Shown: positions 1 through 64,000 of the stretch, piece after piece
How the letters are laid out: the number at the start of each line of letters is the position of its first letter
Position numbering within the stretch: position 1 is the stretch's first letter
Assembly: GCA_944389505.1 (NCBI GenBank)
Contig: CALXMP010000004.1
Location: forward strand, 62,001 to 126,000
Direction: 5' to 3'
DNA from: an uncultured Spirochaetaceae bacterium
Lineage (GTDB): Bacteria; Spirochaetota; Spirochaetia; Sphaerochaetales; Sphaerochaetaceae
DNA: 64,000 bases
Notes under the pieces: model-generated
What the model was told of the DNA's origin: nothing
What the model saw: the letters and a program-made list of their open reading frames with translations, nothing else
Database searches by the model: none
Position numbers and translations under genes: made by a program

Positions 1-1263
1 ATCCATCAGATCGATCACGCATTCATCACCTTCGGGATTGAATTCCCTGGAATTGGCATTTTTAAGTCCTGCCAGCGAACGCGCGGCCTCGATTACCGCT
101 ATCTGCATGCCAAGGCATATGCCGAGATATGGGACATCATTCTCACGCGCAAACCTAGCACACTGGATCATGCCCTCGATTCCACGCGATCCAAAGCCTC
201 CTGGAACCAGGATTCCATCGACATCCTTCAGCAGCTGTTCCGGCCCTATTTTCTCCACCTCCTCCGTATCGACAAACACAAGCTCGAGGTCAGCATCATT
301 CCAGCTTGCTGCATGGTACAGCGCCTCATTTATCGAAAGATAGGCATCAGGCAGTTTCACGTATTTGCCGCAGATAGCGATCCTTAGTCTGCGGTCCTTT
401 GGTCTCTCCATACGCTCGACAGCCGCAGTCCACCCCTCAAGATCGCATGGGCCGCAGTCCAGGGATAGCCTCGATACAGCAAAGTCATCAAATCCACGCT
501 CATGGAGAAGCAAAGGAAGCGCATAGATCGGATTGACATTCTCGTTTCCGATTACCGCCTTTCTGCTGACATTGCAGAACATCGCAAGCTTTGAGAGGAT
601 ATCATCATCGAGGGTCTTATCGGAGCGGGCAATAATACAGTCCGGCATAATGCCCATTCCCTGAAGCTCATGAACAGAATGCTGTCCAGGTTTCGTCTTA
701 TACTCGCCACTGCAGGCAAGGTATGGGACAAGCACGACATGGATGAACATCGTGTTATCAACTCCAGCCTCTATGCGGAGCTGTCTTATAGCCTCAAGAA
801 ACGGCTGGCTTTCGATATCACCGATAGTACCTCCGATCTCGGTAATCACAACATCGGCACCTGTCATCTCTCCAAGCGAGTATATCGCAGACTTTATCTC
901 ATCGGTAACATGGGGGATTATCTGGACTGTCTTGCCAAGATACTCCCCTCGCCTTTCCCTTGTGAGGATATTCCAGAACACCTTTCCGCTCGTGAGGTTG
1001 GACTTCCTGTTGAGATTCTCATCGATGAATCTTTCATAATGGCCGAGATCGAGATCTGTCTCGGCACCATCCTCCGTCACGAATACCTCGCCATGCTGAT
1101 ACGGGCTCATCGTTCCCGGATCCACATTGAGGTACGGATCAAGCTTCTGTGCAGCGACCTTCAGCCCTCGCTGCTTTAGAAGCATTCCAAGACTCGCAGC
1201 GCTTACCCCTTTGCCGAGGCCGGATACAACACCACCTGTTACGAATATGTACTTGCGATCCAT
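1..1263 (-). CDS. pyrG: CTP synthase, C-terminus cut by window edge
   Basis: CTP synthase makes CTP from UTP, ATP and glutamine. The 421 visible codons begin MDRKYIFVTGGVVSGLGKGV, the synthetase P-loop, followed by the family's conserved LDPYLNVDPGTMSPYQHGEV stretch and the EIGGTIGDIE motif near residue 140. The glutaminase domain begins around residue 300 with ICGKYV. The last visible part contains GGFGSRGIEG and the nucleophile elbow LGICLGMQ. The rest of the glutaminase domain, with its His-Glu pair, lies outside the window. The ATG at 1263 is preceded by AGGAGG. It is the first gene of a leftward transcript, divergent from the lipoprotein at 1460, with its own TTGAGG-N17-TATAAT promoter and a leader that can fold. 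The family assignment is certain. Confidence 0.97.
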   Translation of the reverse strand, partial: MDRKYIFVTGGVVSGLGKGVSAASLGMLLKQRGLKVAAQKLDPYLNVDPGTMSPYQHGEVFVTEDGAETDLDLGHYERFIDENLNRKSNLTSGKVFWNILTRERRGEYLGKTVQIIPHVTDEIKSAIYSLGEMTGADVVITEIGGTIGDIESQPFLEAIRQLRIEAGVDNTMFIHVVLVPYLACSGEYKTKPGQHSVHELQGMGIMPDCIIARSDKTLDDDILSKLAMFCNVSRKAVIGNENVNPIYALPLLLHERGFDDFAVSRLSLDCGPCDLEGWTAAVERMERPKDRRLRIAICGKYVKLPDAYLSINEALYHAASWNDADLELVFVDTEEVEKIGPEQLLKDVDGILVPGGFGSRGIEGMIQCARFARENDVPYLGICLGMQIAVIEAARSLAGLKNANSREFNPEGDECVIDLMD

Positions 1264-1358
1264 GATTCCTCCTGAAAAAGAGAAAGGACGCCTACTCCTG
1301 AAAAGAATAGACGTCTTTGTCTTCAGCTGATTATATTGCTTCAGCCTGTTTTCCTCAA
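1264..1358 (-). promoter_or_regulatory. pyrG promoter and possible leader attenuator
   Basis: Read on the minus strand, TTGAGG (1358-1353), a 17-bp spacer and a perfect TATAAT (1335-1330) form a good promoter. The leader that follows can fold AAAGACGTCTA against TAGGCGTCCTTT (about 1318 to 1282) with one bulge and one mismatch, and runs into CTTTCTCTTTTT just before the AGGAGG ribosome site. A hairpin followed by a U-rich run is the shape of an attenuator. pyrG is controlled by attenuation in several Gram-positive bacteria, but the sequence here is not the known pppGGGC leader, so the role is an inference. Confidence 0.5.
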
Positions 1359-1403
1359 CAGCAAGTCCATGGATCAGATAACGTTTTCTGAATTGCAAAT
1401 ATC

Positions 1404-1439
1404 TTGACAAACTACTAGGGGGGGGGGCATGCTCATAAC
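1404..1439 (+). promoter_or_regulatory. Lipoprotein promoter with G10 tract after the -35 box
   Basis: A perfect -35 box, TTGACA (1404-1409), is followed by ten consecutive G residues (1418-1427) and then CATGCTCATAAC. With the present tract, CATGCT lies 18 nt from the -35 box but is a poor -10. The better -10, CATAAC, lies 24 nt away, so loss of several G residues would bring it to a normal distance. A G tract within a promoter spacer is the known phase-variation device of Neisseria porA, and Treponema pallidum tpr genes carry poly-G near their promoters. The gene follows with AGGAGG before its ATG. Confidence 0.6.
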
Positions 1440-1459
1440 AACAAATCTAGGAGGATCAC

Positions 1460-2515
1460 ATGAGAAAATCCCTTTTGATTGCATTTGCGATAATCTTTAG
1501 CCTTACCGCATGCACAAATAGACCAGTATTCTGGCTTCCACCGGAAATATTCAATCCAGATCCAGAACCTGTAGAAGAATGCAAGCACATCAATCTGACA
1601 GAAGTCACCGAATATTTCGATCCATCAAGTGAACATTATCCCAAGACCGGCATCTGTGCTGAGTGCGGCGAGGAAATCACAAGAGATTCAATAGAAATAG
1701 GAACTGCAGATCAGCTTCTTATTCTCGGCAATGATTTGAGTGCAAACAATGACATCGGATGCTATACAATTTCCATTATTGATGACATTGATATGACAGG
1801 AAATCCATGGCCATACATAAATTTAGATGGATCCAAAGAGCCATATAACAAAAAGGAATTTGTAATCAATGGCAATGGACATTCAATTAAAGGCTTAACC
1901 ATCAATGACAATGATTTGACAATAACTGATATTCGTGGAATTGGCTTTATTTCAAGGACATGGAGTGCTGTCACATTGGAAATAAAAGATCTTACATTGA
2001 TAGATGCTCATATAACTGCAAGTAAAGGAAGTGGTAATACCCGTCCTAGCCTTGGAGGATTTGTTGGTTGGATAGAGGCCAATGAATATGTAAAGATTTC
2101 CAATTGCCATGTCATTGAATCAGAATTTTCTGGCGGTCATAGGGCTGGTGGAATCTATGGATATGCTGCTGGTTGGGATGAAGATGGTCCTGTATTAACA
2201 GATATTGAAATTAATGATTGCTCTGTTGAAGATACGAATTTTTCTTTAACGAAAGCTTCCGTCGGTGGTATTATTGGCCATGCAGGTGGAAACGGAAACA
2301 CTAAAATCTATGTTTCCGACTCATTTGTAACTGGATGTACCATCAGCAGTGAAGATGGAGATGACAGAATCGGCAATATACTGGGAACAAATGGAATTGG
2401 CCAAACAGAACTTACATCTGTGACTTTCTCTGGAAACACATTGAATGGAAATAGCTCAGATAAATATTGTGGCAGAGATGCATTTGGTGAAACGGGTTCA
2501 TTGACTATCAAGTAA
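1460..2515 (+). CDS. Surface lipoprotein with GLUG-like repeats
   Basis: 351 residues. The signal peptide ends in the lipobox LTAC, so Cys18 should be lipidated and the protein anchored in a membrane. A proline- and glutamate-rich linker is followed by a small module with a CxxC pair (GICAECGEEI, about residues 73-82), also seen in the lipoprotein at 45674. The rest is a run of beta-helix-like repeats of the GLUG type (GGFVG, GGIYG, GGIIG separated by about 35 residues). No enzyme motif was seen. Codon use is more AT-rich than in neighbouring genes, suggesting a different history. The ATG is preceded by AGGAGG at a normal distance. Function is unknown; adhesion or surface display is a guess from the fold. 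It stands alone between the pyrG promoter and a terminator. Confidence 0.8.
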   Translation: MRKSLLIAFAIIFSLTACTNRPVFWLPPEIFNPDPEPVEECKHINLTEVTEYFDPSSEHYPKTGICAECGEEITRDSIEIGTADQLLILGNDLSANNDIGCYTISIIDDIDMTGNPWPYINLDGSKEPYNKKEFVINGNGHSIKGLTINDNDLTITDIRGIGFISRTWSAVTLEIKDLTLIDAHITASKGSGNTRPSLGGFVGWIEANEYVKISNCHVIESEFSGGHRAGGIYGYAAGWDEDGPVLTDIEINDCSVEDTNFSLTKASVGGIIGHAGGNGNTKIYVSDSFVTGCTISSEDGDDRIGNILGTNGIGQTELTSVTFSGNTLNGNSSDKYCGRDAFGETGSLTIK

Positions 2516-2556
2516 GTCCCTGTTGAGCCATAAATTTATCTTTTAAGTTAATATTT

Positions 2557-2607
2557 CCCCTTCCTATCGAGAATCCATCTCGGAAACAGGAGGGGGATTT
2601 CTTTGTT
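2557..2607. terminator. Bidirectional terminator
   Basis: CCCCTTCC (2557-2564) pairs with GGAGGGGG (2589-2596). Inside the loop a second perfect stem forms, CGAGA with TCTCG (2568-2582). T-rich sequence follows to the right and A-rich sequence lies to the left, so it can end both the lipoprotein transcript and the minus-strand chain ending at 2628. Confidence 0.7.
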
Positions 2608-2627
2608 TGCTCACTTAGGCCTGTATA

Positions 2628-3134
2628 TCAGATATAGCTTACGGTCTCTGCGAGTGCTTTTCTGTTCTTTGCTTCCCTGCCCTTCTTTTCTTTTGCATGC
2701 CCTAGGTCAAGCATCATCAGGACCTCTTCATTATCAGGAAGGCCAAGAAGCCTCTTTGCCTTCTCAGGATCGAAAAAGTTGATCCAGCAGCTATCTACTC
2801 CGATATCCGCAGCTGCAAGCATCATGTGCGTAGCAATAATTGAAGCATCCTCAATGCCGGAATCCCGCTTATCTCCAGGATAGACAAATACATTTTCCTT
2901 ATTGTATGTAACGACAAGTACTGTTGTAGCACCATAGCGGCAAGGGGTTAGTTTATCAATCAGAGATAGTCCCTCCTCACTCTGCACAACATACACATGC
3001 TGCTCCTGAAGATTCTTCGCTGTCGGAGCAAGTCTTCCGGCCTTAAGTATCGTATCAAGCTCATTCTGAGTCAGGTGCTGATTATCATATGATCTGCAGG
3101 AGTATCTGCAGGCAATAAGTTCCTTGAAATCCAT
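2628..3134 (-). CDS. Nitroreductase-family FMN oxidoreductase
   Basis: 168 residues, the usual size of a short nitroreductase. The start MDFKELIACRYSCRSYDNQ carries the family's Arg-Ser-x-Arg flavin phosphate signature (here RYSCRSY), followed by APTAKNLQEQHVYVV and, near the C-terminus, ALAETVSYI. Proteins of this family bind FMN and reduce nitro compounds, quinones or other acceptors with NAD(P)H; the substrate cannot be read from the sequence. It ends the minus-strand chain that begins at 8623 but is 57 bp away from the gene before it and has its own GAGGA site, so it may also be expressed alone. Confidence 0.88.
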   Translation of the reverse strand: MDFKELIACRYSCRSYDNQHLTQNELDTILKAGRLAPTAKNLQEQHVYVVQSEEGLSLIDKLTPCRYGATTVLVVTYNKENVFVYPGDKRDSGIEDASIIATHMMLAAADIGVDSCWINFFDPEKAKRLLGLPDNEEVLMMLDLGHAKEKKGREAKNRKALAETVSYI

Positions 3135-3191
3135 AGTGAATCCTCATATCTGAATATCTGTACATAGCAGAAGGAAATCAAGAGGAAGAAT

Positions 3192-3551
3192 TCACACACC
3201 TGCATTCCTAAGGATTTTCTCAGGATTGCCTCCGTAGGATTTTACTGATGCAGTGAGTGCCTCGACAGACTTCCTGAGCCTTTTGATCTCCTCGTCAGCG
3301 CTGATCTGTATTCCCATGTTCTTCAGAAGACTGGGGAATGCTTTTGCGAACTCGGTGCAGACTCCATTTCTCCAGTTCTGGTTTCTGCTTGCCGCGATAA
3401 GCACGGAAGCTGCCATCCTCACGACATCCTCGGGAGCAGGATTGTTCTGGAAAACGATATTGTAATGCGTATTGTCGGTCTTGAGGACCTGCATCCCAGG
3501 CAGTGTTCTTGCAACCTCCGGTGTTATCTTCTGTACTTCATTGTTCTCCAT
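3192..3551 (-). CDS. Small protein of unknown function
   Basis: 119 residues starting MENNEVQKITPEVARTLPGM. The ATG at 3551 is chosen over upstream in-frame starts because GGAGG lies seven bases before it and because upstream starts would overlap the preceding gene deeply. No signal peptide or membrane span is seen. The C-terminal third (about 85-110) is a charged helix (EEIKRLRKSVEALTASVKSY) that could form a coiled coil. I do not recognise the family. It lies 16 bp after the alkyltransferase-like gene and is probably co-transcribed with it. Confidence 0.6.
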   Translation of the reverse strand: MENNEVQKITPEVARTLPGMQVLKTDNTHYNIVFQNNPAPEDVVRMAASVLIAASRNQNWRNGVCTEFAKAFPSLLKNMGIQISADEEIKRLRKSVEALTASVKSYGGNPEKILRNAGV

Positions 3552-3567
3552 ATTATCCTCCTTGTTG

Positions 3568-3879
3568 TCATTTCCAGTTCCATCGGCACTTTGTAAGATC
3601 GACATGATTATAATCGGCGAAGGGTACGCCCTCGTCCTCAAGCAGTACATGCTGCTCCTTCCAGCCCGGGACAAGCCGTCCTGAATGGTTGACTACCCTG
3701 TGGCATGGGTATTCGCCATAGTATTCAGAAAGACTGCAGATCCTGCCTATCAGCCTTGAGCGGTTCTCCATACCTAGAATCCTTGCGATATCCCCATAGG
3801 TTGAGACAAAGCCGGGAGGGATTTCCCCTATTGCGGAGAGCACTTCATATATGAGTTCCTCGGTAAGAACCTTCCCCAT
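3568..3879 (-). CDS. Alkylguanine-DNA alkyltransferase-like protein
   Basis: 103 residues, corresponding only to the C-terminal DNA-binding domain of O6-alkylguanine-DNA alkyltransferases. The helix-turn-helix segment STYGDIARILG and the active-site motif EYPCHRVVNHSGRLV are present, so unlike the ATL proteins, where Cys is replaced by Trp, this one keeps the acceptor Cys of PCHRV. It may repair alkylated guanine directly or flag damage for excision repair. The start overlaps the stop of the upstream gene in TGATG, which implies translational coupling. The missing N-terminal domain is normal for the short forms of this family. Confidence 0.85.
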   Translation of the reverse strand: MGKVLTEELIYEVLSAIGEIPPGFVSTYGDIARILGMENRSRLIGRICSLSEYYGEYPCHRVVNHSGRLVPGWKEQHVLLEDEGVPFADYNHVDLTKCRWNWK

Positions 3880-4397
3880 CAGAGATAATCCCTGTACGTC
3901 CCTCTGACATAGAAGTCGATATCAAGCAGAGAGAACAGGACGACGACGCTGTTGTTCACCGCATCGTAACCAACTGCGGTCCTGAATAGTCTCTCTCTGC
4001 GTCCTGAGATAGGACTTCCGACAGTAAGCGGGGTTATCGAAACCATAGGACCCGCCCCATTGTTGTCAGTGCGGTAGAATCCACCTATTCCTATAAGCGT
4101 ATTGATTCCAGATCCTGCAACCTTCGATGCCGTGGATCTTGGACCGAGAATCGCTGCGGAGAAATCTATTCCGAACATGTTATTGGCAAAGGGCATTGGA
4201 AGCAGCTCTGATACCCCCCAGACCTCCATCTCCCAGCGCTCCGAAAGACCGACATTCATTCCATATGAGAAGCTGATGCCCTTCTCCGGCCATCTGTAGA
4301 TCCCGTGTCCGATTGAGAGGGAGATATCATGATGGTCGCCTGCATGGAGGGAGCCAAGGGAAACTATAAGCATGATGATTACAGCTATCCTCTTCAT
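3879..4397 (-). CDS. Exported barrel-like protein, unknown function
   Basis: 172 residues from the ATG at 4397, chosen because GGAGG precedes it and the ATG overlaps the previous stop in ATGA. The signal peptide MKRIAVIIMLIVSLGSLHA ends in a signal peptidase I site. The mature part alternates polar and hydrophobic residues with many Gly and aromatic residues, as in small outer-membrane beta-barrels. No known family was recognised. The neighbouring gene at 4394 encodes a similar exported protein with a related signal peptide, so the two may be a duplicated or paired envelope unit. Confidence 0.7.
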   Translation of the reverse strand: MKRIAVIIMLIVSLGSLHAGDHHDISLSIGHGIYRWPEKGISFSYGMNVGLSERWEMEVWGVSELLPMPFANNMFGIDFSAAILGPRSTASKVAGSGINTLIGIGGFYRTDNNGAGPMVSITPLTVGSPISGRRERLFRTAVGYDAVNNSVVVLFSLLDIDFYVRGTYRDYL

Positions 4398-4891
4398 ACA
4401 GCACCTCCGAAGAAGCATGAGAATTTCATGACATATATGCCCCAGCCCCACTGCTGCTTAAGCACCTCATAGAGGACATACGGCGAGAAGAACTCGAAGG
4501 AGTATGCCTTGTCGTGGAATGCGAATGGAGAGATTCCCACCACGAGATTGAACTCATTCCCCATTCTGTACTGGAAGCCCGTTCCGATACGTGGTGACCA
4601 TACGACAGGATTCGGAAAGAGCGCATTGAATACATGGTCATGGATGAGAAGCATCGGGAGCGATACCTGGATCCTTGCGCTCTCGAAGAATGTCCCGTAA
4701 GGGGTGAAATCGGCAGATAGCTCGATATCCCCGGCATGATCGGAATTGAATGAGAGTATGGCAGCTGCCGTGAGACCACCATACGGTTCGCTGCCGGAGA
4801 ACTGCCCTACAGGTGCAAGCGAGTAACCGAACGAGACCGCGTAGAGCGCACATGGAAGAATTAGAAGAACCATCATCAGAATACGCTTCAT
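4394..4891 (-). CDS. Exported barrel-like protein, unknown function
   Basis: 165 residues. The signal peptide MKRILMMVLLILPCALYA is followed by a mature region of alternating strands (for example DIELSADFTPYGTFFESARIQVSL), suggesting an outer-membrane or periplasmic beta protein. A Cys sits inside the signal peptide, but the surrounding LPCALYA is a poor lipobox, so lipidation is unlikely. It starts one base after the stop of the phospholipase D-like gene and its own stop overlaps the next start, so these envelope genes are one transcription unit. Function unknown. Confidence 0.68.
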   Translation of the reverse strand: MKRILMMVLLILPCALYAVSFGYSLAPVGQFSGSEPYGGLTAAAILSFNSDHAGDIELSADFTPYGTFFESARIQVSLPMLLIHDHVFNALFPNPVVWSPRIGTGFQYRMGNEFNLVVGISPFAFHDKAYSFEFFSPYVLYEVLKQQWGWGIYVMKFSCFFGGAV

Positions 4892-4892
4892 C

Positions 4893-6155
4893 CTAACCTC
4901 CGTAATACATGAAAAGATACGAGAAGAAGTTTCCTTCTTCCTTCTTCAGGCGCACGGCCTCATCCATTGTGAATCTATGTGCTCCCTTCATAATATCCGC
5001 AGCATGGTTCTCAAGCTCCTCCGCCAGTTCCCTGCTGTCAATCACAAGCGCGAGCTCATGGGAAAGGCCCATCGATCTGTAATTGAAGTTCGAGGAGCCG
5101 ATCACGACATACCTGTCATCGACTATCATCAGTTTCTCATGGAGAAGCGGAAGCTCATTGCCCTCCTCATCCTCGGTACTGCTGTATACGGTAACACCGG
5201 TAGCGATAAGATCGGGAAGGAAGTAATATATTCCGCCCGCAGCGTATCCCCTGAGATCTATCGGCATCACCATCGTTATATCGACACCGCGCATGGTGGC
5301 ATTTGAAAGGCACTCCTCCATGTTGTCATCGAGAACAGGAAGATATGGGAAGAGCAGTATCGAATGCTCTGCCGAGGCGATCAGGGATGCATACATTCCC
5401 GCAATCGAATCGGATCCCATATTGATGAGATAGGCATCATACATGCCATTTCCGCCTTCCCTCACGGGGAAATCATCATGGCTTATCTCATCAACTGAGG
5501 TGCTGTTCCATATTTCCACGAACTCATTGATGAGCGCACGGGAAAGCTCTGGAGAGCGGAACAGATACATGCTGTCCCTCTGTGTCTTTCCCTCTCCTGC
5601 CCCCATCGAGATGTAGTTCATGTTCATGCCGCCTATCGCGGCAAGCTCGCCATCTATGACGAAGAGCTTCCTGTGGTCCCTTATGACGAGCTCGGATGGA
5701 TTGAGAAGCCTTGTCGCTGAAAGCGGTGAGTACTCAATGAGATTGATGCCATAATCGCGGAGGAAGTAGAGCTGCGTCATATGGTTGCGCGTCTCTGTCA
5801 TATCGTAGGAGGAGATCCCATCGATGATGAAATAGACATCGACCCCGCGCTCTGCTGCGGCTATCAGCGCATCATACATCCCCTCAAGCGCATCAGATGA
5901 AGATCCAAGGAATGTCGAGATGAGGATATAGTCCTCTGCCGAATCTATAAGCCCGGTAATTCTCTCAAGCCACTTCGTGCCGTCGAAGAATGTCTCAGGA
6001 TAAGGAACGGATACATACTCCGCTCCGTAGTATTCAAGCTTCTCCTCCAGCGACAGGGATCCATCATAGGAAACACCACCTGTGAACGCATCAGTAAACG
6101 ATGCGCAGGAGGCAAGAAGCATGATAAACGGAATAATGAAGGCCAGTCGTCTCAC
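4893..6155 (-). CDS. Phospholipase D / cardiolipin synthase-like lipoprotein
   Basis: 420 residues with a lipobox, LLASC, giving a lipidated Cys17. Two PLD catalytic motifs are complete: HRKLFVIDGELAAIGGMN (His161, Lys163, Asp168) and HEKLMIVDDRYVVIGSSNFN (about residue 345). Such proteins form a covalent phosphohistidine intermediate and act on phospholipids or other phosphodiesters, for example as cardiolipin synthases. The lipid anchor and lack of cytoplasmic-type membrane spans suggest action in the periplasm or at the envelope. The neighbouring exported proteins fit an envelope role. Substrate not decided by the sequence. Confidence 0.87.
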   Translation of the reverse strand: MRRLAFIIPFIMLLASCASFTDAFTGGVSYDGSLSLEEKLEYYGAEYVSVPYPETFFDGTKWLERITGLIDSAEDYILISTFLGSSSDALEGMYDALIAAAERGVDVYFIIDGISSYDMTETRNHMTQLYFLRDYGINLIEYSPLSATRLLNPSELVIRDHRKLFVIDGELAAIGGMNMNYISMGAGEGKTQRDSMYLFRSPELSRALINEFVEIWNSTSVDEISHDDFPVREGGNGMYDAYLINMGSDSIAGMYASLIASAEHSILLFPYLPVLDDNMEECLSNATMRGVDITMVMPIDLRGYAAGGIYYFLPDLIATGVTVYSSTEDEEGNELPLLHEKLMIVDDRYVVIGSSNFNYRSMGLSHELALVIDSRELAEELENHAADIMKGAHRFTMDEAVRLKKEEGNFFSYLFMYYGG

Positions 6156-6158
6156 GGA

Positions 6159-7259
6159 CTAGATTGTATTCAGGGTGAATGGTTTCGGCAACAGCTCTGA
6201 GAACCTCATCCTGACCTCTTCCGTCCCCGATGACAGGACCACGAGCGTATCAGGATACGCGAACTCGGCAAGTACCTGGAGACATATGGCGCATGGCGGC
6301 GACGGAGGGGTACTGTCTGTGAAGACTGCAACCATCTCGATTCGTGTCCTTCCCTCTGCGGCTATTGCTGTCGTTACAGCATTCCGCTCGGCGCATATCG
6401 TGGCGCCATATGATGAATTCTCGACATTGCAGCCTGTATATATCTTCCCGGAGGATGTGACGACAGCAGCACCGACCTTAAATCCTGAATATGGAGCGTA
6501 TGCATTGATCCTAGCATTCCGGGCAAGTCTCAGGGCATGCTTCACAAGATACTCCGTGACAGGCACACGCTTTCTCTTCCCGTTCCTATCCTCTACTGCT
6601 GATACAGCATCGAGAGCGGAGGGGAAAGCCGCGAGATCGGAGACAGCAGCATCGGCCCCTGCAGCATAGAGATCGGTCATCGGATATGTAGAACCTGTGC
6701 CTATCGCATGGCATCCGGCGCTCTTCGCGCTCTTTATGCCCATGATGGAATCCTCGAAGACAATCGCCTCGCTTCCATCAAGGCCCAGCCTGATCAGGCA
6801 GAGCGTGTAGATGTCAGGGAACGGTTTGTTGCGCTTTATATCCTCACCCGATGCGATGAAATCGAAATCATCGGGAGATAGCCCTATCCCTTTGATATTC
6901 ATCATGACCTTCCACCCTGGAGCGGAGGATGCGACAGCGGTCATTATGCCCTCAGCTCTGGCGCTCTTCACGATCTCCTTCGCGCCCGGTAGCGAGATAT
7001 CGAGACCGGAAGCGCGCTTCTCATACTCCCTCCTGAAGAAAGCAGAGGCCTCATTATAGTCATATGGAGAACCCGTCAGCCCCAGCTCCTTCGCTGGTCC
7101 ATCGAAGAATATCCGTTCACCACCGCCGAGGTAGTCGGAGAATACAGAGCTGTCGGCATCCATGCCTATCGATCTAAAGTATGAGACACCGATCGATACA
7201 GAGAGCTCCTCGCTCTCTGCAAGCACGCCATCCATATCGAAGAGGAAGGCCTTTATCAT
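6159..7259 (-). CDS. HAD hydrolase-cytidine deaminase fusion
   Basis: 366 residues made of two enzymes. Residues 1-220 are a beta-phosphoglucomutase-like HAD phosphatase: FDMDGVLAESE (Asp8, Asp10), the Ser motif VASSAP, Lys in KRNKPFPD, and FEDSIMGI. A basic linker (GKRKR) leads to a complete cytidine deaminase, residues 236-366: NAYAPYSGFKVGAAV, ICAERNAV (zinc Cys289, Glu291) and PPCAIC (Cys333, Cys336). The deaminase converts cytidine or deoxycytidine to uridine forms. The HAD part could remove the 5' phosphate from a nucleotide first, but that is inferred. The stop of the dihydropyrimidinase gene is downstream in the chain order: the two genes overlap in ATGA, so they are coupled and probably share a pyrimidine salvage or breakdown role. 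Confidence 0.9.
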   Translation of the reverse strand: MIKAFLFDMDGVLAESEELSVSIGVSYFRSIGMDADSSVFSDYLGGGERIFFDGPAKELGLTGSPYDYNEASAFFRREYEKRASGLDISLPGAKEIVKSARAEGIMTAVASSAPGWKVMMNIKGIGLSPDDFDFIASGEDIKRNKPFPDIYTLCLIRLGLDGSEAIVFEDSIMGIKSAKSAGCHAIGTGSTYPMTDLYAAGADAAVSDLAAFPSALDAVSAVEDRNGKRKRVPVTEYLVKHALRLARNARINAYAPYSGFKVGAAVVTSSGKIYTGCNVENSSYGATICAERNAVTTAIAAEGRTRIEMVAVFTDSTPPSPPCAICLQVLAEFAYPDTLVVLSSGTEEVRMRFSELLPKPFTLNTI

Positions 7260-8623
7260 CGCTTCACCTTCAGATAGCGTCCATCGCCGGAGAGCCCAAG
7301 GTAGATGCCATCGCCCATCACAAGCCTTCCGCGGAGGTAGGTCATCACAACCTTACCCGTAACATTCATGCCTTCATACGCTGTGTATCCTGAAGCGCTG
7401 TGGATCGTATCCCTTGAGAGCGTCCAGGAGAAGTCAGGATCGAACAGCACGATATCAGCATCGGTGCCTTCCTCAAGGGAGCCCTTCTCAGGATAGAGCC
7501 CGAAGATCTTTGCAGGGCTTGTCGAGAGAAGATTAACGACCTGGGAGAGCGACAGGCTGCCAGAAGAAAGAGCGAATGTGTTCACAAGAGGCAGAAGCTC
7601 CTCCGTTCCGGGGATTCCAGGATAGATCGTCCTGCAGTCATTGCTCTCCAGCTTCTGCTCATAGGTGAATGCGCAGTGATCTGTAGCGATCACCTGTATC
7701 TCACCATTGAGGACAGCCTCCTGCAGAGCTTCATTGTCCTCCTTTGTCCTCAGCGGCGGAGTCATGACATACAGTGGACCTTTATCGCCCTCAAGCTTCG
7801 ATTTATCAAGGAAGAGATAATGCGGTGTTGTCTCGCAGATGAGCTTAACACCCCGGCTTCTCAGCTCGCGGACAGCCTCAAGACCAGCCTTCGATGAAAG
7901 GTGGACAATATAAACAGGCATGTCGAGCTCCTCTGCAATCCCTCCGACATACTTTATCGCCTCTGCCTCTGCCTCGGCAGGACGGAGCGATGCATGATCT
8001 ATCGGTCTGTATCCGCCCTTCCAGTTCCTGCCAATCTCCGTAATAATGTGGTCATCCTCGGAGTGGACTGTAACGAGAAGCCCCAGGTCCTTTGCAGCGC
8101 TGAATATCGCCTTGAGCTCCTCACGTTTCTCCACCAGGTATCCTACATCGCGGTAGGTAGTGAAGATCTTGAGTGTACCGACACCCGCCTCTGCGATGCT
8201 TCTGAGTTCTGCCGCTATATCATCACGGTATGCATATACGCCCTGATGCAGGGTGTAATCGATTGCCATCGAGGCCATCTCCCTGCGCCTTGCATTGAAG
8301 GAACCAAGAAGAGAATGCTTATCGTCGTCGGCAAAGTCGACAACTGTGGTCACGCCTCCGAATGCGGCAAGCCTTGAGCCCTCTTCAAAGGAATCAGCGG
8401 TGACGGTGCCGCGTGAGACGAGATGGTAATGTGTATGCGCATCGATGATGCCGGGGAGGACGCACAGCCCTGATGCATCAATGACAGCTGTATCAGAGGG
8501 AAGCTGCGCCTGATCGATGACAGGAGCGACCCTCTTTATCTTCGAACCTTCGATGAGGATATCCTGATGCCTCATCCACTCTGTATCAACGAGAAGACCA
8601 CCTTTGATCAATGTGTATGCCAT
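7256..8623 (-). CDS. Dihydropyrimidinase / hydantoinase
   Basis: 455 residues of the cyclic amidohydrolase family, which opens dihydrouracil, hydantoins or allantoin. The binuclear zinc site is complete: AHTHYH (His63, His65), the Lys that is carboxylated in TLKIF (Lys152), TVHSE (His187), VHLSS (His241) and ATDHC (Asp315). Placed next to a cytidine deaminase it fits pyrimidine catabolism, though no dihydropyrimidine dehydrogenase or beta-ureidopropionase is in the window. The ATG at 8623 (MAYTLIKGG) is chosen because family members begin here. A TTG at 8647 is also in frame. Neither start has a ribosome site, and a -10 box lies six bases before the ATG, so the mRNA may be leaderless. Confidence 0.9.
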   Translation of the reverse strand: MAYTLIKGGLLVDTEWMRHQDILIEGSKIKRVAPVIDQAQLPSDTAVIDASGLCVLPGIIDAHTHYHLVSRGTVTADSFEEGSRLAAFGGVTTVVDFADDDKHSLLGSFNARRREMASMAIDYTLHQGVYAYRDDIAAELRSIAEAGVGTLKIFTTYRDVGYLVEKREELKAIFSAAKDLGLLVTVHSEDDHIITEIGRNWKGGYRPIDHASLRPAEAEAEAIKYVGGIAEELDMPVYIVHLSSKAGLEAVRELRSRGVKLICETTPHYLFLDKSKLEGDKGPLYVMTPPLRTKEDNEALQEAVLNGEIQVIATDHCAFTYEQKLESNDCRTIYPGIPGTEELLPLVNTFALSSGSLSLSQVVNLLSTSPAKIFGLYPEKGSLEEGTDADIVLFDPDFSWTLSRDTIHSASGYTAYEGMNVTGKVVMTYLRGRLVMGDGIYLGLSGDGRYLKVKR

Positions 8624-8629
8624 ACATAT

Positions 8630-8658
8630 ATGATACAACGTCAGCAAGAGGAATGGAA
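8630..8658 (-). promoter_or_regulatory. Promoter placing transcription start at the dihydropyrimidinase ATG
   Basis: Minus strand: TTCCAT (8658-8653), 17-bp spacer, TATCAT (8635-8630), then six bases and the ATG. The same two hexamers at the same spacing precede the 6S RNA at 38742. With the usual 6-7 nt from the -10 to +1 the transcript starts at or next to the ATG. Confidence 0.45.
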
Positions 8659-8659
8659 A

Positions 8660-10015
8660 TCAGAAATCACGATGTCTTTCCGCTGCATGGAGCCAGTCGG
8701 TCTTCATCAGATACAGTATGAAAAGCGATGATGAGATCAGCCATGTGATGGGATATGCTGCATACAAAAGCTCTACCGTATGGGATATAGACAAAGCAAC
8801 CGTAATGTATATTACCCGGAATATGCACCACGACCCGAGCATTATCATCATGGGAACCGTTGCCTTCCCCGCTCCGCGGAGCACTCCGGCTATGCAGTGC
8901 GAAAGCGCAAGAAAGCAGTAGAAAAGGCTTTCAATCCTTGCCTGCCTGACTCCGAATGAGACGACATAAGGATCGGTGTTGAACAGTGAGATCAATAAAG
9001 GAGCAAAGAGGAAGAAGCAGAGGCCGATGATCTCTGCAAGCGTGATTGAGCAGAGGATCCCGAATCTCATACCCTTCAGCACTCTGTCGCGTTTTCCAGC
9101 ACCTATGTTCTGCCCGACGAATGTCGTGAGCGAGAGTGAGAAGCTTGTGATGGGAAGGAATGCGAATCCCTCGATCTTCGAATATGCACCGCTTCCAGCA
9201 ACGGCTGCAGATGCGAATGTATTGATATTCGTCTGGACTATGATGTTGGCGAAGTTAATGACCGAGTTCTGGATTCCGGAAGGAAGGCCATAGGAGATGA
9301 TTCTCCTGAGCATTCCCATATCTATGCGTATATCCCTCAACCTCACTCTGTAGGGAGTATCATCATGCATAAGTTTTCTCAGGCAGAGTATTGAGCTTAC
9401 TGCCTGGGACATGATTGTCGCGAATGCCGCCCCGCCTACTCCTGTATGGACAACTCCGACCAGAAAGAGGTCAAGGAAGATGTTGATTATCGAGGAGAGG
9501 ATAAGATAGTACAGCGGATGGCGGCTGTCCCCGATGGCATTCATTATGCCCATCATGATGTTGTAGAGAACGGAGAAGATCACACCAAGCGAGTAGATAC
9601 GGAAGTAGCGTATGCTCTCCGGGAGCACATCCTCAGGAGTCTGCATCCACCTAAGTATAAGAGGGGTGAATACGGTACCGAGAATGACAAGGACAGCACC
9701 AGCGATTATGCCGAATGCAATATCGGTATGGATTGCCCTCCTCAGCTTCTCCATATCCCTGGCACCGAAATATCCTGCGATGACAACGCCTGCTCCGATG
9801 GCCATTCCATTGAAGAAACCGACCATCATGTTTATCAGGGGCGTCGAGGATGACACAGCGGCAAGAGCTTCCGCTCCGACGAAATTGCCGACGATTACTG
9901 AATCTGCGGCATTATAGAGCTGCTGGAAGAGATTGGACAGAAGAAGGGGAACAGCAAAGAGAAGCATGTTCTTCCTTATAGGTCCTGCCGTGAAATCTAT
10001 ACCCTGCCCTGCCAT
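8660..10015 (-). CDS. MATE-family multidrug efflux transporter
   Basis: 451 residues with about twelve hydrophobic segments arranged as two halves, as in MATE exporters of the NorM/DinF type. The N-terminus contains PLLLSNLFQQLYNAADSVIVG, the typical first-helix signature, and an internal repeat appears around VGQNIGAGKRDRVLKG. These pumps exchange sodium or protons for cationic drugs or metabolites across the inner membrane. The gene begins nine bases after the C-GCAxxG-C-C gene stops and likely shares its promoter. A weak ribosome site precedes the ATG. Confidence 0.93.
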   Translation of the reverse strand: MAGQGIDFTAGPIRKNMLLFAVPLLLSNLFQQLYNAADSVIVGNFVGAEALAAVSSSTPLINMMVGFFNGMAIGAGVVIAGYFGARDMEKLRRAIHTDIAFGIIAGAVLVILGTVFTPLILRWMQTPEDVLPESIRYFRIYSLGVIFSVLYNIMMGIMNAIGDSRHPLYYLILSSIINIFLDLFLVGVVHTGVGGAAFATIMSQAVSSILCLRKLMHDDTPYRVRLRDIRIDMGMLRRIISYGLPSGIQNSVINFANIIVQTNINTFASAAVAGSGAYSKIEGFAFLPITSFSLSLTTFVGQNIGAGKRDRVLKGMRFGILCSITLAEIIGLCFFLFAPLLISLFNTDPYVVSFGVRQARIESLFYCFLALSHCIAGVLRGAGKATVPMMIMLGSWCIFRVIYITVALSISHTVELLYAAYPITWLISSSLFILYLMKTDWLHAAERHRDF

Positions 10016-10024
10016 AGCTCTGTT

Positions 10025-10477
10025 CTACATCCAGTGCCTGCATTCTGCAACACTCTTTGGGGGAAATGCCTCTTTCAGAAAGCGATACGCATAGAGTATT
10101 GAGCGGCATGTAAGCTCCTCGCAGCGATGGGGAGGATCGGATGGGGAAAACCCGCCGGGCCTCAGCTCTGAGCATCTAAGAGAGCCGAATGATGATTCGA
10201 AGAGAGATGCGAACTTCCTGCACAGTCCTGGGATATCCTCATACCCTTCCAAGCTGGCCACGATGCCAAGGAACATAAGGGCACCTTCCACAAGTCCGCA
10301 CTGTGCGCCATAGCCACCTGCTCCATGAAGCCCGGAAGCCGCCGCCAATGTCTGATTCCCGATAGCGATGCCTGTAAGACCGGAAAGGATGCGCAGGGTT
10401 GTCCTTGCGCAGTTCTCATCATGCTCCCAGTACAGCCTATGGACTTCCCTTCTGATATACTCCTCTGCCTTTTCCAT
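10025..10477 (-). CDS. C-GCAxxG-C-C family putative redox protein
   Basis: 150 residues from the ATG at 10477. The family's spaced cysteines are present: NCARTTLR, GAQCGLVEGALM, GSLRCSEL and HRCEELTCRSI. In the usual GCAxxG motif the first Cys is changed here to the sequence AQCGLVEG. Family members are small helical proteins thought to bind a metal or redox centre; their biochemical role is not established. The start at 10477 fits the family better than an upstream in-frame codon, which would lie inside the promoter. A perfect TATAAT ends six bases before this ATG, so the transcript is likely leaderless. Confidence 0.8.
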   Translation of the reverse strand: MEKAEEYIRREVHRLYWEHDENCARTTLRILSGLTGIAIGNQTLAAASGLHGAGGYGAQCGLVEGALMFLGIVASLEGYEDIPGLCRKFASLFESSFGSLRCSELRPGGFSPSDPPHRCEELTCRSILYAYRFLKEAFPPKSVAECRHWM

Positions 10478-10483
10478 AGTGCG

Positions 10484-10522
10484 ATTATAGCACTTGACTG
10501 ACTGCGTGTATTGGCGGAGCAT
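10484..10522. promoter_or_regulatory. Overlapping divergent promoters in a 51-bp gap
   Basis: Leftward: AATACA (10512-10507), 17 bp, TATAAT (10489-10484), six bases, ATG at 10477. Rightward: TTGACT (10494-10499), 17 bp, GAGCAT (10517-10522), six bases, ATG at 10529. The two promoters interlock in the 51 bp between the genes and both give start points at the start codons. Confidence 0.5.
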
Positions 10523-10528
10523 TCAGTT

Positions 10529-11191
10529 ATGATCAATGTAGGCAATGACTGGCAGCCGCTATTCGATATAGAGCAGAACAAGCCGTACTATCTGGAACTC
10601 AGGCAGTTCCTGAAATCAGAGTATTCATCAAAGACCATCTATCCCCCGATGAATGAGATATTCAATGCTTTCAGGCTTACCCCGTTCAATGGCACGAAGG
10701 TTATAATCGTCGGACAGGATCCATACCATGAGCCTGGGCAGGCGATGGGATTGTCATTCTCCGTAAGGGAAGGAACACCTGAGCCTCCATCGCTGCAGAA
10801 CATCAGGACAGAGCTTGAGAATGAGGGGTTCAGAGAAGACGGGAGATGGTCATCCGATCTCTCGAGATGGGCAAGACAGGGAGTGCTGCTCTTGAACAGC
10901 ACGCTTACTGTCCAGGCTCACAGGGCCGCATCCCATGCTGGAAAGGGCTGGGAGCGCTTCACTGATAATGCGATAAAAGCGCTGGGCGATGATCCACGTC
11001 CGAAGGTATTCATGCTCTGGGGAAGCTATGCGCGCAGCAAGAAGGCACTTATATCCTCCCCATCCCACCTTATACTTGAATCGGCACATCCAAGCCCACT
11101 CAGTGCCTACCGTGGATTTTTCGGGAACGGCCATTTCAGGAAGTGCAATGACTTCCTGATCAGAACAGGCCAGTCCCCTATTGAATGGTAA
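10529..11191 (+). CDS. ung: Uracil-DNA glycosylase
   Basis: 220 residues, the usual length. Family-1 UDG motifs are complete: VGQDPYHEPGQA with the catalytic Asp and Tyr, the LLLNSTLTV strand, and AHPSPLSAYRGFFGNGHF with the catalytic His and the minor-groove loop. The enzyme removes uracil from DNA at the start of base-excision repair. The ATG at 10529 (MINVGNDWQP) is preferred over the upstream TTG at 10511 because it matches the start of other family members. GGCGGAG lies upstream but at a long distance. The adjacent nth at 16014 serves the same repair route. Confidence 0.95.
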   Translation: MINVGNDWQPLFDIEQNKPYYLELRQFLKSEYSSKTIYPPMNEIFNAFRLTPFNGTKVIIVGQDPYHEPGQAMGLSFSVREGTPEPPSLQNIRTELENEGFREDGRWSSDLSRWARQGVLLLNSTLTVQAHRAASHAGKGWERFTDNAIKALGDDPRPKVFMLWGSYARSKKALISSPSHLILESAHPSPLSAYRGFFGNGHFRKCNDFLIRTGQSPIEW

Positions 11192-12445
11192 TCAGAAGAG
11201 AGCGTGGTAATCCGTTCCGATGCTCTTCGCAGCTGATGGCTTCTGGAGGATGTCAAAAAGCTGCTTCGGAATGGCTACAGGTCCTCCGATGATGGGCTCT
11301 ACGATCCTTTCAAACTTGGCAGGATGCGCTGTAGCGACGACTACTGTATCCTCATCTGCGTAATGATCGCGCCTTACGCGCTCGCCGCAGGCTGTATGCG
11401 GGCATATGATATGTCCGCTTTCCCTGTACTCCTCCCCGATTGTCCTTCTTATCTCATCATCCGATACGGAGTATGAAGCGACATTTGCCCTGAACTCTTC
11501 CACAGATGGGAACATCGCAAAAAGCCTCTCCATATTCGAAGGCGCACCAACATCCATGGCATTGGCGAGCGTCTCAACCGAAGGGCGCGGCCTGTACTCA
11601 CCGGATTCAAGATAATCAGGGATCGTCCTGTTGGCATTCACTGCAAGCTCGATGCTCTTTATAGGAGCACCCATCGCCTTTGCCCAGAATGCGCCTGTAG
11701 AGTTTCCTACATTGCCGGAAGGGATGATGAAGACAGCTTCCCTGCCGTATATCTCCTTATAGAGCGATGAGGCATATACATAGTATGCCATCTGAGGAAG
11801 AAGGCGCCCAAGGTTGATTGAATTAGCGCTTGAAAGCCCTGAGAGCGATGAATCCATGAATGCATCCTTCACCATCTTCTGGCAGTCATCGAATGTCCCA
11901 TCTACCTCATAGCTCTCGACATTGCCATCCCAGCATGTCAGCTGCTTCTGCTGCCTTTCCGCGACACGTCCCTTCGGGAACAGGACCTTGACTGAAAGAT
12001 GCTTCCTGTTATGGAAGGCAGAGGCAACGGCACCGCCTGTATCACCGGATGTGGCGACAAGGATGCAGAGATCCCTGTTCCTCTTCTCCAGAAGCTTCTC
12101 CATGGAGAATGCGAGGAACCTTGCTCCGAAATCCTTGAATGCGGCTGTAGGACCATAGAAGAGCTCGAGCGTATCCTTTCCCTCGTTGTGATGGAATGGA
12201 ACGGGGAATGAGAAGGCATTCTTTGCTATCTCCTCAAGATCCCCTTCCAGCTCATCGCCCTCGAAGTATGGCTTCATCGCCTGGTACATCGCATACCATG
12301 CACCCTTTGAGAGCGTGAAATCCTCGGGAATACGGGGAATGCTCTCAGGAATGAAGAGACCTCCATCCGGGGCAAGGCCTTTAAGGATTGCCTCGGATGC
12401 TGTGGATTTATCGCCAGTGACTGATCTTGTCGAAACGTACATCAT
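11192..12445 (-). CDS. thrC: Threonine synthase
   Basis: 417 residues, a PLP enzyme making threonine from O-phosphohomoserine. The PLP lysine lies in YGPTAAFKDFGARF, the phosphate loop in PSGNVGNSTGAF, and the N-terminal stretch LKGLAPDGGLFIPE is typical. It starts ten bases after thrA stops, with AGGAGG before the tandem ATGATG; the second ATG could also be used. With thrA it forms a two-gene threonine operon. The homoserine kinase step is not in this window. Confidence 0.95.
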   Translation of the reverse strand: MMYVSTRSVTGDKSTASEAILKGLAPDGGLFIPESIPRIPEDFTLSKGAWYAMYQAMKPYFEGDELEGDLEEIAKNAFSFPVPFHHNEGKDTLELFYGPTAAFKDFGARFLAFSMEKLLEKRNRDLCILVATSGDTGGAVASAFHNRKHLSVKVLFPKGRVAERQQKQLTCWDGNVESYEVDGTFDDCQKMVKDAFMDSSLSGLSSANSINLGRLLPQMAYYVYASSLYKEIYGREAVFIIPSGNVGNSTGAFWAKAMGAPIKSIELAVNANRTIPDYLESGEYRPRPSVETLANAMDVGAPSNMERLFAMFPSVEEFRANVASYSVSDDEIRRTIGEEYRESGHIICPHTACGERVRRDHYADEDTVVVATAHPAKFERIVEPIIGGPVAIPKQLFDILQKPSAAKSIGTDYHALF

Positions 12446-12455
12446 TGTCTACCTC

Positions 12456-14864
12456 CTAGATTCTCGAACCGAGATATGCGCTTAAGCGGAGTATATCGGC
12501 AAAGACACCGCCTGCAGTGACCTCGGGGCCTGCCCCCGGTCCTTTTATCACAAGCGGCTCCTTGTTATAGCGTGCTGTGGTGAATGCGATGACATTGTCC
12601 GTACCGCTTGCCGTGGAGAACGGATGATCAGCAGGATACTCTGCCAGGGAAACGGAGCATACTCCATCCTCGACCTTGCCGACATACCTCAGCTTCATTC
12701 CCTTAGCTGCGGCTCTGTCATACAGCTCCTTGATACGCCCATCCAGCTCCGGAAGACGCTTCATGAACTCATCCTTCGGAACATTCCTCAGTACCTCGGG
12801 AACAAGGGACTCCACATCGATATCCGAAACCTCCGTCCTGTATCCGAGCTCTCTGGCAAGGATAACTGTCTTTCTTGCTACATCCATGCCCGAAAGGTCA
12901 TCTCTAGGATCAGGCTCCGTGAAGCCCTGCTCCTTGGCCTTGAGCACAAGCGATGAGAACGGCATAGTGCCATCATACATAGAGAAGAGCCAGGCAAGCG
13001 TGCCTGAGACCATTCCCTCGATCTTATAGACCGTATCTCCTGTCTCACGGAGATCCTTGAGCGTGCATATGACAGGAAGGCCCGCACCTACGGTCGTCTC
13101 ATAGAGGAACTTACGTCCCGTGCGCTGAGACAGGGCCATCAGCTTCTCGTAGTAGTCATATGGACCTGAACCAGCCTTCTTGTTCGGTGTTATGACATGG
13201 AAGCCCATCTCGATGTACTTCCTGTACTGTCTGGAACGCTCCTCGGAGGATGTGCAGTCGACAAGAACTGCATGGGGATAGTATGCCGCATTGATATGCG
13301 AGAGGAACACATCCTCATTGTATGCAACGCTCTTTGCAGAGAACTCATTCCTCCAGTTGGAAAGGTCTATGCCTGACTCCGAAAGGAGCATCTTCTTCGA
13401 TGTCGCGATTCCCCTTATGCGGATATCGAGATCGAACTCACGGCGGAGCCTCTCGCTCTCAGCTGCAAGCTGATCAAGAAGCGTTCCCCCGATATTCCCC
13501 GGCCCGAAGAGGCCGATAGAGAGTGTCTGGGCAGAGAGGAAGAATGAGGAATGGAGCGATCTCAGGGCCTTGCCGCTCTCACTGCTCTTTATTACAGCGC
13601 TTATGTTCCTCTCGCTTGAGCCCTGCGCAATTGCCCTTATATTCACACCAGCCCGTGCAAGCGAGGAGAAGAACTTCCCTGCGACACCGACATGGCCAGG
13701 CATTCCCTCGCCTACAGCCGCCAAGATCGCAAGATCGCCCTCCATAGCGACAGAGGCGATGCTTCCGTTCCCGATCTCCTCGGCAAATTCCCTGCGTATT
13801 GTCTTCTCCGCACTCTGCGCCTCCTTCTGTGGGACAGCAAAGCAGATTGAGTACTCCGATGAGGCCTGCGAGATGAGAATCACTGAGATTCCCTCACGAC
13901 GCAATGCGGTGAAGAGCCTGGAGGAGAATCCGGGCACTCCTGACATACCTGATCCCTCTACATTGAGCAGGGCAACACGGCGTACGACAGAGAAGGCCTT
14001 GACCGCTGTCTTCTCATCTGGATAGGCCTCCTTCGAAATGAGCGTTCCCTTATTCTCTATATCTCCCCAGTATCTGAGGTTGATCGGAAGTGAGCGCTGC
14101 ACGGCAGGAAGGAATGACTGCGGATGGATTATCGGGGCACCGAAGAATGAGAGCTCCGTAGCCTCATCATAGGTCAAATGCTCTATTACGCTGCTTGCTG
14201 GAACATCGCTTCTCGAGGCTGAGCAGAGGAGAGATCTGGAATTCCAGAATGTGAGGGTGCCGCTATGCATCGCAGCAATCAATGAAGCCGTATACTCGCT
14301 TGCGCCATCACCATGCACCTTACCCGATGCATCGGCAGACCCCGGAGCTGAATAAAGATTCCCTGATACAAGGACTATGCCAGAAGGAAGCGCACTGCTC
14401 TTCACTGCCTCCGATGCAGCCATGACAACTGAGGCTGCGCCCTTTGATAGGAAGAACTCATTTATGATAAGCGAGAGAAATGATCCTGTAAGCTCAGAAA
14501 GGTGCTTCCTGGCAGCCTCTGGAGCATCCTCGAGGATCCAGAGAGCGCGGAGGATATCCTCGATCTCCGAAAAGGACTTGTCCATGCTATCAGTAACAGA
14601 GGACTCATTGCCATCGCCGAGGATTGCGGAGGCTGTCTCCTCCCATGCATTCTGGCTCTTCTCAAGCCTGGACCAGAGCCTCTCATCGCGGGATGCGGCC
14701 GAGGCAATGAGGCTATCCATCGAAAGATCCGATGATGCTACCGGGGAAATGACGAATACCTGGGTATCAGCCTTCTCGCTGCTGTATATGCTGAAGAGCT
14801 TCGAAGCTCCCTGACTGGATGTGAGCATTGCGCCTTCAAGCGCATGGACATGAACCGATGCCAT
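12456..14864 (-). CDS. thrA: ThrA-type homoserine dehydrogenase with degenerate aspartokinase half
   Basis: 802 residues with the architecture of E. coli ThrA: kinase region (1-300), two ACT domains (about 300-440) and homoserine dehydrogenase (450-802). The ACT part (GISVILISQASSEYSI, GVNIRAIAQGSSERNIS) and the dehydrogenase (GLFGPGNIGGTLL at 451-463, TPNKKA, GFTEPDPRDDLSGMDVARK) are well preserved. The kinase half is not: the N-terminal KFGGTSV nucleotide motif is replaced by VHALEGAML, GRNGSDYSA has become GDGASEYTA, and TDVDGVYTCDP is absent. The half is therefore probably catalytically dead, kept perhaps for allosteric control or assembly. The ATG follows GGAGG. It is the first gene of the thrA-thrC unit. 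Confidence 0.92.
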   Translation of the reverse strand: MASVHVHALEGAMLTSSQGASKLFSIYSSEKADTQVFVISPVASSDLSMDSLIASAASRDERLWSRLEKSQNAWEETASAILGDGNESSVTDSMDKSFSEIEDILRALWILEDAPEAARKHLSELTGSFLSLIINEFFLSKGAASVVMAASEAVKSSALPSGIVLVSGNLYSAPGSADASGKVHGDGASEYTASLIAAMHSGTLTFWNSRSLLCSASRSDVPASSVIEHLTYDEATELSFFGAPIIHPQSFLPAVQRSLPINLRYWGDIENKGTLISKEAYPDEKTAVKAFSVVRRVALLNVEGSGMSGVPGFSSRLFTALRREGISVILISQASSEYSICFAVPQKEAQSAEKTIRREFAEEIGNGSIASVAMEGDLAILAAVGEGMPGHVGVAGKFFSSLARAGVNIRAIAQGSSERNISAVIKSSESGKALRSLHSSFFLSAQTLSIGLFGPGNIGGTLLDQLAAESERLRREFDLDIRIRGIATSKKMLLSESGIDLSNWRNEFSAKSVAYNEDVFLSHINAAYYPHAVLVDCTSSEERSRQYRKYIEMGFHVITPNKKAGSGPYDYYEKLMALSQRTGRKFLYETTVGAGLPVICTLKDLRETGDTVYKIEGMVSGTLAWLFSMYDGTMPFSSLVLKAKEQGFTEPDPRDDLSGMDVARKTVILARELGYRTEVSDIDVESLVPEVLRNVPKDEFMKRLPELDGRIKELYDRAAAKGMKLRYVGKVEDGVCSVSLAEYPADHPFSTASGTDNVIAFTTARYNKEPLVIKGPGAGPEVTAGGVFADILRLSAYLGSRI

Positions 14865-14890
14865 TGTTCCTCCTGAAAAATCTGTCTAAT

Positions 14891-14918
14891 CGTATACTTT
14901 ACGGGCTAGGATGAACAA
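14891..14918 (-). promoter_or_regulatory. thrA-thrC promoter
   Basis: Minus strand: TTGTTC (14918-14913), 16-bp spacer, TATACG (14896-14891). The expected start lies about 20 bases before the thrA ATG, leaving a short leader with GGAGG. No leader peptide rich in Thr or Ile codons was seen. Confidence 0.45.
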
Positions 14919-14932
14919 GTGCCTGATAATGC

Positions 14933-14959
14933 AGAAAGCCCCCTTGACGGGAGCTTTCT
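14933..14959 (-). terminator. rpmB terminator-like hairpin
   Basis: An 11-bp stem, AGAAAGCTCCC with GGGGGCTTTCT (one G-U pair), five-base loop, lies 20 bases past the rpmB stop. The T run after it is short. Confidence 0.6.
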
Positions 14960-14979
14960 CAACCAGCGGAGAGCAGGTC

Positions 14980-15210
14980 TTATACAACCTTCTCTACAAG
15001 TCCGCTTCTCAGGCAGCGTGTGCAGACCTTGATAGTCCTCGGAGTGCCATTGATGAGAGCCTTCACCGAAACAAGATTCGGCTTGAATGTGCGCTTCTTG
15101 GTTACACCGATATGCTGACCGACACCACCCTTCTTCTTAGCCTGTCCCTTGCGGGGTACGACGGATCCGGAAATAGTTCCCTTGCCGCAGATTTCGCATC
15201 TTCTAGCCAT
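14980..15210 (-). CDS. rpmB: Ribosomal protein bL28
   Basis: 76 residues, starting MARRCEICGKGT, the standard bL28 N-terminus, and ending CTRCLRSGLVEKVV. Two CxxC pairs (CEIC and CTRC) mark the zinc-binding form of the protein. It is part of the large ribosomal subunit. The start at 15210 is preferred over an in-frame ATG at 15222 because the latter directly abuts the purine-rich AAGGTGG, whereas 15210 sits at a proper distance from it. A leader of about 75 nt precedes the gene. Confidence 0.95.
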   Translation of the reverse strand: MARRCEICGKGTISGSVVPRKGQAKKKGGVGQHIGVTKKRTFKPNLVSVKALINGTPRTIKVCTRCLRSGLVEKVV

Positions 15211-15252
15211 GTTATCATCCACCTTGAATTGAGTTCTATTAAGAGAGGCACA

Positions 15253-15319
15253 CTGCCAGGAGCATGGCAGATACCAGTCACAACTCTGAGACTATACCGC
15301 AACGGCGTTCTTTTGTAAA
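15253..15319 (-). promoter_or_regulatory. rpmB promoter and leader hairpin
   Basis: Minus strand: TTTACA (15319-15314), 17-bp spacer, TATAGT (15296-15291). The leader contains a perfect 6-bp stem, CTGCCA with TGGCAG (15270-15253). Ribosomal protein leaders often bind the product as feedback; nothing here proves it. Confidence 0.6.
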
Positions 15320-15374
15320 CACCATCTTGACCAACCAGTAGAATCTTCTGAAGATAGCCTTGGAGGCATATATT

Positions 15375-15632
15375 ATGGATAGCAATACAGATAACAGAAT
15401 TGCTGTAATAGGTATCATCATCGAGGATAAGAGCCAGGCTGAGAATGTGAACAGCCTTCTTCATCAATACGCAGAATACATCATCGGAAGAATGGGTCTG
15501 CCCTACCCTCAGAGAGGACTGAGCATCATAAGCGTCATCGTCGATGCCCCGAGCGATACGATAAGCGCGCTGTCTGGAAAGCTTGGAAGGCTTCAGGGCG
15601 TAAGCTCCCAGGCACTCTATACAAAGGCCTGA
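15375..15632 (+). CDS. TM1266-family iron-only hydrogenase system regulator
   Basis: 85 residues of the small ACT-like family typified by TM1266, found with [FeFe] hydrogenase genes. The whole family pattern is readable: RIAVIGIIIEDK, a helix ending HQYAEYIIGRMGLPYP, then LSIISVIVDAPSDTISALSG. It is predicted to regulate hydrogenase maturation or expression, though evidence is indirect. The ATG at 15375 lies eight bases after GGAGG and is preferred over the TTG at 15360. Hydrogenase genes are not in the window. The next gene starts inside its stop codon. Confidence 0.88.
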   Translation: MDSNTDNRIAVIGIIIEDKSQAENVNSLLHQYAEYIIGRMGLPYPQRGLSIISVIVDAPSDTISALSGKLGRLQGVSSQALYTKA

Positions 15633-16039
15633 TGCGCCGCATAGCGATCCTTACGCTCGAGGAAGGCTCCCGGCTTCAATGGCGCAGGCTCGAGAGAGAA
15701 TACTATAATGCCACAGGCGACTGGGGTTTCTATCTTCTGCCGCCATGCATTATCCTCCCCGGTCTTAAGTCAATCGATGGGGATATAGATATTGGCAATG
15801 GGATCTTTATCCCTGAAAGAAAGGCAGCAATGCATGATGGCTGGTCCATGCTGCCGATAAACGATGAGAGACTTCATAAGCTCTCTGGCAACCCAGGGCT
15901 GTTCCTGTCATGCAGTCAGCAGCCAGCTGATTACATATATCCTGAGGAGACAATAAAGATAAAAGGCATCGCACTTGCAGAGACCGACGGAACATCCTCA
16001 AGGATAATCAGGTTCAGACCTCTGAAGAGGGACAGATAG
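15632..16039 (+). CDS. Unknown protein coupled to the TM1266 regulator
   Basis: 135 residues beginning MRRIAILTLEEGSRLQWRRL. No signal peptide, membrane span or known motif was recognised; the middle is rich in Gly and Ile in a pattern of short strands (IDGDIDIGNGIFIPE). The start codon overlaps the previous stop in TGATG, so it is translated together with the TM1266-like protein and may share its role. Its 3' end overlaps nth by 26 bp in the convergent direction. Confidence 0.65.
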   Translation: MRRIAILTLEEGSRLQWRRLEREYYNATGDWGFYLLPPCIILPGLKSIDGDIDIGNGIFIPERKAAMHDGWSMLPINDERLHKLSGNPGLFLSCSQQPADYIYPEETIKIKGIALAETDGTSSRIIRFRPLKRDR

Positions 16040-16625
16040 CTGAGACAGGGCATGACCGGCAGTCAGGCTTTGCGTGGCATACCACGCGGCCATGGAGGTT
16101 AAGGGCCATCGAGAGCCTTGACCACATAGACTCAGGAAAGCGCTCTCTGATTTCCTTTGCGGACCTGTTCCTATCATCCGTATCGGTTAATCCAAGGCGT
16201 TTCGCGACGCGGACGAAGTGGGTATCTGCGATGACGGCAGGTCTGCCTAGGATACTGTGCATATAGCATGAGGCAGTCTTCTCTCCCACGCCAGGCAATG
16301 ACATGAGACCTTCCATCGTATCAGGAAGGCCGGATGCAGCAACCGCTTCAGCCGTCCCCTTTATGTTCTTCGATTTCGACTTTGAAAGTCCTGCGCTTCT
16401 TATGAGCTTCTCGATATCATCAGCATCCGCTGCCGCAATGGCATTCTCATCCGGATATACAGAGAAAAGATTCTCCGCAGCCTTCTCCGCCTGCCTGTCT
16501 GTCGTAGAGGCAGAGAGCATCACTGTCACAAGAAATCTGAATGGAGATATCACGGGGAGGAAGGATATCTCCTCCGGATAATGCTTATCGATGATTGAGA
16601 ATATTCTCTGATCCCGCTCGGTCAT
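16014..16625 (-). CDS. nth: Endonuclease III
   Basis: 203 residues, a typical bacterial endonuclease III. The helix-hairpin-helix SLPGVGEKTASCYM carries the catalytic Lys, the catalytic Asp lies in VIADTHFVRVAKRLG, and the C-terminus has the [4Fe-4S] loop CHAKPDCRSCPVSAIC (spacing 6-2-5). It removes oxidised pyrimidines from DNA and nicks the strand. No ribosome site precedes the ATG; TATCAT ends six bases upstream, the geometry of a leaderless start. It overlaps the convergent unknown gene. Confidence 0.95.
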   Translation of the reverse strand: MTERDQRIFSIIDKHYPEEISFLPVISPFRFLVTVMLSASTTDRQAEKAAENLFSVYPDENAIAAADADDIEKLIRSAGLSKSKSKNIKGTAEAVAASGLPDTMEGLMSLPGVGEKTASCYMHSILGRPAVIADTHFVRVAKRLGLTDTDDRNRSAKEIRERFPESMWSRLSMALNLHGRVVCHAKPDCRSCPVSAICPSSEV

Positions 16626-16631
16626 GCATCC

Positions 16632-16637
16632 ATGATA
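16632..16637 (-). promoter_or_regulatory. nth -10 box next to the start codon
   Basis: TATCAT on the minus strand, then six bases and the ATG of nth. No convincing -35 box was found at 17 bp, so this is a weaker case than the other close promoters. Confidence 0.35.
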
Positions 16638-16666
16638 ATGCGAATTACCCTGCCTTTGCTACCTAG

Positions 16667-16690
16667 AGCAGAGGATCTCGGCGCTCTGCT
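16667..16690 (-). terminator. Hairpin after the cysteine desulfidase operon
   Basis: AGCAGAG and CTCTGCT form a perfect 7-bp stem with a ten-base loop about 90 bases past the stop at 16781. No strong T run follows on the minus strand, so it may be a terminator or only a stabilising end. Confidence 0.4.
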
Positions 16691-16780
16691 TGTCATTCCA
16701 GCAATTAGATGAAAAACTGCCATGAGATTCGATGTCCCATAGCAGCAATTCAGTTGGTTTTTATTCTAGTGATGGCAACG

Positions 16781-18052
16781 TTAGTCGTTCACCATTACGT
16801 TCAGGATTGTTTCGTCCGTCGATACCATGCCTTTGCTTGCTATCTCTCCAACTCCAATGATTGTTGATTCAACATCATTCTTGACGATGCCGTCGCCTGG
16901 AAGGAAGTTATCATCCTCCATAGCAAGGTCATGGCCCATCATCGCAGCCTCAAGAGCAAGCGAGATCTTCGCAGCGCAGGATGGCTTTGCTCCATCGCAT
17001 ACCATTCCGGAGATTGTTGCGAGCGTGTTTGTGATGGTCTCGTTTATCTGCTCCCTTGAGCCTCCCTGAAGCCATGTTATGGCTGTTGCTGCACCACAGG
17101 CAGCATTCACAGCACCGCAGTATGCAGAGAGCCTTCCAATCCTTGTCTTCTGGTGGATTGCAATGAGGTTGCTTATCGCAAGAGCTCTCACAAGCTTCTC
17201 GTGAGGTATGTCATTGCGGCGGCAGTAGACGATGACAGGAACGGATACGGTTATGCCCTGATTGCCGCTTCCGGAGTTGATGACAACGGGATAGACACAG
17301 CCGCTCATCCTTGCATCGGAGCCAGCTGCAGCTGTGGCCTTTGCCTCAGTGATGAAATCCTTCTCCCTTGTCTCAAGCAGGTACTGCCCGATATTCACAC
17401 CCCACTTATTCCTCAGGCCTTCCTCGCAGATAGCGCTATTGCACCTGATCTGCTCCTCGATGATGGGAGCAAAGAGCGAGAAATCGGCAGTCTCTCCGAA
17501 CTCTATGATTCCATCGACGCTGAGGACAGAGCGGTCTGTAAGGGATGCATTCATATCCTCGGAGGAAGAGACCTCCTTCTGGAAGACAACCTCCCCGTTC
17601 TTCACCTTCTTCACGATATTCGTATGCTGATGGATTACCTCTACAGAAGCACTCTCGCTACCCTTCTCCATGCTGATGATGAAATGGAGAGCAGCAGTCG
17701 TATGGAGGAGCTTCACCGATACACGCTTGGCTGCGATATAATCCCTGATTGCGGGAAGATCCTCCTCCTTGACAGCAGAAAGAACCTCGAGCCCGAGGGA
17801 TGCATCACCTCCGATCATTCCAGCAGCGACTGCAGCCTCTATGCCCTTCATTCCTCCTGTATTCGGGATGATTACGCTCTTCACATTCTTGATTATATTC
17901 CCGCTGCACTCAGCAACGGCCTTATCCGGCAGCTCTCCCAGAAGCTTCCTGCACTCTGCAGATGCATATGCAAGCGCGATAGGCTCCGTGCAGCCAAGGG
18001 CCGGAACAAGCTCTTCCTTCAGTATTGCTGTGTAAATCCCATCTCTATCCAT
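16781..18052 (-). CDS. cyuA: L-cysteine desulfidase family protein
   Basis: 423 residues of the UPF0597/YhaM (CyuA) family, Fe-S enzymes that split L-cysteine to pyruvate, ammonia and sulfide. The N-terminus LVPALGCTEPIALAYASA with Cys21 is the family signature, followed by PNTGGMKGIEAAVAAG, and the C-terminal half includes GSGNQGITVSVPV and SGMVCDGAKPSCAAK, with the conserved cysteines that hold the cluster. The enzyme is oxygen-sensitive, fitting an anaerobe. It is the last gene of the operon beginning at 26592 and starts eight bases after the GntR gene, which suggests that cysteine-containing peptides are what the transporter brings in. The symbol follows the family and not a proven function. 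Confidence 0.88.
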   Translation of the reverse strand: MDRDGIYTAILKEELVPALGCTEPIALAYASAECRKLLGELPDKAVAECSGNIIKNVKSVIIPNTGGMKGIEAAVAAGMIGGDASLGLEVLSAVKEEDLPAIRDYIAAKRVSVKLLHTTAALHFIISMEKGSESASVEVIHQHTNIVKKVKNGEVVFQKEVSSSEDMNASLTDRSVLSVDGIIEFGETADFSLFAPIIEEQIRCNSAICEEGLRNKWGVNIGQYLLETREKDFITEAKATAAAGSDARMSGCVYPVVINSGSGNQGITVSVPVIVYCRRNDIPHEKLVRALAISNLIAIHQKTRIGRLSAYCGAVNAACGAATAITWLQGGSREQINETITNTLATISGMVCDGAKPSCAAKISLALEAAMMGHDLAMEDDNFLPGDGIVKNDVESTIIGVGEIASKGMVSTDETILNVMVND

Positions 18053-18060
18053 GTTTCCTC

Positions 18061-18714
18061 CTAGGAAATTACCTTTCTGATCTCATCCTTGACAGCGCTT
18101 ATATCCTTCGCAAGATATGAGCACGCATCATAGAGATTCCCTGCGCTGACAGCGTCAAGGATCATATGATGATACATACCCTTCGACTCCCTCTCGTTGT
18201 CCCATGCTGACGAATAGTACGCGGCAAAGAACCTCGCGCTATCGCGAAGGACTTTGTCGAGGGCATTGTACATGTATCTGTTCCCACTGAGGGAGCAGAG
18301 CATCAGATGGAAATGCTGGTTGCGATAATAGTTGCCGTATATATCGCTATCGGCACCATCCTGCCTGATCCAGTCCCCTGCGTTGTCGCGGAAGATGGAA
18401 AGGCTCTCTGGAGTTATCGAGGGGAAGCATCTCTTGAGATTACCTATCTCAAGATCCTCCCTCACATCAAGCATCTCCATGATCTCCTGCACAGAGCACT
18501 GCACCACCTGATACCCGAATCTCGGCAGGCTCTTGAGAAAACCGTCCTTGCAGAGCTCTATCAGGGCTTCCCTGACAGGAGCTTTGCTGACGGAGAACCG
18601 TTTGATCAGAGAGCTTTCCGTAACGATGTCATTGGGGGACAGATCCCCCCTTATGATATCCTCCATCAGCGAGCTGTATACCGTTTTCTTAAGTGTTCCT
18701 GCCGTTTCCATCAT
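18061..18714 (-). CDS. GntR/FCD transcriptional regulator, copy 1
   Basis: 217 residues. The N-terminal winged helix contains DIVTESSLIKRFSVSKAPVR and EALIELCKDGFL, the GntR pattern; the rest is an all-helical FCD ligand-binding domain. It is closely related to the regulator at 30269: both share VSKAPVREALIELCKD and SLPRFGYQVV. FCD regulators usually respond to small acids or sugars and bind palindromes near the genes they control. Its ATG overlaps the stop of the M20 peptidase gene (ATGATGG with TGA), so it is made with the operon and may regulate it. A second ATG follows directly. Confidence 0.92.
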   Translation of the reverse strand: MMETAGTLKKTVYSSLMEDIIRGDLSPNDIVTESSLIKRFSVSKAPVREALIELCKDGFLKSLPRFGYQVVQCSVQEIMEMLDVREDLEIGNLKRCFPSITPESLSIFRDNAGDWIRQDGADSDIYGNYYRNQHFHLMLCSLSGNRYMYNALDKVLRDSARFFAAYYSSAWDNERESKGMYHHMILDAVSAGNLYDACSYLAKDISAVKDEIRKVIS

Positions 18715-20117
18715 CAGACCTTAAAGAACCCGTCCACCTCTGGAATAGAGGAGACGTAGACGCTGAATGCAATGGAGAGCTTGCGCCGTGAGATATACTC
18801 ATCTGGCTGATGCCCCCTGCCCCTCTCCGGACCGAAATGGTCGGAATCGCCGGGGATTCCCGGCCCGAAGCCGACAGCATTCCTCAGCTGACGCGCATAC
18901 GTTCCGCCGCCCATTACATATGGCTTGAGATCCATACCAAGTGCCTCATTGGCTATCGATGTGAGCTTATCGATGATAGGAAGGGATCTCTCTACATACA
19001 TTGGGAGACTGCCCTCTGCCGCCTCGATCGAGAAGCCATGGCCTTTCAGCGTGTCTGTTATGGAGGCAATCATCCTGTCATAGACTGCGGTGATTGTGTA
19101 TCTGATGTTTATATTCTGGTGGAAAACACCATCCGATACAGATGAGAAGCCTCCGACATGGGTGAGCTTTCCGGAGATATCATCCTCATAGGGAACACCG
19201 ATACCCTTTCCGTTGTAATCGGAGAATAGCGAGAGGATATCCTGGAAAAGGATGTTGTCGCTCTCTGGGAAGAGCTTTGAGGAAAGGAGCGCAGATGCCA
19301 GTATGTTCTGGGCGCTCTCGGAGCCCTCTGGGAATGCCGCATGCGCTGCGATTCCATGTGCCTCGACACGGCTTGTGCCATTGCCACCATCCGTTACCGT
19401 TACGCGCTCGTCCCTGATCGCAGCAGAAAGCTTCCCTGCATCGATCCTGAGCTCCGCCTCCGCAAGAGCTGGAACGGAATTCGATGCGACACCGGATTTC
19501 CATGATATGATCGCAGTATCCTTACCTAGCTGGCGATCTGCATCTATCTCAAGGATTCCCTTCTCGCCATAGCACACAGGGAATGATGAATCGGGGATGA
19601 GGGAGAACTCAGGCATAGGATTGCGTTTTGCATAGAATTTGATATCCTCCATGCCGCACTCCTCATTCACACCGAAGAACTGGGTTATCGTATGCTCCGG
19701 CTGGTATCCTGTCTCCTTCAGATAGCGGAGCGCATAGATCACAGCAAGAGCGGGTCCCTTATTGTCCCCCGTTCCTCTTCCGATCAGTATGTCATCAAGG
19801 GCTGTAAGCTCAAATGGAGGATATGTCCAGCCCGGACCGGTCGGAACGACATCCATGTGGCTGAAAAGCCCTATAGTCTTATCGCTCTGCCCCGGCCAGA
19901 TCAGCAGTCCGTACTGGTTTGAATCGATCCTGTACTCGAAACCAAAGCGCCTTGCTATATCGCCGACGGCATGGAGCACATCCACGCAGGGCTGTCCATA
20001 CGGGCACTCGGCATTGCCTTTGTCCTCAACGCTCACGCTGGGGATGGATATTATCCTTCTGAAATCATCAAGGAACTCATCAAAGTGGTCCTTCCACCAC
20101 ATTTCCAGCTCTTTCAT
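18714..20117 (-). CDS. M20-family dipeptidase
   Basis: 467 residues, the length of PepV-like zinc dipeptidases. The metal-site motifs are in order: GLFSHMDVVPTG, GRGTGDNKGPALA with the bridging Asp, and VNEECGMEDIKFY with the Glu pair; a lid domain follows (AHGIAAHAAFPEGSESA). It would hydrolyse dipeptides or tripeptides in the cytoplasm after uptake by the neighbouring transporter. The ATG at 20117 overlaps the upstream stop in ATGA and has GGGAGG before it, so upstream in-frame starts are rejected. Confidence 0.92.
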   Translation of the reverse strand: MKELEMWWKDHFDEFLDDFRRIISIPSVSVEDKGNAECPYGQPCVDVLHAVGDIARRFGFEYRIDSNQYGLLIWPGQSDKTIGLFSHMDVVPTGPGWTYPPFELTALDDILIGRGTGDNKGPALAVIYALRYLKETGYQPEHTITQFFGVNEECGMEDIKFYAKRNPMPEFSLIPDSSFPVCYGEKGILEIDADRQLGKDTAIISWKSGVASNSVPALAEAELRIDAGKLSAAIRDERVTVTDGGNGTSRVEAHGIAAHAAFPEGSESAQNILASALLSSKLFPESDNILFQDILSLFSDYNGKGIGVPYEDDISGKLTHVGGFSSVSDGVFHQNINIRYTITAVYDRMIASITDTLKGHGFSIEAAEGSLPMYVERSLPIIDKLTSIANEALGMDLKPYVMGGGTYARQLRNAVGFGPGIPGDSDHFGPERGRGHQPDEYISRRKLSIAFSVYVSSIPEVDGFFKV

Positions 20118-21097
20118 GCTCTTCCCTCCCGGATCTTCTCTGCGAAATGGCAGGCAACTGAATGGCCTGGAGCCACTTCCCTGAGCTCTGGATAGCGTTC
20201 GCTGCACTCCTTTGTCGCATATGGGCATCTCGTATGGAAATGGCAGCCTGCAGGCGGATTGTATGGGCTCGGGACATCTCCCTCAAGAATCATCGCATGC
20301 CTCTTAACCTCTGGATCAGGGATAGGTATCGATGAGATGAGGCACCTTGTATATGGATGGTAGGTATTGTCATAGAGCTCATCCTTCTCAGCGATCTCGA
20401 CAATGCGCCCAAGGTACATGACAGCTATCCTGTCGCAGAGGTACCTTACGACACTCAGGTCGTGCGATATGAAAAGGTATGTCAGCGAGAGCTTCTCCTG
20501 AAGATCCTTCATGAGGTTCAGCACCTGTGCTCTGACAGATACATCAAGGGCTGAGACCGGCTCATCGCAGCATACGAACTCAGGTCGCAGGATGAGCGCT
20601 CTTGCGATCATTATCCTCTGCCTCTGTCCACCGGAGAACTCATGCGGGTACTTGTTCATGAACTCCCTGTTCAGGCCTACAAGCTCCATTGCGGAGAACA
20701 CCTCCTCCATCTTCTCCTCCTCAGAAGCATCGGAGAAGATATCAAGAGGAGCCTTGATGAGCTCGCGGACGGTCATCCTCGGATTGAGCGATGCATATGG
20801 ATCCTGGAAGATGATCTGGATATGCCGCCTCATAAGACGCATCTCCTCGGGAGATAGCGATGCGATATCCCGGCCATTGAAGAAAACACTTCCGCCAGTA
20901 GGCTCAGTAAGCCTGATCATCGTCTTGCAGAGCGTTGATTTACCGCATCCGGACTCACCGACGACGCCGAACGTCTCGCCCTTATCGATATAGAAGGAGA
21001 CATCATCAACGGCCTTGACGTACTGTCTTTCCTTGAAAAGCTTCTTCTTCGCAGGATAGTACTTCTTAAGATTCTTTACTTCAGCAAGATGTTCCAT
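20114..21097 (-). CDS. Oligopeptide ABC transporter ATPase OppF/DppF type
   Basis: 327 residues. Walker A is GESGCGKST, the signature is FSGGQRQR, Walker B ends CDEPVSALD, and the switch His follows in ISHDLSVV. The C-terminal extension HTRCPYATKECSERYPE is the oligopeptide/dipeptide ABC domain with its spaced cysteines, which in some members hold a [4Fe-4S] cluster. It powers import together with the partner at 21081, whose end it overlaps by 17 bp. Confidence 0.94.
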   Translation of the reverse strand: MEHLAEVKNLKKYYPAKKKLFKERQYVKAVDDVSFYIDKGETFGVVGESGCGKSTLCKTMIRLTEPTGGSVFFNGRDIASLSPEEMRLMRRHIQIIFQDPYASLNPRMTVRELIKAPLDIFSDASEEEKMEEVFSAMELVGLNREFMNKYPHEFSGGQRQRIMIARALILRPEFVCCDEPVSALDVSVRAQVLNLMKDLQEKLSLTYLFISHDLSVVRYLCDRIAVMYLGRIVEIAEKDELYDNTYHPYTRCLISSIPIPDPEVKRHAMILEGDVPSPYNPPAGCHFHTRCPYATKECSERYPELREVAPGHSVACHFAEKIREGRA

Positions 21098-22076
21098 CTA
21101 CAGCCTCCCCGTCAGCATAGAGCCAGCATCTGACATCATGTCCATCCTTCCTGAAAAGCGGAGGACAGGATTCAATGCACTTCGAAGTGCACTTAGAACA
21201 GCGCGTCGAGAACCTGCAGCCTACAGGCATGTTCTGGAGCGTTGGAACGGTCCCCTCAATCGATGAGAGCTTGCCGACTGTCTTGTCAGGACGCGGAATC
21301 GATGCAAGGAGCCCCTGGGAGTATGGATGCATCGGATTGGCGAATATCTCCTTGGTAGGAGCAACCTCCATCACGTTACCTGCATACATAACCATGACCC
21401 TGTCTGCCATCTCCGCGACAACTCCCATATCATGGGTGATGAGCATTATCGAGACATTCGATGTCGCCTTTAGCTCCTGCATCAGTTCCAGGATCTGGGC
21501 CTGGATCGTGACATCAAGCGCTGTTGTAGGCTCATCAGCGATCAGTATCGATGGTGACTGGATAAGAGCCATAGCGATCATCACGCGCTGCCTCATTCCT
21601 CCCGAAAGCTGATGGGGATACTCCCTGAAGCGCTTCTCAGGTGAAGGGATGCCGACCTTGGCAAGGTAGGATATGGCCTTCTCCTCAGCTTCCTTCTTGC
21701 TAATATTCCTGTCGTGGCACTTTATCGCTTCGACAAGCTGCGCACCGTTGGTCATCACAGGATTGAGAGACGTCATCGAGTCCTGGAATATCATGGAGAT
21801 GCGGCGTCCGCGTATGCGGCTCATCTCCTTGTCGCTGTACCCGGAGATATCGGTTCCATCGAAGATAACAGTCCCTGAATCGACACGGGATGTCGTTTTC
21901 GGCAGCAGATGGAGCATAGACATCGATGTGACGCTCTTACCGCAGCCTGACTCGCCAACGATTCCAAGTGTTTCGCCCTGATCGACGTAGAAGCTTACGC
22001 CGGTAACGGCCTGAAGCCATTTCTTCCTTACGAGGAAGCTGACCGATAGATTGCTGATTTCCAGGAGATGACTCAT
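21081..22076 (-). CDS. Oligopeptide ABC transporter ATPase OppD/DppD type
   Basis: 331 residues. Walker A GESGCGKSV, signature LSGGMRQR, Walker B ADEPTTALD and ITHDMGVVAEMAD are complete, and the C-terminus has the oligopeptide ABC extension FSTRCSKCTSKCIESCP with closely spaced Cys residues. It pairs with the OppF-type ATPase to drive uptake. AGAGG lies before the ATG, after an intercistronic hairpin that separates it from the binding-protein gene. Confidence 0.94.
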   Translation of the reverse strand: MSHLLEISNLSVSFLVRKKWLQAVTGVSFYVDQGETLGIVGESGCGKSVTSMSMLHLLPKTTSRVDSGTVIFDGTDISGYSDKEMSRIRGRRISMIFQDSMTSLNPVMTNGAQLVEAIKCHDRNISKKEAEEKAISYLAKVGIPSPEKRFREYPHQLSGGMRQRVMIAMALIQSPSILIADEPTTALDVTIQAQILELMQELKATSNVSIMLITHDMGVVAEMADRVMVMYAGNVMEVAPTKEIFANPMHPYSQGLLASIPRPDKTVGKLSSIEGTVPTLQNMPVGCRFSTRCSKCTSKCIESCPPLFRKDGHDVRCWLYADGEAVDGTSC

Positions 22077-22094
22077 TTCAAACCTCTGATGACC

Positions 22095-22113
22095 CTCCTC
22101 CGGATAGGAGGAG
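22095..22113 (-). other. Intercistronic hairpin after the peptide-binding protein gene
   Basis: CTCCTCC and GGAGGAG form a perfect 7-bp stem with a five-base loop in the 51-bp gap between the binding-protein gene and the ATPase gene. Hairpins at this place are known to protect the upstream mRNA, as in malE-malF, so that the binding protein is made in excess. A similar hairpin follows the sugar-binding protein gene. Confidence 0.5.
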
Positions 22114-22127
22114 AGCCAGAAATATCA

Positions 22128-23750
22128 TTACTCGACGATAGTCCAGTTCCAGACGTCCCTGTTGTGCTGGGTGTAGTCCTGGACATCCGTTATGCCTTCA
22201 ACGCGTGATGTATGAGCATAGAGAATGTTCTCGAAGTACATGAATGCGAATGGCACATACTCTCTGAGAAGCCTCTGGTACTCATCATATGCTTCCTTCC
22301 TCTCCTCGAAGGTGAATACGTGTCCACCCTTGTCGCCAGTCTCGAAGATCGTGTAATCCGAAAGCTGCGAGAAGTTGTTCATATGATCCGGGTTGAAGTT
22401 GATGACACACTCTGAAGGATCAGGAGAACCGCTGGAGCCTACGAAGCCGAAGTCATAGTCTCCTGCTCTGACCTTGTTGAGGTGCGTTGCGAAATCGGCA
22501 GTCTGGATCTGTGTCTTGATGCCGACATCAGCAAGGTTCTGCTGGATGATGATAGCAGCCTGCTCACGTGTTGCATTTCCTGTAGGAACGCTCATTACGA
22601 GAGTGCGGTTGGAATCCCATCCTTCCTCAGCGAGGATTGCCCTTGCTCCATCTGGATTGAATGGCTCCTCGATCTCAGGATTGTAGTAGATGTTATTCGG
22701 AGCGACAGGACCATATGCTGCAACACCCTCACCCTGGAGAAGACCATCGATGATGAGCTGTCTGTTGATGGACATGTTGATAGCCCTTCTTACAGCCGGT
22801 GTGAGGTATGGCTGGGAAGTATTGATTGCCATGTACTGGTATCCGACGGATGGAGCGGACATGCATACGAGGTTGGACTGCTGCTGTGCCATATCCCAGT
22901 CAGAGAGCTGGAGCGATCCGACGTTTCCAGCAAGGGCATCGATCTCGCCATTCATAAGACCTGCGAGGAGGTTGCCTGTAGGAACAACGCGGAGGACGAA
23001 CTTATCCCAGTTGCCATTCATCTGGTAGTAATACGGATTCGGTACGAACTCGATTCTCTCGCCACTGATCTGGCTCTTGAAAAGACATGCGCCAGAACCG
23101 ATCGGGGATGCCCAGTAATCGGCATTCCTGATCTCAGCAAGAGGAACATCGCCGAGAAGGTGCTGAGGAAGAATGTAGAAATCCCTGAACTTGTTGAAGA
23201 GCAGGTAATCGACATTCGTAGGCTCGCGGAGCGTGAATGATACAGTGTGCTCGTCGATAGCCTCTACCTGGAGCGTATAATCACCTTCTCCGAATCCAGC
23301 GAATGGCTCGAGGTTGTTCTTTCTGAGAGCATTGACGCTGGTAGATGTATAGAGATGTGCTGTGAAGACGACATCATCGGCTGTCACAGGCTCGCCATCA
23401 GCCCACTTCGCATCCTCTCTGAGATGGAATGTAAGGACTGTCGAATCCTCGTTGACATCAACGCTTGTCGCAAGACGCGGGAGATATGTGCCATCAGCCT
23501 TGAGATAGAAAAGCTTGTCATACATAAGATCAAGAACACAATCAGAGTATGAGCTTGTCGTCTCGAACGGGATGAAGCTATCCCATGGCGATACCATCGC
23601 GAGTGTGATGGTCTTGCTCTTCTGCTGAACAGGGGCAGAAGCCGCAGGAGCTGCTGCAGCTTTCTTCTCTGATGAGCCGCCTGCGAAAAGGGATACAGAC
23701 AGCACAAGCATGAGAACCAGAGCTACAATTGTTTTTCTGCTATGTTTCAT
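22128..23750 (-). CDS. Peptide-binding protein of family 5
   Basis: 540 residues, the normal length of OppA/DppA proteins. The signal peptide ends LFAGGSSEKK without a Cys, a form common in spirochaete binding proteins. The SBP family-5 pattern is clear: TFHLREDAKWADGEPVTADDV near residue 110, then YQYMAINTSQPYLTPAVRRAIN and NPDGARAILAEEGW. It should capture peptides in the periplasm and deliver them to the permeases coded next to it. The ATG follows GGAGG-like sequence. Confidence 0.94.
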   Translation of the reverse strand: MKHSRKTIVALVLMLVLSVSLFAGGSSEKKAAAAPAASAPVQQKSKTITLAMVSPWDSFIPFETTSSYSDCVLDLMYDKLFYLKADGTYLPRLATSVDVNEDSTVLTFHLREDAKWADGEPVTADDVVFTAHLYTSTSVNALRKNNLEPFAGFGEGDYTLQVEAIDEHTVSFTLREPTNVDYLLFNKFRDFYILPQHLLGDVPLAEIRNADYWASPIGSGACLFKSQISGERIEFVPNPYYYQMNGNWDKFVLRVVPTGNLLAGLMNGEIDALAGNVGSLQLSDWDMAQQQSNLVCMSAPSVGYQYMAINTSQPYLTPAVRRAINMSINRQLIIDGLLQGEGVAAYGPVAPNNIYYNPEIEEPFNPDGARAILAEEGWDSNRTLVMSVPTGNATREQAAIIIQQNLADVGIKTQIQTADFATHLNKVRAGDYDFGFVGSSGSPDPSECVINFNPDHMNNFSQLSDYTIFETGDKGGHVFTFEERKEAYDEYQRLLREYVPFAFMYFENILYAHTSRVEGITDVQDYTQHNRDVWNWTIVE

Positions 23751-23776
23751 TCGAACCTCCGTATATAGTTGATTCT

Positions 23777-24646
23777 TTATACGCTCATCTTTGTATCGAG
23801 TGCGTCACGGATTCCATCGCCCAGGAAGTTGATGCAGAGTACCGTTATTATGAGGATGATACCCGCAGGAACCCACATCCATGGCTTGTTGGCGAGAACG
23901 CTTATCGACTGCGCATAGTAGAGGATGTTTCCCCATGATGCAGCAGGCGGCTGGACGCCAAGACCGAGGAATGAAAGCGAGGATTCGGTGATGATTGCCT
24001 GGGCTGTCCTGAACGTGAATGCGATGATGACAGGAGCAGAGGCATTCGGCACGATATATCTGAGTATGATGTTATGGGTCTTCGTTCCTATTGCCTTCGC
24101 CGACTCCACATACTCCTTCTCCCTGACAGAGAGTGTGCTAGCATATATGAGCCTTGCGAAATCCGGCCAGCCCAGAACGCCGATGACAACCGTGATTGTC
24201 ACTATCGACTGACCGAGGACAGATGCCAGGACGAGAATGAGGATCATCGACGGGAACGACATGAAGATATCCGCAAGACGCATGACGATGATCTCGCTCT
24301 TGCCGCGGAAGTATCCGGCGATAAGACCAAGAGGTATTCCCACGATAAGGCTTATGATCGCAGAGAGTATGCCTACCGTCAGCGATACCCTTCCTCCATA
24401 GATGATACGGGCGAACATATCGCGTCCTACATCATCGGTTCCCATCAGATGGGTATCGGATGGTCCCTTGCCGAAAGCCATGACATCGATTGAGTACGGA
24501 TCGAGGCCGAGGATCATCGGCAGGAAGATCACGACGAGGATCTCCACTGCGAGGAAGAACAGCGCGAATACAGCAAGCTTATGATGGAGGAATCTCTCCA
24601 CGACATCCTGGAAGTATGATCCCTTGATTCCTTTTTCCTTCTTCAT
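23777..24646 (-). CDS. Peptide ABC transporter permease DppC type
   Basis: 289 residues from the ATG at 24646, which follows GAGG at six bases; an in-frame start at 24682 would run into the preceding gene. An N-terminal OppC-type segment (HHKLAVFALFFLAVEI) is followed by about five further membrane helices. The ATPase-contact loop is readable as EYVESAKAIGTKTHNIILRYIVPNA. TDDVGRDMFARIIYGGRVSL is the DppC family signature. It forms the membrane channel with the DppB-type protein. Confidence 0.93.
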   Translation of the reverse strand: MKKEKGIKGSYFQDVVERFLHHKLAVFALFFLAVEILVVIFLPMILGLDPYSIDVMAFGKGPSDTHLMGTDDVGRDMFARIIYGGRVSLTVGILSAIISLIVGIPLGLIAGYFRGKSEIIVMRLADIFMSFPSMILILVLASVLGQSIVTITVVIGVLGWPDFARLIYASTLSVREKEYVESAKAIGTKTHNIILRYIVPNASAPVIIAFTFRTAQAIITESSLSFLGLGVQPPAASWGNILYYAQSISVLANKPWMWVPAGIILIITVLCINFLGDGIRDALDTKMSV

Positions 24647-24653
24647 ACGTGCC

Positions 24654-25610
24654 TCACTTACTGTACCTGATGCGCGGATCAAGCACGCTGTAGATAAGAT
24701 CTATGATGAGATTGCCGATAAGAACAGCAACAGCAATCACTACTGTGATACCCATGATCACCGGGTAATCACGCGAATTGATAGAAAGGACCATAAGGCT
24801 TCCCAGACCAGGCCATGAGAAGAGCTGCTCTGTGACAACAGCGCCTCCGACGAGGAACGGGATCATTGATCCGATACGCGTGATGACAGGAGAGAGGGCA
24901 TTGCGGAGCGCATGGCGGAAAAGCACGCGGCTTTCCAGACAGCCCTTCGCACGCGCTGTGCGGATGAAGTCATCCTGCAGAACCTCGAGAACACTTCCCC
25001 TGGTCTGCCTTATGAGGCTTCCGATCTGCTGTATCGACAGAACGAGTGTCGGAAGCACCATATGGTGCACAAGATCGAGGAACGTATGGGTTCCAGCGCT
25101 GTCATACATACCGCTGCTTGGGAAAATATTCACTTTTACGGAAAGGAGATATATAAACACAAGACCAGCGAAGAAGTTAGGAGTCGCAGCTCCTATGAAT
25201 GAAAGTCCCGAGGAGAAATAGTCCCAGCCGGAATACGGCTTATAGGCGGACATGACTCCAAGAGGGATTGCAATGAGCACGGAAAGGACGAGCGATGCGA
25301 TTGTTATCAGAAGCGTCGGCCCTATCCTCTCCGCAACCATATCCCATACAGGAAGCCCGGTCCTGTATGAGTACCCAAGATTGCCCTGGAAAAGCTGTCC
25401 GACCCATCTGAAATACTGGACATAGACAGGCTGATCGAGACCAAGTCTCGCCTCCATATCCGCCATGACCTGGGCATCCGCATTCGAATCCATGAATAGC
25501 ATCTCGAGCGGTGATCCTGGCGCTAAATAAGACAGGAAGAAGACAAGCACCGTTATTCCTATGAATGTAGGAATAGCTACAAGCAGTCTTCTAAGAACAT
25601 ACTTTCCCAT
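24654..25610 (-). CDS. Peptide ABC transporter permease DppB type
   Basis: 318 residues starting MGKYVLRRLLVAIPTFIGIT, the standard DppB/OppB N-terminus, with six predicted helices and the EAA loop seen as DFIRTARAKGCLESRVLFRHALRN. It pairs with the DppC-type permease seven bases downstream. GGAGG lies before the ATG. It starts 16 bases after the UroD-like gene. Confidence 0.94.
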   Translation of the reverse strand: MGKYVLRRLLVAIPTFIGITVLVFFLSYLAPGSPLEMLFMDSNADAQVMADMEARLGLDQPVYVQYFRWVGQLFQGNLGYSYRTGLPVWDMVAERIGPTLLITIASLVLSVLIAIPLGVMSAYKPYSGWDYFSSGLSFIGAATPNFFAGLVFIYLLSVKVNIFPSSGMYDSAGTHTFLDLVHHMVLPTLVLSIQQIGSLIRQTRGSVLEVLQDDFIRTARAKGCLESRVLFRHALRNALSPVITRIGSMIPFLVGGAVVTEQLFSWPGLGSLMVLSINSRDYPVIMGITVVIAVAVLIGNLIIDLIYSVLDPRIRYSK

Positions 25611-25626
25611 AGAGCCTCCGTAGAGT

Positions 25627-26592
25627 TCAGCAGCTTCTGCAGGCAGAGATTGCTACTGACAGCTTATGCATATCCTGCTCGGTTGCCAGCGTGCAGTCAG
25701 CACCGAGTATGAAACCAGTCTTTCCAAATGATCCGATAGTATCCTTGACAGCCTTCTCGATCTCCGCATCCGTTCCATCGACGAGGACACCATGTCTGTC
25801 AGGGAGACCTCCCATGATTGTCTTGCCCTTGAAGAGCTTCCTGCCCTCCTCAAGCGAGTACGGAGCTGCATATACGCCCCAGTTGGCAACATCGCAGAGG
25901 TCGGCATAGGAGGCATAGCGCTCCATATTGAGCTTATCCTTGCACATATGGAGGAACGAGTATCCACCAGCTTCCTTGATTGCAGCAAGAATCTGCTTAT
26001 CCATAGGAGCGATCCACTTCTCGAACTCCTCATCGGTGAAATAGCGCTTCTCAGCACCGAGTGCTGCGTAATAGACGCCATCAACGCCAAGCTCGATATA
26101 TGTTCTGGCAAGATCGCACATGACATCTGTGATTCTCTGCATTGCGCTCTGCATCTTCGCAGGATCTTCTCTCAGGTACTCAACGAGAATCTCCCTTGTC
26201 TTGTCGTAGCTTATGCCCATCTTCTCAATCGGATGGATCGAAGAAGCTGTCACACCATGGAGTGTTCCGATGGAGAATGCAGTGCTGTCAGCCTTGTCGA
26301 GGATTGCCTTGGTGAAATCAACCTGGGCCTGCATGAAGTCAGACTTCATTGAGAATCCCCTTACAAGCCTCTCATACTCAACAGGGCTTGTAAGCTCGCC
26401 GACATATGGCACAAGGTTCTCATTCATTATCTTTATGATATCTGTATCGGTCTCTTTGAAGAAATCGAGATGGGACTTCACTCCTGCTTCCCCATATGCC
26501 TTGTCATGCGGGAAGTGGAGGGAGAATCCGCAAGGTACGTAATCCACACTCTCGTGCCTGATAGCAGCAATAACGCGCTCTTTTTTGTTCAT
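25627..26592 (-). CDS. UroD-like protein with zinc methyltransferase signature, copy 1
   Basis: 321 residues of the uroporphyrinogen decarboxylase superfamily. The UroD N-terminal RQAGR motif is missing; the same place reads CGFSLHF. In its stead His215, Cys217 (LHMCKDK) and Cys300 (GADC) form an HxC...C triad with a spacing close to that of MtaA/MtbA/CmuA proteins, zinc enzymes that move methyl groups between a corrinoid protein and a thiol. A methyl-transfer role is therefore likelier than porphyrin synthesis, but no corrinoid protein is coded in the window. The gene leads the nine-gene peptide operon. A paralogue lies at 31032. AAGGAG precedes the ATG. Confidence 0.82.
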   Translation of the reverse strand: MNKKERVIAAIRHESVDYVPCGFSLHFPHDKAYGEAGVKSHLDFFKETDTDIIKIMNENLVPYVGELTSPVEYERLVRGFSMKSDFMQAQVDFTKAILDKADSTAFSIGTLHGVTASSIHPIEKMGISYDKTREILVEYLREDPAKMQSAMQRITDVMCDLARTYIELGVDGVYYAALGAEKRYFTDEEFEKWIAPMDKQILAAIKEAGGYSFLHMCKDKLNMERYASYADLCDVANWGVYAAPYSLEEGRKLFKGKTIMGGLPDRHGVLVDGTDAEIEKAVKDTIGSFGKTGFILGADCTLATEQDMHKLSVAISACRSC

Positions 26593-26604
26593 AACAGCTC
26601 CTTA

Positions 26605-26671
26605 GCTGGTAACATGCTCTCTGATATTACCAGCACTGATTTCATTATGACTCACATTTTCCAGTTGTCAA
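26605..26671 (-). promoter_or_regulatory. Promoter and inverted repeat of the peptide operon
   Basis: Minus strand: TTGACA (26671-26666), 16-bp spacer, CATAAT (26649-26644). Just past the expected start, an 8-bp perfect inverted repeat GCTGGTAA...TTACCAGC (26634-26605) encloses TAATATCAG, a word that also occurs in the control region of the second UroD-like gene. It may be an operator for one of the GntR/FCD proteins or a leader hairpin. Confidence 0.6.
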
Positions 26672-26752
26672 CAAAATTCTTAACGATGATTTAATATCAC
26701 AATTTCTTCAAATACAGATAATTGCTATAAAATCTGTCCCAATAGTGCACAG

Positions 26753-26779
26753 AATCCCCCTGATATTATCAGAGGGATT
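26753..26779 (-). terminator. Terminator-like hairpin after the sugar ABC operon
   Basis: A 12-bp stem with one mismatch, AATCCCTCTGAT and ATCAGGGGGATT around the three-base loop AAT, lies seven bases beyond the stop at 26786. There is no T run after it on the minus strand. Confidence 0.5.
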
Positions 26780-26785
26780 ATCACA

Positions 26786-27622
26786 TTATCCCTTGACTGC
26801 GCCTGAAAAGCTTCCGGCCTTCTGCATCAGCTGCATCAGGAGGTACAGGATGATTGCAGGGAGGATGACGAGCGTACATCCGGCAAGGATTACCTGCCAA
26901 GGCGTTGCCAGTCCATCGCTTACGGGAAGCATCGAGACGGAGACCATAAGGGTGTACTTCGAATTCTTATTGAGGAACAGAAGCGGCCAGAAGTAGTCAT
27001 TCCATCTCGCTATCATCGTAAGGGAAGCCCAGGATGCGAGAGCTGGCTTTATCACAGGGCAGACAACACGCCAGAAGATGCCGAACTCCCTGCAGCCATC
27101 AACGCGGGACGCCTCTACAAGCTCATCAGGTACATCTTTTATATACTGTGTCAGATAGAAGATGCCAACAGCTGTGGCGATTCTTGGGATTACAAGTGAC
27201 CAGAGGCTGTTGATCAGGTTCATCTTCCTCATGATGACGAAGAGCGGGATTGCACCGGCTTCCGCGCTTATCGCCATGGTCGCGACAACAAATGCGAAGA
27301 GCTTCGCACGGCCAGGGAAGCGGTACTTCGCGAATGCGAATCCTGCAAGTGCGCAGAAGAAGAGCGTCGTTATCGTTCCGAGCACTGTCGTGAAGCCGCT
27401 GTTGAAGAGATTCGTCCATACAGGTATGAGCTCAAAGAGCCTTGCGAAGTTCGCAAGCGTGGCATGCTCGATAGTCAGTGCAGCGAATCCCGAAATCTTC
27501 TCTCCTACCGACTTCACAGAGATGAAGCACATCCAGAGGACTGGAAAGAGGCAGAGCGCCACGACGAGTATCATGAAGGCATTTACGATTATTGTCTGTC
27601 CACGGTTGTTCTTCAATGACAT
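26786..27622 (-). CDS. Sugar ABC transporter permease MalG type
   Basis: 278 residues, six membrane helices. The EAA loop that contacts the ATPase is seen as ELVEASRVDGCREFGIFWRV, and the N-terminus (CLFPVLWMCFISVKS) is typical of the second carbohydrate permease. It starts one base after the MalF-type gene stops. No ATPase gene is in this operon, so a shared MsmK-type ATPase coded elsewhere is likely. Substrate unknown. Confidence 0.92.
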   Translation of the reverse strand: MSLKNNRGQTIIVNAFMILVVALCLFPVLWMCFISVKSVGEKISGFAALTIEHATLANFARLFELIPVWTNLFNSGFTTVLGTITTLFFCALAGFAFAKYRFPGRAKLFAFVVATMAISAEAGAIPLFVIMRKMNLINSLWSLVIPRIATAVGIFYLTQYIKDVPDELVEASRVDGCREFGIFWRVVCPVIKPALASWASLTMIARWNDYFWPLLFLNKNSKYTLMVSVSMLPVSDGLATPWQVILAGCTLVILPAIILYLLMQLMQKAGSFSGAVKG

Positions 27623-27623
27623 A

Positions 27624-28544
27624 TCACACCCCCTCCTCGCTTCTGCGCAGCCTGTACTGGATCATCGATATGACAAGGAGCACGAGGATCAGGACGACAC
27701 TCAGTGCCGATGCATATCCGAGGTTGAACGACTTGAAGCCATTCTCATATACAAGCTGGAACAGTGACGTATTGCTCGTTCCCGGTCCGGAGAGCGTATA
27801 GGACTCGTTGAACATCTTCCAGATATCTATCGTGACAGTGAGCGCGCAGAAGAAGAGGATATTCTTCAGAAGAGGTATCGTAATGTACCAGAACTGCTGC
27901 AGGACTCCTGCCCCATCAACGGTGGCTGCCTCATAGTACTCCTTCGATATATTCAACAGTCCGGAGTATATGATGATCGTGAACCACGGAATGATTCTCC
28001 ATATGAAAAGGATTATGACCGGGATCTTCGCATACTGGCTGCTTCCAAGCCATGCCCGGCGCTTGCCTCCGAGAGAGACGATGATCTCATTGATCAGTCC
28101 TGCATTCTCATCGAAGAGCATCATGAATATAAGTCCCATCGCAACAGAAGCGCAGACGTATGGCAGGAATGTCACCGTCTGGAAGACCTTCTTGGCCCTG
28201 AGGCGTGGGCTGTTGAGACAGACTGCGATCATAAGAGCCAGGACGACGACTCCGATCACAGCTACGATCCAGTACCATACATTATTCAGGAACGCTTCCC
28301 TGAACATATAGTCCTGGAACATGACCTTGTACTGGTGGAAACCCACCCATCTGAAGTTTCTCAGTCCATTCCAGTTAGCGAAGCTGATGACGAATGTCCA
28401 GATAACAGGAATGAGCTGGAATACAAGGAAGAGGATGAAGAACGGCGCAATAAATAGATATGGTGCACGATACTTCCATATAGTTGCCAGCAGACCGCTT
28501 TTCCTTTCACCGGAAGAGAATACCGCTGTTTTTCTTCTGCCCAT
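27624..28544 (-). CDS. Sugar ABC transporter permease MalF type
   Basis: 306 residues. A first helix (APYLFIAPFFILFLVFQLIP) and the segment TFVISFANWNGL are typical of CUT1-family MalF permeases, and the ATPase-contact loop reads EYYEAATVDGAGVLQQFWYI. It forms the channel with the MalG-type protein. AGGAGG precedes the ATG. A strong hairpin separates it from the binding-protein gene. Confidence 0.92.
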   Translation of the reverse strand: MGRRKTAVFSSGERKSGLLATIWKYRAPYLFIAPFFILFLVFQLIPVIWTFVISFANWNGLRNFRWVGFHQYKVMFQDYMFREAFLNNVWYWIVAVIGVVVLALMIAVCLNSPRLRAKKVFQTVTFLPYVCASVAMGLIFMMLFDENAGLINEIIVSLGGKRRAWLGSSQYAKIPVIILFIWRIIPWFTIIIYSGLLNISKEYYEAATVDGAGVLQQFWYITIPLLKNILFFCALTVTIDIWKMFNESYTLSGPGTSNTSLFQLVYENGFKSFNLGYASALSVVLILVLLVISMIQYRLRRSEEGV

Positions 28545-28565
28545 TTATTCCTCCTTTCGAATGAT

Positions 28566-28591
28566 GCAGCCTGCCCGGAGGGGCAGACTGC
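28566..28591 (-). other. Intercistronic hairpin after the sugar-binding protein gene
   Basis: GCAGTCTGCCC and GGGCAGGCTGC form an 11-bp stem with one G-U pair and a four-base loop in the 54-bp gap. It is placed as in malE-malF and probably stabilises the mRNA of the binding protein. Confidence 0.55.
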
Positions 28592-28598
28592 TTTAAAG

Positions 28599-29945
28599 TC
28601 AGACCTCAGCCTGCCCGATCATGAGCTTAAGCTGGCTGTCCATATTGGCAATTGCCTGATCCATCGTCTGCTCGCCTGCGACGTACTTCTCGATCTCGGC
28701 ACTAATGATGATATCAGCCTGTGCATCCTGCGGTGTTACGACCATGTTCTTAGCAGCATTGTTAAGACCATCGGACTCAGCCTTCCTGAATGACTGTCCG
28801 CCATAGAACGGCTCTGGTGCCTGCCAGAAAGGATCTGCGAGGACTTCCTTCGATACAGGGTTGGCATATGGGCCATTCTGCTCTACGAGCTTGTTGACTC
28901 TGGCCTGGATAGCTTCATTGTTGTTCTGCCAATCATACCACATATCCTGGATCAGCGTCTCATACTCATTCGTTCCGGTATCAACAAGACAGAAGTACTG
29001 CGATACAGGAGCTCCGCCTACGCCGATCTCCTCGAATACAGGAGCGTTCATGACTCTCCAGTCACCAGCGGTCTCTGTCAGGTTCTTCCTGAGGAACTCA
29101 TCCCAGAATGCTCCGATGTAGAATGTTGCGATCTTTCCATCGTCAGTTGCCTCATAGATAGGTGGCTGCATCATCGAAGTCCTGTAGAGAAGACCTTCGG
29201 AATTGAGCTGGTCAAGGAAGCCAAGAGCAAGCTTCGTGCCCTCATCGGAACCGATCACGACATTGCCGTTCTCGTCCCAGATCCTTGCATTTGCCTGCGG
29301 CATGAGACCACGTCTTCCCCAGTATCTCCAGGTGTAGTTCGTCGTATCGATCCAGGAGAGGAAGACCTCACCATTGGATCTCTCCTTGAGGAGTCTTCCG
29401 GCCTCGATGTAACCATCGAATGTGCTCATCATAGCAGGATCAACATCATACTTCTCAAAGATCTCTGCATTGTAGAAAAGAAGCTGAGGACGTACGGAAT
29501 CCTGGAGACCATAGATCTTTCCATCGACGATTGCATCATCAATCGATCCGTCGAGGTAGAGGTCTGCCTGCGGCTCATAGTAATCGGTCTGGTCAAGGAG
29601 AAGGCCTGCCTTAGCAAGCTCAATAAGACCTACAGTATCGAGCATGATGACATCGGGAAGCGACTCCTGATCCCCTGCCATCGAGTACATGATGACTCTC
29701 TGCTGTCCATCAGCCATTGTAGGAATAGTCTCGACGTGGAGCGTCACATCTGCTGTTGCATCGCCCTGTCTATCGAGGAACTCCTGGTAGAAAGGTGCTC
29801 TGAACTGCGGCTGTCCTGTAGACCAGATGAGAAGCTGTCCTTTCGGATAGACACCATCTGCAGCTGCTTTATCCGACGAACCGCCTGCGAATACAGGCAT
29901 GAACGCAACAAGGCAGATCAATGCAAGCATCAAAATTCTCTTCAT
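28599..29945 (-). CDS. Sugar-type extracellular solute-binding protein
   Basis: 448 residues of solute-binding family 1. The signal peptide MKRILMLALICLVAFMPVFA ends before GGSSDKAAADG, without a lipobox. The mature protein shows the family pattern LPDVIMLDTVGLIELAKAGLL and VDGKIYGLQDSVRPQLLFYN. It should bind a sugar, sugar acid or related solute for the MalF/MalG-type pair. AAGGAGG lies more than 20 bases before the ATG, but the bases between can fold into a small stem (GAGT-ACTC) that would shorten the gap. Confidence 0.92.
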   Translation of the reverse strand: MKRILMLALICLVAFMPVFAGGSSDKAAADGVYPKGQLLIWSTGQPQFRAPFYQEFLDRQGDATADVTLHVETIPTMADGQQRVIMYSMAGDQESLPDVIMLDTVGLIELAKAGLLLDQTDYYEPQADLYLDGSIDDAIVDGKIYGLQDSVRPQLLFYNAEIFEKYDVDPAMMSTFDGYIEAGRLLKERSNGEVFLSWIDTTNYTWRYWGRRGLMPQANARIWDENGNVVIGSDEGTKLALGFLDQLNSEGLLYRTSMMQPPIYEATDDGKIATFYIGAFWDEFLRKNLTETAGDWRVMNAPVFEEIGVGGAPVSQYFCLVDTGTNEYETLIQDMWYDWQNNNEAIQARVNKLVEQNGPYANPVSKEVLADPFWQAPEPFYGGQSFRKAESDGLNNAAKNMVVTPQDAQADIIISAEIEKYVAGEQTMDQAIANMDSQLKLMIGQAEV

Positions 29946-30124
29946 AAGCTAAATGAGTAGAGGACTCCCTCCTTTTCGTTTTTTCTCCCACCCGTGTCCT
30001 CTATCCACGGGATGGATATATCTTAACAGCTAATTCGGCTGGATTAAGAAACAAATGATCAAAAACAGATTAGATTACTAATCATATTACAGGTATAGTC
30101 TGCCACGGTTTTCAGAGTTGTCAA
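29946..30124 (-). promoter_or_regulatory. Control region of the sugar ABC operon
   Basis: TTGACA (30124-30119, minus strand) is the likely -35 box; the best -10 at 18 bp is GACTAT. Downstream lie a TAATAT half-site (30089-30084) and directly next to it an 11-bp perfect palindrome GATTAGTAATC (30083-30073), together resembling the palindrome before the second UroD-like gene. Further on, CCCGTG...CACGGG (30011-29991) can form a leader hairpin. No gene is seen in this stretch. Confidence 0.5.
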
Positions 30125-30179
30125 TCAAAATCTCTCCTTACTGAAACAGGATTATCAGGCATGCGTCCTCTTGTAGACG

Positions 30180-30210
30180 AAAAAAGCGCTGCAGAGTAAA
30201 TCCACAGCGC
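30180..30210 (-). terminator. Rho-independent terminator of GntR copy 2
   Basis: GCGCTG and CAGCGC pair across 13 bases and are followed on the minus strand by six T residues, about 60 bases past the regulator's stop. It separates the regulator from the sugar transporter operon. Confidence 0.85.
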
Positions 30211-30268
30211 CATTGCTATCAGCCATTAACAATATGCAAAGCATATACCAGAGTCAATATATAGCGTA

Positions 30269-30916
30269 TCAGAATGCGATAATCTTCTCGAAATTCTGCT
30301 TTACGGAAGCAATGTCCTTTCCCAGCGCAGAAACTGCCCTATCGGTATCACCTGCCTTCAAAGCTTCCGCTATCTCCTTATGATACGAGGACTTTGATTC
30401 TGTATCATTGGTCAGAGCGAATGAATAGTAGACTGCGAAGAAACGTGAGCATCGCTTGAGGATGCTATCAAGCATGCTGTATGCGAATCCATTGCCGCTA
30501 AGGGAGCAGAGGACAAGGTGGAAACGGGAATTGCGGTAATAGTTTCCTGATATCCCCCCATCATCGGAAGAAGCCCTGTACAGCGAAGGATCGAAAAGCT
30601 TCCTGAGCTTCTCATCCGTCAGCATCGGCACTGCCCTCTTCAGATTCGAGATCTCTATATCCGTCCGGACATCGAGGATATCCACAATCTCATGGAGAGT
30701 GAAGGGAACAACCTGATACCCGAAACGAGGAAGGCTCTGGAGGATATTGTCCTTGCAGAGCTCTATCAGGGCCTCCCTCACGGGAGCCTTGCTGACACCG
30801 AAACGCTCTGTCAGAGAGCCCTCAGTGAGGATATCATTGGGTCGGAATCTGCCGCTTGAAATATCATCAAGCAGCGTATCATAAACCATTTTCTTAAGAG
30901 AGCCGCTGTTTTCCAT
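30269..30916 (-). CDS. GntR/FCD transcriptional regulator, copy 2
   Basis: 215 residues, a paralogue of the regulator at 18061. The DNA-binding part reads NDILTEGSLTERFGVSKAPV and REALIELCKDNIL; SLPRFGYQVVPF follows, then an FCD domain with conserved His and Asn residues (RNSRFHLVLCSLSGN). It is divergent from the second UroD-like gene and sits beside the sugar transporter, the usual place for a local repressor. A good promoter, TTTACA-N17-TAATCT, ends eight bases before the ATG, so the leader is at most one or two bases long. Confidence 0.92.
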   Translation of the reverse strand: MENSGSLKKMVYDTLLDDISSGRFRPNDILTEGSLTERFGVSKAPVREALIELCKDNILQSLPRFGYQVVPFTLHEIVDILDVRTDIEISNLKRAVPMLTDEKLRKLFDPSLYRASSDDGGISGNYYRNSRFHLVLCSLSGNGFAYSMLDSILKRCSRFFAVYYSFALTNDTESKSSYHKEIAEALKAGDTDRAVSALGKDIASVKQNFEKIIAF

Positions 30917-30924
30917 CCGCTACA

Positions 30925-30953
30925 AGATTACAGAACAACCGCTTTACTGTAAA
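30925..30953 (-). promoter_or_regulatory. Promoter of GntR copy 2
   Basis: Minus strand: TTTACA (30953-30948), 17-bp spacer, TAATCT (30930-30925), then eight bases to the ATG at 30916. No ribosome site fits in that space. Confidence 0.6.
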
Positions 30954-30969
30954 GACGATATTCTTTTCC

Positions 30970-31017
30970 TTGACAATGGCGGCACTGATGCTAAGCTTAA
31001 TAATATCAGTAATATTA
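30970..31017 (+). promoter_or_regulatory. Control region of the second UroD-like gene with palindrome
   Basis: TTGACA at 30970-30975 is a perfect -35 box; the -10 is not clear, with AAGCTT at 17 bp and TTAATA further on. TAATAT-CAGTA-ATATTA (31001-31017) is a perfect palindrome ending 14 bases before the start codon, a fitting operator for the divergent GntR/FCD regulator. Confidence 0.55.
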
Positions 31018-31031
31018 CGAAGGAAGGGAAT

Positions 31032-31985
31032 ATGGACAGGAAGGAAAGACTTCAGGCTACCCTGAACGGAGAAAAGCATAGCGGTATCATATCGGGCTTC
31101 TGGTATCACTTCAGCCAGGATGCCATGTATGGGGAGAAAGCGGTACAGGCACATATAGATTTCTACAATGCTGTCAATCCGGATGTGCTCAAGGTCATGA
31201 ATGAGCATATGTTCCAGATACGTGAGAAGATAGAGAAGCCTGAGGACTGGAGGAAGGTGACGCACATTCCTTTCAGCGAAGGTCCCTACCCTGGCCTTAT
31301 CGATGAGTTCAAGGCAATCCGCAAGGCCCTGCCTGCTGACCTTCCGCTTTTCGCAACGGTCCATGGAGTGCTCGTATCCGCATACCACGCGACGGAGACA
31401 CCGGGCAATTTCAAGAATCCGGAGAACATGGTCTCAAGGCATCTGAGAGAGGATCCGGAATCGGTCTGCAAGGGACTGGATGTCGTTGCAGAGACATTGA
31501 TAGAGCTCTGCGGAGAGCTTAAGAAGGCTGGTGCTGATGGAATCTACTATGCAGCCCTTGGCGGAGAGGCGTACAGGTTTACGGAGGATGTCTTCACCTC
31601 ATATGTTAAGAAATATGACAGCATGGTGATAGACGGAATCAATGATACAGGAGCGATAAGCATCCTCCATATCTGCAAGGATAAGATCAGGCTCCCGCTC
31701 TACAGCGGCATCGATGCTGATATCGTGAACTGGGATACGCACGACTGCGAATACGGCATAGGTGAAGGCAGAAAATACTTCCCAGGAAAGACCCTCCTCG
31801 GAGGCTTCGATGACAGGACCGGCATCCTTGTCGAAGGCACGAAGGAAGAGATACTTGCAGAGACGGACCGCATAGTCAAGGAAGCTGGCAGGGATAAGCT
31901 GATCATTGGATCGGACTGCACCCTCCCAGGCGACATCGAACCCTGGAGAATCCGCACAGTCATCGACTACGCGCATACACTCTAA
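31032..31985 (+). CDS. UroD-like protein with zinc methyltransferase signature, copy 2
   Basis: 317 residues, paralogue of the protein at 25627. Shared blocks are DGIYYAALG, LHICKDKI, LLGGFDDRTGILVEGT and IIGSDCTL. His213, Cys215 and Cys296 make the HxC...C triad of corrinoid-linked zinc methyltransferases; the RQAGR motif of true decarboxylases is replaced by SGFWYHF. Together with the divergent GntR/FCD regulator it repeats the gene pair of the first operon. GGAAGGG precedes the ATG, and a terminator follows the stop. Confidence 0.82.
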   Translation: MDRKERLQATLNGEKHSGIISGFWYHFSQDAMYGEKAVQAHIDFYNAVNPDVLKVMNEHMFQIREKIEKPEDWRKVTHIPFSEGPYPGLIDEFKAIRKALPADLPLFATVHGVLVSAYHATETPGNFKNPENMVSRHLREDPESVCKGLDVVAETLIELCGELKKAGADGIYYAALGGEAYRFTEDVFTSYVKKYDSMVIDGINDTGAISILHICKDKIRLPLYSGIDADIVNWDTHDCEYGIGEGRKYFPGKTLLGGFDDRTGILVEGTKEEILAETDRIVKEAGRDKLIIGSDCTLPGDIEPWRIRTVIDYAHTL

Positions 31986-32005
31986 TATATTACATACCTA
32001 CTGAC

Positions 32006-32032
32006 GGGGCTGTTTGCTGCCAGCCCCTTTTC
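32006..32032 (+). terminator. Rho-independent terminator
   Basis: GGGGCTG and CAGCCCC form a 7-bp stem with an eight-base loop and are followed by TTTT, 20 bases past the stop of the second UroD-like gene. Confidence 0.85.
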
Positions 32033-32570
32033 CATTTGCCCATAGCTCAGCGGGCACGCCCATGTCCCGGAAAAGACTCTCCAAGAGGTTTATGGGGAAT
32101 AAAGGAACACAACGCAATCAGTGATATACGCAGAACATCCAGTTCCTGTTTTTTAATAGTTGATAGCTATTGGGTGAATACGAGAGATATCCGGTAAACA
32201 ATCTGCATCATGCAGAAATATAAATACATGCTCATCATCCATCTCTCGGAATAGAAAGAAGGTACATGGCTTCTGCCGCCCAAAGAGAACACCTATCATT
32301 TCAGGCCAGATGGTCCTAGCCGGAAATGATTATGGAAAAGAACAAGTATACTAATTTTCTTCATGAAGAATCTGAAGCTTTTCGATGAGAAGGCTTACCT
32401 AAAGGTAGACTAATTCTCAATGACGAGGAATATCTTGGAAGCCTTATCAGCAAGGATGAAGATAACTTTTCTGCTACAGCGAAAAGAAACAATGCTTCCT
32501 GCGGTTGGTACAATACCGGATGATACAAAGACAGATATCATCGGAATGACTGTCAGATATTAAGAACACT
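32033..32570 (+). pseudogene. Non-coding stretch with a decayed short ORF
   Basis: No intact gene is seen here. One reading frame, 32332 to 32523, starts MEKNKYTNFLHEESEAFR, meets TGA at 32386, and continues in the same frame for 44 residues (ESEAFR then EGLPKGRLILNDEEYLGS) to a second TGA. The two parts read like one protein-like sequence with a nonsense change, but the family is not recognised and the ribosome site is weak. The rest (32033-32331) shows no feature I can support. Confidence 0.3.
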
Positions 32571-32596
32571 GAAGGCCCCGGTTTCTCGGAGCCTTC
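32571..32596 (-). terminator. Terminator-like hairpin after the split lipoprotein gene
   Basis: GAAGGCTCCG and CGGGGCCTTC form a 10-bp stem (one G-U pair, six-base loop) 28 bases past the stop at 32624 on the minus strand. On the plus strand it is followed by TTTC, so it may act both ways. Confidence 0.6.
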
Positions 32597-32623
32597 TTTC
32601 ATATTTCATAGGTGATATCGCTA

Positions 32624-33700
32624 TCAGTCAGCTTGAATGAACTTGAGCTGCGAATAGGAGCCGTTGTTATATCCGTCTCTTTCACATGGTACCCATTCAT
32701 AGTCATATGCGCCGATGCTATTAGGATCTATGATGACTATATTATCGAAGGTGCTCGTATATGACGTTGGGACGATAACGACAATCTTTTCCATGAAATT
32801 TTTCTTGGCCGTTTCCGAATTGTCATGATTCAAAAGGATACTGCCTCCAATTTCGACATCCGTTGTCTCAATGACAAGACCGACTTCATCATAGCCATTT
32901 TTAGGCCAATAATATACGTCAGCGACAATATCACCTGTAGCATGCCCATTCGTTATCGGAAAAAGCTTCGTCCCATTCTTAAGGATTGTGATGTCATTGT
33001 TCATGCTCAGAAGCTCCCATACGACAGGGCCAGCTTTGACATCAACATTATCGAGCGTCAGGTTGGAATAGTTCTGGAGCAGGATCTTGCAGGAACTGGA
33101 ATCAGTTGTAAGGACTCCATCCTTGAAGACTATCTTGTTACCTCTGTTAAGCTGCATACCATTGGTCTCGGTTCCTGTGCTTCCTACACTGGATGCCAGA
33201 AGGAGCGAATTTTCACTGAGGTCAAAAGAGATACCATTGACATTATACTGACCGACAGGGAACTTCAGACCATCCGTTGATGTATTCTCAGGAATCACAA
33301 TCTCAGCTCCATCAGAGGCCCGCAGGACTGCATCAGCCGCGGAATCATATATTATATCGCCAGATATAACATGAGAATTCTCCTTAATCCACACGGGGCT
33401 GAAGACATAATCCCTATCGAGAACTACAGTATCGCCTATCTGATAGGTATTCCCATACTGGTCTTCCCACCATCCGAACCTCATGCCGCTCTCGGCATAT
33501 CCATTGAATGGCATGGAAAACTATGTTCCCTTCTCTACTTTCAGTGTCTGGACATTATCATCACTGAAGATGATAGTAACCTCGCAGTATTTATCCATCT
33601 CATTAATCACGGGATAGAGCCATGAATAGTCATATTGAGTACATGATGCCATAACAAATGCAATTGAGAGACATAGCGCGATTCCAAGCTTCTTTCTCAT
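32624..33700 (-). pseudogene. Lipoprotein gene split by an in-frame amber codon
   Basis: The ATG at 33700, behind GGAGGG, opens a lipoprotein: the signal peptide MRKKLGIALCLSIAFVMASC has the lipobox MASC at Cys20, followed by TQYD, as in the lipoprotein at 45674. After 59 codons a TAG at 33523-33521 stops it, and exactly the same frame goes on for 298 more codons. The stop falls inside an InlB/Flg_new repeat (VKVEKGT then FSMPFNGY...MRFGWW), so both sides once formed one domain. The downstream part contains beta-strand-rich sequence without a known enzyme motif. An internal ATG at 33514 has no ribosome site. It is either a pseudogene, a sequence error, or a read-through gene. Confidence 0.75.
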
Positions 33701-33728
33701 CCGACCCTCCGATTGGTATTTCTATTTA

Positions 33729-33769
33729 ATTAAACAACGGCAATTGCTCACTAGTCAACCGGGGGGGGG
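33729..33769 (-). promoter_or_regulatory. Lipoprotein promoter with a 9-base G/C tract before the -35 box
   Basis: Minus strand: nine C residues (33769-33761; nine G on the plus strand), two bases, TTGACT (33758-33753), 18-bp spacer, TTTAAT (33734-33729), then the GGAGGG site and ATG. The tract lies where an activator or UP element would contact RNA polymerase, so a change in length would shift that distance. Confidence 0.55.
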
Positions 33770-33782
33770 TATGCCTTTTAAG

Positions 33783-33819
33783 AAAAAAAACGCTTTAACA
33801 TAACAAATCAGATAAAGCG
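33783..33819 (-). terminator. Orphan terminator on the minus strand
   Basis: CGCTTTA and TAAAGCG form a 7-bp stem with a 15-base loop, followed on the minus strand by eight T residues. No minus-strand gene lies before it between 33820 and 34193, so it ends an unseen transcript or shields the lipoprotein promoter just beyond it. Confidence 0.7.
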
Positions 33820-34193
33820 ATGCTGATTTTCTGGCAACATCCTGAAGGAATCTGAAGAAGCAAGCCAGAGCGATTAGTGATAAAGTGCAGCAATCCTGCC
33901 TTTGTTCCTTTCCCTACCTATGAAAAGGACTATGGTTCCTGAGATATGAGTATAAATGCATATATCCTTGAATCATACGGTAAAATGAATCCATCGTTGC
34001 ATAAAGCAGGGCAGATTACCATTATTCAAGCATTTTAATTTCCATATGCAATAATTTATTTATATCATATTCACATTAATTTATTAATTCATTCTATTTA
34101 ATTCTTAATTTATAGCAAATAAAAAGAAAAGTTTCATAAAAATAACCATTTCAGCTCTTGAAGAATATCAAATGGAATATTATTGTTCAGGCC
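33820..34193. other. Intergenic stretch ending in an AT-rich island
   Basis: No coding sequence is supported here. By my count only 18 of the 120 bases 34021-34140 are G or C (15 percent). Such a stretch before a gene may act as an UP element or bind a silencer; no clear -35/-10 pair was found. Confidence 0.5.
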
Positions 34194-35417
34194 ATGGTAC
34201 TACATGTTATAGCTGAAGCAGAGCGATGCTTTCTCTGCAAGAAACCGATGTGCGTCACAGGTTGTCCGATATCGACACCTATTCCAGATATGATAAAGCT
34301 TCTCAGGGAGGGGAAGCTCGATGAAGCCGGAGACATGCTCTTCAGGAACAACCCGCTCTCGGCAGTCTGCTCCCTCGTCTGCGACCATCAGAAACAGTGC
34401 GAAGGACACTGCGTCCAGGGAAAGAAGGGACAGCCGATACATATCTCATCGATTGAGAACTATATCTCGGAGACAAGACTGGACAATATCGAGATTCCTA
34501 TACCTCCATCGAACGGGAATATGGTAGGCATCATCGGCGCAGGACCTGCAGGCATCACGGTAGCGCTTGAGCTTGCAGAGCGCGGATACAAGGTCACGAT
34601 CTTTGATTCAAAGGACAAGATAGGAGGCGTCCTCCAGTATGGAATACCCGACTTCCGCCTTCCAAAGACACTCCTTGCACGCTATAAGAGAAAGCTTGTG
34701 GAAGCCGGCATACAGATAAGGCCAAATACAACGATAGGAGGAGCCCTTGAGATAAAGGATCTCTTCCGTGATGGATACAAGGCAATCTTCATCGGAACGG
34801 GCGTATGGAGACCGAAGAAGCTCGGCATCAAGGGAGAGAGCCTTGGCAACTGCCACTTCGCCATAGACTATCTTGCGAATCCTGATGCATATGATCTTGG
34901 TGATAGCGTCGCGATCATAGGCATGGGCAACACTGCCCTCGACGTCGCGAGGGTCCTTAAGAGGAAGGGAACGAGGAATGTAACGCTCTACGCCAGACGC
35001 ATGGGAACGAATGCGAACGAGGAGGAGATTCAGTACGCGAAGCTCGATGGGGCTGTATTCGAATTCGGCAAGCATCCGGTCGAAATCACGCCCGAAGGCC
35101 CGGTATTTGATGACAACATCTTTGACGAAGAGGGAAATATAACTGGAACGAAGGGAGAGCCGAAGCTCTACAAGGCGGACAGCACGATCATTGCAGTCTC
35201 TCAGGGGCCTAAGTCAAAGCTTGTCGACACAACACAGGGTCTTAAAGCAGCACCTTCCGGGCTTCTCCTCACAGACAAGAACGGCGAGACAACATACCCC
35301 GGTATTTTCGCAGCAGGCGATGTCGTTCTCGGAGCGAAGACCGTTGTCGAAGCTGTGCATTACGCAAAGCATGTCGCTGATTCGATTGATGAATATATTA
35401 AATGTTTGGATAAATAA
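34194..35417 (+). CDS. GltA-like NAD(P)-binding Fe-S flavoprotein
   Basis: 407 residues, similar to the small subunit of NADPH glutamate synthase and related single-chain oxidoreductases. The N-terminus carries two iron-sulfur cysteine sets: CFLCKKPMCVTGCP and CSLVCDHQKQCEGHC. Then come the FAD site GIIGAGPAGITVALELAERGY, the GGVLQYGIPDFRLP block, the NAD(P) site AIIGMGNTALDVARV, and the C-terminal AAGDVVLGAKTVVEA. It may move electrons between NAD(P)H and a partner; no large glutamate synthase subunit lies nearby. The ATG at 34194 (MVLHVIAEAERC) is preferred because close relatives start this way; an in-frame TTG at 34158 is the alternative. The ribosome site is weak. Confidence 0.88.
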   Translation: MVLHVIAEAERCFLCKKPMCVTGCPISTPIPDMIKLLREGKLDEAGDMLFRNNPLSAVCSLVCDHQKQCEGHCVQGKKGQPIHISSIENYISETRLDNIEIPIPPSNGNMVGIIGAGPAGITVALELAERGYKVTIFDSKDKIGGVLQYGIPDFRLPKTLLARYKRKLVEAGIQIRPNTTIGGALEIKDLFRDGYKAIFIGTGVWRPKKLGIKGESLGNCHFAIDYLANPDAYDLGDSVAIIGMGNTALDVARVLKRKGTRNVTLYARRMGTNANEEEIQYAKLDGAVFEFGKHPVEITPEGPVFDDNIFDEEGNITGTKGEPKLYKADSTIIAVSQGPKSKLVDTTQGLKAAPSGLLLTDKNGETTYPGIFAAGDVVLGAKTVVEAVHYAKHVADSIDEYIKCLDK

Positions 35418-35435
35418 TACCTAACTAGGAATATT

Positions 35436-35469
35436 GATAATGCAGAGCTTATTGCCCTGCATTATCTTT
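35436..35469. terminator. Bidirectional terminator
   Basis: GATAATGCAG and CTGCATTATC form a perfect 10-bp stem with an 11-base loop between two convergent genes, the GltA-like gene and the SDR gene. TTTC follows on the plus strand. Confidence 0.75.
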
Positions 35470-36260
35470 CAGAGCATCCCATTCTTCTCATAGGAATACA
35501 TCGGATTGAGCACTACATCCCTTCCACCTGAAACCTCAAGCGTCGTTCCAGTGATATAGCTTGCCTTGTCAGAAGCGAGGAAGACTATCGGATAGGCAAT
35601 CTCTTCCGGCCTGGCCATGCGCCTTATGAGCGTACGCTCCGAGACGAGAGCCTTATCGGAATCGCTGACATTGCGCGCAACTGTCTCCGTCATCGTAAAG
35701 CCTGGCATCACGCAGTTCACTCTGATCCCGTATGCGGCGTACTCCGCTGCCAGATTGGATGAAAGGAGCCTTACAGCAGCCTTCAGAGGACCATAGATGG
35801 TGCTCCTTCCTGCAGTTCCGACACGGGCTGCGAGGGAGCTTATATTTATGATTGCACCACCCTTCCCCTTCATATACCTTGCTGCAGCCTGAGAGCCGAA
35901 GAGCGCACTCTCGAAGCACATCGACTCCGTCCACCTCACATCATCGGCCGTATACTCATCCCCTGCCGATTTAGGATGGCTTGCCCCGACATTGTTCACC
36001 CATACATCGACAGAGCCAAGGGAGGAATAGGCAAAATCAGCAAGGGCATAGAAGCTTTCTGAATCGAGGGCATCGAACTGGAATGGGATTATCCTCCCAT
36101 ACTGCCCGAGAGTCTCTGAAGTCTCCTTCAGCTCCTCCATGCTCCGCGCCCCGATTACAACGGAGGCACCCTCTTTCAGAAATGCCTCTGCAGCAGCCCT
36201 GCCTATGCCGCGCGTCCCTCCTGTAATGACGACGCCCTTTCCCTTAAGACCTAGCTCCAT
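35469..36260 (-). CDS. Short-chain dehydrogenase/reductase
   Basis: 263 residues, the classical SDR size. The cofactor motif is TGGTRGIGRAAAEAF, the structural motif NNVG, and the catalytic Ser-Tyr-Lys set is readable in ISSLAARVGTAGRSTIYGPLK. The C-terminus ends YITGTTLEVSGGRD as in FabG-like reductases. The Arg in GAR before the second strand end suggests NADP(H). The substrate is unknown. Its start overlaps the upstream epimerase-like gene by 10 bp, so the two are one operon. Confidence 0.92.
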   Translation of the reverse strand: MELGLKGKGVVITGGTRGIGRAAAEAFLKEGASVVIGARSMEELKETSETLGQYGRIIPFQFDALDSESFYALADFAYSSLGSVDVWVNNVGASHPKSAGDEYTADDVRWTESMCFESALFGSQAAARYMKGKGGAIINISSLAARVGTAGRSTIYGPLKAAVRLLSSNLAAEYAAYGIRVNCVMPGFTMTETVARNVSDSDKALVSERTLIRRMARPEEIAYPIVFLASDKASYITGTTLEVSGGRDVVLNPMYSYEKNGML

Positions 36261-37243
36261 GCTCTTTCCATCCTTCTTATGACGCCTTCGATAACAGCAT
36301 TTGTCTCAGGCTTTATTACCTTCCTCTCCGGCTTCTCGTCGAACCAGCGGAGCGCACGGCGGCATCCGATCGAGAAAGGAACGGTGCAGATGAAATCAGG
36401 GACCAGCTTCTTTATCTTTGAATTATCGAATACGAGGCTCCAGGCCTTATCGCCGATGAGATTCGCGACAGCGGATGGATCTTCCTTCGCAATGACATCC
36501 GACGGGGCGTGGATGATCTCAGGCTCCATGCCGACAGCCCGTCCGACCTCTGCGTATATACCATCCCAGGTAAGCGCCTCGTCGGAAGTAATGTTATAGG
36601 CATTTCCCAGAGAACATGTCCTGCCGAAGAGCCCTGTGATGCCCTTGGCAAAGTCATCGCTATGCGTAACGGTCCAGAGCGATGTCCCATCTCCCGGGCT
36701 GACTACAGGAAGTCCCTTCTTTATCCTGTCTATGAGTGTATACTCACTCCCCGCTCCCAGCGGAAGCGGAAGCCGGGTTGCATATGTATGCGATGGGCGG
36801 ACAATCGTAACGGGGAAGCCTGATGACCTGAATGCATCCATCAGTGCCATCTCCGCCTTTATCTTATTCTGGGCATATGGAGAATAAGGATTCGAAAGCG
36901 GGACCGATTCGTTTATCGGATAGGACCTCACAGGCTTGGCATAGCATGATGCGCTGCTGATGAATATGAACTGGCCCACACGTCCGGAGAATACCGCTAT
37001 ATCCTTCAGCGCATCGGCCTCATTGAATGCGATGAAATCGACAGCAACATCCCAGGTGCGTCCGGCAAGAGCCTTCCTCAGGGAACGCTCATCGCCTGCA
37101 TCGCCAGTTATATGCTCAGCACCCTCGATGCGCTCGTTATTCCCCCTGTTGAGGATCGTAAGCGAATATCCTTTCTCAACTGTCAGGCGGCTCACCGAAG
37201 AGCTTATATTCCCGGTTCCGCCTATTATAAGAACCTTAAGCAT
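36251..37243 (-). CDS. NAD-dependent epimerase/dehydratase-family protein
   Basis: 330 residues, an extended SDR. The N-terminal IIGGTGNISSSVSRLTVEKG is the nucleotide loop, with an atypical isoleucine-serine after GGTGN as in the isoflavone reductase/CSP41-like group; SSASCYAKP and YAQNKIKAE hold the Ser and Tyr-x-x-x-Lys. Sugar nucleotides are the usual substrates, but nothing nearby narrows it. TTGCGT-N17-TAGACT ends six bases before the ATG and no ribosome site is present, so the mRNA may be leaderless. Confidence 0.87.
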   Translation of the reverse strand: MLKVLIIGGTGNISSSVSRLTVEKGYSLTILNRGNNERIEGAEHITGDAGDERSLRKALAGRTWDVAVDFIAFNEADALKDIAVFSGRVGQFIFISSASCYAKPVRSYPINESVPLSNPYSPYAQNKIKAEMALMDAFRSSGFPVTIVRPSHTYATRLPLPLGAGSEYTLIDRIKKGLPVVSPGDGTSLWTVTHSDDFAKGITGLFGRTCSLGNAYNITSDEALTWDGIYAEVGRAVGMEPEIIHAPSDVIAKEDPSAVANLIGDKAWSLVFDNSKIKKLVPDFICTVPFSIGCRRALRWFDEKPERKVIKPETNAVIEGVIRRMERAWS

Positions 37244-37249
37244 AGAAGA

Positions 37250-37278
37250 AGTCTAAACCCGCGCGGATGCATACGCAA
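37250..37278 (-). promoter_or_regulatory. Promoter of the epimerase-SDR operon
   Basis: Minus strand: TTGCGT (37278-37273), 17-bp spacer, TAGACT (37255-37250), six bases, ATG at 37243. It lies back to back with the tRNA promoter. Confidence 0.5.
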
Positions 37279-37286
37279 GAAAACTA

Positions 37287-37315
37287 TTGACGTACTTCCA
37301 TAATTTACTTTATAC
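37287..37315 (+). promoter_or_regulatory. tRNA-Pro promoter
   Basis: TTGACG (37287-37292), 17-bp spacer, TTATAC (37310-37315), 14 bases before the tRNA. Confidence 0.75.
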
Positions 37316-37329
37316 TCCAACACGTTGTC

Positions 37330-37402
37330 CGGGACGTCGCCTAGCGGCTATGGCGCCTGCTTTGGGAGCAGGATATCGATGGTTCGAGTCCATTCGTCCC
37401 GA
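37330..37402 (+). tRNA. tRNA-Pro (anticodon TGG)
   Basis: 73 bases that fold fully. The acceptor stem CGGGACG pairs with CGTCCCG, including the C1-G72 pair typical of bacterial proline tRNAs. The anticodon stem CCTGC/GCAGG encloses TTTGGGA with anticodon TGG, and the T arm GATGG-TTCGAGT-CCATT follows. The CCA end is not encoded. The barrel-like protein gene starts 58 bases later and may be transcribed with it. Confidence 0.96.
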
Positions 37403-37459
37403 TTACTCATCGCTGCATGCTTTCTCTGCCACCCATCCAGATTCTGCAAAAGGAAGAAT

Positions 37460-38239
37460 ATGAGAAAGCACTGTCTGCTGATCTGTATGCTGATGATGCT
37501 TCCGCTGCTTCCTGCTGCGGAAATCTCCGGTTATGACATTACCTTCGCAAAGACAATCAATGATTCGCTGATGGTGAATGACAGCGAGAAGTTCGGTCTC
37601 GATTACACAGGCTATGGCTATCTTGGCGATTCCAGGACAGGAATATACATAAGAGCCGGCATACAAGCCCCGTTCTCAAGCCTTGAGATGATTATAGACA
37701 ACAGCAAGGAACATCCCGGATACACCACGGACGAAGATACGGAGAAGATAAGGAACATGCTTGAGACATCGTTCAGGTTCTCATCCGCTATGGGCCCGGC
37801 ATTCAGGAGCACCATCTCTGACAAGATGATCTGGTATATGGGACTAGGACTCTCAAGCAGCCTTGATTATGCGAACAGACGAGGGAATGTCATGGCGGCT
37901 GTCTCATACATCGATATATCGATAGGAGTATCGTTCGATGCTGGTTTCAGAATCGATCTGGAGGAGAATACAACCATCCGCATAGGGATGAGCATAGAGA
38001 CTCTGCTGTTCTCGATCAGCTTTATGACATACTCCTCCGGCGACGGCGGGGATGAGCTTCTGACGAAGCCATCGCTTGTACCATACATCTTCCTTCCGGA
38101 GGAAATGGGAAGAAAGACCAAAGCCCTTGGGTATATCAGTCTGGGACACACGTTCCGGTCAGGAAGGAAGGATACGGTCTACAGCTACAGCACAAAGGAC
38201 AGAGAGACAGGGAATGGAGTCCTTGAAGTCATACTGTAG
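37460..38239 (+). CDS. Exported barrel-like protein
   Basis: 259 residues from the ATG at 37460, which has AGGAAGA before it; longer in-frame starts fall inside the tRNA. A signal peptide (MRKHCLLICMLMMLPLLPAA) is followed by alternating strands with Gly and Tyr, such as LDYTGYGYLGDSRTGIYIRA, and a C-terminal segment typical of small outer-membrane beta-barrels. I do not recognise the family. It overlaps the convergent coiled-coil gene by 11 bp. Confidence 0.75.
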   Translation: MRKHCLLICMLMMLPLLPAAEISGYDITFAKTINDSLMVNDSEKFGLDYTGYGYLGDSRTGIYIRAGIQAPFSSLEMIIDNSKEHPGYTTDEDTEKIRNMLETSFRFSSAMGPAFRSTISDKMIWYMGLGLSSSLDYANRRGNVMAAVSYIDISIGVSFDAGFRIDLEENTTIRIGMSIETLLFSISFMTYSSGDGGDELLTKPSLVPYIFLPEEMGRKTKALGYISLGHTFRSGRKDTVYSYSTKDRETGNGVLEVIL

Positions 38240-38699
38240 TATCTGAGGAATCATCGATAAGCTGCGCATCCGATGTCTTCAGAGGAATATGGCGCTTAAG
38301 GAATGGCATAAGACCGGAATAGGTCTTCCGGAACTCCTCCTCGCTCTCCTTCAGGGCTGCCTGCCATACAGGGGCGAACCCTGGGCTGTTGAGGACGAGC
38401 CTGTCAGCAGCAGTCTGCATGACCTGGAGCCTCTCCAGCTCCTTGCGCCCCGGCTTCTCCCGCATAGCGAGAAGTGAGACGCGGAGGTTCTCATTGGTCT
38501 TCCTCAGCTCCTCATTCTCTGCCTTGAGCTTGTTGACTCCAGCAGACTCGATCTCCATGCGCTCTGCCAGCATATTCCTGTATTTCTCAACCTCTGTCTT
38601 CTTCTCCTTCCGCAGGGTGGAGAGCTTCATTGAGAAGTAGATTGCGATGATGAGCGCAACGGCAAGTCCGCATGCTGCTCCGATAATGAAATTGCTCAT
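38229..38699 (-). CDS. Membrane-anchored coiled-coil protein, unknown function
   Basis: 156 residues. One N-terminal membrane helix (IIGAACGLAVALIIAIYFSM) is followed by a long charged coiled coil (about residues 30-90, with LKAENEELRKTNENLRVSLL) and a short polar tail, a layout like RmuC-type or scaffold proteins but without the RmuC domain. Likely held in the inner membrane facing the cytoplasm. No ribosome site; a weak TTGCTT-N17-TACCCT ends six bases before the ATG. Confidence 0.7.
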   Translation of the reverse strand: MSNFIIGAACGLAVALIIAIYFSMKLSTLRKEKKTEVEKYRNMLAERMEIESAGVNKLKAENEELRKTNENLRVSLLAMREKPGRKELERLQVMQTAADRLVLNSPGFAPVWQAALKESEEEFRKTYSGLMPFLKRHIPLKTSDAQLIDDSSDTTV

Positions 38700-38741
38700 G
38701 GAATAAGGGTAATAGCAAACGCGGCCTCAAGCAACTCCATC

Positions 38742-38770
38742 TTCCATGCGCGGAAGAACTATGCTATCAT
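38742..38770 (+). promoter_or_regulatory. 6S RNA promoter
   Basis: TTCCAT (38742-38747), 17-bp spacer, TATCAT (38765-38770), seven bases before the start of the 6S closing stem. The same hexamers and spacing precede the dihydropyrimidinase gene. Confidence 0.5.
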
Positions 38771-38776
38771 ACCAGT

Positions 38777-38938
38777 ACCTATAGGACGGCAAATCTGAAG
38801 CCTCTTGGAGCAAACAATATTATATGGGGTCTGGCATAGCCTTGCGGCATTGCTCCCTTCATTGGGAACAGAAAGCGGGCACCCAAGGATCCCCCCTTGA
38901 ACTTAGTTCAAGAGCCACAGCCGCCGTCGCTATAGGGA
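38777..38938 (+). ncRNA. ssrS: 6S RNA
   Basis: About 160 bases that form the long hairpin of 6S RNA, which binds the housekeeping RNA polymerase and mimics an open promoter. The closing stem is CCTATAG-GACGGC (38778-38790) with GCCGTC-G-CTATAGG (38923-38936), broken only by one bulged G. Near the 3' end CTTGAAC-TTA-GTTCAAG is a perfect 7-bp hairpin followed by AGCCACAGCCGCCG, closely matching the conserved 3' part of known 6S RNAs. Exact ends are estimated from the stem. The TPR gene follows at once and may be read through from it. Confidence 0.83.
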
Positions 38939-38948
38939 TTTGTTTTAT

Positions 38949-40217
38949 ATGAAAGAAGATAGACTCAGAACAATCCGCTACATCAGAATCCCTGACACCA
39001 TCAAGGCCGAAGGCGAAGGCTTCAGCATCGATCCAGACAAGAGGATACCTGTCCAGCTTCCACAGGGAGCATCATCCCTGAGGAAGGAGGATATATCGCT
39101 TGAGGCGATCATCTCCGGCATGCTTACGGTAATCGCATATGACGAGGGCAACCAGGACTTCCAGTACTTCAGGTCATTCGTGCTCGCAGCCGACCCCACC
39201 CTTCCTGAGAAGCTCAACCAGGCGGCGATAGCGAAGGAGCAGCAGAAGGACTATGACTTTGCTGAGGAGCTCTTCCTCGCTGTATACCACCTACTGCCTC
39301 AGAGCGCATCCTGCATCAACCTCGCGACGCTTTATTCATATATCGCGGTGGATGCACGCGACAGGAAGGATGATAAGAAGGAAACGGAGAACCTTCTCAA
39401 TACACGCCATACACTGCAGGATGGACTGAAGAGATTCGGAGAGAATGCTGAGATACTCTCAGAGCTTGCATCCTTCGAGGCCTATATGGGCAATCTCGAG
39501 GAAGCGAAGGACTATCTCGAGAGATACCTTTCAGTCGCTGAGGAAGGAGAGAAGAAGGAGGAGATGAAATCGCTTCTGAAGCGCATCTCCATGCAGCTCG
39601 AGAATGATGAGGAGATCAAGGAAGCCTACGATGCGATAATGCTTGGCAACAACTCAAAGGCAATCGAGGCTGCATCAAAGTTCATAGAGAAGAACCCGAA
39701 GGTATGGAATGGCTTCTTCCTTAGAGCATGGGCTCTGAGGAAGGACGGACGCTACAGCGATGCCAAGAAGGACCTCCTTGAATGCATCAAGCTCGGCGAA
39801 AGCTCCTCTGATATCTACAATGAGCTGTCGATATGCGAGCTGGAAGAGGGAAACAGGGAGCTTGCGAAGACATACCTTGAGAGCGCTGCAGATCTCGATC
39901 CCGAGAACCTCACAGTCCTCTCTAATCTCGCCTATCTCTATCTCGGCGATGGACAGCTCGATGAAGCCAGGGAGTACCTTGAGAAAGCCAGGTATATCTC
40001 CGGCGATGACAAGATCATAAGCTCTCTGATCGAGGAGTACGAGAAAACATCCGGAGAGAAGATCGGAGAGCTCATCCACGAGGAAATCGTGCATAATGAC
40101 GATGATGATGACGGCTATCAGGCAGAACTGGCGGAGATAGCGAAGGATGCCGAGGAGCATCACTGCCACCACCATCATGAGCATGAGGGAGACTGCTGCT
40201 GCCATGATCACAGCTGA
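38949..40217 (+). CDS. TPR protein with His/Cys-rich C-terminal tail
   Basis: 422 residues from ATG 38949 (a TTG at 38940 is in frame but overlaps the 6S RNA end). An N-terminal region of about 75 residues is followed by helical repeats of the tetratricopeptide type (for example DGQLDEAREYLEKARYISGD), used for protein contacts. The last 21 residues (EEHHCHHHHEHEGDCCCHDH) are almost all His, Cys and acidic, a likely nickel, zinc or copper binding tail. The function is unknown; a metal-dependent chaperone or sensor is a guess. The 3' end overlaps tsaE by 14 bp. Confidence 0.82.
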   Translation: MKEDRLRTIRYIRIPDTIKAEGEGFSIDPDKRIPVQLPQGASSLRKEDISLEAIISGMLTVIAYDEGNQDFQYFRSFVLAADPTLPEKLNQAAIAKEQQKDYDFAEELFLAVYHLLPQSASCINLATLYSYIAVDARDRKDDKKETENLLNTRHTLQDGLKRFGENAEILSELASFEAYMGNLEEAKDYLERYLSVAEEGEKKEEMKSLLKRISMQLENDEEIKEAYDAIMLGNNSKAIEAASKFIEKNPKVWNGFFLRAWALRKDGRYSDAKKDLLECIKLGESSSDIYNELSICELEEGNRELAKTYLESAADLDPENLTVLSNLAYLYLGDGQLDEAREYLEKARYISGDDKIISSLIEEYEKTSGEKIGELIHEEIVHNDDDDDGYQAELAEIAKDAEEHHCHHHHEHEGDCCCHDHS

Positions 40218-40635
40218 GTATGAATCACACTCCGCCGAAGAGACGGAAAAAGCCGGCTACGAGCTCGGAAAGAAACTGAGAAAGGGCGATGTAATCTCGC
40301 TCCGGGGATCGCTTGGGGCCGGAAAGACAGTGCTTGCGAAGGGAATCGCAAAAGCCTTATCGATCAATGAGGCTATCGTGTCCCCTACTTTCACAATCGT
40401 CCAGGAATATGATGAAGGCACGATGCCGATGTTCCATCTCGATCTGTACAGACTCTCAGGCGATGACGAGTTCGAATCGATGGGCGGAGAGGAGTTCCTC
40501 TATCCGGATGGGGTTACCCTCATCGAATGGTCTGAGAAGATCGATGATATGCTTCCCGATTCGACGATCTTCATCGAGATATCAATCAACGATGATCTGT
40601 CCAGGACAATAAGGATCGAAGGAGGCGCACGGTGA
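40204..40635 (+). CDS. tsaE: tRNA t6A synthesis ATPase TsaE
   Basis: 143 residues from the ATG at 40204. Walker A is GSLGAGKTVLAKG; SPTFTIVQEY and the MFHLDLYRL segment are the TsaE signature, and IEWSEKI follows near the C-terminus. It powers the TsaB-TsaD-TsaE complex that makes N6-threonylcarbamoyladenosine in tRNAs reading ANN codons. In-frame starts further upstream are rejected because they would lie deep in the TPR gene. tsaB overlaps its stop. Confidence 0.94.
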   Translation: MITAEYESHSAEETEKAGYELGKKLRKGDVISLRGSLGAGKTVLAKGIAKALSINEAIVSPTFTIVQEYDEGTMPMFHLDLYRLSGDDEFESMGGEEFLYPDGVTLIEWSEKIDDMLPDSTIFIEISINDDLSRTIRIEGGAR

Positions 40636-41333
40636 ATATTCTTTCAGCCGATACATCGTCCGAGGTCGCATCGATAGCACTAAAGACGGAGAACAGCTAC
40701 GAGGAACGGCTTGTCTCAGGCTGCTTCTCCCCCTCCGAGGACCTTCTGGCTGTTATCGAGGAGCTTCTTGGAAACGCGGGGATAGGCATGAAGGATCTGG
40801 ATCTTCTTGCTGTGACAAAAGGGCCTGGATCATTTACGGGGCTCAGGATTGCAATGGCTTCAATGAAGGGCATTTCCTCCGCACTGTCCATTCCTCTTGT
40901 CTCCATCCCGACACTCGATGCTATCTATGATACAGCTGCGGATTATCCTGGGCCGGTTCTTTCCGCAATCGATGCAAGAAAGAGGAAATTCTATTTCTCC
41001 GTAAAAGAAAACGGGAAGACACTTATAAAAGACAGAGACGGCAATCCCGAGGATGTACTGGATACTATCGGAGAGGATCTTTCAATTCCTCTCCTGATAA
41101 CAGGCCCTGATGCTCTTCTCTTTGCAGAGAAGCTCAGCCAGCTCGGCAGCAGTATCCCATTCATCGTGGACAGGGGCGCTCCGAGGAATCTCTCCCGTTC
41201 ACTGATAAAGCTTGCAATGGAGAAATACAGGACATCCGGCGCTGATGACATAGGGGAAGGACCGGTATACATCAGAAGATCCGATGCCGAGGAAGCGCTT
41301 GAAAGAAAGATAAAGGAAAGGGCAAATGGCTGA
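40632..41333 (+). CDS. tsaB: tRNA t6A synthesis protein TsaB
   Basis: 233 residues, starting at a GTG that overlaps the tsaE stop. The ASKHA N-terminus NILSADTSSEVASIAL and the block VTKGPGSFTGLRIAMASMKG are the TsaB signature. It forms the complex core with TsaD, whose gene is elsewhere. Its end overlaps trxB by 8 bp. Confidence 0.94.
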   Translation: MNILSADTSSEVASIALKTENSYEERLVSGCFSPSEDLLAVIEELLGNAGIGMKDLDLLAVTKGPGSFTGLRIAMASMKGISSALSIPLVSIPTLDAIYDTAADYPGPVLSAIDARKRKFYFSVKENGKTLIKDRDGNPEDVLDTIGEDLSIPLLITGPDALLFAEKLSQLGSSIPFIVDRGAPRNLSRSLIKLAMEKYRTSGADDIGEGPVYIRRSDAEEALERKIKERANG

Positions 41334-42228
41334 TTACGACATACTCGTCATAGGCGCAGGGCCTGCAGGGCTGAGCGCAGCATCATATGCATCCCGTGCC
41401 GGATACAGCACGGCTGCAATCGACTCAATGGGACCTGGGGGACAGCTTCTCTACATCGATGAGATAGAGAACTATCCAGGACTTCCATCGACATCTGGCT
41501 ATGCGCTCTCCGAGGCAATGGAGAAGCAGGCTACCTCATTCGGAGCTACGATAGAATTCGCAGAAGCGAAATCCATACGCAAGGAAGGCAATGAGTTCAT
41601 CACCGTCTGCACGGACAGGGAGATAAGATCCAAAGCTGTCATCTATGCAGCAGGCGCACGCCACAGACACCTAGGATGCATAGGAGAAGAGGAGTATCAG
41701 GGGAAGGGCGTAAGCTACTGCGCAACCTGCGATGGCCCCTTCTTCCGCGGTAAGGATGTCATCGTCGTCGGAGGCGGTGATACAGCACTTACAGATGCTC
41801 TTTATCTCTCTAAGATCTGCAGGACTGTCACGATAGTTCACAGAAGGACGGAGTTCAGAGGGCAGAAAGCGCTCCAGGACAGGGTCTTCGCAAAGGAGAA
41901 TATAAAGCTTGAGCTTGGGAAGAATGTGACTGCAATAAAGGGCGACGGCAAGCTTGTACAGGAGGCAGAGCTCTCTGATGGGACAGTTCTCAAAGCCGAT
42001 GCAGTCTTCATCTTCGTCGGCATAATCCCGAACAGCGAGATCCTTGAAGGCGTAGCAGAGCTTGACCATGGCTTTGTGAAGACAGATGGGAAGATGGCAA
42101 CATCGCTTCCTGGCTTATTCGCAGCAGGAGATGTCCGCACTACCCCGTTCAGACAGGTAGTCACAGCAGCAGGCGATGGTGCAGAAGCCGCACATGCCGC
42201 AGATGAATACATACAGGATCTGGACTGA
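41326..42228 (+). CDS. trxB: Thioredoxin reductase
   Basis: 300 residues. The FAD site is ILVIGAGPAGLSAASYASRAG, the redox pair Cys132-Cys135 lies in CATCDGPFF, the NADPH site is VVGGGDTALTDALYL, and the C-terminal FAD motif is GLFAAGDVRT. The enzyme passes electrons from NADPH to thioredoxin. It is the last gene of the tsaE-tsaB-trxB chain and is followed by a strong terminator. Confidence 0.94.
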   Translation: MADYDILVIGAGPAGLSAASYASRAGYSTAAIDSMGPGGQLLYIDEIENYPGLPSTSGYALSEAMEKQATSFGATIEFAEAKSIRKEGNEFITVCTDREIRSKAVIYAAGARHRHLGCIGEEEYQGKGVSYCATCDGPFFRGKDVIVVGGGDTALTDALYLSKICRTVTIVHRRTEFRGQKALQDRVFAKENIKLELGKNVTAIKGDGKLVQEAELSDGTVLKADAVFIFVGIIPNSEILEGVAELDHGFVKTDGKMATSLPGLFAAGDVRTTPFRQVVTAAGDGAEAAHAADEYIQDLD

Positions 42229-42248
42229 AATATACCCATTTCACGATG

Positions 42249-42282
42249 AAAAGCATCTGGGATAATCCGGGTGCTTTTTCTT
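42249..42282 (+). terminator. Rho-independent terminator after trxB
   Basis: AAAAGCATCTGG and CCGGGTGCTTTT form a 12-bp stem with two G-U pairs and a six-base loop, then a short T run. It lies 20 bases past the trxB stop. Confidence 0.88.
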
Positions 42283-42668
42283 TGCATCCGGTATATCAAG
42301 TTCCATTCTCCAAGCTAGATACTGTGATGCTATGGACTATAGAGAATCTATAGAAATAAAGAAATCTGAAGCTGCACTGCCACAATTGAGGACAAGCTGC
42401 GATCAACAGCTTAAGGGAGGGTAATCAAAAGGCTGCAGGAGTCCATATCGGGCATGCCCTGCTTTGCGCAGGATAATCAGGAATAAGCATATATTCGAGC
42501 CGCTTTGCACTGGGGCACATAGCAACCTGTTCTGACAATCTGCCGCCTTATGTGCAGGACTCTCCATTCTGCGGAAGCAGGCATCCTCGCATTTTCCTCC
42601 TGATTGTTTTCTGAGCCTGGAAGCAGAAACAAAACACCTTAAAAAGTGTGTAGTAAGCGTTTTTTCCC
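42283..42668. other. Intergenic stretch without a supported gene
   Basis: A 30-codon frame (42332-42424, MDYRESIEIKKSEAALPQLR...) has no ribosome site and is not supported. No repeat, RNA or decayed family gene was recognised. Confidence 0.4.
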
Positions 42669-42697
42669 TTGCTTTCGGGTACGTTGCATCAGATAAT
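42669..42697 (+). promoter_or_regulatory. glgA promoter close to the start codon
   Basis: TTGCTT (42669-42674), 17-bp spacer, GATAAT (42692-42697), then eight bases to the ATG. No ribosome site is present, so transcription probably begins within two bases of the ATG. Confidence 0.55.
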
Positions 42698-42705
42698 CCT
42701 TAAAT

Positions 42706-44130
42706 ATGAATATCCTGATGGTAACAAGTGAAACAGTCCCTTTCTCAAAATCAGGGGGACTAGCTGATGTTGTTGGCGCACTCTCCCCTGCCCTTGTCAG
42801 GAGCGGCAATGAGGTAAGGGTATTCATGCCCATGTACTCATTCATTGACAGGAAGGGCTTCAGGAAATCATCATCGTTCACCGTTCCTCTTCTGGGCCAT
42901 GAAGAGGAGGTATCGACGGTCTCCAGGCATGTCGATGGTGTTGAGTATGTAGGTCTTGTCCATCCATATTTCATGGAAAGAAACGGCATATATGGCGATA
43001 CATCATTCACGCCATATGCTGATAACTATCCGCGTTTTACTCTTTTCGCAAAAGCTTCCGTGCTGTATACGAAAGCCATAGGATGGAAGCCGGACATAAT
43101 CCACTGCCATGACTGGACTGCTGGACTTGTTCCTCACTATGCGGAGATGGAGCGGGTGAAGGCTAAGACAATCTTCACAATCCATAATCTGGCTTATCAG
43201 GGGGATTTCTCCCGCTACGATGCAGTCCTTGCAGGAGATAGGCTCGACAGCGATTTCCTCTCAGGGCTAGCATCCTCAGAGCGTGTAAACATGCTCAAAG
43301 GAGCGCTCCTTACCGCAGATAAGATAACAACTGTATCTCCTACATATGCAAAAGAGATCCAGACAGAGCAGTTCGGCTGCTCTCTGGATGGCATTCTACG
43401 CTCAAGGAGCAAAGATCTTTCAGGCATCCTCAATGGCATGGATTACCATGAATGGAATCCTCAGAGGGATAAATCCTTCAGCGAGCACTTCTCCAAGACG
43501 AACCTCGAAGGAAAGAAAGCTCTTAAAAAGCGCATACAGATCGAGCATGGATTCGATCCTGATGAATCCATACCGCTCTTTGCGATGATATCGCGCATAG
43601 CGGATCAGAAAGGATATGCGGAGCTCCTCGGAGGAAACTCACCTCTTCTTGAGGAAATCCTGAAGGAACGTCTGCAGATGATAATCATCGGCACAGGAGA
43701 CAAGCATTACGAAGAGAAGCTCATCGATCTCGATTCGAGGTATCCGAATCTCTCGGTGAAGATCGCATTCAGCAACAAAGCCGCCCATGAGACAGAGGGA
43801 GCTGCAGACTTCTTCCTCATGCCATCACGCTATGAGCCTTGCGGACTTAACCAGATGTACTCTCTGCACTATGGCACACTTCCGGTTGCCCACAGAACGG
43901 GAGGACTGGCAGATACGATCATCGATATCGATGATGATCCGAAGAACGGAAATGGTCTTCTGATCAACGAGCTTTCCACAGCATGCATCCTTGAGAAGGT
44001 AAAGCGTGCGATAGCGCTCTATGATGACAAGAAAGCACTGTCAAAGGCCATAAGGAATGCGATGGATGCGGATCTTTCATGGACAAGATCTGCAGAAGAA
44101 TACCTCAAGCTCTATCGGGAGCTTGCATGA
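42706..44130 (+). CDS. glgA: Glycogen synthase (ADP-glucose)
   Basis: 474 residues, a GT5 glycosyltransferase of normal length. The N-terminal ADP-glucose site SKSGGLADVVGALSPAL, the block IIHCHDWTAGLVPHY, FTIHNLAYQGDF, and the C-terminal PSRYEPCGLNQMYSLHYG with the second substrate Glu are all present. It adds glucose from ADP-glucose to glycogen chains. glgC follows 34 bases later, so the two steps of glycogen synthesis are made together. Confidence 0.96.
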   Translation: MNILMVTSETVPFSKSGGLADVVGALSPALVRSGNEVRVFMPMYSFIDRKGFRKSSSFTVPLLGHEEEVSTVSRHVDGVEYVGLVHPYFMERNGIYGDTSFTPYADNYPRFTLFAKASVLYTKAIGWKPDIIHCHDWTAGLVPHYAEMERVKAKTIFTIHNLAYQGDFSRYDAVLAGDRLDSDFLSGLASSERVNMLKGALLTADKITTVSPTYAKEIQTEQFGCSLDGILRSRSKDLSGILNGMDYHEWNPQRDKSFSEHFSKTNLEGKKALKKRIQIEHGFDPDESIPLFAMISRIADQKGYAELLGGNSPLLEEILKERLQMIIIGTGDKHYEEKLIDLDSRYPNLSVKIAFSNKAAHETEGAADFFLMPSRYEPCGLNQMYSLHYGTLPVAHRTGGLADTIIDIDDDPKNGNGLLINELSTACILEKVKRAIALYDDKKALSKAIRNAMDADLSWTRSAEEYLKLYRELA

Positions 44131-44164
44131 TAGGATAGAATATACTCATGAGGAGGATTTGATA

Positions 44165-45466
44165 ATGAGCCATAACAAGAAGAAAAAGGTGATTGCTATT
44201 GTTCTCGGTGGAGGCCGGGGCACAAGGCTGTATCCCCTTACTATGGGCAGAGCTAAGCCGGCTGTACCATTCGCAGGCAAGTACAGGCTTGTGGATATCC
44301 CTATATCGAACTGCATAAACAGCGGAATCAAGCAGATCTACGTTCTTACGCAGTTCAATACAGCTTCTCTCCATAATCACATAACGAATACATACCAGTT
44401 CGACCAGTTCTCTGGCGGATTCGTTGAGATTCTTGCTGCAGAGCAGACTCCGACAAGCGAAAGCTGGTACCAAGGCACAGCTGATGCTGTAAGGAAGAAC
44501 CTTGTCCATTTTCATGACCAGCAGGCTGACTACTACGTCATCCTTTCCGGCGATCAGCTCTACAGGATGGATTTCCAGAGCATGCTCGACAGGCATATCG
44601 AGTCTGGCGCAGAGCTTACAATCGCTGCAAAACCAATCTCCCGTGAACATGCTACAGGTCTTGGAATCATCGGAACGGACGATGATGGAATCATCACGAA
44701 GTTCTACGAGAAGCCGGCTCCTGACATGGATATCACAGACTACAAGGTCCCAGAGAAGTGCCTGAAGAAGCAGCTTGGCCTCGACAGGAACCATGACAAC
44801 GAGTATCTGGCTTCGATGGGTATCTACATCTTCAATGCACAGACGATGGAAGAGGCCCTGAACAACGATAAGACAGACTTCGGAAAGGAGATTATCCCCG
44901 ACATCATCAAGACAAGAAGGGTCGGTGCATATCTCTTCAACGATTTCTGGGAAGATATCGGAACGATCAAGGCATTCTATGAGACGAACCTGAACCTCGC
45001 CTCCGAGAAGCCTGCATTCAACTTCTACGATGAGGAGATGCCGATCTATACGCATCGCCGCCACCTCCCTGCAACGAAGGCAAACTTCTGCAACATATCC
45101 TGCTCGCTCACATCCGAGGGCTCCATCATCACCAATGCATACATCGTGAACTCAATCATCGGTGTACGTACATTCATCGAAGCGGGTGCTTCGCTTGATG
45201 GAGTATACTGCATGGGTGCTACTGTCTATGAGACAGAGGAAGAGAAAGCAGAGAATGCAAAGAAGGGTATTCCGAACATCGGAATCGGAAAGGCAACGAT
45301 CATCAAGCGTGCAATCATCGATCAGAACGCAAGAATCGGATCGAACTGCCGCATCGGCATAGACAACATCCCTCGCCCGGATGGGGACTATGAGATGTAT
45401 TCAGTGCACGATGGAATCATCGTAATCAACAAGAATGCAATCATTCCTGATGGAACGGTGATGTGA
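44165..45466 (+). CDS. glgC: Glucose-1-phosphate adenylyltransferase
   Basis: 433 residues from ATG 44165, eight bases after GAGGA. The nucleotidyltransferase signature AIVLGGGRGTRLYPLT, the KPAVPFAGKYRLVDIPISNC block, YYVILSGDQLYRMD and FWEDIGTIKAFYE are conserved, and a C-terminal left-handed beta-helix follows (IIKRAIIDQNARIGSNCRIG). It makes ADP-glucose, the donor for GlgA, and is usually set allosterically by glycolytic intermediates. The insertion after ASMGIY is like that of plant and cyanobacterial enzymes. Confidence 0.95.
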   Translation: MSHNKKKKVIAIVLGGGRGTRLYPLTMGRAKPAVPFAGKYRLVDIPISNCINSGIKQIYVLTQFNTASLHNHITNTYQFDQFSGGFVEILAAEQTPTSESWYQGTADAVRKNLVHFHDQQADYYVILSGDQLYRMDFQSMLDRHIESGAELTIAAKPISREHATGLGIIGTDDDGIITKFYEKPAPDMDITDYKVPEKCLKKQLGLDRNHDNEYLASMGIYIFNAQTMEEALNNDKTDFGKEIIPDIIKTRRVGAYLFNDFWEDIGTIKAFYETNLNLASEKPAFNFYDEEMPIYTHRRHLPATKANFCNISCSLTSEGSIITNAYIVNSIIGVRTFIEAGASLDGVYCMGATVYETEEEKAENAKKGIPNIGIGKATIIKRAIIDQNARIGSNCRIGIDNIPRPDGDYEMYSVHDGIIVINKNAIIPDGTVM

Positions 45467-45490
45467 TCATTATTGTCTAAAGCATTAGGG

Positions 45491-45570
45491 CTGTCGCATA
45501 AATCGTTTTGAGAATCGGCAACGCCCATCAATAGGCTACAGAGCAGGACTTTGGTCCTGCTTTGTGCATT
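45491..45570 (+). repeat. 80-bp repeat, left copy (inverted partner at 47631)
   Basis: This 80-base sequence matches the reverse complement of 47631-47710 at 70 of 80 positions by my alignment. It begins CTGTCGCATAAATCGTTTTG and ends at TTTGTGCATT. Inside it lies the hairpin that ends glgC. With the transposase remnant near the right copy, it is best read as the left end of a decayed insertion sequence. Confidence 0.8.
45542..45564 (+). terminator. glgC terminator inside the repeat
   Basis: AGCAGGAC and GTCCTGCT form a perfect 8-bp stem with the loop TTTG, followed by TTTG. It lies 75 bases past the glgC stop. Confidence 0.65.
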
Positions 45571-45620
45571 AATTAATCTTATTGGAAGAAATTACGCTAC
45601 TGTGCTCAGACAGCAGAAGG

Positions 45621-45639
45621 CCGCCGCATTTTGCGACGG
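45621..45639 (-). terminator. Hairpin after the lipoprotein gene at 45674
   Basis: CCGTCGCA and TGCGGCGG form an 8-bp stem with one G-U pair and a three-base loop, 35 bases past the lipoprotein stop on the minus strand; CCTTCTG follows. Confidence 0.5.
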
Positions 45640-45673
45640 TCCCTTCCGTCCGTTTTAATTAACCGGTTATTGT

Positions 45674-46990
45674 TCAAGGGGCGTATACCTTGAACATATC
45701 CTGTGTTGCATTTGCGATTCCTGTATCGGAGACACTTCTGCCTTCGTAAGTATTGTTTGAAAGAGTTATGGATACATTTGAAAGTGGTTCCGTTCCTCCG
45801 TTTCCAAGCCACACAAGAATCTTCTCTGTATTGACATCTGAAGGATTGCTTCCTGAGAATGTGTTATCACTGATGGTTACTTTAGCATTGTCGAATTTTG
45901 CACGGCCGATAGCACACTCGTTGAAGCCATTGAATGTGTTTCCTGTATATACGAAATCTCCTGTATTATTTGTACCCTGCACACCGATTGAGGACCATCC
46001 CATATCATTAAACGTACATTCTCTGACTGTAAGATTTCTCATCGTGCCAGTATTCATACCTTTTGAATATTTCTCAAATGTACAATTCTCAACTACAACA
46101 TCTTCTAGACAGCCGAGAGTTTTCATACTGCCTGCGTTAATAGCGAAATTAGCTGAATTGATATTGTCTCTCATCGTATCGCTTCCGATAAAGTTGCAAT
46201 TACTCAAGGTCAATCCATGTATGCCATAGTCTGATGTATTTGCATTATCTATATTGATTTCCAGGTTGCTTTCCTTGAATTCAAAATTGCAGATACTAAG
46301 ATCAGAAATATACACGATGCTTGTATAGCTGGTTTTATTCTGATTCTCAATCTCCTTGATATTGTTCCAGCTATTGCTGTTATCGATAGAGACACCGCCT
46401 TTGAATACAGCGCCATCAACAGCGTAAAGCATTACATCGTTGATTCTGCGATAAGCATAGATACTATAATTGCTGACAGGCTCTTCTGGATGTTCGTTTA
46501 CGTATGCAATATAAGTATCTGCATCAATAGTTCCATACAATGGATGCTTTTCATCCATATCCCCTATCAGCCTCACATTCGACCTCTCAACGCTCTGTCT
46601 GAAGACAATCTCCTGATTGTAGGTACCAGACTGGAATATCACAGTCACGCCATCCGGAATCATATCAAGAACCTCAATGGCACTTTCCGGCGTAACGACA
46701 ACATATCCGCCAGCGGGAACAACAGCCATCTTGGCCTCCTCGGCTGTCGATACGAATACCGCACTGCTTATAGGCGTCTTGGTCTCTTCATCACACCCAG
46801 AGCATCCATATACCGTATAGAGCGTTTTTCCGGACACATCATATCCGACGAATTCATACGAGTGCGAATGCGATGGCTCGTTATTGGGCTGCGCCCACCA
46901 GAGCAGACTCATATCATACTGAGTACAAGAAGCTAAAACGAGAAGTAATACCCCCCCTCTCAGTAGTATACCGATTAGATGTTTTCTCAT
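45674..46990 (-). CDS. Surface lipoprotein, beta-helix type, with G7 in signal-peptide codons
   Basis: 438 residues from ATG 46990, behind GGAGGG; an upstream in-frame start at 47026 has no ribosome site. The signal peptide MRKHLIGILLRGGVLLLVLASC gives a lipidated Cys22 and goes on as TQYD, like the split gene at 32624. The bases for Arg11-Val14 contain seven G in a row, so slippage would frameshift the gene at its start. A CSGC pair near residue 60 recalls the CxxC module of the lipoprotein at 1460. Residues 150-420 read as right-handed beta-helix repeats (VVVENCTFEKYSKG, LTVRECTFNDM). The gene is more AT-rich than its neighbours and lies between two inverted repeats. Role unknown. Confidence 0.78.
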   Translation of the reverse strand: MRKHLIGILLRGGVLLLVLASCTQYDMSLLWWAQPNNEPSHSHSYEFVGYDVSGKTLYTVYGCSGCDEETKTPISSAVFVSTAEEAKMAVVPAGGYVVVTPESAIEVLDMIPDGVTVIFQSGTYNQEIVFRQSVERSNVRLIGDMDEKHPLYGTIDADTYIAYVNEHPEEPVSNYSIYAYRRINDVMLYAVDGAVFKGGVSIDNSNSWNNIKEIENQNKTSYTSIVYISDLSICNFEFKESNLEINIDNANTSDYGIHGLTLSNCNFIGSDTMRDNINSANFAINAGSMKTLGCLEDVVVENCTFEKYSKGMNTGTMRNLTVRECTFNDMGWSSIGVQGTNNTGDFVYTGNTFNGFNECAIGRAKFDNAKVTISDNTFSGSNPSDVNTEKILVWLGNGGTEPLSNVSITLSNNTYEGRSVSDTGIANATQDMFKVYAP

Positions 46991-47378
46991 ATCACCCTCC
47001 GCATCTGATAATAATAGTGCGTCCATCTGCTTTCAAGGAAAAATCCCTTGATAGCATAAAGAAATACATAAAATTTATGGTATTTTTCTATTGCAGCTTT
47101 TCTATCACTGCAGACGATAATAGGTAGCATCCATCTGAAACGAAACTTTCCATCACAAAAGTCATATAGAATCACAGCTTACACAAAAATTATTTTAGTA
47201 CTTAATCAATATAATTATATAGGCAAAATATTATGAAATACTATAATTTACGTTAAAGAATTATCAGGGAATCAAGGACTTCAACACCCGCTCTATGAGT
47301 AAATCCATGACAATCTCAGGCCCTAACTAATTCGGGAAGTCAACATCGCGTTATCGCGCTGCATGGCTCCTTACCAGC
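46991..47378. other. AT-rich control region of the lipoprotein and non-coding stretch
   Basis: The stretch upstream of the lipoprotein start is strongly AT-rich from about 47040 to 47270 and contains several possible -10 boxes, none with a convincing -35. A 62-codon frame on the minus strand (47175-46987) has no coding character. No other feature was found. Confidence 0.4.
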
Positions 47379-47630
47379 AATGCCACATTCGGCTACCGCA
47401 GATTCCGCCCACATGGGATTAAGAACATCTAGACGGAATGGATGATCCTATGCATGGCCTGGAATGCTCTCAGGTATTCCATACGGCTTGCGAACAGCCG
47501 GGCAGGCACTCCTTTCTGGTTCAGTATAGAGCAGGAAGCCAGCTGATCCTCAGATGAATACCGGATTCCACTCCTGCCAAAGGGATATTCTGTCCCGGAT
47601 GGCCGGATTCTAACTCTTGTATGCTGGTTA

Positions 47631-47710
47631 AATGCACAAAGCAGGACCGAAGTCCTGCTCTGTAGTCGATTGGTAGGTGCTGCCGACTCTCAAAACGATT
47701 TATACAACAG
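47631..47710 (-). repeat. 80-bp repeat, right copy (inverted partner at 45491)
   Basis: Reverse complement of the left copy with ten differences. Six of the differences lie in the middle third; the hairpin (47640-47659) and the segment ATAAATCGTTTTGAGA are kept. On the minus strand it follows purL and its hairpin can end that transcript. Confidence 0.8.
47640..47659 (-). terminator. purL terminator inside the repeat
   Basis: AGCAGGAC and GTCCTGCT form an 8-bp stem with the loop TTCG, followed by TTTGTGC on the minus strand, 85 bases past the purL stop. Confidence 0.6.
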
Positions 47711-47744
47711 ATCCTTGCTTTTTCTTAGCTGGCAGCAGGATAGC

Positions 47745-50700
47745 TTACCCTTTGAAGTATCCCACAGCAGAGCGGAAGAACCTCAGGCTATCCCCTCCCT
47801 CACAGAGATTCAGCATCGTATTCCTCTGGCTCCGCTCGACATGGCCCATGCGCCCGAACACACGTCCATCAGGGCTGGTGATTCCCTCTATCGCATATGC
47901 AGATCCATTGAGATTGTACCGGCTGTCCATCGTCACATTGCCCTCCGGATTGGAATACTGGAAGGCTATCTGTCCATTCGCAGCGAGCGTATGGATGAGA
48001 TTATCATCAGCGATGAACCTGCCCTCTCCATGGCTTATGGGCACAAGGCAGACCTCACCAGGTCTGAAGCCTGACATCCATGGACTCATTGCAGAGGAAA
48101 CCCTGACATGGGCTATATGCGAGATGTGCCTTCCTATCGTGTTGAATGTAAGCGTAGGATTATCCTTATCAGGCTCCCTGAATTCGCCATAAGGCAGAAG
48201 ACCGAGCTTCACAAGCGCCTGGAAACCATTGCAGATACCACCGACAAGTCCCTGACGCACATCCAGGAGATCCATGACAGATTCCCTGACAGCGGGACTG
48301 CGCATGAATGCAGTTATGAACTTTCCCGATCCATCGGGCTCGTCCGCGCCGGAGAACCCGCCTGGGATGAACAGTATCTGGCTATTCCTGACAGCATCGG
48401 CAAATGAATCGATACTGTGCTTTATAGCGTCATTGCTGAGGTTGGATACAACGAAGATCTCAGCATCAGCACCTGCATCCTCGAAGGCCCTCTTCGTATC
48501 GATCTCGCAGTTCGTCCCTGGGAATACGGGGATGATTGCCCTTGGCCTGATATCCCTCCCGAAGTGGATTGATGAGAGCTTATCGCATGTGAATGTCTCT
48601 GCCTTGCTATCCACACCTGCAGAGGTTATCGGATAGACAGATGAGAGCGTATTCTCGTAGGACAGCAGAAGCTCTTCAAGCGGTATCCCGCAGAAGACAG
48701 GCGTCTCAATCGTATGGCCGAGAAGCACAGCACCTTCGATGGGTTCTGCCGTCTCAATGATGAATGTTCCGGCAGGAGCCTTCCCTTCCGTGCTGCCTTC
48801 GTACCCGATTCTATTGCCGAAGCACATCTTAGCTATCGCGGCGGATATGCTTCCGTATGGAACAGTTGATACAGCAGTCGCCCTGCTCTCCCTGAATATC
48901 CTTTCAGCTCTGTCGAGATGAGAAGCTATATCACCATCAGGGACAAGGAGGGATACGCATGATCCTGCGGCCTTGAATTCCGGTGATATGATACGATCCG
49001 GAGTTGTCGTATTCACAGCAAACGACACAAGCGTATTCGGCACATCGATATCCTCGAAAGTACCGGACATACTGTCCTTGCCTCCGATTGCGGCAGTGCC
49101 GAGATCGAGCTGAGCCCTGAGCGCTCCAAGAAGCGCTGCAAGAGGTCTTCCCCATCTTGCGGGGTCTGCTCCTGTCCTTCCGAAGAACTCCTGGAATGTA
49201 AGGTATGTACCCTTCCTGCTTCCGCCTGCAGCCACAATCTTCGATACACTGTCGACGACGGCATCATACGATCCGTGGAATGGATCTGCCGCTGTCTTAT
49301 ATGGATTGTAGCCATAGGCCATCAGCGATACGGTTTCCGATCTGCCATGATCCGATGGAATAAGAGCCGCCATCGCCTCAGGCGCTGTCTTCTGGTATCT
49401 GCCTCCGAACGGCAGGAGAACGGTCGAAGCGCCGATAGTCGAATCGAAGCGTTCTGAAAGTCCCTGCTTTGAAGAGAGATTCAGATTGGATAGAGCATCC
49501 TTCACAGATAGCGATGAGAGACCCTCGTATGAAAGCCCTTCCGCCACCACTGCATTCTGATGCTTCTCAGCACCATTCGTATCGAGGAATGAACGCTGCA
49601 GATGCACGATCTCACTGCCTCTCCACTTCATGCTGAGCACAGGCGCCTCCGTCACGACAGCAACGGGAGTGCACTCAAGATTCTCCTCATGCGCAAGCGC
49701 GATGAAGCGCTCCGCATCTGCGGAATCGACAGCGACAGCCATCCTTTCCTGGCTTTCGGAGATCGCAAGCTCAGTGCCATCGAGCCCAAGATACTTCTTT
49801 GGCACCTTGTCTAAGTTGATATCAAGCCCGGGAGCGAGCTCTCCGATTGCGACAGATACCCCGCCTGCTCCGAAATCATTGCAGCGCTTTATCATGAGGG
49901 AGGCTTCCTTCCTCATAAAGAGCCTCTGAAGCTTCCTCTCCTCAGGGGCATTTCCCTTCTGGACCTCCGCAGAGCATGTCTCAAGCGATTTCATGCCATG
50001 GCTCTTGGACGATCCTGTAGCGCCTCCGATGCCATCACGCCCCGTGCGTCCTCCAAGGAGGAGGATCACATCGCCGGGGACAGGAGCTTCACGCCTTACA
50101 TGGTCCTCTGGAACAGCGCCCATGACAGCACCGAGCTCCATATGCTTTGCCTTGTAGCCGGGGTGATAGATCTCATCGACCATACCGGTGGCAAGACCTA
50201 TCTGGTTGCCATAGCTTGAGTAGCCACGTGCAGCATCAAGAGCGATCTTGCGCTGCGGAAGCTTTCCAGCCATCGTATCGGAGAACGGCTCGGTGACATC
50301 GCCGGAACCTGTGAGCCTCATTGCCTGATAGACATATGCCCTTCCTGAGAGAGGATCCCTGATAGCTCCTCCTATGCAGGTCGCAGCTCCGCCGAATGGC
50401 TCTATCTCAGTCGGATGGTTGTGAGTCTCATTCTTGAAAAGAAGAAGGTATGGGACATCCTTGCCATCGATTCTGGCAGTGATCTTTATCGAGCAGGCGT
50501 TGATCTCCTCCGATTCATCGAGGTTATCCAAAAGGCCGCGCTTCTTGAGGATCTTCGCCCCTATCGTCGCGATATCCATCAGCGTGACAGGCCGGTTCTC
50601 CCTCCCGAGCTCCTTTCTTATCCTGAGATACTCTTTGTATGCATCCTCGGCATCACGGTCATGGAAAACAACCGAGTCGAGCTGGGTAAGGAATGTCGTA

Positions 50701-51365
50701 TGGCGGCAATGATCCGACCAGTATGTATCGCATACGCGGAGCTCTGTAATCGTTGGGTCGCGATGCTCCGTCTCAATGAAATACCGCTGGAACAGGGCCA
50801 GATCGGCATTATCCATAGCAAGCCCATAGCGTGTACGGAATGCATCGAGCTCATTTGCATCCATCGTCCTGAATCCATCGAGCACAGCGACATCGTGCGG
50901 CTCCGGATAGGATGCAGAGAGCGTATCGCCCTCTTCTATTGCACTCTCCTCTGCCTCGACAGGATTGATAAGATACTTCCTGATCCTGATGCCATCATCC
51001 TTTGAGCATCCATATAGGAGATAGATCCTCGATGACTTCACCTTCGCATCAACGCCAGGAGACAGGAATGATATGCACTCCTCAGCGCTTCTTGCCCTCT
51101 GGTCGAACTGACCTGGGAGGTAGCAGACACGGAACGCATCATCCGCCTCCGGCACCGAGCTGAGGATGCTGTCAACGGGAGGCTCCGAGAAAACCTCGAA
51201 GACGGCTCTTGAAAAGACCTCCTCAGGAATATTCTCAGCATCGTAGCAGTTGAGGATCCTTACTCTGTCTATATCGATACCGAGGAACTCCCTTATATCC
51301 CTTCCGAGCGCATCGGCCTCGTTCCTGAATCCTTCCTTCTTCTCGACCAGAACTCTATACACCAT
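47745..51365 (-). CDS. purL: Phosphoribosylformylglycinamidine synthase, large single-chain form
   Basis: 1206 residues, the long PurL that joins the synthetase to its own glutaminase. The N-terminal PurS-like part leads to the synthetase with VCDTYWSDHCRHTTF, LFKNETHNHPTEIEPFGGAATC and GGTGRDGIGGATGSS-like loops (here GGRTGRDGIGGATGSS). The glutaminase at the C-terminus has the nucleophile in GGICNGFQALVKLG and ISHGEGRF. It makes FGAM from FGAR, ATP and glutamine, the fourth step of purine synthesis. It is the last gene of the pur operon and overlaps purD by 11 bp. Confidence 0.96.
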   Translation of the reverse strand: MVYRVLVEKKEGFRNEADALGRDIREFLGIDIDRVRILNCYDAENIPEEVFSRAVFEVFSEPPVDSILSSVPEADDAFRVCYLPGQFDQRARSAEECISFLSPGVDAKVKSSRIYLLYGCSKDDGIRIRKYLINPVEAEESAIEEGDTLSASYPEPHDVAVLDGFRTMDANELDAFRTRYGLAMDNADLALFQRYFIETEHRDPTITELRVCDTYWSDHCRHTTFLTQLDSVVFHDRDAEDAYKEYLRIRKELGRENRPVTLMDIATIGAKILKKRGLLDNLDESEEINACSIKITARIDGKDVPYLLLFKNETHNHPTEIEPFGGAATCIGGAIRDPLSGRAYVYQAMRLTGSGDVTEPFSDTMAGKLPQRKIALDAARGYSSYGNQIGLATGMVDEIYHPGYKAKHMELGAVMGAVPEDHVRREAPVPGDVILLLGGRTGRDGIGGATGSSKSHGMKSLETCSAEVQKGNAPEERKLQRLFMRKEASLMIKRCNDFGAGGVSVAIGELAPGLDINLDKVPKKYLGLDGTELAISESQERMAVAVDSADAERFIALAHEENLECTPVAVVTEAPVLSMKWRGSEIVHLQRSFLDTNGAEKHQNAVVAEGLSYEGLSSLSVKDALSNLNLSSKQGLSERFDSTIGASTVLLPFGGRYQKTAPEAMAALIPSDHGRSETVSLMAYGYNPYKTAADPFHGSYDAVVDSVSKIVAAGGSRKGTYLTFQEFFGRTGADPARWGRPLAALLGALRAQLDLGTAAIGGKDSMSGTFEDIDVPNTLVSFAVNTTTPDRIISPEFKAAGSCVSLLVPDGDIASHLDRAERIFRESRATAVSTVPYGSISAAIAKMCFGNRIGYEGSTEGKAPAGTFIIETAEPIEGAVLLGHTIETPVFCGIPLEELLLSYENTLSSVYPITSAGVDSKAETFTCDKLSSIHFGRDIRPRAIIPVFPGTNCEIDTKRAFEDAGADAEIFVVSNLSNDAIKHSIDSFADAVRNSQILFIPGGFSGADEPDGSGKFITAFMRSPAVRESVMDLLDVRQGLVGGICNGFQALVKLGLLPYGEFREPDKDNPTLTFNTIGRHISHIAHVRVSSAMSPWMSGFRPGEVCLVPISHGEGRFIADDNLIHTLAANGQIAFQYSNPEGNVTMDSRYNLNGSAYAIEGITSPDGRVFGRMGHVERSQRNTMLNLCEGGDSLRFFRSAVGYFKG

Positions 51366-52626
51366 CAGAAGCCTCCAATGCTCTCCTTCCTATATCCTTC
51401 CTGTATTCCATGCCCTCGAAGCTTATGTGCTCCATCGCCTTGTATGCCTTGCTGAGAGCTTCTCCAAGAGTGCTTGCTGTTGCGACAGCAGAGAGGACAC
51501 GGCCGCCGGAGGTAACAAGCTTACCATCCTTCTCTGCGGCCCCTGCGATATATACAGAGCAATCCCCTGTATCGCCTATCGTTATCTCCTTCCCCTTCTC
51601 GTATTTGCCGGGATAACCTCCTGAAGCGGCAACGACGCATGCAGAGGAGAGATCCTTCCACTTCACATCGACATCCTCAAGACGTCCTTCCGTGACTGCC
51701 ATCATGATTTTCAGAAGATCCGAGTCAAGGAGTGGGAGGATCGCCTCCGCCTCAGGATCTCCGAATCTGGAGTTATACTCGATTACCTTGGGTCCTGAAG
51801 GAGTCAGCATAAGACCGAAATAGAGACAGCCTGAGAACGGACAGCCCTCTGCTTCCATAGCCCTGATGGTGGGAAGGAATATCGTATCCATGCACTCTGC
51901 TGAAATAGCATCTGTGAAGAATGGATTCGGGGCTATGACTCCCATGCCACCTGTATTCGGGCCTTTATCCCCATCATAGGCCCTCTTATGGTCCATGCTC
52001 GATACCATTGGAACGATAGTCTTCCCATCGGTGAATGAGAGCACTGTGACCTCCGGGCCTGTAAGGAACTCCTCGATGACAACCTTCTGCCCCGCCGTGC
52101 CGAATGCGGCATTGTCCATCATATCCTTTATCGCCCTGACCGCCTCATCCCTGCTTTCAGCTATGATGACACCCTTTCCAAGTGCCAGCCCATCTGCCTT
52201 GATGACAAGAGGATAGGACTGTTTCTCAGCATATGCGATTGCCTCGCTGCTATCGGTGAAGACCTCGTAGGATGCTGTAGGGATCGAGTATTTCCGCATC
52301 AGATCCTTTGCGAACGACTTTGAAGCCTCAATCCGTGCAGCCTTCCTGTCAGGACCGAAGGCTGGGATACCTGCAGCTCTCAGAGCATCTACCATTCCAA
52401 TTGCAAGCGGATCATCCGGTGCGACGACAACGTAATCGATGCTATGCTCCCTGCATGCTGCGATGGCCCCGGTTATATCCATCACACTGCCTGGTATATT
52501 GCATCCATAGCGCGCTGTTCCTCCGTTGCCGGGGAGGAAGAAAAGCGCCGGGGAAAGTGAACTGGCGGCTATTTTCTGCCCGAGGGCATCCTCTCTTCCG
52601 CCGCTTCCAATAATCAGAACATTCAT
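51355..52626 (-). CDS. purD: Phosphoribosylamine-glycine ligase
   Basis: 423 residues with an ATP-grasp fold. NVLIIGSGGREDALGQKI is the standard start, GPDRKAARIEASKSFAKDLM and NTGGMGVIAPNPFF follow, and the metal site is in EYNSRFGDPEAE. It makes GAR from phosphoribosylamine and glycine. Two ATG codons stand in tandem (52629 and 52626); the second has the better distance to GAGGAG and is used here. Confidence 0.95.
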   Translation of the reverse strand: MNVLIIGSGGREDALGQKIAASSLSPALFFLPGNGGTARYGCNIPGSVMDITGAIAACREHSIDYVVVAPDDPLAIGMVDALRAAGIPAFGPDRKAARIEASKSFAKDLMRKYSIPTASYEVFTDSSEAIAYAEKQSYPLVIKADGLALGKGVIIAESRDEAVRAIKDMMDNAAFGTAGQKVVIEEFLTGPEVTVLSFTDGKTIVPMVSSMDHKRAYDGDKGPNTGGMGVIAPNPFFTDAISAECMDTIFLPTIRAMEAEGCPFSGCLYFGLMLTPSGPKVIEYNSRFGDPEAEAILPLLDSDLLKIMMAVTEGRLEDVDVKWKDLSSACVVAASGGYPGKYEKGKEITIGDTGDCSVYIAGAAEKDGKLVTSGGRVLSAVATASTLGEALSKAYKAMEHISFEGMEYRKDIGRRALEASDGV

Positions 52627-52636
52627 CATACGCTCC

Positions 52637-53809
52637 TCAATGATGGAAAAGCCTTACCGTGGTAAAGCACATGACCATGCCGAATCTGTCAGCCTCTGCT
52701 ATGACAGCATCATCACGGACGCTTCCGCCCGGCTCCGCTATGTACGACACCCCGCTCTTCTCTGCCCTGTCGATGTTATCCGAGAAAGGGAAGAATGCAT
52801 CGGAGGCCAGTGAAATCCCATGTATTGATGAGAGATAGGCCTTCTTCTCACCCCTGGTGAAAGGCTCCGGCTTCTCCGTGAAGTAGCTCTTCCAGCTGCC
52901 GAGCACATCCATCTCCGGATCATCGGAGAGGTACTGCTCAATGATATTGTCCTTATCATTGCGGGAAAGCCCCGGGAGGAATGGAAGCGACTGCACTTTG
53001 TCAGAGAGCCTGAGATTCCACAGGTCGGCCTTATTGCCTGCAAGCCTTGTGCAATGGATCCTTGACTGCTGCCCTGCCCCGACTCCGATCGTCTGCCCGT
53101 TATATGCATAGCAGACCGAATTGGACTGGGTATGCTTCAGCGCTATAAGGGCTACGGTAAGATCCCTTCTCGCATCATCGGTGAGCGCCTTGTTCTCCGT
53201 CACGATATTTGCGAAATCCTCATCGGATGGAATGTACTCATTCCTGTCCTGGACGAATTCGATACCGAAGACCGTGCGCCTCTCCTCCTTCTCTGGGATG
53301 AAATCAGGATCGATACGCAGAACGGTATAGCTCCCCTTCCGTTTCTCACGTAGGATATCAAGGGCCTCAGGCGTATAGCCCGGAGCAATAACTCCATCGG
53401 AGACTTCCCTTGCGATAAGACGGGCCGTAGCTTCATCGCACACATCGGAAAGGGAGATGAAATCGCCGAACGAGCTCATGCGGTCAGCGCTCCTTGCCCT
53501 TGCGTATGCGGCAGCAAGCGGGGAAAGCTCCATCTTCTTCGGGATGAATGACATCTTCCGCTCCTTCTCGGAAAGAGGAAGGCCTATTGCGGCTCCCGCA
53601 GGAGACACATGCTTGAACGACGTTGCAGCAGGAAGGCCTGTAGCCATCTTAAGCTCCGATACAAGCTGCCAGCCATTGAGCGCATCGAGGAAGTTTATAT
53701 ACCCGGCCCTGCCATTGAGAACCTCGACAGGAAGTCCTCCTTCACGCTCTATATATGCCCTCTTCTGATTCGGATTGCAGCCATATTTCAGATCTATTCT
53801 GTCAGCCAT
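52637..53809 (-). CDS. purH: Stand-alone AICAR transformylase
   Basis: 390 residues that match only the C-terminal, formyltransferase half of bifunctional PurH; the IMP cyclohydrolase half is absent. DLKYGCNPNQKRAYI at the start, LPAATSFKHVSPAGAAIG with the catalytic Lys-His pair, SNSVCYAYNGQTIGVGAGQQSR, and SDAFFPFSDNIDRA are the family motifs. It puts the last formyl group on AICAR to give FAICAR. The closing step is supplied by the PurO-type gene directly upstream, which it overlaps by 8 bp. ATG 53809 follows GGAGG; the longer frame upstream is rejected. Confidence 0.94.
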   Translation of the reverse strand: MADRIDLKYGCNPNQKRAYIEREGGLPVEVLNGRAGYINFLDALNGWQLVSELKMATGLPAATSFKHVSPAGAAIGLPLSEKERKMSFIPKKMELSPLAAAYARARSADRMSSFGDFISLSDVCDEATARLIAREVSDGVIAPGYTPEALDILREKRKGSYTVLRIDPDFIPEKEERRTVFGIEFVQDRNEYIPSDEDFANIVTENKALTDDARRDLTVALIALKHTQSNSVCYAYNGQTIGVGAGQQSRIHCTRLAGNKADLWNLRLSDKVQSLPFLPGLSRNDKDNIIEQYLSDDPEMDVLGSWKSYFTEKPEPFTRGEKKAYLSSIHGISLASDAFFPFSDNIDRAEKSGVSYIAEPGGSVRDDAVIAEADRFGMVMCFTTVRLFHH

Positions 53810-54473
53810 TTGCTTCCTCCATTCCATTGATGATCCGCTCCTCATTCCCATAGCGGACATAGATTGAGATCCTTCTGTCCGGAGCCATCGCATTCCAGGC
53901 ATCGGCTACAAGCTCATCTGCCGAGGAAAGCGTCTCGAGCCTTGCTGGAAGTCCTTCGAATGACGGAAGTGGCGAACCATCATGCATGTATGTATGGATC
54001 ATATGCATGACACCATTCTCCCTGCCATAGCTATAGAGCTTCCTCGCCGTTTCATCACCGTCCTTGCTTATTATCGAGAGGGTATAGCCCGAAGGGGATG
54101 AAGTAATGCTGATGCGCGGAGTGAAATTAGGTGCGTCCGGCTCATATGTCCTTGTGACAAGGGCATCCTCGACGCTCTTTCCCTCATCCAGGAATGATGC
54201 GATCGTATCGGTCTGGTCGCCGTTTGTCAGAACGATGGTATCACCGGAAGATCTCATCGCATTGTAGATTATCAGGGAGGGATCCTCGACCTTCGACGGA
54301 TCATACGGCTCAGTGCGGAGTACACCGTTCTCGAGGCGGAATACGCGGTTCCTGCTATTCGCGCTCCTTCCTGTTATCGCATAGAGGAGCACGATCTCCC
54401 CGTCCTTGCCATATCCTGCCGCGGCAATGCGCCCAGGATAATCAATCGCTTTAAGATATTCACCTGCTTTCAT
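53802..54473 (-). CDS. purO: PurO-type IMP cyclohydrolase
   Basis: 223 residues resembling the archaeal PurO family, which closes FAICAR to IMP. The readable family features are DYPGRIAAAGYG, TGRSANSRNRVF, SLIIYNAM, VLTNGDQTDTIASFL and EPDAPNFTPRISI. No similarity to the PurH cyclohydrolase half was seen. Its place between purN and the stand-alone transformylase supplies exactly the missing activity. AAGGAG lies before the ATG, and it overlaps purN by 14 bp and purH by 8 bp. Confidence 0.88.
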   Translation of the reverse strand: MKAGEYLKAIDYPGRIAAAGYGKDGEIVLLYAITGRSANSRNRVFRLENGVLRTEPYDPSKVEDPSLIIYNAMRSSGDTIVLTNGDQTDTIASFLDEGKSVEDALVTRTYEPDAPNFTPRISITSSPSGYTLSIISKDGDETARKLYSYGRENGVMHMIHTYMHDGSPLPSFEGLPARLETLSSADELVADAWNAMAPDRRISIYVRYGNEERIINGMEEANG

Positions 54474-55059
54474 CTTCTATCTCCTTAGCTATCATCTGGG
54501 CTGCCTCTGGAAGGATCTTCCATTCAGCCTCCTCCATAACCCTCTTCTGCAGCGTCTCCGGATCATCACCCGGAAGAACTGCAACCGCTTTCTGTATGAG
54601 TATCCTCCCGCCATCGGGAATCTCATTCACAAGATGGACAGTGGCACCGGTCACCTTGACCCCACGTTCAAGCGCGGCTTCATGGACCTTGAGCCCATAG
54701 AAGCCCTTTCCGCAGAATGAGGGGATCAGCGATGGATGGATGTTTATGATCCTGTCCCTGTAATGATCGATCACAGACGGGGGAAGAATGGAAAGGAAAC
54801 CTGCGAGTATTACCATATCGATACGGTGGTTGCATAGCACATCGATAAGCTCGGATGAGAAGAGCTTCATTCCAGTCTTCCTACGCTCTATCAGGACAGC
54901 TTTCCTTCCATGGTTTGCGGCACGCTCCAGCGCATAGGAAGGCCTGTCAGCGACAACCAGCTCTATACGGCCGGAAGGAATCCTGCCAGCCTCCTCTGCC
55001 TTGAGGAGCGCTTCAAGGTTCGTGCCTCCTCCGGAGACAAGCACCGCAATCCTTACCAT
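54460..55059 (-). CDS. purN: Phosphoribosylglycinamide formyltransferase
   Basis: 199 residues. IAVLVSGGGTNLEALL at the start, NIHPSLIPSFCGKGFYG with the catalytic His, and TGATVHLVNEIPDGGRIL are the PurN signature. It moves a formyl group from 10-formyl-tetrahydrofolate to GAR. It overlaps purM by 7 bp and purO by 14 bp, so the chain is tightly coupled. Confidence 0.95.
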   Translation of the reverse strand: MVRIAVLVSGGGTNLEALLKAEEAGRIPSGRIELVVADRPSYALERAANHGRKAVLIERRKTGMKLFSSELIDVLCNHRIDMVILAGFLSILPPSVIDHYRDRIINIHPSLIPSFCGKGFYGLKVHEAALERGVKVTGATVHLVNEIPDGGRILIQKAVAVLPGDDPETLQKRVMEEAEWKILPEAAQMIAKEIEDESR

Positions 55060-56078
55060 ATCCTCACCTCGTCATCGCTCTTTACGATTTCGCCGAGGAT
55101 GTATGAGCCAGGAACGGCCTTCAGAGCGCTGTCAGCGGTATCGCTGCTGACGATCAGGGCCATTCCGACACCCATATTGAATGTATTGAACATGTCACGC
55201 TCCGGGATATTCCCTTCCATCTGGATGACGGGGAAGATGGGATGGATTCTGACATCGCTCTTTCTGATGCTTACGCCAAGCCCTTTTGGCAGGACCCTCG
55301 GGATATTCTCATAGAATCCTCCGCCTGTGATATGGCAGATAGCATGGACAGATGATGCTGAAATAGCAGCCATCGCATCCTTCACATAGATCCTGGTCGG
55401 AGCAAGCAATGCCTCGCCGAGGGTCATTCCAAGATCATCGATTCTCCTCCCGAGCACATCAGGATTGGAATCAATGCCGAAGACGCGGCGCACGAGCGAG
55501 AAGCCATTGGAATGGACACCGGAGGACGGGAATGCAATGACAGCATCTCCCTCTCTGACCCTGTCCCGTCCGAGGATCCTCTCCTTCTCCACGATTCCCA
55601 CGGAGAAGCCTGCGAGATCATACTCATCCTCGGGATAGAAGCCCGGCATCTCAGCAGTCTCCCCTCCGACAAGGGCGCATCCTGCCTCAACACAGCCATC
55701 GGCAACGCCTTTGACGATATCAGCGATGCGCTCAGGAATGTTGCGTCCACATGCGATGTAATCCAGAAAGAGAAGAGGCTTCGCGCCAAGGCATACGATA
55801 TCATTCACGCACATGGCCACGCAGTCGATTCCCACGGTGTCATGCTTATCGAGCGCAAATGCGATCTTGAGCTTGGTTCCTACGCCATCGGTTCCGGAAA
55901 CGAGCACGGAGCCCTTCTCGCCCGAGATATCATACAGACCTCCGAATCCCCCGATATCATCGGTCGGGAGGCCTGCCTTTGTACGGTTCACATGCTCCTT
56001 CATGAGCTCAACAGCCCTGTACCCCGCTGTTATATCAACGCCGCTTTCCCTGTAGCTTTCAGAATAGCTTTTCATCAT
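55053..56078 (-). CDS. purM: Phosphoribosylformylglycinamidine cyclo-ligase
   Basis: 341 residues from the first of two tandem ATG codons, overlapping the purF stop in TAATG. YRESGVDITAGYRAVELMKEH is the typical start, LVSGTDGVGTKLKIAF the substrate loop, and GGETAEMPGFY and HITGGGFYENIPRVL follow. It closes FGAM to AIR with ATP. The second ATG at 56075 sits at a better distance from GAGGGGG and may be the one used. Confidence 0.95.
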   Translation of the reverse strand: MMKSYSESYRESGVDITAGYRAVELMKEHVNRTKAGLPTDDIGGFGGLYDISGEKGSVLVSGTDGVGTKLKIAFALDKHDTVGIDCVAMCVNDIVCLGAKPLLFLDYIACGRNIPERIADIVKGVADGCVEAGCALVGGETAEMPGFYPEDEYDLAGFSVGIVEKERILGRDRVREGDAVIAFPSSGVHSNGFSLVRRVFGIDSNPDVLGRRIDDLGMTLGEALLAPTRIYVKDAMAAISASSVHAICHITGGGFYENIPRVLPKGLGVSIRKSDVRIHPIFPVIQMEGNIPERDMFNTFNMGVGMALIVSSDTADSALKAVPGSYILGEIVKSDDEVRIW

Positions 56079-57493
56079 TACCCCCTCTGACGGTATCTGT
56101 CCTTTCCCTGCACCTCTGGTGGCTGGCAAGGATATCTTCCGGTGAAGCATGCGGTACAGAACCCTGTGTCGCCTGTAGGCGCAAGCTTCACTACGCTCTC
56201 AGGAGAAAGGAAGCCCAATGAATCGACATCGAGTATCTTCTTCATCTCCTCATCGCTGTACTTATATGCGAATAGATTCTCCGAGCTGTCGATATCCGTG
56301 CCGAAATAGCATGGATAGAGGAATTTAGGAGCAGAGGACATGAAATGGACCTCCTTTGCCCCGGCATCCCTCAGAAGCTTCACTATGCGCTTGGAGGTGG
56401 TTCCTCGAACGATTGAATCATCAATCAGCACCACCCTCTTGCCCTTTACCGCTGAAGGAATCGGATTGAGCTTTATCCTGACAGAGTCCTCCCTCATCCG
56501 CTGGTCAGGCTGGATGAATGTGCGCCCGATATACTTATTCTTTATCAGTCCAGTCGAATACGGTATGCCCGATTGCCTTGAATAGCCGAGAGCTGCTTCA
56601 ATACCTGAATCAGGCACTCCGATGACCACATCTGCCTGCACAGGATGCTCGAGAGCGAGGAATGCTCCAGCCCTCTGCCTTGCAAGCTGCACTGAAACGC
56701 CATCGATCACGGAATCAGGACGGGCGAAGTAGATCAGCTCGAAGACGCAGAAGCTCTTCTGTTCCCGGCCCGTATGGGATTTGTCCGAGAAGACATTGCC
56801 ATCCTTATCTATGGTCACAATCTCCCCTGGCTCTATATCACGGATGAACTCGGCGCCGATCGTATCGAAGGCACAGCTTTCGGATGCGAAGACATAGCCA
56901 TTGCCGATCCTTCCCATGCATAGAGGTCTGAAACCCCATGGATCCCTTGCGGCAACAAGCTTATCACGGCCCATTACAAGAAGCGAGTATGCTCCCCTGA
57001 GCTCATCCATCAGCTTTGAGACCGCCTTATCCAGAGGGAGATCCTCCAGCCTATGGCGCACCAGCATGTATGCGATGACCTCCGTATCGCTTGTCGTATG
57101 GAAGATGGAGCCATTGAGCTCAAGCTCCTTCCTCAGCTCAGCATCGTTGGCGAGGTTGCCATTATGGGCGACAGCCATAGATCCGAGGTAGTGATTGACG
57201 ACAAGAGGCTGTACGTTAAGCCTTGGGTTGATACCAGTAGTACCATAGCGCACATGGGAGATAGCCATGGTAGTCTCCGGAAAAGAAGAAAGGACGGAGG
57301 ATGTGAAGACATCATTCACAAGCCCTGCGTCCTTTCTAGAGACTATGCCATCATCCGCGGCGACGGCTATGCCTGCACCCTCCTGCCCCCTGTGCTGCAG
57401 CGCATAGAGGGCGTAGTAGCATGTGCGGGCAAGGTCGGAAGGTTTTTCCGACCAGATACCGAAGAGCCCGCATTCTTCCTTCAGCTCGTTCAT
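56078..57493 (-). CDS. purF: Amidophosphoribosyltransferase
   Basis: 471 residues. The short leader MNELKEE precedes Cys (ECGLFGIW), which becomes the N-terminal nucleophile after cleavage as in the Bacillus type. ALQHRGQEGAGIAV, the PRPP loop RVVLIDDSIVRGTTS, and four cysteines that could hold a [4Fe-4S] cluster, including CTACFTGRYPC near the C-terminus, are present. It starts the purine path from PRPP and glutamine. The ATG 57493 overlaps the purC stop in TGATG; a GTG directly before it is in frame. Confidence 0.95.
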   Translation of the reverse strand: MNELKEECGLFGIWSEKPSDLARTCYYALYALQHRGQEGAGIAVAADDGIVSRKDAGLVNDVFTSSVLSSFPETTMAISHVRYGTTGINPRLNVQPLVVNHYLGSMAVAHNGNLANDAELRKELELNGSIFHTTSDTEVIAYMLVRHRLEDLPLDKAVSKLMDELRGAYSLLVMGRDKLVAARDPWGFRPLCMGRIGNGYVFASESCAFDTIGAEFIRDIEPGEIVTIDKDGNVFSDKSHTGREQKSFCVFELIYFARPDSVIDGVSVQLARQRAGAFLALEHPVQADVVIGVPDSGIEAALGYSRQSGIPYSTGLIKNKYIGRTFIQPDQRMREDSVRIKLNPIPSAVKGKRVVLIDDSIVRGTTSKRIVKLLRDAGAKEVHFMSSAPKFLYPCYFGTDIDSSENLFAYKYSDEEMKKILDVDSLGFLSPESVVKLAPTGDTGFCTACFTGRYPCQPPEVQGKDRYRQRG

Positions 57494-58209
57494 CACTTTG
57501 CTCCGAAAACGCGCTCGAGCATCTCTTTGTATGCGCCTTCCGTATCACCGAGATCGCGGCGGAAGCGGTCCTTGTCGAGCTTCTTCTTCGTAACGCTATC
57601 CCAGAAACGGCATGTATCGGGGCTGATCTCATCGGCAAGCACGATTGTGCCATCTGAGGTCTTGCCGAACTCAAGCTTGAAATCGATGAGGTCGATGCCG
57701 ATTGAGGAGAAGAACCCAAGAAGATAGTCATTGATCCTCATAGCATAGTCCTTGATCGTATCAAGCTCCTCCTCCGTCGCCCAGCCCATTGCCAGGATAT
57801 GGTAGTCATTGACCATCGGATCACCGAGCTCATCATCCTTATAGGAGAACTCAAGGATCGGGCATCTGAGCTCCGTACCCTCAGGCTTCCCTACACGCTT
57901 CGAAAGCGATCCAGCGATCACATTGCGGACAATGACCTCGAGAGGAATGATTCTTACACGCTTTACAGCGGTATCGGTATCGGAGAGCTCCTCGATATAG
58001 TGTGTGGGAATGCCTGCCTCATCGGAAAGCCTCTTCATCAGGTAGTTCGTTATCCTGTTGTTGATGACGCCCTTGCCTCTGATGGTCCCCTTCTTCTCTC
58101 CATTGAATGCCGTTGCATCGTCCTTGTACGATACGATGCAGATATCAGGATCACTGGTCGCATAGACCTTCTTTGCCTTACCTTCGTAAAGCTGCTCTTT
58201 CCTCTCCAT
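57493..58209 (-). CDS. purC: SAICAR synthase
   Basis: 238 residues. [15 protein letters not shown] at the start is the nucleotide loop, followed by [20 protein letters not shown] and [20 protein letters not shown] and SPDTCRFWD. It joins CAIR with aspartate. GGGAGG precedes the ATG at nine bases; the gene starts three bases after purE stops. Confidence 0.95.
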
Positions 58210-58212
58210 AGC

Positions 58213-58701
58213 TTAAAGCCTCCCGCTTATCTCTCTGTCCTTGATAAGGACCTTATTGCGCATGCTTTCCCTATATGCCCCGAGCTTCTCCGCAATCCCC
58301 TCATCGCTTACCGAAAGGATTGAAAGCGCGAGAAGCGCAGCATTCTGCCCTGCATCTATTCCGACAGATGCCACAGGAATCCCTGGCGGCATCTCCACCG
58401 ATGACAGAAGCGCCTCAACGCCTTTGAGGGCTCCTCCTGATCCTGGAATCGTTATCACTGGAAGTGTTGTATATGCTGCGATGACACCGCCGAGATGGGC
58501 GGCCTTGCCAGCTATCGATATGATGGCGGAAATACCCTCTGCCCTTGCCGATGATGCAAACGCATGGACCTCATCCGGCGTACGATGCGCACTCATGACA
58601 TGCACCTCATACGGTACCTCGAAGTCCTTAAGCACTGCTACCGCCTTTTCCGCGATATGCAGATCCGAATCGCTACCCATTATTATCGCAACTTTACGCA
58701 C
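58213..58701 (-). CDS. purE: N5-carboxyaminoimidazole ribonucleotide mutase
   Basis: 162 residues from the GTG at 58701, which follows GAGGAG; the longer frame runs into the promoter region. MGSDSDLHIAEKAVAVL, VMSAHRTPDEVHAFA with the catalytic His, and AAHLGGVIAAYTTLPVI are the PurE pattern. The class (mutase or carboxylase) is not certain from this reading, and no purK is in the operon, so a class II enzyme using CO2 directly cannot be excluded. It is the first gene of the pur operon. Confidence 0.93.
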   Translation of the reverse strand: MRKVAIIMGSDSDLHIAEKAVAVLKDFEVPYEVHVMSAHRTPDEVHAFASSARAEGISAIISIAGKAAHLGGVIAAYTTLPVITIPGSGGALKGVEALLSSVEMPPGIPVASVGIDAGQNAALLALSILSVSDEGIAEKLGAYRESMRNKVLIKDREISGRL

Positions 58702-58812
58702 TGGGGGCTCCTCATGGATATTTCTGGTATAGGTGCACATTATCCAAAAGATCGAATGAATGCAATACAATATCGCGTTGCATGATGTTGCATTTTTACA
58801 ACATCTTAATAT
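58702..58812 (-). promoter_or_regulatory. Control region of the purine operon
   Basis: A -10 box GATAAT (58744-58739, minus strand) has only imperfect -35 partners (TTGCAT at 15 bp, TTGTAT at 20 bp). Upstream, GTTGCAT occurs twice on the plus strand, at 58777-58783 and 58787-58793, ten bases apart, one helical turn. The second copy overlaps an inverted repeat GATGTTG...CAACATC. These look like sites for a purine regulator. The aptamer core of a purine riboswitch was looked for and not found. Confidence 0.45.
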
Positions 58813-58995
58813 TTTCTTAATATATAAAGAATAAATAGTATTCAAATTCGCTAAGTTCTCATCATATGCAGACTCCATTCCAAATGGTCAAGGCATATTG
58901 CAGACCAGCTTCCTGCAATCAGACGGAATCTGCGGCATAAGAGGCCAGGGACTGCAGGAAACTCACACATACCATCACAAAGCCACGAAACGCGA

Positions 58996-59001
58996 TATAA
59001 T
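58996..59001 (+). promoter_or_regulatory. -10 box next to the start of the GLUG lipoprotein gene
   Basis: A perfect TATAAT, six bases, then the ATG at 59008, with no ribosome site. The -35 region (CATCAC) is poor, so another factor or an activator may be needed. Confidence 0.45.
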
Positions 59002-59007
59002 ATTGCT

Positions 59008-61065
59008 ATGTTGAAAAGCAGGAAATTCTGTATCAATCTTGTTCTGATCATCGGTATCGCAGTTCTTGTCTCTGCCTGCGATCCTCCTCATATCGAGCCG
59101 GCAATGCACTCTGTCACATTCGATGCGAATGGCGGCCATTGGGCCGATGGAACATCGGAATTCTCTGCAGAGGTTCCTGACGGCGCTCCAATCTGGGATT
59201 ACCGCCCTGATGTCCCAACAAGAGGCGGATACAGCTTCGCAGGCTGGTTCGCAGACAAAGCCGCATCAGACCCGTATGATCCTGACTCGCTAGTGACATC
59301 CGATGCAACGCTCTATGCAGGATGGTCGAAGAATACGGTATACAGGATAACCTTCGATACAGAGGGAGGCTCATCGCTTGCGCCGCAGCTTGTACCTGAA
59401 GGAAGGACAGCAAGGCAGCCTCAGAATCCAGAGAAAGCAGGATACGCATTCATAGGCTGGAGCCTCGACGGCACTTCCCTCTTCAGCTTCTCAACTCCGA
59501 TCAGAAGCAACATGACGCTCCATGCAATCTGGAAGGAAGCGAAGAGGATCGTATTCTCGTACGATCTCCCCGCATCGCTCGATAAGACTGCCCTCCTGAG
59601 CGAAGTCCCTGATGCGATGGATATCCCATACGGAGAGACAGTCGGAAGCCTTCCACCGGTCTCTCTTTCATACAGCGGAACGGAATTCCGCTTCCTTGGC
59701 TGGTTCGAGGAGGGTTCTGATGAGCCATTCGATCCATCTGCAACAATCGACAGGAACATAGCGCTCCACGGCAGATGGGAGGAGTATGCCATATCCTCAT
59801 CCGGAGGATATATCGTATATGGAGAAGCTGGCCTGAAAACATGGGCTGCATCCTCCCCTTCCTTATCATGTACTCTCATTGCGGATATAACCTTGGCAGG
59901 TGAATGGACGCCGATAGGATCCTCCTCAGTACCATACAGCGCCGTATTCGATGGAAACGGCCACATGATATCGGGGCTCATGATAGCATCGGATTCCGAT
60001 CATAACGGGCTTTTCGGGTATATCGGAGAGAGCGGAACGGTAAGGAACCTGATGCTGTCAGGCATAAGCATCAAGGGCTCCGACTCCGCAGGAGGGATAG
60101 CAGGAGAGAACCTTGGAAGAATTGAGAACTGCCATGTCTCAGGAACGCTTGAGGAATCGGGCATCGCAGAGGGAGGCATAGCGGGACGCAACAGGGGAAC
60201 GATCACAGGCTGCTCCTCCTCTGCAATCTCCCATGGCAATGGCGATGCAGGAGGCATTGCAGGTATCAACTACGGTATTATCGAGAACTGCACAGGATCA
60301 GGCACTATAAGCGGAGAATACGTGATAGGCGGTATTGCAGGTCTCAATGCAGATGGAGCAGTCATAACGGAATGCAGCTTCTCCGGACAGGTTACCGATG
60401 GATACTACGCAGGCGGCATCGCAGGATGCAATGATAACGGAAGCAGCATATCGAAGTGCTCATTCACCGGCAGCATCAGCGATATGGACTGGTATATCGG
60501 AGGGATAGCAGGACTCAGCTCACAGGAATCAGTGATAAGGGAATGCTCCTCATCCGGCGTCATTATTGGAAAGGAAGAGGCCGGCGGCATCGTCGGATAC
60601 AACTTTGCGGCTTACGTCTATGCCTCCTCCTTCTCAGGTTCAGTCGGGAGCAATACGATCTGCGGAGGCATTGCTGGCATAAGCCTGGGACCGATGATCG
60701 GATGCTATTCATCTGGCACAGTGAGATGCAATAGCACCGCAGGCGGCATCGCAGGCATAAACAGATTGCAGGAGATGGCTGCATGCTACTCCACAGGAAT
60801 TGTATCGGGAGGCGATACAGTCGGAACCATAGCAGGCCTCAATGAGAAGGGAACGATAACAGCATGCTTCTTCAGTGGCAATGAAGGCATGGAAAGTCTC
60901 GGAAGGAATATTGCAACAGCATCTGTCGATACAGAGAGGATAGATGGGGACACTACATGGGAAGATGCGATGGCGGATATGAACAAAGCACTTTCCGGGA
61001 ATGGCTATTCCTATATACTGAATACAGGTGAGGATAAGGAAACATTCCCTCTGATCATCATCTGA
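59008..61065 (+). CDS. Large lipoprotein with InlB-type and GLUG repeats
   Basis: 685 residues. The signal peptide ends in VSAC (Cys24), a lipobox. Three InlB/Flg_new repeats of about 70 residues follow (VTFDANGGHW...GYSFAGWFADK...LYAGW, ITFDTEGGSS...GYAFIGWS, and a third, more divergent). From residue 362 to about 632 there are ten GLUG-like repeats of 26-28 residues, each opening with GGIAG or a close form and carrying C.SG after about 14 residues. Such proteins are exposed on the cell surface and often take part in adhesion; nothing here shows the target. It stands alone and ends at a good terminator. Confidence 0.83.
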   Translation: MLKSRKFCINLVLIIGIAVLVSACDPPHIEPAMHSVTFDANGGHWADGTSEFSAEVPDGAPIWDYRPDVPTRGGYSFAGWFADKAASDPYDPDSLVTSDATLYAGWSKNTVYRITFDTEGGSSLAPQLVPEGRTARQPQNPEKAGYAFIGWSLDGTSLFSFSTPIRSNMTLHAIWKEAKRIVFSYDLPASLDKTALLSEVPDAMDIPYGETVGSLPPVSLSYSGTEFRFLGWFEEGSDEPFDPSATIDRNIALHGRWEEYAISSSGGYIVYGEAGLKTWAASSPSLSCTLIADITLAGEWTPIGSSSVPYSAVFDGNGHMISGLMIASDSDHNGLFGYIGESGTVRNLMLSGISIKGSDSAGGIAGENLGRIENCHVSGTLEESGIAEGGIAGRNRGTITGCSSSAISHGNGDAGGIAGINYGIIENCTGSGTISGEYVIGGIAGLNADGAVITECSFSGQVTDGYYAGGIAGCNDNGSSISKCSFTGSISDMDWYIGGIAGLSSQESVIRECSSSGVIIGKEEAGGIVGYNFAAYVYASSFSGSVGSNTICGGIAGISLGPMIGCYSSGTVRCNSTAGGIAGINRLQEMAACYSTGIVSGGDTVGTIAGLNEKGTITACFFSGNEGMESLGRNIATASVDTERIDGDTTWEDAMADMNKALSGNGYSYILNTGEDKETFPLIII
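60091..60900 (+). repeat. Ten tandem GLUG-like repeats in the lipoprotein gene
   Basis: The repeats begin GGIAGENLG, GGIAGRNRG, GGIAGINYG, GGIAGLNADG, GGIAGCNDNG, GGIAGLSSQ, GGIVGYNFA, GGIAGISLG, GGIAGINRL and GTIAGLNEKG. The period is about 80 bases. The copies differ enough that slippage between them is unlikely, but recombination is possible. Confidence 0.75.
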
Positions 61066-61074
61066 TCCGCAATT

Positions 61075-61107
61075 GGGTCTGGGATATCCAGGCCCCGGTA
61101 TTTTTTT
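61075..61107 (+). terminator. Rho-independent terminator
   Basis: GGGTCTGG and CCAGGCCC form an 8-bp stem with one G-U pair and a five-base loop, followed by CGGTA and a run of seven T. Confidence 0.85.
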
Positions 61108-61220
61108 CAGGCTGCTGAGGCCTATGATTCCAGGCGAAAGCGGCAATTTCCATTCCATTCTCCATTGCCGTATAATCAGCAGGATATTATCTTTTGCTGT
61201 ACAGAGGGCATTGCTAATAA

Positions 61221-61237
61221 GGACAGTGTCCTATAAA
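61221..61237 (+). promoter_or_regulatory. lon promoter with an internal palindrome
   Basis: The 11-bp perfect palindrome GGACAGTGTCC (61221-61231) is followed directly by the -10 box TATAAA (61232-61237); ATTGCT at 16 bp is a weak -35. The palindrome lies in the spacer, where a repressor would block RNA polymerase. It is not a CIRCE element. Confidence 0.5.
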
Positions 61238-61259
61238 TTCATCAGATAGAGGATATTCA

Positions 61260-63731
61260 ATGCAGACAGAGGAAAACAGCACAAATGAGATGGAAAAGCT
61301 GCCAGTGAGGGCAATAGTGCTGCCCCTTCTCGAAAGGCCGCTATTCCCGGAGACATTCACTACACTGATGATCGGCCGTCCTGCGGATGTGACTGCTATC
61401 ACACGGGTCATCGATGGCGATGGCTTTTTTGTAGCGGTGATGCAGGAGCAGAATGGCAATTTCCGTACCGTAGGAACACTCTCCAGGGTAACAAGATACA
61501 TAAAGCTCCCGAACAACTGCTACCATCTCTTCGTCTCCACGATTGAGAGGGTGAAGGTAACGGGATTCACAGCAGATGGCCAGTTCACCTATGCCGATTT
61601 CGAGGCATACCCGGATGCGCCTGTCAGGGAGAAGGCTGTGCAGTCATATGTACGCATTCTACGCGATACGATAATGGGACTGAGCCAGACGACGGGGATG
61701 TTCTCATTCGCCTCGGATGTGAATGTGACGAACATCGATGATGCATCGATGCTCTCATTCTATGCCGCATCCGCTATAAACGCCCCCGGCACATTCCTCC
61801 AGGAGCTTCTGGAGATATCGAATCCGAAGGACAGGATAGAGAAGCTTCTCTCATACATTGCAGCGGAGAAGGAGATTCTCGATAAAGAGAACGCCGTCAA
61901 GCAGGAAATCTACGACAGGATCAAGAACCGCAACCGTGAGCAGATACTGAGGGAACAGATCAAGGCTCTCAAGGACGAGCTTGCCCAGATATCAGGAAGG
62001 GGCAAGGGCGGCAATGTATCGGACGATCTCTATCAGAGAGCGGAGAACACCAAGCTGCCCGAGGTATTCAGGAAGCAGGTGGACAAGGAGCTCGACAAGC
62101 TCTCAGGGCTGGAGACGATGAACCCTGAGTACGCCATGACGAAGCTCTATATCGAGACGATACTCTCACTCCCCTTCTCCTTCGAGGACAAGGCTCCTGA
62201 CTACAGCATATCAAAGGTGAAGAATGTCCTTGAGCATGACCACTATGGAATGAAGGATGTAAAGGAGAGAATACTCGAATTCCTTGCATCCCGCCTTAAG
62301 GCCAGGAACGGAAAGGGTGCAATACTCTGCCTCTCTGGCCCTCCTGGGGTCGGAAAGACTTCGGTAGGCTATTCCATCGCCAGAGCGCTCGGCAAGAAGT
62401 TCTACCGCTTCTCCGTCGGAGGCATGAGGGATGAGGCAGAGATCAAAGGACACAGGAGAACCTATGTCGGGGCGATGCCGGGCAAGATCATCCAGGCGAT
62501 GAAGACCACCGGCGTCCCGGATCCAGTCATCCTTATCGATGAGATAGACAAGATGGGAGAATCATTCCAAGGAGATCCTGCCTCCGCGCTTCTCGAGGTC
62601 CTTGACCCAGAGCAGAATACAAGCTTCCAGGATTTCTATGTCGATCTGCCGTATGATCTATCGCACGTGCTTTTCATCGTTACTGCGAATGATCCTTCGA
62701 GGATCCCTGAGCCTCTTCTGGACAGGATGGAGATGATTGAGCTCTCAGGATATACCCCTGAGGAGAAGCTCCATATCGGACATGACTATCTTGTGCCAAG
62801 GCTTCTGAAGAAGAATGGCCTTACATCAAAGGAGATCAGGTTCGACAGCAAGGCACTTGGGCTTATTGCTGAGGAGTACGCAAGGGAAGCTGGTGTCAGG
62901 AATTACGAGAAGCTCATAGACAAGGTAATGAGGAAGGTTGCCCTTAAGATACTCCAGGAGAAGGATCTCAAGCTCCCTGTATACATAAGGGGCAATGGCG
63001 TTGAGAACTACCTTGGCAAGCCTGTCTTCCCTTCCGATGACATCATCAAGGCCGATAAGCCAGGAACAGCTATAGGACTTGCATGGACTAGCATGGGCGG
63101 GGATGTGCTTCTGATAGAAGCTGAGGCAATCCCGATGAAGGGAGAGCTGAAGGTCACGGGCCAGCTGGGATCTGTGATGCAGGAATCTGTATCGATTGCA
63201 TGGTCCTCGCTGAAGAAGGAAGCATATCTCAGAGGGCTCAACCTCGAGTTCTTCGATGATGAGACGGTGCATCTCCACATTCCTGAGGGCGCTGTACCGA
63301 AGGATGGTCCTTCAGCCGGCATAACGCTTTTTACAGCTCTCTGGTCGATGTTCCGCTCAGAGCCTGTGAAGGAAGGCCTTGCGATGACGGGAGAGCTCAC
63401 CCTTACAGGACGCGTGATGCCGATAGGAGGACTGAAGGAGAAGATCCTTGCAGCCCGCAGAAACAGGATCACGGAGATCATAATCCCAGAAAGGAACAAG
63501 GCTGATCTGGACAAGCTCGATAAGGAAGTCAAGGGCGATGTCATCTTCCATCTTGTCTCCGATATCTCTGAGGTCATCAGCATCGCTTTCCCTGAGGAGA
63601 GCACGAAGCGGCTCGATAAATCCATCCTCGATGCGATGATGATGGAGAAAAGGCGCAAGGAAGAGGAAGAGAGGGCGAAGTCCCAGCAGCGCCAGTCCGA
63701 AATCTATGAGAAGGTTATGAGATGGCAATAG
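61260..63731 (+). CDS. lon: ATP-dependent protease Lon
   Basis: 823 residues, full length. The N-terminal substrate domain starts at LPVRAIVLPLLERPLFPET; a coiled coil follows around 210-250. The AAA+ module has Walker A GPPGVGKTSVGYSIARALGKKF (about 360) and Walker B ILIDEIDKMG (about 427). The protease domain has Ser685 in PKDGPSAG and Lys728 in GGLKEK. It degrades misfolded and regulatory proteins in the cytoplasm. GAGGA precedes the ATG. The U32 peptidase gene begins inside its last codons. Confidence 0.97.
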   Translation: MQTEENSTNEMEKLPVRAIVLPLLERPLFPETFTTLMIGRPADVTAITRVIDGDGFFVAVMQEQNGNFRTVGTLSRVTRYIKLPNNCYHLFVSTIERVKVTGFTADGQFTYADFEAYPDAPVREKAVQSYVRILRDTIMGLSQTTGMFSFASDVNVTNIDDASMLSFYAASAINAPGTFLQELLEISNPKDRIEKLLSYIAAEKEILDKENAVKQEIYDRIKNRNREQILREQIKALKDELAQISGRGKGGNVSDDLYQRAENTKLPEVFRKQVDKELDKLSGLETMNPEYAMTKLYIETILSLPFSFEDKAPDYSISKVKNVLEHDHYGMKDVKERILEFLASRLKARNGKGAILCLSGPPGVGKTSVGYSIARALGKKFYRFSVGGMRDEAEIKGHRRTYVGAMPGKIIQAMKTTGVPDPVILIDEIDKMGESFQGDPASALLEVLDPEQNTSFQDFYVDLPYDLSHVLFIVTANDPSRIPEPLLDRMEMIELSGYTPEEKLHIGHDYLVPRLLKKNGLTSKEIRFDSKALGLIAEEYAREAGVRNYEKLIDKVMRKVALKILQEKDLKLPVYIRGNGVENYLGKPVFPSDDIIKADKPGTAIGLAWTSMGGDVLLIEAEAIPMKGELKVTGQLGSVMQESVSIAWSSLKKEAYLRGLNLEFFDDETVHLHIPEGAVPKDGPSAGITLFTALWSMFRSEPVKEGLAMTGELTLTGRVMPIGGLKEKILAARRNRITEIIIPERNKADLDKLDKEVKGDVIFHLVSDISEVISIAFPEESTKRLDKSILDAMMMEKRRKEEEERAKSQQRQSEIYEKVMRWQ

Positions 63732-64000
63732 AGTTACTTGCTCCTGCAGGAAATGCGGAAAAACTCAGAACGGCATTTGCCTATGGCGCAGATGCCGCTT
63801 ATATGGGTCTTACGGAGTTCTCGCTGAGAAAGAATGCGGGGAATTTCTCCGATCAGGAACTCGATGAGGTGAGAGAGCTCAGAAAGTCGACGGGGAAGAA
63901 GATCTACTGCACGATGAACATCCTCTTCCATGAGGATCAGATCCAGAAGCTCAGGACTATGAAGGATGAGATTGCCAGATGGCCTTTCGATGCCTTTATC
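63722..64000 (+). CDS. U32-family peptidase, N-terminus only
   Basis: 93 codons are visible before the window ends. MAIELLAPAGNAEKLRTAFAYGADAAYMGL is broken here as MAIELLAPAGNAEKLRTAF and YGADAAYMGL, the standard U32 N-terminus, and KKIYCTMNILFHEDQI follows. U32 proteins include collagenase-like peptidases and RNA-modifying enzymes such as RlhA and TrhP; this fragment cannot tell them apart. It overlaps lon by 10 bp in another frame and AAGG lies eight bases before the ATG, so it is translated with lon. Confidence 0.88.
   Translation, partial: MAIELLAPAGNAEKLRTAFAYGADAAYMGLTEFSLRKNAGNFSDQELDEVRELRKSTGKKIYCTMNILFHEDQIQKLRTMKDEIARWPFDAFI

Follow-up and report, generated by a model that had tools for sequence, protein, structure and literature searches.

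A ThrA-type protein with a degenerate aspartokinase half in an uncultured spirochaete

A window of 64,000 nucleotides, the whole stretch of DNA analysed here, from an uncultured Spirochaetaceae bacterium encodes a ThrA-type protein in which the motifs of the ACT and dehydrogenase domains are intact and those of the aspartokinase half have decayed to the point that this half is almost certainly catalytically dead, judging from its residues (Table 1). The same decay marks a clade of spirochaete proteins, and nearly all of the genomes concerned carry a separate LysC. The dead half has probably been kept as a body that passes threonine feedback from the ACT domains to the dehydrogenase, or for the assembly of the dehydrogenase.

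Table 1. Positions in the window of the thrA-type gene, its parts and the adjacent thrC gene
Feature	Position	Strand	Basis
ThrA-type pseudo-aspartokinase/homoserine dehydrogenase, 802 aa	12456..14864	-	ORF 14864..12456, ATG start; Pfam/NCBIfam
Aspartokinase half, almost certainly dead, residues 1-290	13995..14864	-	alignment; no Pfam AA_kinase match; fold kept in model
HALEGAM, residues 7-13, replacing [HL]KFGG[TS]S of active relatives	14826..14846	-	alignment
Deletion site, residues 150-165	14370..14417	-	16 residues versus 37 (E. coli ThrA 150-186): 21 fewer
GDGASEYTA, residues 185-193, versus E. coli GRNGSDYSA; D208 to E190	14286..14312	-	alignment
WNSRSLLCSASRS, residues 207-219, versus WTDVDGVYTCDPR in E. 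coli ThrA	14208..14246	-	alignment
Tandem ACT domains, residues 296-445, QASSEYS and QGSSERN	13530..13979	-	Pfam; 6mx1_A at 2e-35
Homoserine dehydrogenase, residues 447-802, TPNKKA and TEPDPRDDLSGMDVARK intact	12459..13526	-	Pfam; 1ebf_A
Threonine synthase thrC	11192..12445	-	TIGR00260 242.4 bits, cut-off 167.1

Architecture, neighbourhood and predicted fold

The protein shares with E. coli ThrA (AK I-HSD I; NCBIfam PRK09436) its overall architecture, the ACT pair, the dehydrogenase and a nearby thrC, and it scores over the family cut-off; it differs in a kinase half without the catalytic residues and with 21 residues deleted, and in the absence of a thrB between thrA and thrC. With the NCBIfam ThrA model NF006959 the whole protein reached 814.6 bits against a cut-off of 726, the best stretch beginning only at residue 180, and with the MetL (AK II-HSD II) model NF007003 it remained under the cut-off (469.9 versus 582 bits). 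The NCBIfam homoserine dehydrogenase models were all under cut-off (25 of 26 families listed), and the protein falls outside the monofunctional homoserine dehydrogenases because residues 4-443 align to aspartokinase structures. As in ThrA, an ACT pair with both QxSSE motifs intact (PF22468, two stretches, 149.9 bits) lies between the kinase and a dehydrogenase recognised by PF00742 (162.1 bits) and PF03447 (67.4 bits); 6mx1_A, matched by the ACT pair, is a solved chain named bifunctional aspartokinase/homoserine dehydrogenase 1. The replacement of E. coli S352 by A334 was considered as a possible cause of desensitisation and rejected as a special loss, since rows with an intact kinase also have A or G. 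It had been predicted that the dehydrogenase and ACT domains follow E. coli ThrA closely, which is correct only relative to the kinase half (42% and 44% identity versus 20%). Compared with an intact proteobacterial ThrA (L132), the identities are 53% in the dehydrogenase, 61% in the ACT pair and 22% in the kinase part.

The AlphaFold2 model (pLDDT 90.3, pTM 0.73) indicates that the pseudokinase half keeps the aspartokinase fold: residues 4-443 superimpose on chain 3c1n_B of the Methanococcus jannaschii aspartokinase (Z 35.0, rmsd 2.6, 422 residues), and residues 445-798 on yeast homoserine dehydrogenase 1ebf_A (Z 43.0). The M. jannaschii enzyme (3c1n, 3c1m, 2hmf) is threonine-sensitive and has no dehydrogenase part; according to the structure titles, it was solved in complex with nucleotide and aspartate. 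A model of an intact control contains two short hairpins (strands 168-172/175-178 and 205-207/213-215), at which the model of the window protein has no strands of at least 3 residues. The idea that the window protein adopts a T-state-like conformation was rejected, as the intact control L132 ranks the same threonine-bound M. jannaschii form first and this ranking is thus nothing special to the window.

The sequence AGGAGG stands immediately 5' of the start of the thrA-type ORF, and thrC follows in the same direction 10 bases downstream; the two genes probably share one transcript. No riboswitch was detected by Rfam at gathering score near the thrA-type gene or LysC, the sole Rfam match in the window and in L003 being a tRNA at 37330-37402. 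Between 11000 and 15300, promoter-like sites (2 versus a shuffle mean of 3.4) and terminator-like sites (3 versus 2.7) showed no excess. A 10-pair hairpin lies between an rpmB-like ORF and thrA (14934-14958, minus strand; -16.5 kcal/mol when folded alone); it has no T run and is absent from the output of the terminator scan.

Loss of kinase residues in a spirochaete clade

Residue alignment to E. coli ThrA bore out the prediction that KFGGTSV, GRNGSDYSA and TDVDGVYTCDP are lost or altered. In the first motif K5, G7, T9 and S10 are replaced by A8, E10, A12 and M13, R125-G126-E127 of the RGE motif has become L-T-G, R204, G206 and D208 of the second motif correspond to D186, A188 and E190, and in the third motif T227, D228, D230 and G231 have given way to N208, S209, S211 and L212, and D236-P237-R238 to S-R-S. 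Retained are G8, S38, S207 and W226, G8 being the only survivor of seven diagnostic residues (K5, G7, G8, E127, R204, D208, D228), and the protein thus lacks the aspartokinase active site of a bifunctional ThrA. The RGE and RGGSD motifs presumably contain positions 119 and 202 of E. coli aspartokinase III. An excerpt of the published work on that enzyme places S39, residue 119, D202 and S201 at the aspartate site (PMC8092979). The Pfam AA_kinase model (PF00696) had no match in the window protein at E<=1 and recognised E. coli ThrA (157 bits), L132 (137 bits) and all 25 intact proteins of set A3. Sequencing error is excluded by the recurrence of the window's kinase changes in 39 other rows of the genus. 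Since the protein passes the bifunctional ThrA model, automatic annotation would enter into metabolic models a kinase step that is almost certainly beyond its ability.

The proposed comparison of active and inactive ThrA forms was carried out on an alignment of 183 rows, comprising the window, E. coli ThrA, 101 rows from class members and 80 named loci, the latter being the best 80 of a longer match list, with more distant groups outside the scope. In a tree built from the ACT and dehydrogenase columns only, the kinase half being left out, the window protein falls into a single spirochaete clade (SH-aLRT 100) of 92 rows that represent 83 distinct proteins. E127 and G7 are kept in none of the 92 rows, and the position of D208 is occupied by E in 91 and by Q in one, while E127 and D208 are present in all 90 other rows compared. 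All seven diagnostic residues were found in 89 of these 90, the exception, L157, missing its N-terminus in the frame read. Six clade rows have the catalytic lysine (K5), all without G7, G8, E127 and D208. The segment corresponding to E. coli 150-186 measures 14-19 residues in 75 clade rows and 39 in the remaining 17, versus 36-43 in all 90 rows outside the clade, and the deletion coincides exactly with a 75-row inner group, the 17 outer rows being without it.

The losses are graded: the f22 rows still have K5 and some of the third motif, and the f25 rows still have DVDG-like letters. The losses of E127, G7 and D208 are common to all 92 rows, and the aspartate site may thus have been the first to go. 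Spirochaetes account for 12 of the best 80 named loci and all 12 are degenerate, nine of them duplicating, over the tree columns, a row that was already included; the other 68 have all seven diagnostic residues, save L157. The named relatives are uncultured Spirochaetaceae or Spirochaetales and a Sphaerochaeta sp. (L125), and intact spirochaete ThrA forms occur in 21 genomes of other families. In L090 and L091 (G208 and G231, 1.2-Mb genomes) and L110 (G190, 1.8 Mb) the kinase half is reduced to just 197-237 residues and the ACT motifs are altered, from which it follows that the domain is not indispensable everywhere; L110 is degenerate and too divergent to be placed in the tree, and its dehydrogenase motifs are altered too. 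The clade represents a natural experiment in which the catalytic job of the aspartokinase fold is separated from its allosteric one, and its graded series, from outgroups in which the nucleotide loop partly persists through the deletion to the shortened forms, makes the role of the kinase half for the dehydrogenase in ThrA testable. One genome, G008, carries two ThrA genes (L013, L048), of which one encodes the same ACT and dehydrogenase sequence as the ThrA gene of G028 and perhaps lies on a mis-binned contig. A member of the genus, G034 (94% complete), has a LysC and gave no ThrA match.

A separate LysC and the threonine pathway

The original prediction also proposed that a separate LysC may do the chemistry, and the proposed search for a second aspartokinase located such a gene. 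AA_kinase was matched five times in the genome (96% complete), each time outside the thrA-type gene. One is a LysC on contig C7 in which KFGGSS, RGE, SRGGSD and TDVSGIYRADPR, that is, all kinase motifs, are intact and which passes the NCBIfam aspartate kinase model PRK09034 (437.6 bits, cut-off 434); the other four resemble ArgB, ProB, a UMP-kinase-like and a carbamate-kinase-like protein. In this LysC (L003:988-2286) only one ACT domain, the second, is over the Pfam cut-off and no QxSSE motif was seen. The asd gene is present (L198), and dapA matched only below cut-off. A homoserine kinase was not found in this genome with TIGR00191 or TIGR02535, so that threonine synthesis by the organism is not proven; an APH-family protein (L200:925-1935) might be a candidate for this step.

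LysC of the same P0003 type (E<=1e-50) was found in 76 of the 80 genomes with a dead form and in none of the 21 with an intact ThrA, an association that is clade-level and whose Fisher value is no independent evidence. The four dead-form genomes without such a match are G020 (95% complete), G022 (82%) and G075 (85%), in which no LysC was found, and G208, where the match is weaker (2.6e-35) and two contigs bear kinase fragments, perhaps the pieces of a single split gene. G020 also yielded no close counterpart of the LysC region in its sister G021, so that an assembly gap may account for the absence there. Redundancy alone was rejected as the cause of the kinase loss: a survey with PF00696 extended to three genomes with an intact ThrA, and two of these, G133 and G251, turned out to have a further aspartokinase, which belongs to a different subfamily and has its motifs intact; a second aspartokinase is therefore not sufficient for the loss. 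The third, G039, gave one AA_kinase match in all, is probably incomplete and was not relied on.

Selection on the dead half and its possible role

The pseudokinase is under purifying selection, its constraint being relaxed and not released. In Nei-Gojobori comparisons of pairs more than 80% identical, its dN/dS was 0.03-0.20 where dS was computable, versus 0.084 in the single intact (treponeme-type) pair, and exceeded the ACT and dehydrogenase values in most pairs. Since dS is saturated in many pairs, the closest ones weigh most (window/L007 0.053, L037/L038 0.063, L027/L031 0.042). In four identity bins, the last of which holds 14 clade and 5 intact pairs, the ratio of kinase to dehydrogenase divergence was 1.76, 1.97, 2.17 and 2.45 in the clade versus 1.27, 1.23, 1.22 and 1.49 in intact proteins; relative to the dehydrogenase, divergence of the pseudokinase thus exceeds that of intact kinases by a factor of 1.4-1.8. 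The ACT domains are slightly faster as well (1.02, 1.07, 0.98 and 0.79 versus 0.93, 0.87, 0.79 and 0.35).

In the favoured scenario, a bifunctional ThrA would have lost its aspartokinase chemistry in a spirochaete ancestor, apparently in a single event, while aspartyl phosphate was supplied by another aspartokinase, the LysC that nearly all of these genomes now carry. Retention of the kinase domain would be explained by a dependence of the fused dehydrogenase on the kinase-ACT body, both to assemble and to receive threonine feedback: the amino acid would bind to the ACT pair, the body would change shape and the dehydrogenase would be slowed. Threonine would accordingly still regulate the dehydrogenase and the dead domain would be needed for this regulation, and the expected binding site of threonine is the ACT pair; the kinase fold more probably acts as a scaffold or relay. 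Of the suggestion that a dead kinase had its fold kept to sense threonine, the dead kinase is supported, the fold is kept in the model, and a role in threonine sensing is plausible in an ACT-based form. In the literature searched no paper on a dead aspartokinase half was found; the review of aspartokinase cohesion groups by Lo et al. (2009), outside that search, may mention one. The favoured scenario also has a counterpart in another pathway. HisZ-type regulators are catalytically dead relatives that are kept to regulate a biosynthetic enzyme. They work alike and are not related, having another fold; unlike them, the dead part described here is fused in cis and descends from the active half of the same protein.

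A rather unlikely reading, which is compatible with the favoured scenario, is that the old active site has been turned into a new site at which a ligand or partner controls the dehydrogenase. The emptied kinase would be a regulatory module with invariants of its own that binds a metabolite or locks the domain and sets dehydrogenase activity uncoupled from aspartate phosphorylation. Candidates for such invariants are W64 (88 of 92 clade rows, 0 of 90 others), W109 (87 and 1), E190 (91 and 0) and E68 (86 and 10), the latter being, with E61, nearly invariant across the clade; in the model, W64 and W109 appear to share one end of a helical hairpin (helices 63-82 and 88-111). Within the genus N208, L213, S217 and E190 are constant in 40 of 40 rows, most other rows having T, V/I, D and D. 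The new residues could, however, simply fill an emptied pocket, and constancy within one genus may reflect relatedness alone; H7, G11, W207 and A216, likewise constant in the genus, have ancestral letters; across the clade the old motif positions vary, except E190, W207 and A216.

Somewhat less likely still, the dead half could serve only as a scaffold for folding or oligomerisation, threonine regulation being gone or unimportant. The three shortened proteins with altered ACT motifs and the faster divergence of the kinase half and, slightly, of the ACT domains would fit this, but the ACT pair evolves about as slowly as the dehydrogenase and its motif glutamine is kept in 92 (ACT1) and 91 (ACT2) of 93 rows. 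It is highly improbable that this half still acts as a kinase, on aspartate or on another substrate, by way of an unusual active site: some outgroup members retain K5 (6 rows) or R204 (5 rows) or have a loop resembling DVDG, and AA_kinase is matched at E<=0.001 in 25 of 26 clade members scanned, the window protein being the exception, but the latter keeps one diagnostic residue of seven, has the 21-residue deletion and coexists with a LysC of normal motifs.

Synonymous divergence between the window gene and L008 is a mosaic, with a dS of 0.25 in the kinase half, 0.06 in the ACT domains and 1.06 in the dehydrogenase, a pattern suggestive of intragenic recombination between close species.

Follow-up and report, generated by a model that had tools for sequence, protein, structure and literature searches.

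Between glgC and purL of an uncultured Spirochaetaceae bacterium, two 80-bp repeats face each other across a lipoprotein gene, and the question is what these repeats are: the two ends of one mobile element with the gene as its cargo, the arms of an invertible switch, copies of a dispersed terminator sequence, or parts of separate elements. We analysed a window of 64,000 nucleotides (assembly GCA_944389505.1, contig CALXMP010000004.1, positions 62,001 to 126,000), together with the rest of its genome and other genomes of the same genus. Our reading, to which we give a probability of roughly 0.93, is that both arms are outward-facing right ends, which belong to IS1182-family insertions that are independent of each other and opposite in orientation, one a 156-bp derivative and the other a truncated, dead full-size copy, and that the family replaces stem-loops and supplies hairpins of its own. 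The locus itself is largely ordinary and the feature is a known kind of element; what deserves most interest is how richly natural sites in this spirochaete genus document hairpin replacement.

The facing repeats

The repeat was confirmed exactly as the initial annotation had described it: once 47631-47710 is reverse-complemented, it is identical to 45491-45570 at 70 of 80 bases, and 2,060 bases separate the arms. Identity between the arms is 88% and the longest identical run they share is 18 bases. When the entire 2.12-Mb genome is searched, the second arm is recovered with E = 1.6e-22, and a 26-base core has two matches in the window and none in 100 shuffles. The outer ends of the arms lie slightly beyond the coordinates first given, at 45488 and about 47714. 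Each arm carries a terminator-like hairpin just 3' of glgC or purL, as had also been noted, and both folds are strong: -23.2 kcal/mol on the glgC side (z -5.9; equalled by 0 of 200 shuffles) and -21.3 kcal/mol on the purL side (z -4.6). As RNA both have the form GCAGGAC-(UUCG-like loop)-GUCCUGC. The statement that the arms bracket only the lipoprotein gene and non-coding sequence was too narrow, as they also enclose the other half of an element (45571-45643), the start of an ATPase gene (about 47233-47378) and a transposase remnant (47379-47540). The features of the locus are as follows:

45488..45643, minus strand: MITE-like, internally deleted IS1182-family element, complete in 156 bp, with right end GGGCTGTCGCA at 45488 and left end GCGACGGTCCC at 45643
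45488..45570, minus strand: left arm, an IS right (3') end unit, by homology to intact IS right ends
45535..45567, plus strand: terminator-like hairpin GCAGGAC-TTTG-GTCCTGC within the right-end unit, read by transcription out of glgC
45619..45643, minus strand: left IS end with a GC-rich hairpin (GACCGTCGCAAAATGCGGCGGCC), by homology to IS left ends, read by transcription out of the lipoprotein gene
45674..46990, minus strand: lipoprotein gene (open reading frame with lipobox LVLASC; start taken at MRKHLIG), outside both elements
47233..47378 (approximate), plus strand: 5' part of an SbcC/RecF-like AAA ATPase gene (LKNYQGIKDFN...SGPNxFGKST), truncated and frameshifted, with the IS remnant following directly
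47379..47714, plus strand: 5'-truncated IS1182-family element with the last ~53 transposase codons (including an in-frame TAG), the 3' non-coding part and the right end
47631..47714, plus strand: right arm, an IS right (3') end unit, 31 bp past the purL stop
47636..47664, minus strand: terminator-like hairpin GCAGGAC-TTCG-GTCCTGC, read by transcription out of purL

The parent element

Intact copies of the element were retrieved by searching the genus with the right-hand stretch of the window. They are 1.91 kb long, are found in five same-genus genomes (G009, G017, G018, G021 and G033) and can be aligned from end to end. Their transposase ORF is 529 aa; one intact transposase (L021) scores 305.6 bits with the NCBIfam IS1182 model (cut-off 270) and also passes Pfam DDE_Tnp_1_6. 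All five copies have the terminal inverted repeats GGGACCGTCGCA... on the left and GGGGCTGTCGCA... on the right, both of which are also present in the 156-bp element of the window. With the IS1182 family (Pfam PF13751/PF05598, NCBIfam NF033551) the genus element shares a DDE transposase ORF of 529 aa, a length of ~1.9 kb and short terminal inverted repeats, GGG(A/G)C(C/T)GTCGCA, whereas in the window only the 3' portion of one copy and a deletion derivative are left. The subgroup, taken as sequences with at least 80% identity to the query transposase, is found only in spirochaete MAGs, and its next relatives are at most 40% identical.

The 80-bp unit is present once per intact copy, at the right end, 3' of the transposase, where it closes with the terminal repeat GG(A/G)GCTGTCGCA. 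The opposite (left) end is different: it reads GGGACCGTCGCAAAAAGCGGCGG... and forms its own hairpin. Since each intact copy has the unit once and its left end differs, the pair in the window is made of two right ends and does not match a left end with a right one. The proposal that the arms are the ends of an old insertion sequence with the lipoprotein gene as cargo is therefore correct as regards old IS ends, but wrong in assigning both to a single element; they belong to two insertions, the left one complete in 156 bp.

No intact transposase copy was found in the 2.12-Mb assembly of the window, where the right-arm remnant is the sole transposase trace, so current mobility in this genome cannot be claimed. 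Solo right-end units lie elsewhere in the same genome, at G000:C4:183982-184053 (L049) and G000:C5:56860 (L050), 17 and 24 bp past the stops of unrelated genes.

The left and right elements

The glgC and lipoprotein genes converge on the 156-bp element, which lies 21 bp from the glgC stop and 30 bp from the lipoprotein stop. Compared with the intact IS copies its right end is 80-87% identical (L041_R, L043_R, L044_R, L045_R and L048_R) and its left end 74-83%; the part from 45571 to 45643, read on the opposite strand, is the IS left end. The stretch around the left IS end (45590-45660) also folds, at -27.9 kcal/mol (z -3.8). The element 45488-45643 is short and non-coding and has both ends of the autonomous element, as is required of a MITE. 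Further complete copies of the short form are absent from its own genome, where the other matches are right ends only, and because that genome has one complete copy we call it MITE-like and not a MITE family. Other mini-elements, of 83 to ~324 bp and each of a different length, are found in G014, G018, G035 and G037. Bacterial MITEs and the pneumococcal SPRITE repeats (PMC10969869) are likewise short and non-coding, with both ends of a known IS and a terminator-like hairpin, whereas the mini-elements of this genus have a low copy number (one complete copy here) and vary in length within the genus. The 156-bp element had no match in the phage records searched, and an Rfam search for structured RNA gave no match at E<=1. 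A 136-bp palindromic mini-element in another genome (L164, G029:C34, 661-796) is made of two outward-facing right ends.

Concerning the right element, its transposase fragment is 79% identical to residues 476-528 of the intact transposase (E=8e-22), while the score of the fragment alone in Pfam is 15.1, below the cut-off of 25.1. Its DNA, over 333 bp, is 82% identical to that of the sister genome G019 and up to 90% identical to the intact copies. The adjoining ATPase fragment matches Pfam AAA_23 in the G019 copy (E=2e-4) and AAA_15 in the window copy (E=0.004), both below cut-off. One deletion seems to have taken the 5' part of the right IS copy plus most of the ATPase gene. The ATPase fragment is joined to the IS remnant in G019 too.

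The sister genome G019 shares both insertions, including an orthologue of the 156-bp element. Their order and orientation are unchanged and each unit shows its own decay.

The lipoprotein gene

The lipoprotein gene has homologues in eight other genomes of the genus; the orthologue in G019 is 95% identical. The homologue in G038 (56%) is at another locus, between purA and purB, and has no flanking pair of IS ends. The protein matches the model of the anti-phage Hailong protein HalA with E 7e-4 and 18.8 bits, far below the cut-off of 250, and this match is not evidence of that function.

A single or composite transposon, with the arms as its outer ends and the lipoprotein gene as cargo, would agree with the geometry of the locus, as both right ends face outward and such an arrangement could be mobilised; the IS1182 family also offers a precedent in TnSha1, in which sh-fabI is mobilised by a single IS1272 and an additional end (PMC4923244). 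Set against this, the left element is complete in 156 bp with an inner end of its own, the homologues of other species sit elsewhere without paired IS ends, and the only other genome with the arrangement (G019) has it at the same locus. We therefore consider a cargo-bearing transposon very unlikely. A single element with cargo was rejected, as the unit occurs once per intact IS and the left element is self-complete. A composite transposon would need two complete IS copies that move the cargo between them; here the right copy is truncated, and no second site was found where the lipoprotein gene is accompanied by these ends.

It had also been suggested that recombination between the arms could invert the lipoprotein gene, and inverted 80-bp arms 2 kb apart are indeed what an invertible switch would have at its borders. 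Such a switch would be expected to have near-identical repeats and to occur in both orientations; the arms are only 88% identical, with no identical run of more than 18 bp, and the orientation is the same in G000 (the genome of the window) and G019. The upstream region of the gene is inside the arms, and a flip would presumably take the promoter along with it. The suggestion was accordingly abandoned, its probability being close to nil. Two independent insertions on either side of the lipoprotein gene remain the reading that we follow below.

Target sites of the element in the genus

In the IS1182 family, IS1272 is known for stem-loop-replacing transposition: hairpins, often the terminators of genes, are targeted, the stem-loop is deleted and no target duplication is made (PMC5678879, PMC4923244). 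At sites compared in relatives of the window genome, the breakpoint is at the terminator stem. G029 matches the flank of the G009 insertion with 99.3% identity as far as the breakpoint and there starts with AATCCCTGCGGTTGCAGGGATT; the other flank in G009 restarts with ATTATTTTTGC, as does G029 past its hairpin, and the breakpoint is exactly at the base of the terminator stem. The ferritin flank of the G021 insertion is 96-98% identical in three genomes, which show GACCGAGGATGCTTCATCCCCGGTC at the breakpoint; their sequence there reads GACCGAGGATG-CTTC-ATCCCCGGTC, and on this side too the position is exact. For the opposite flank of this IS, G020 shows the palindrome CGCTGTACAATGTACAGCG, which reaches to the breakpoint. 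Both flanks are known for three further insertions; when their breakpoints are projected onto relatives, they enclose a terminator hairpin, abut it or cut it. At the compared sites in relatives a stem-loop is present when the site is empty and absent when it is occupied, and no target duplication was seen; the exact position is tested here by few near-identical sites, and the gene 3' ends of relatives carry hairpins anyway.

In the G021 copy (L041, G021:C23:95597-97993) ferritin and ilvE flank one IS. When the two flanks were joined and used as an empty-site query, no genome had both halves together; the halves are separate in relatives, each with its own breakpoint hairpin. This arrangement suggests either that two IS copies have recombined or that the ferritin side was gained horizontally, given its 96-98% identity in three species.

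As in IS1272/TnSha1 of Staphylococcus, the targets are hairpins, the stem-loop is lost and there is no target duplication. The genus element differs in its hosts, which belong to the Spirochaetota, in the strong hairpins that its own ends contain and in the occurrence of deletion derivatives (MITEs).

There is also a strong bias to the 3' ends of genes. The genus offers 72 usable ends of IS copies and mini-elements; at 52 of them the next gene has its 3' end towards the element (39% expected), and 44 are at most 40 bp from the stop codon of that gene (~8% expected), where the expectation is that of random intergenic positions in the window. At L045, L148 and L169 several short or spurious ORFs make single distances unreliable, and the totals alone were used. 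A large survey reports an excess of IS1182 elements in the gaps between convergent genes (PMC9208149). Three species have, immediately past purA, either the right end of an IS or a hairpin that resembles one: L042 (G025:C13), L338 (G037:C73) and L082/L141 (G038:C10). This site may be a recurrent target or the place of one old insertion.

Probable IS-derived terminators at glgC and purL

In our main reading, an IS of this family transposes by replacing a stem-loop, usually the intrinsic terminator of a gene, without target duplication; each insertion deletes the host terminator and installs an IS-derived hairpin instead. The resemblance of each arm to the terminator of its neighbour would arise in this way, because the IS replaces terminator hairpins and each of its ends has its own hairpin. 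In relatives an ordinary hairpin terminator is found ~15-25 bp past the glgC stop, a position compatible with replacement. No close relative has an element-free junction between glgC and the lipoprotein gene or at purL; in other members of the genus the neighbours of glgC are different, its hairpin is a native one, and purL is located elsewhere. As there is no close empty site, replacement at glgC and purL is presumed: the native terminators were probably replaced in the window genome, and the IS hairpins probably terminate transcription there now. Only short T runs follow the IS hairpins, and a simple T-run terminator scan flagged none of them.

A dispersed terminator repeat of the REP or SPRITE kind, unrelated to any IS, would be another origin for the units. 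Two more solo copies stand behind unrelated genes in the window genome, and one of them (L049) has an orthologue in G019, the differences between G000 and G019 being confined to the loop and parts of the remainder; in this one pair, the unchanged stem hints at retention as a terminator. In several species, however, intact IS1182 elements have the 80-bp unit as their right terminus, and their transposase reads into it, which makes an origin apart from the IS highly improbable. The initial annotation had named many copies after unrelated genes, with no transposase nearby, as the sign of a terminator repeat instead of an element end. Solo copies behind unrelated genes do exist (G000:C4:183982 and C5:56860), but they are themselves IS ends. 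For these copies the two descriptions are compatible, since the IS ends also look like terminators. As a complete account the dispersed repeat is refuted by the intact IS copies, and it remains valid only for what becomes of IS ends later.

Returning to the two insertions, we tentatively propose that in this genus a stem-loop-replacing IS may be a lasting source of terminators: it would remove host terminators between convergent genes and substitute its own hairpin, and the right-end hairpin might then be kept by selection after the element decays. We put the chances of this somewhat short of even.

Implications

For annotation, the locus is a warning that facing copies of one IS end can mimic the two ends of a cargo-bearing element. 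For the genus, the insertions offer a route by which unrelated genes can come to share one terminator sequence. For the family, they extend hairpin-replacing transposition, described in the literature consulted only for the staphylococcal IS1272 (PMC5678879, PMC4923244), to spirochaetes, with many natural empty sites.
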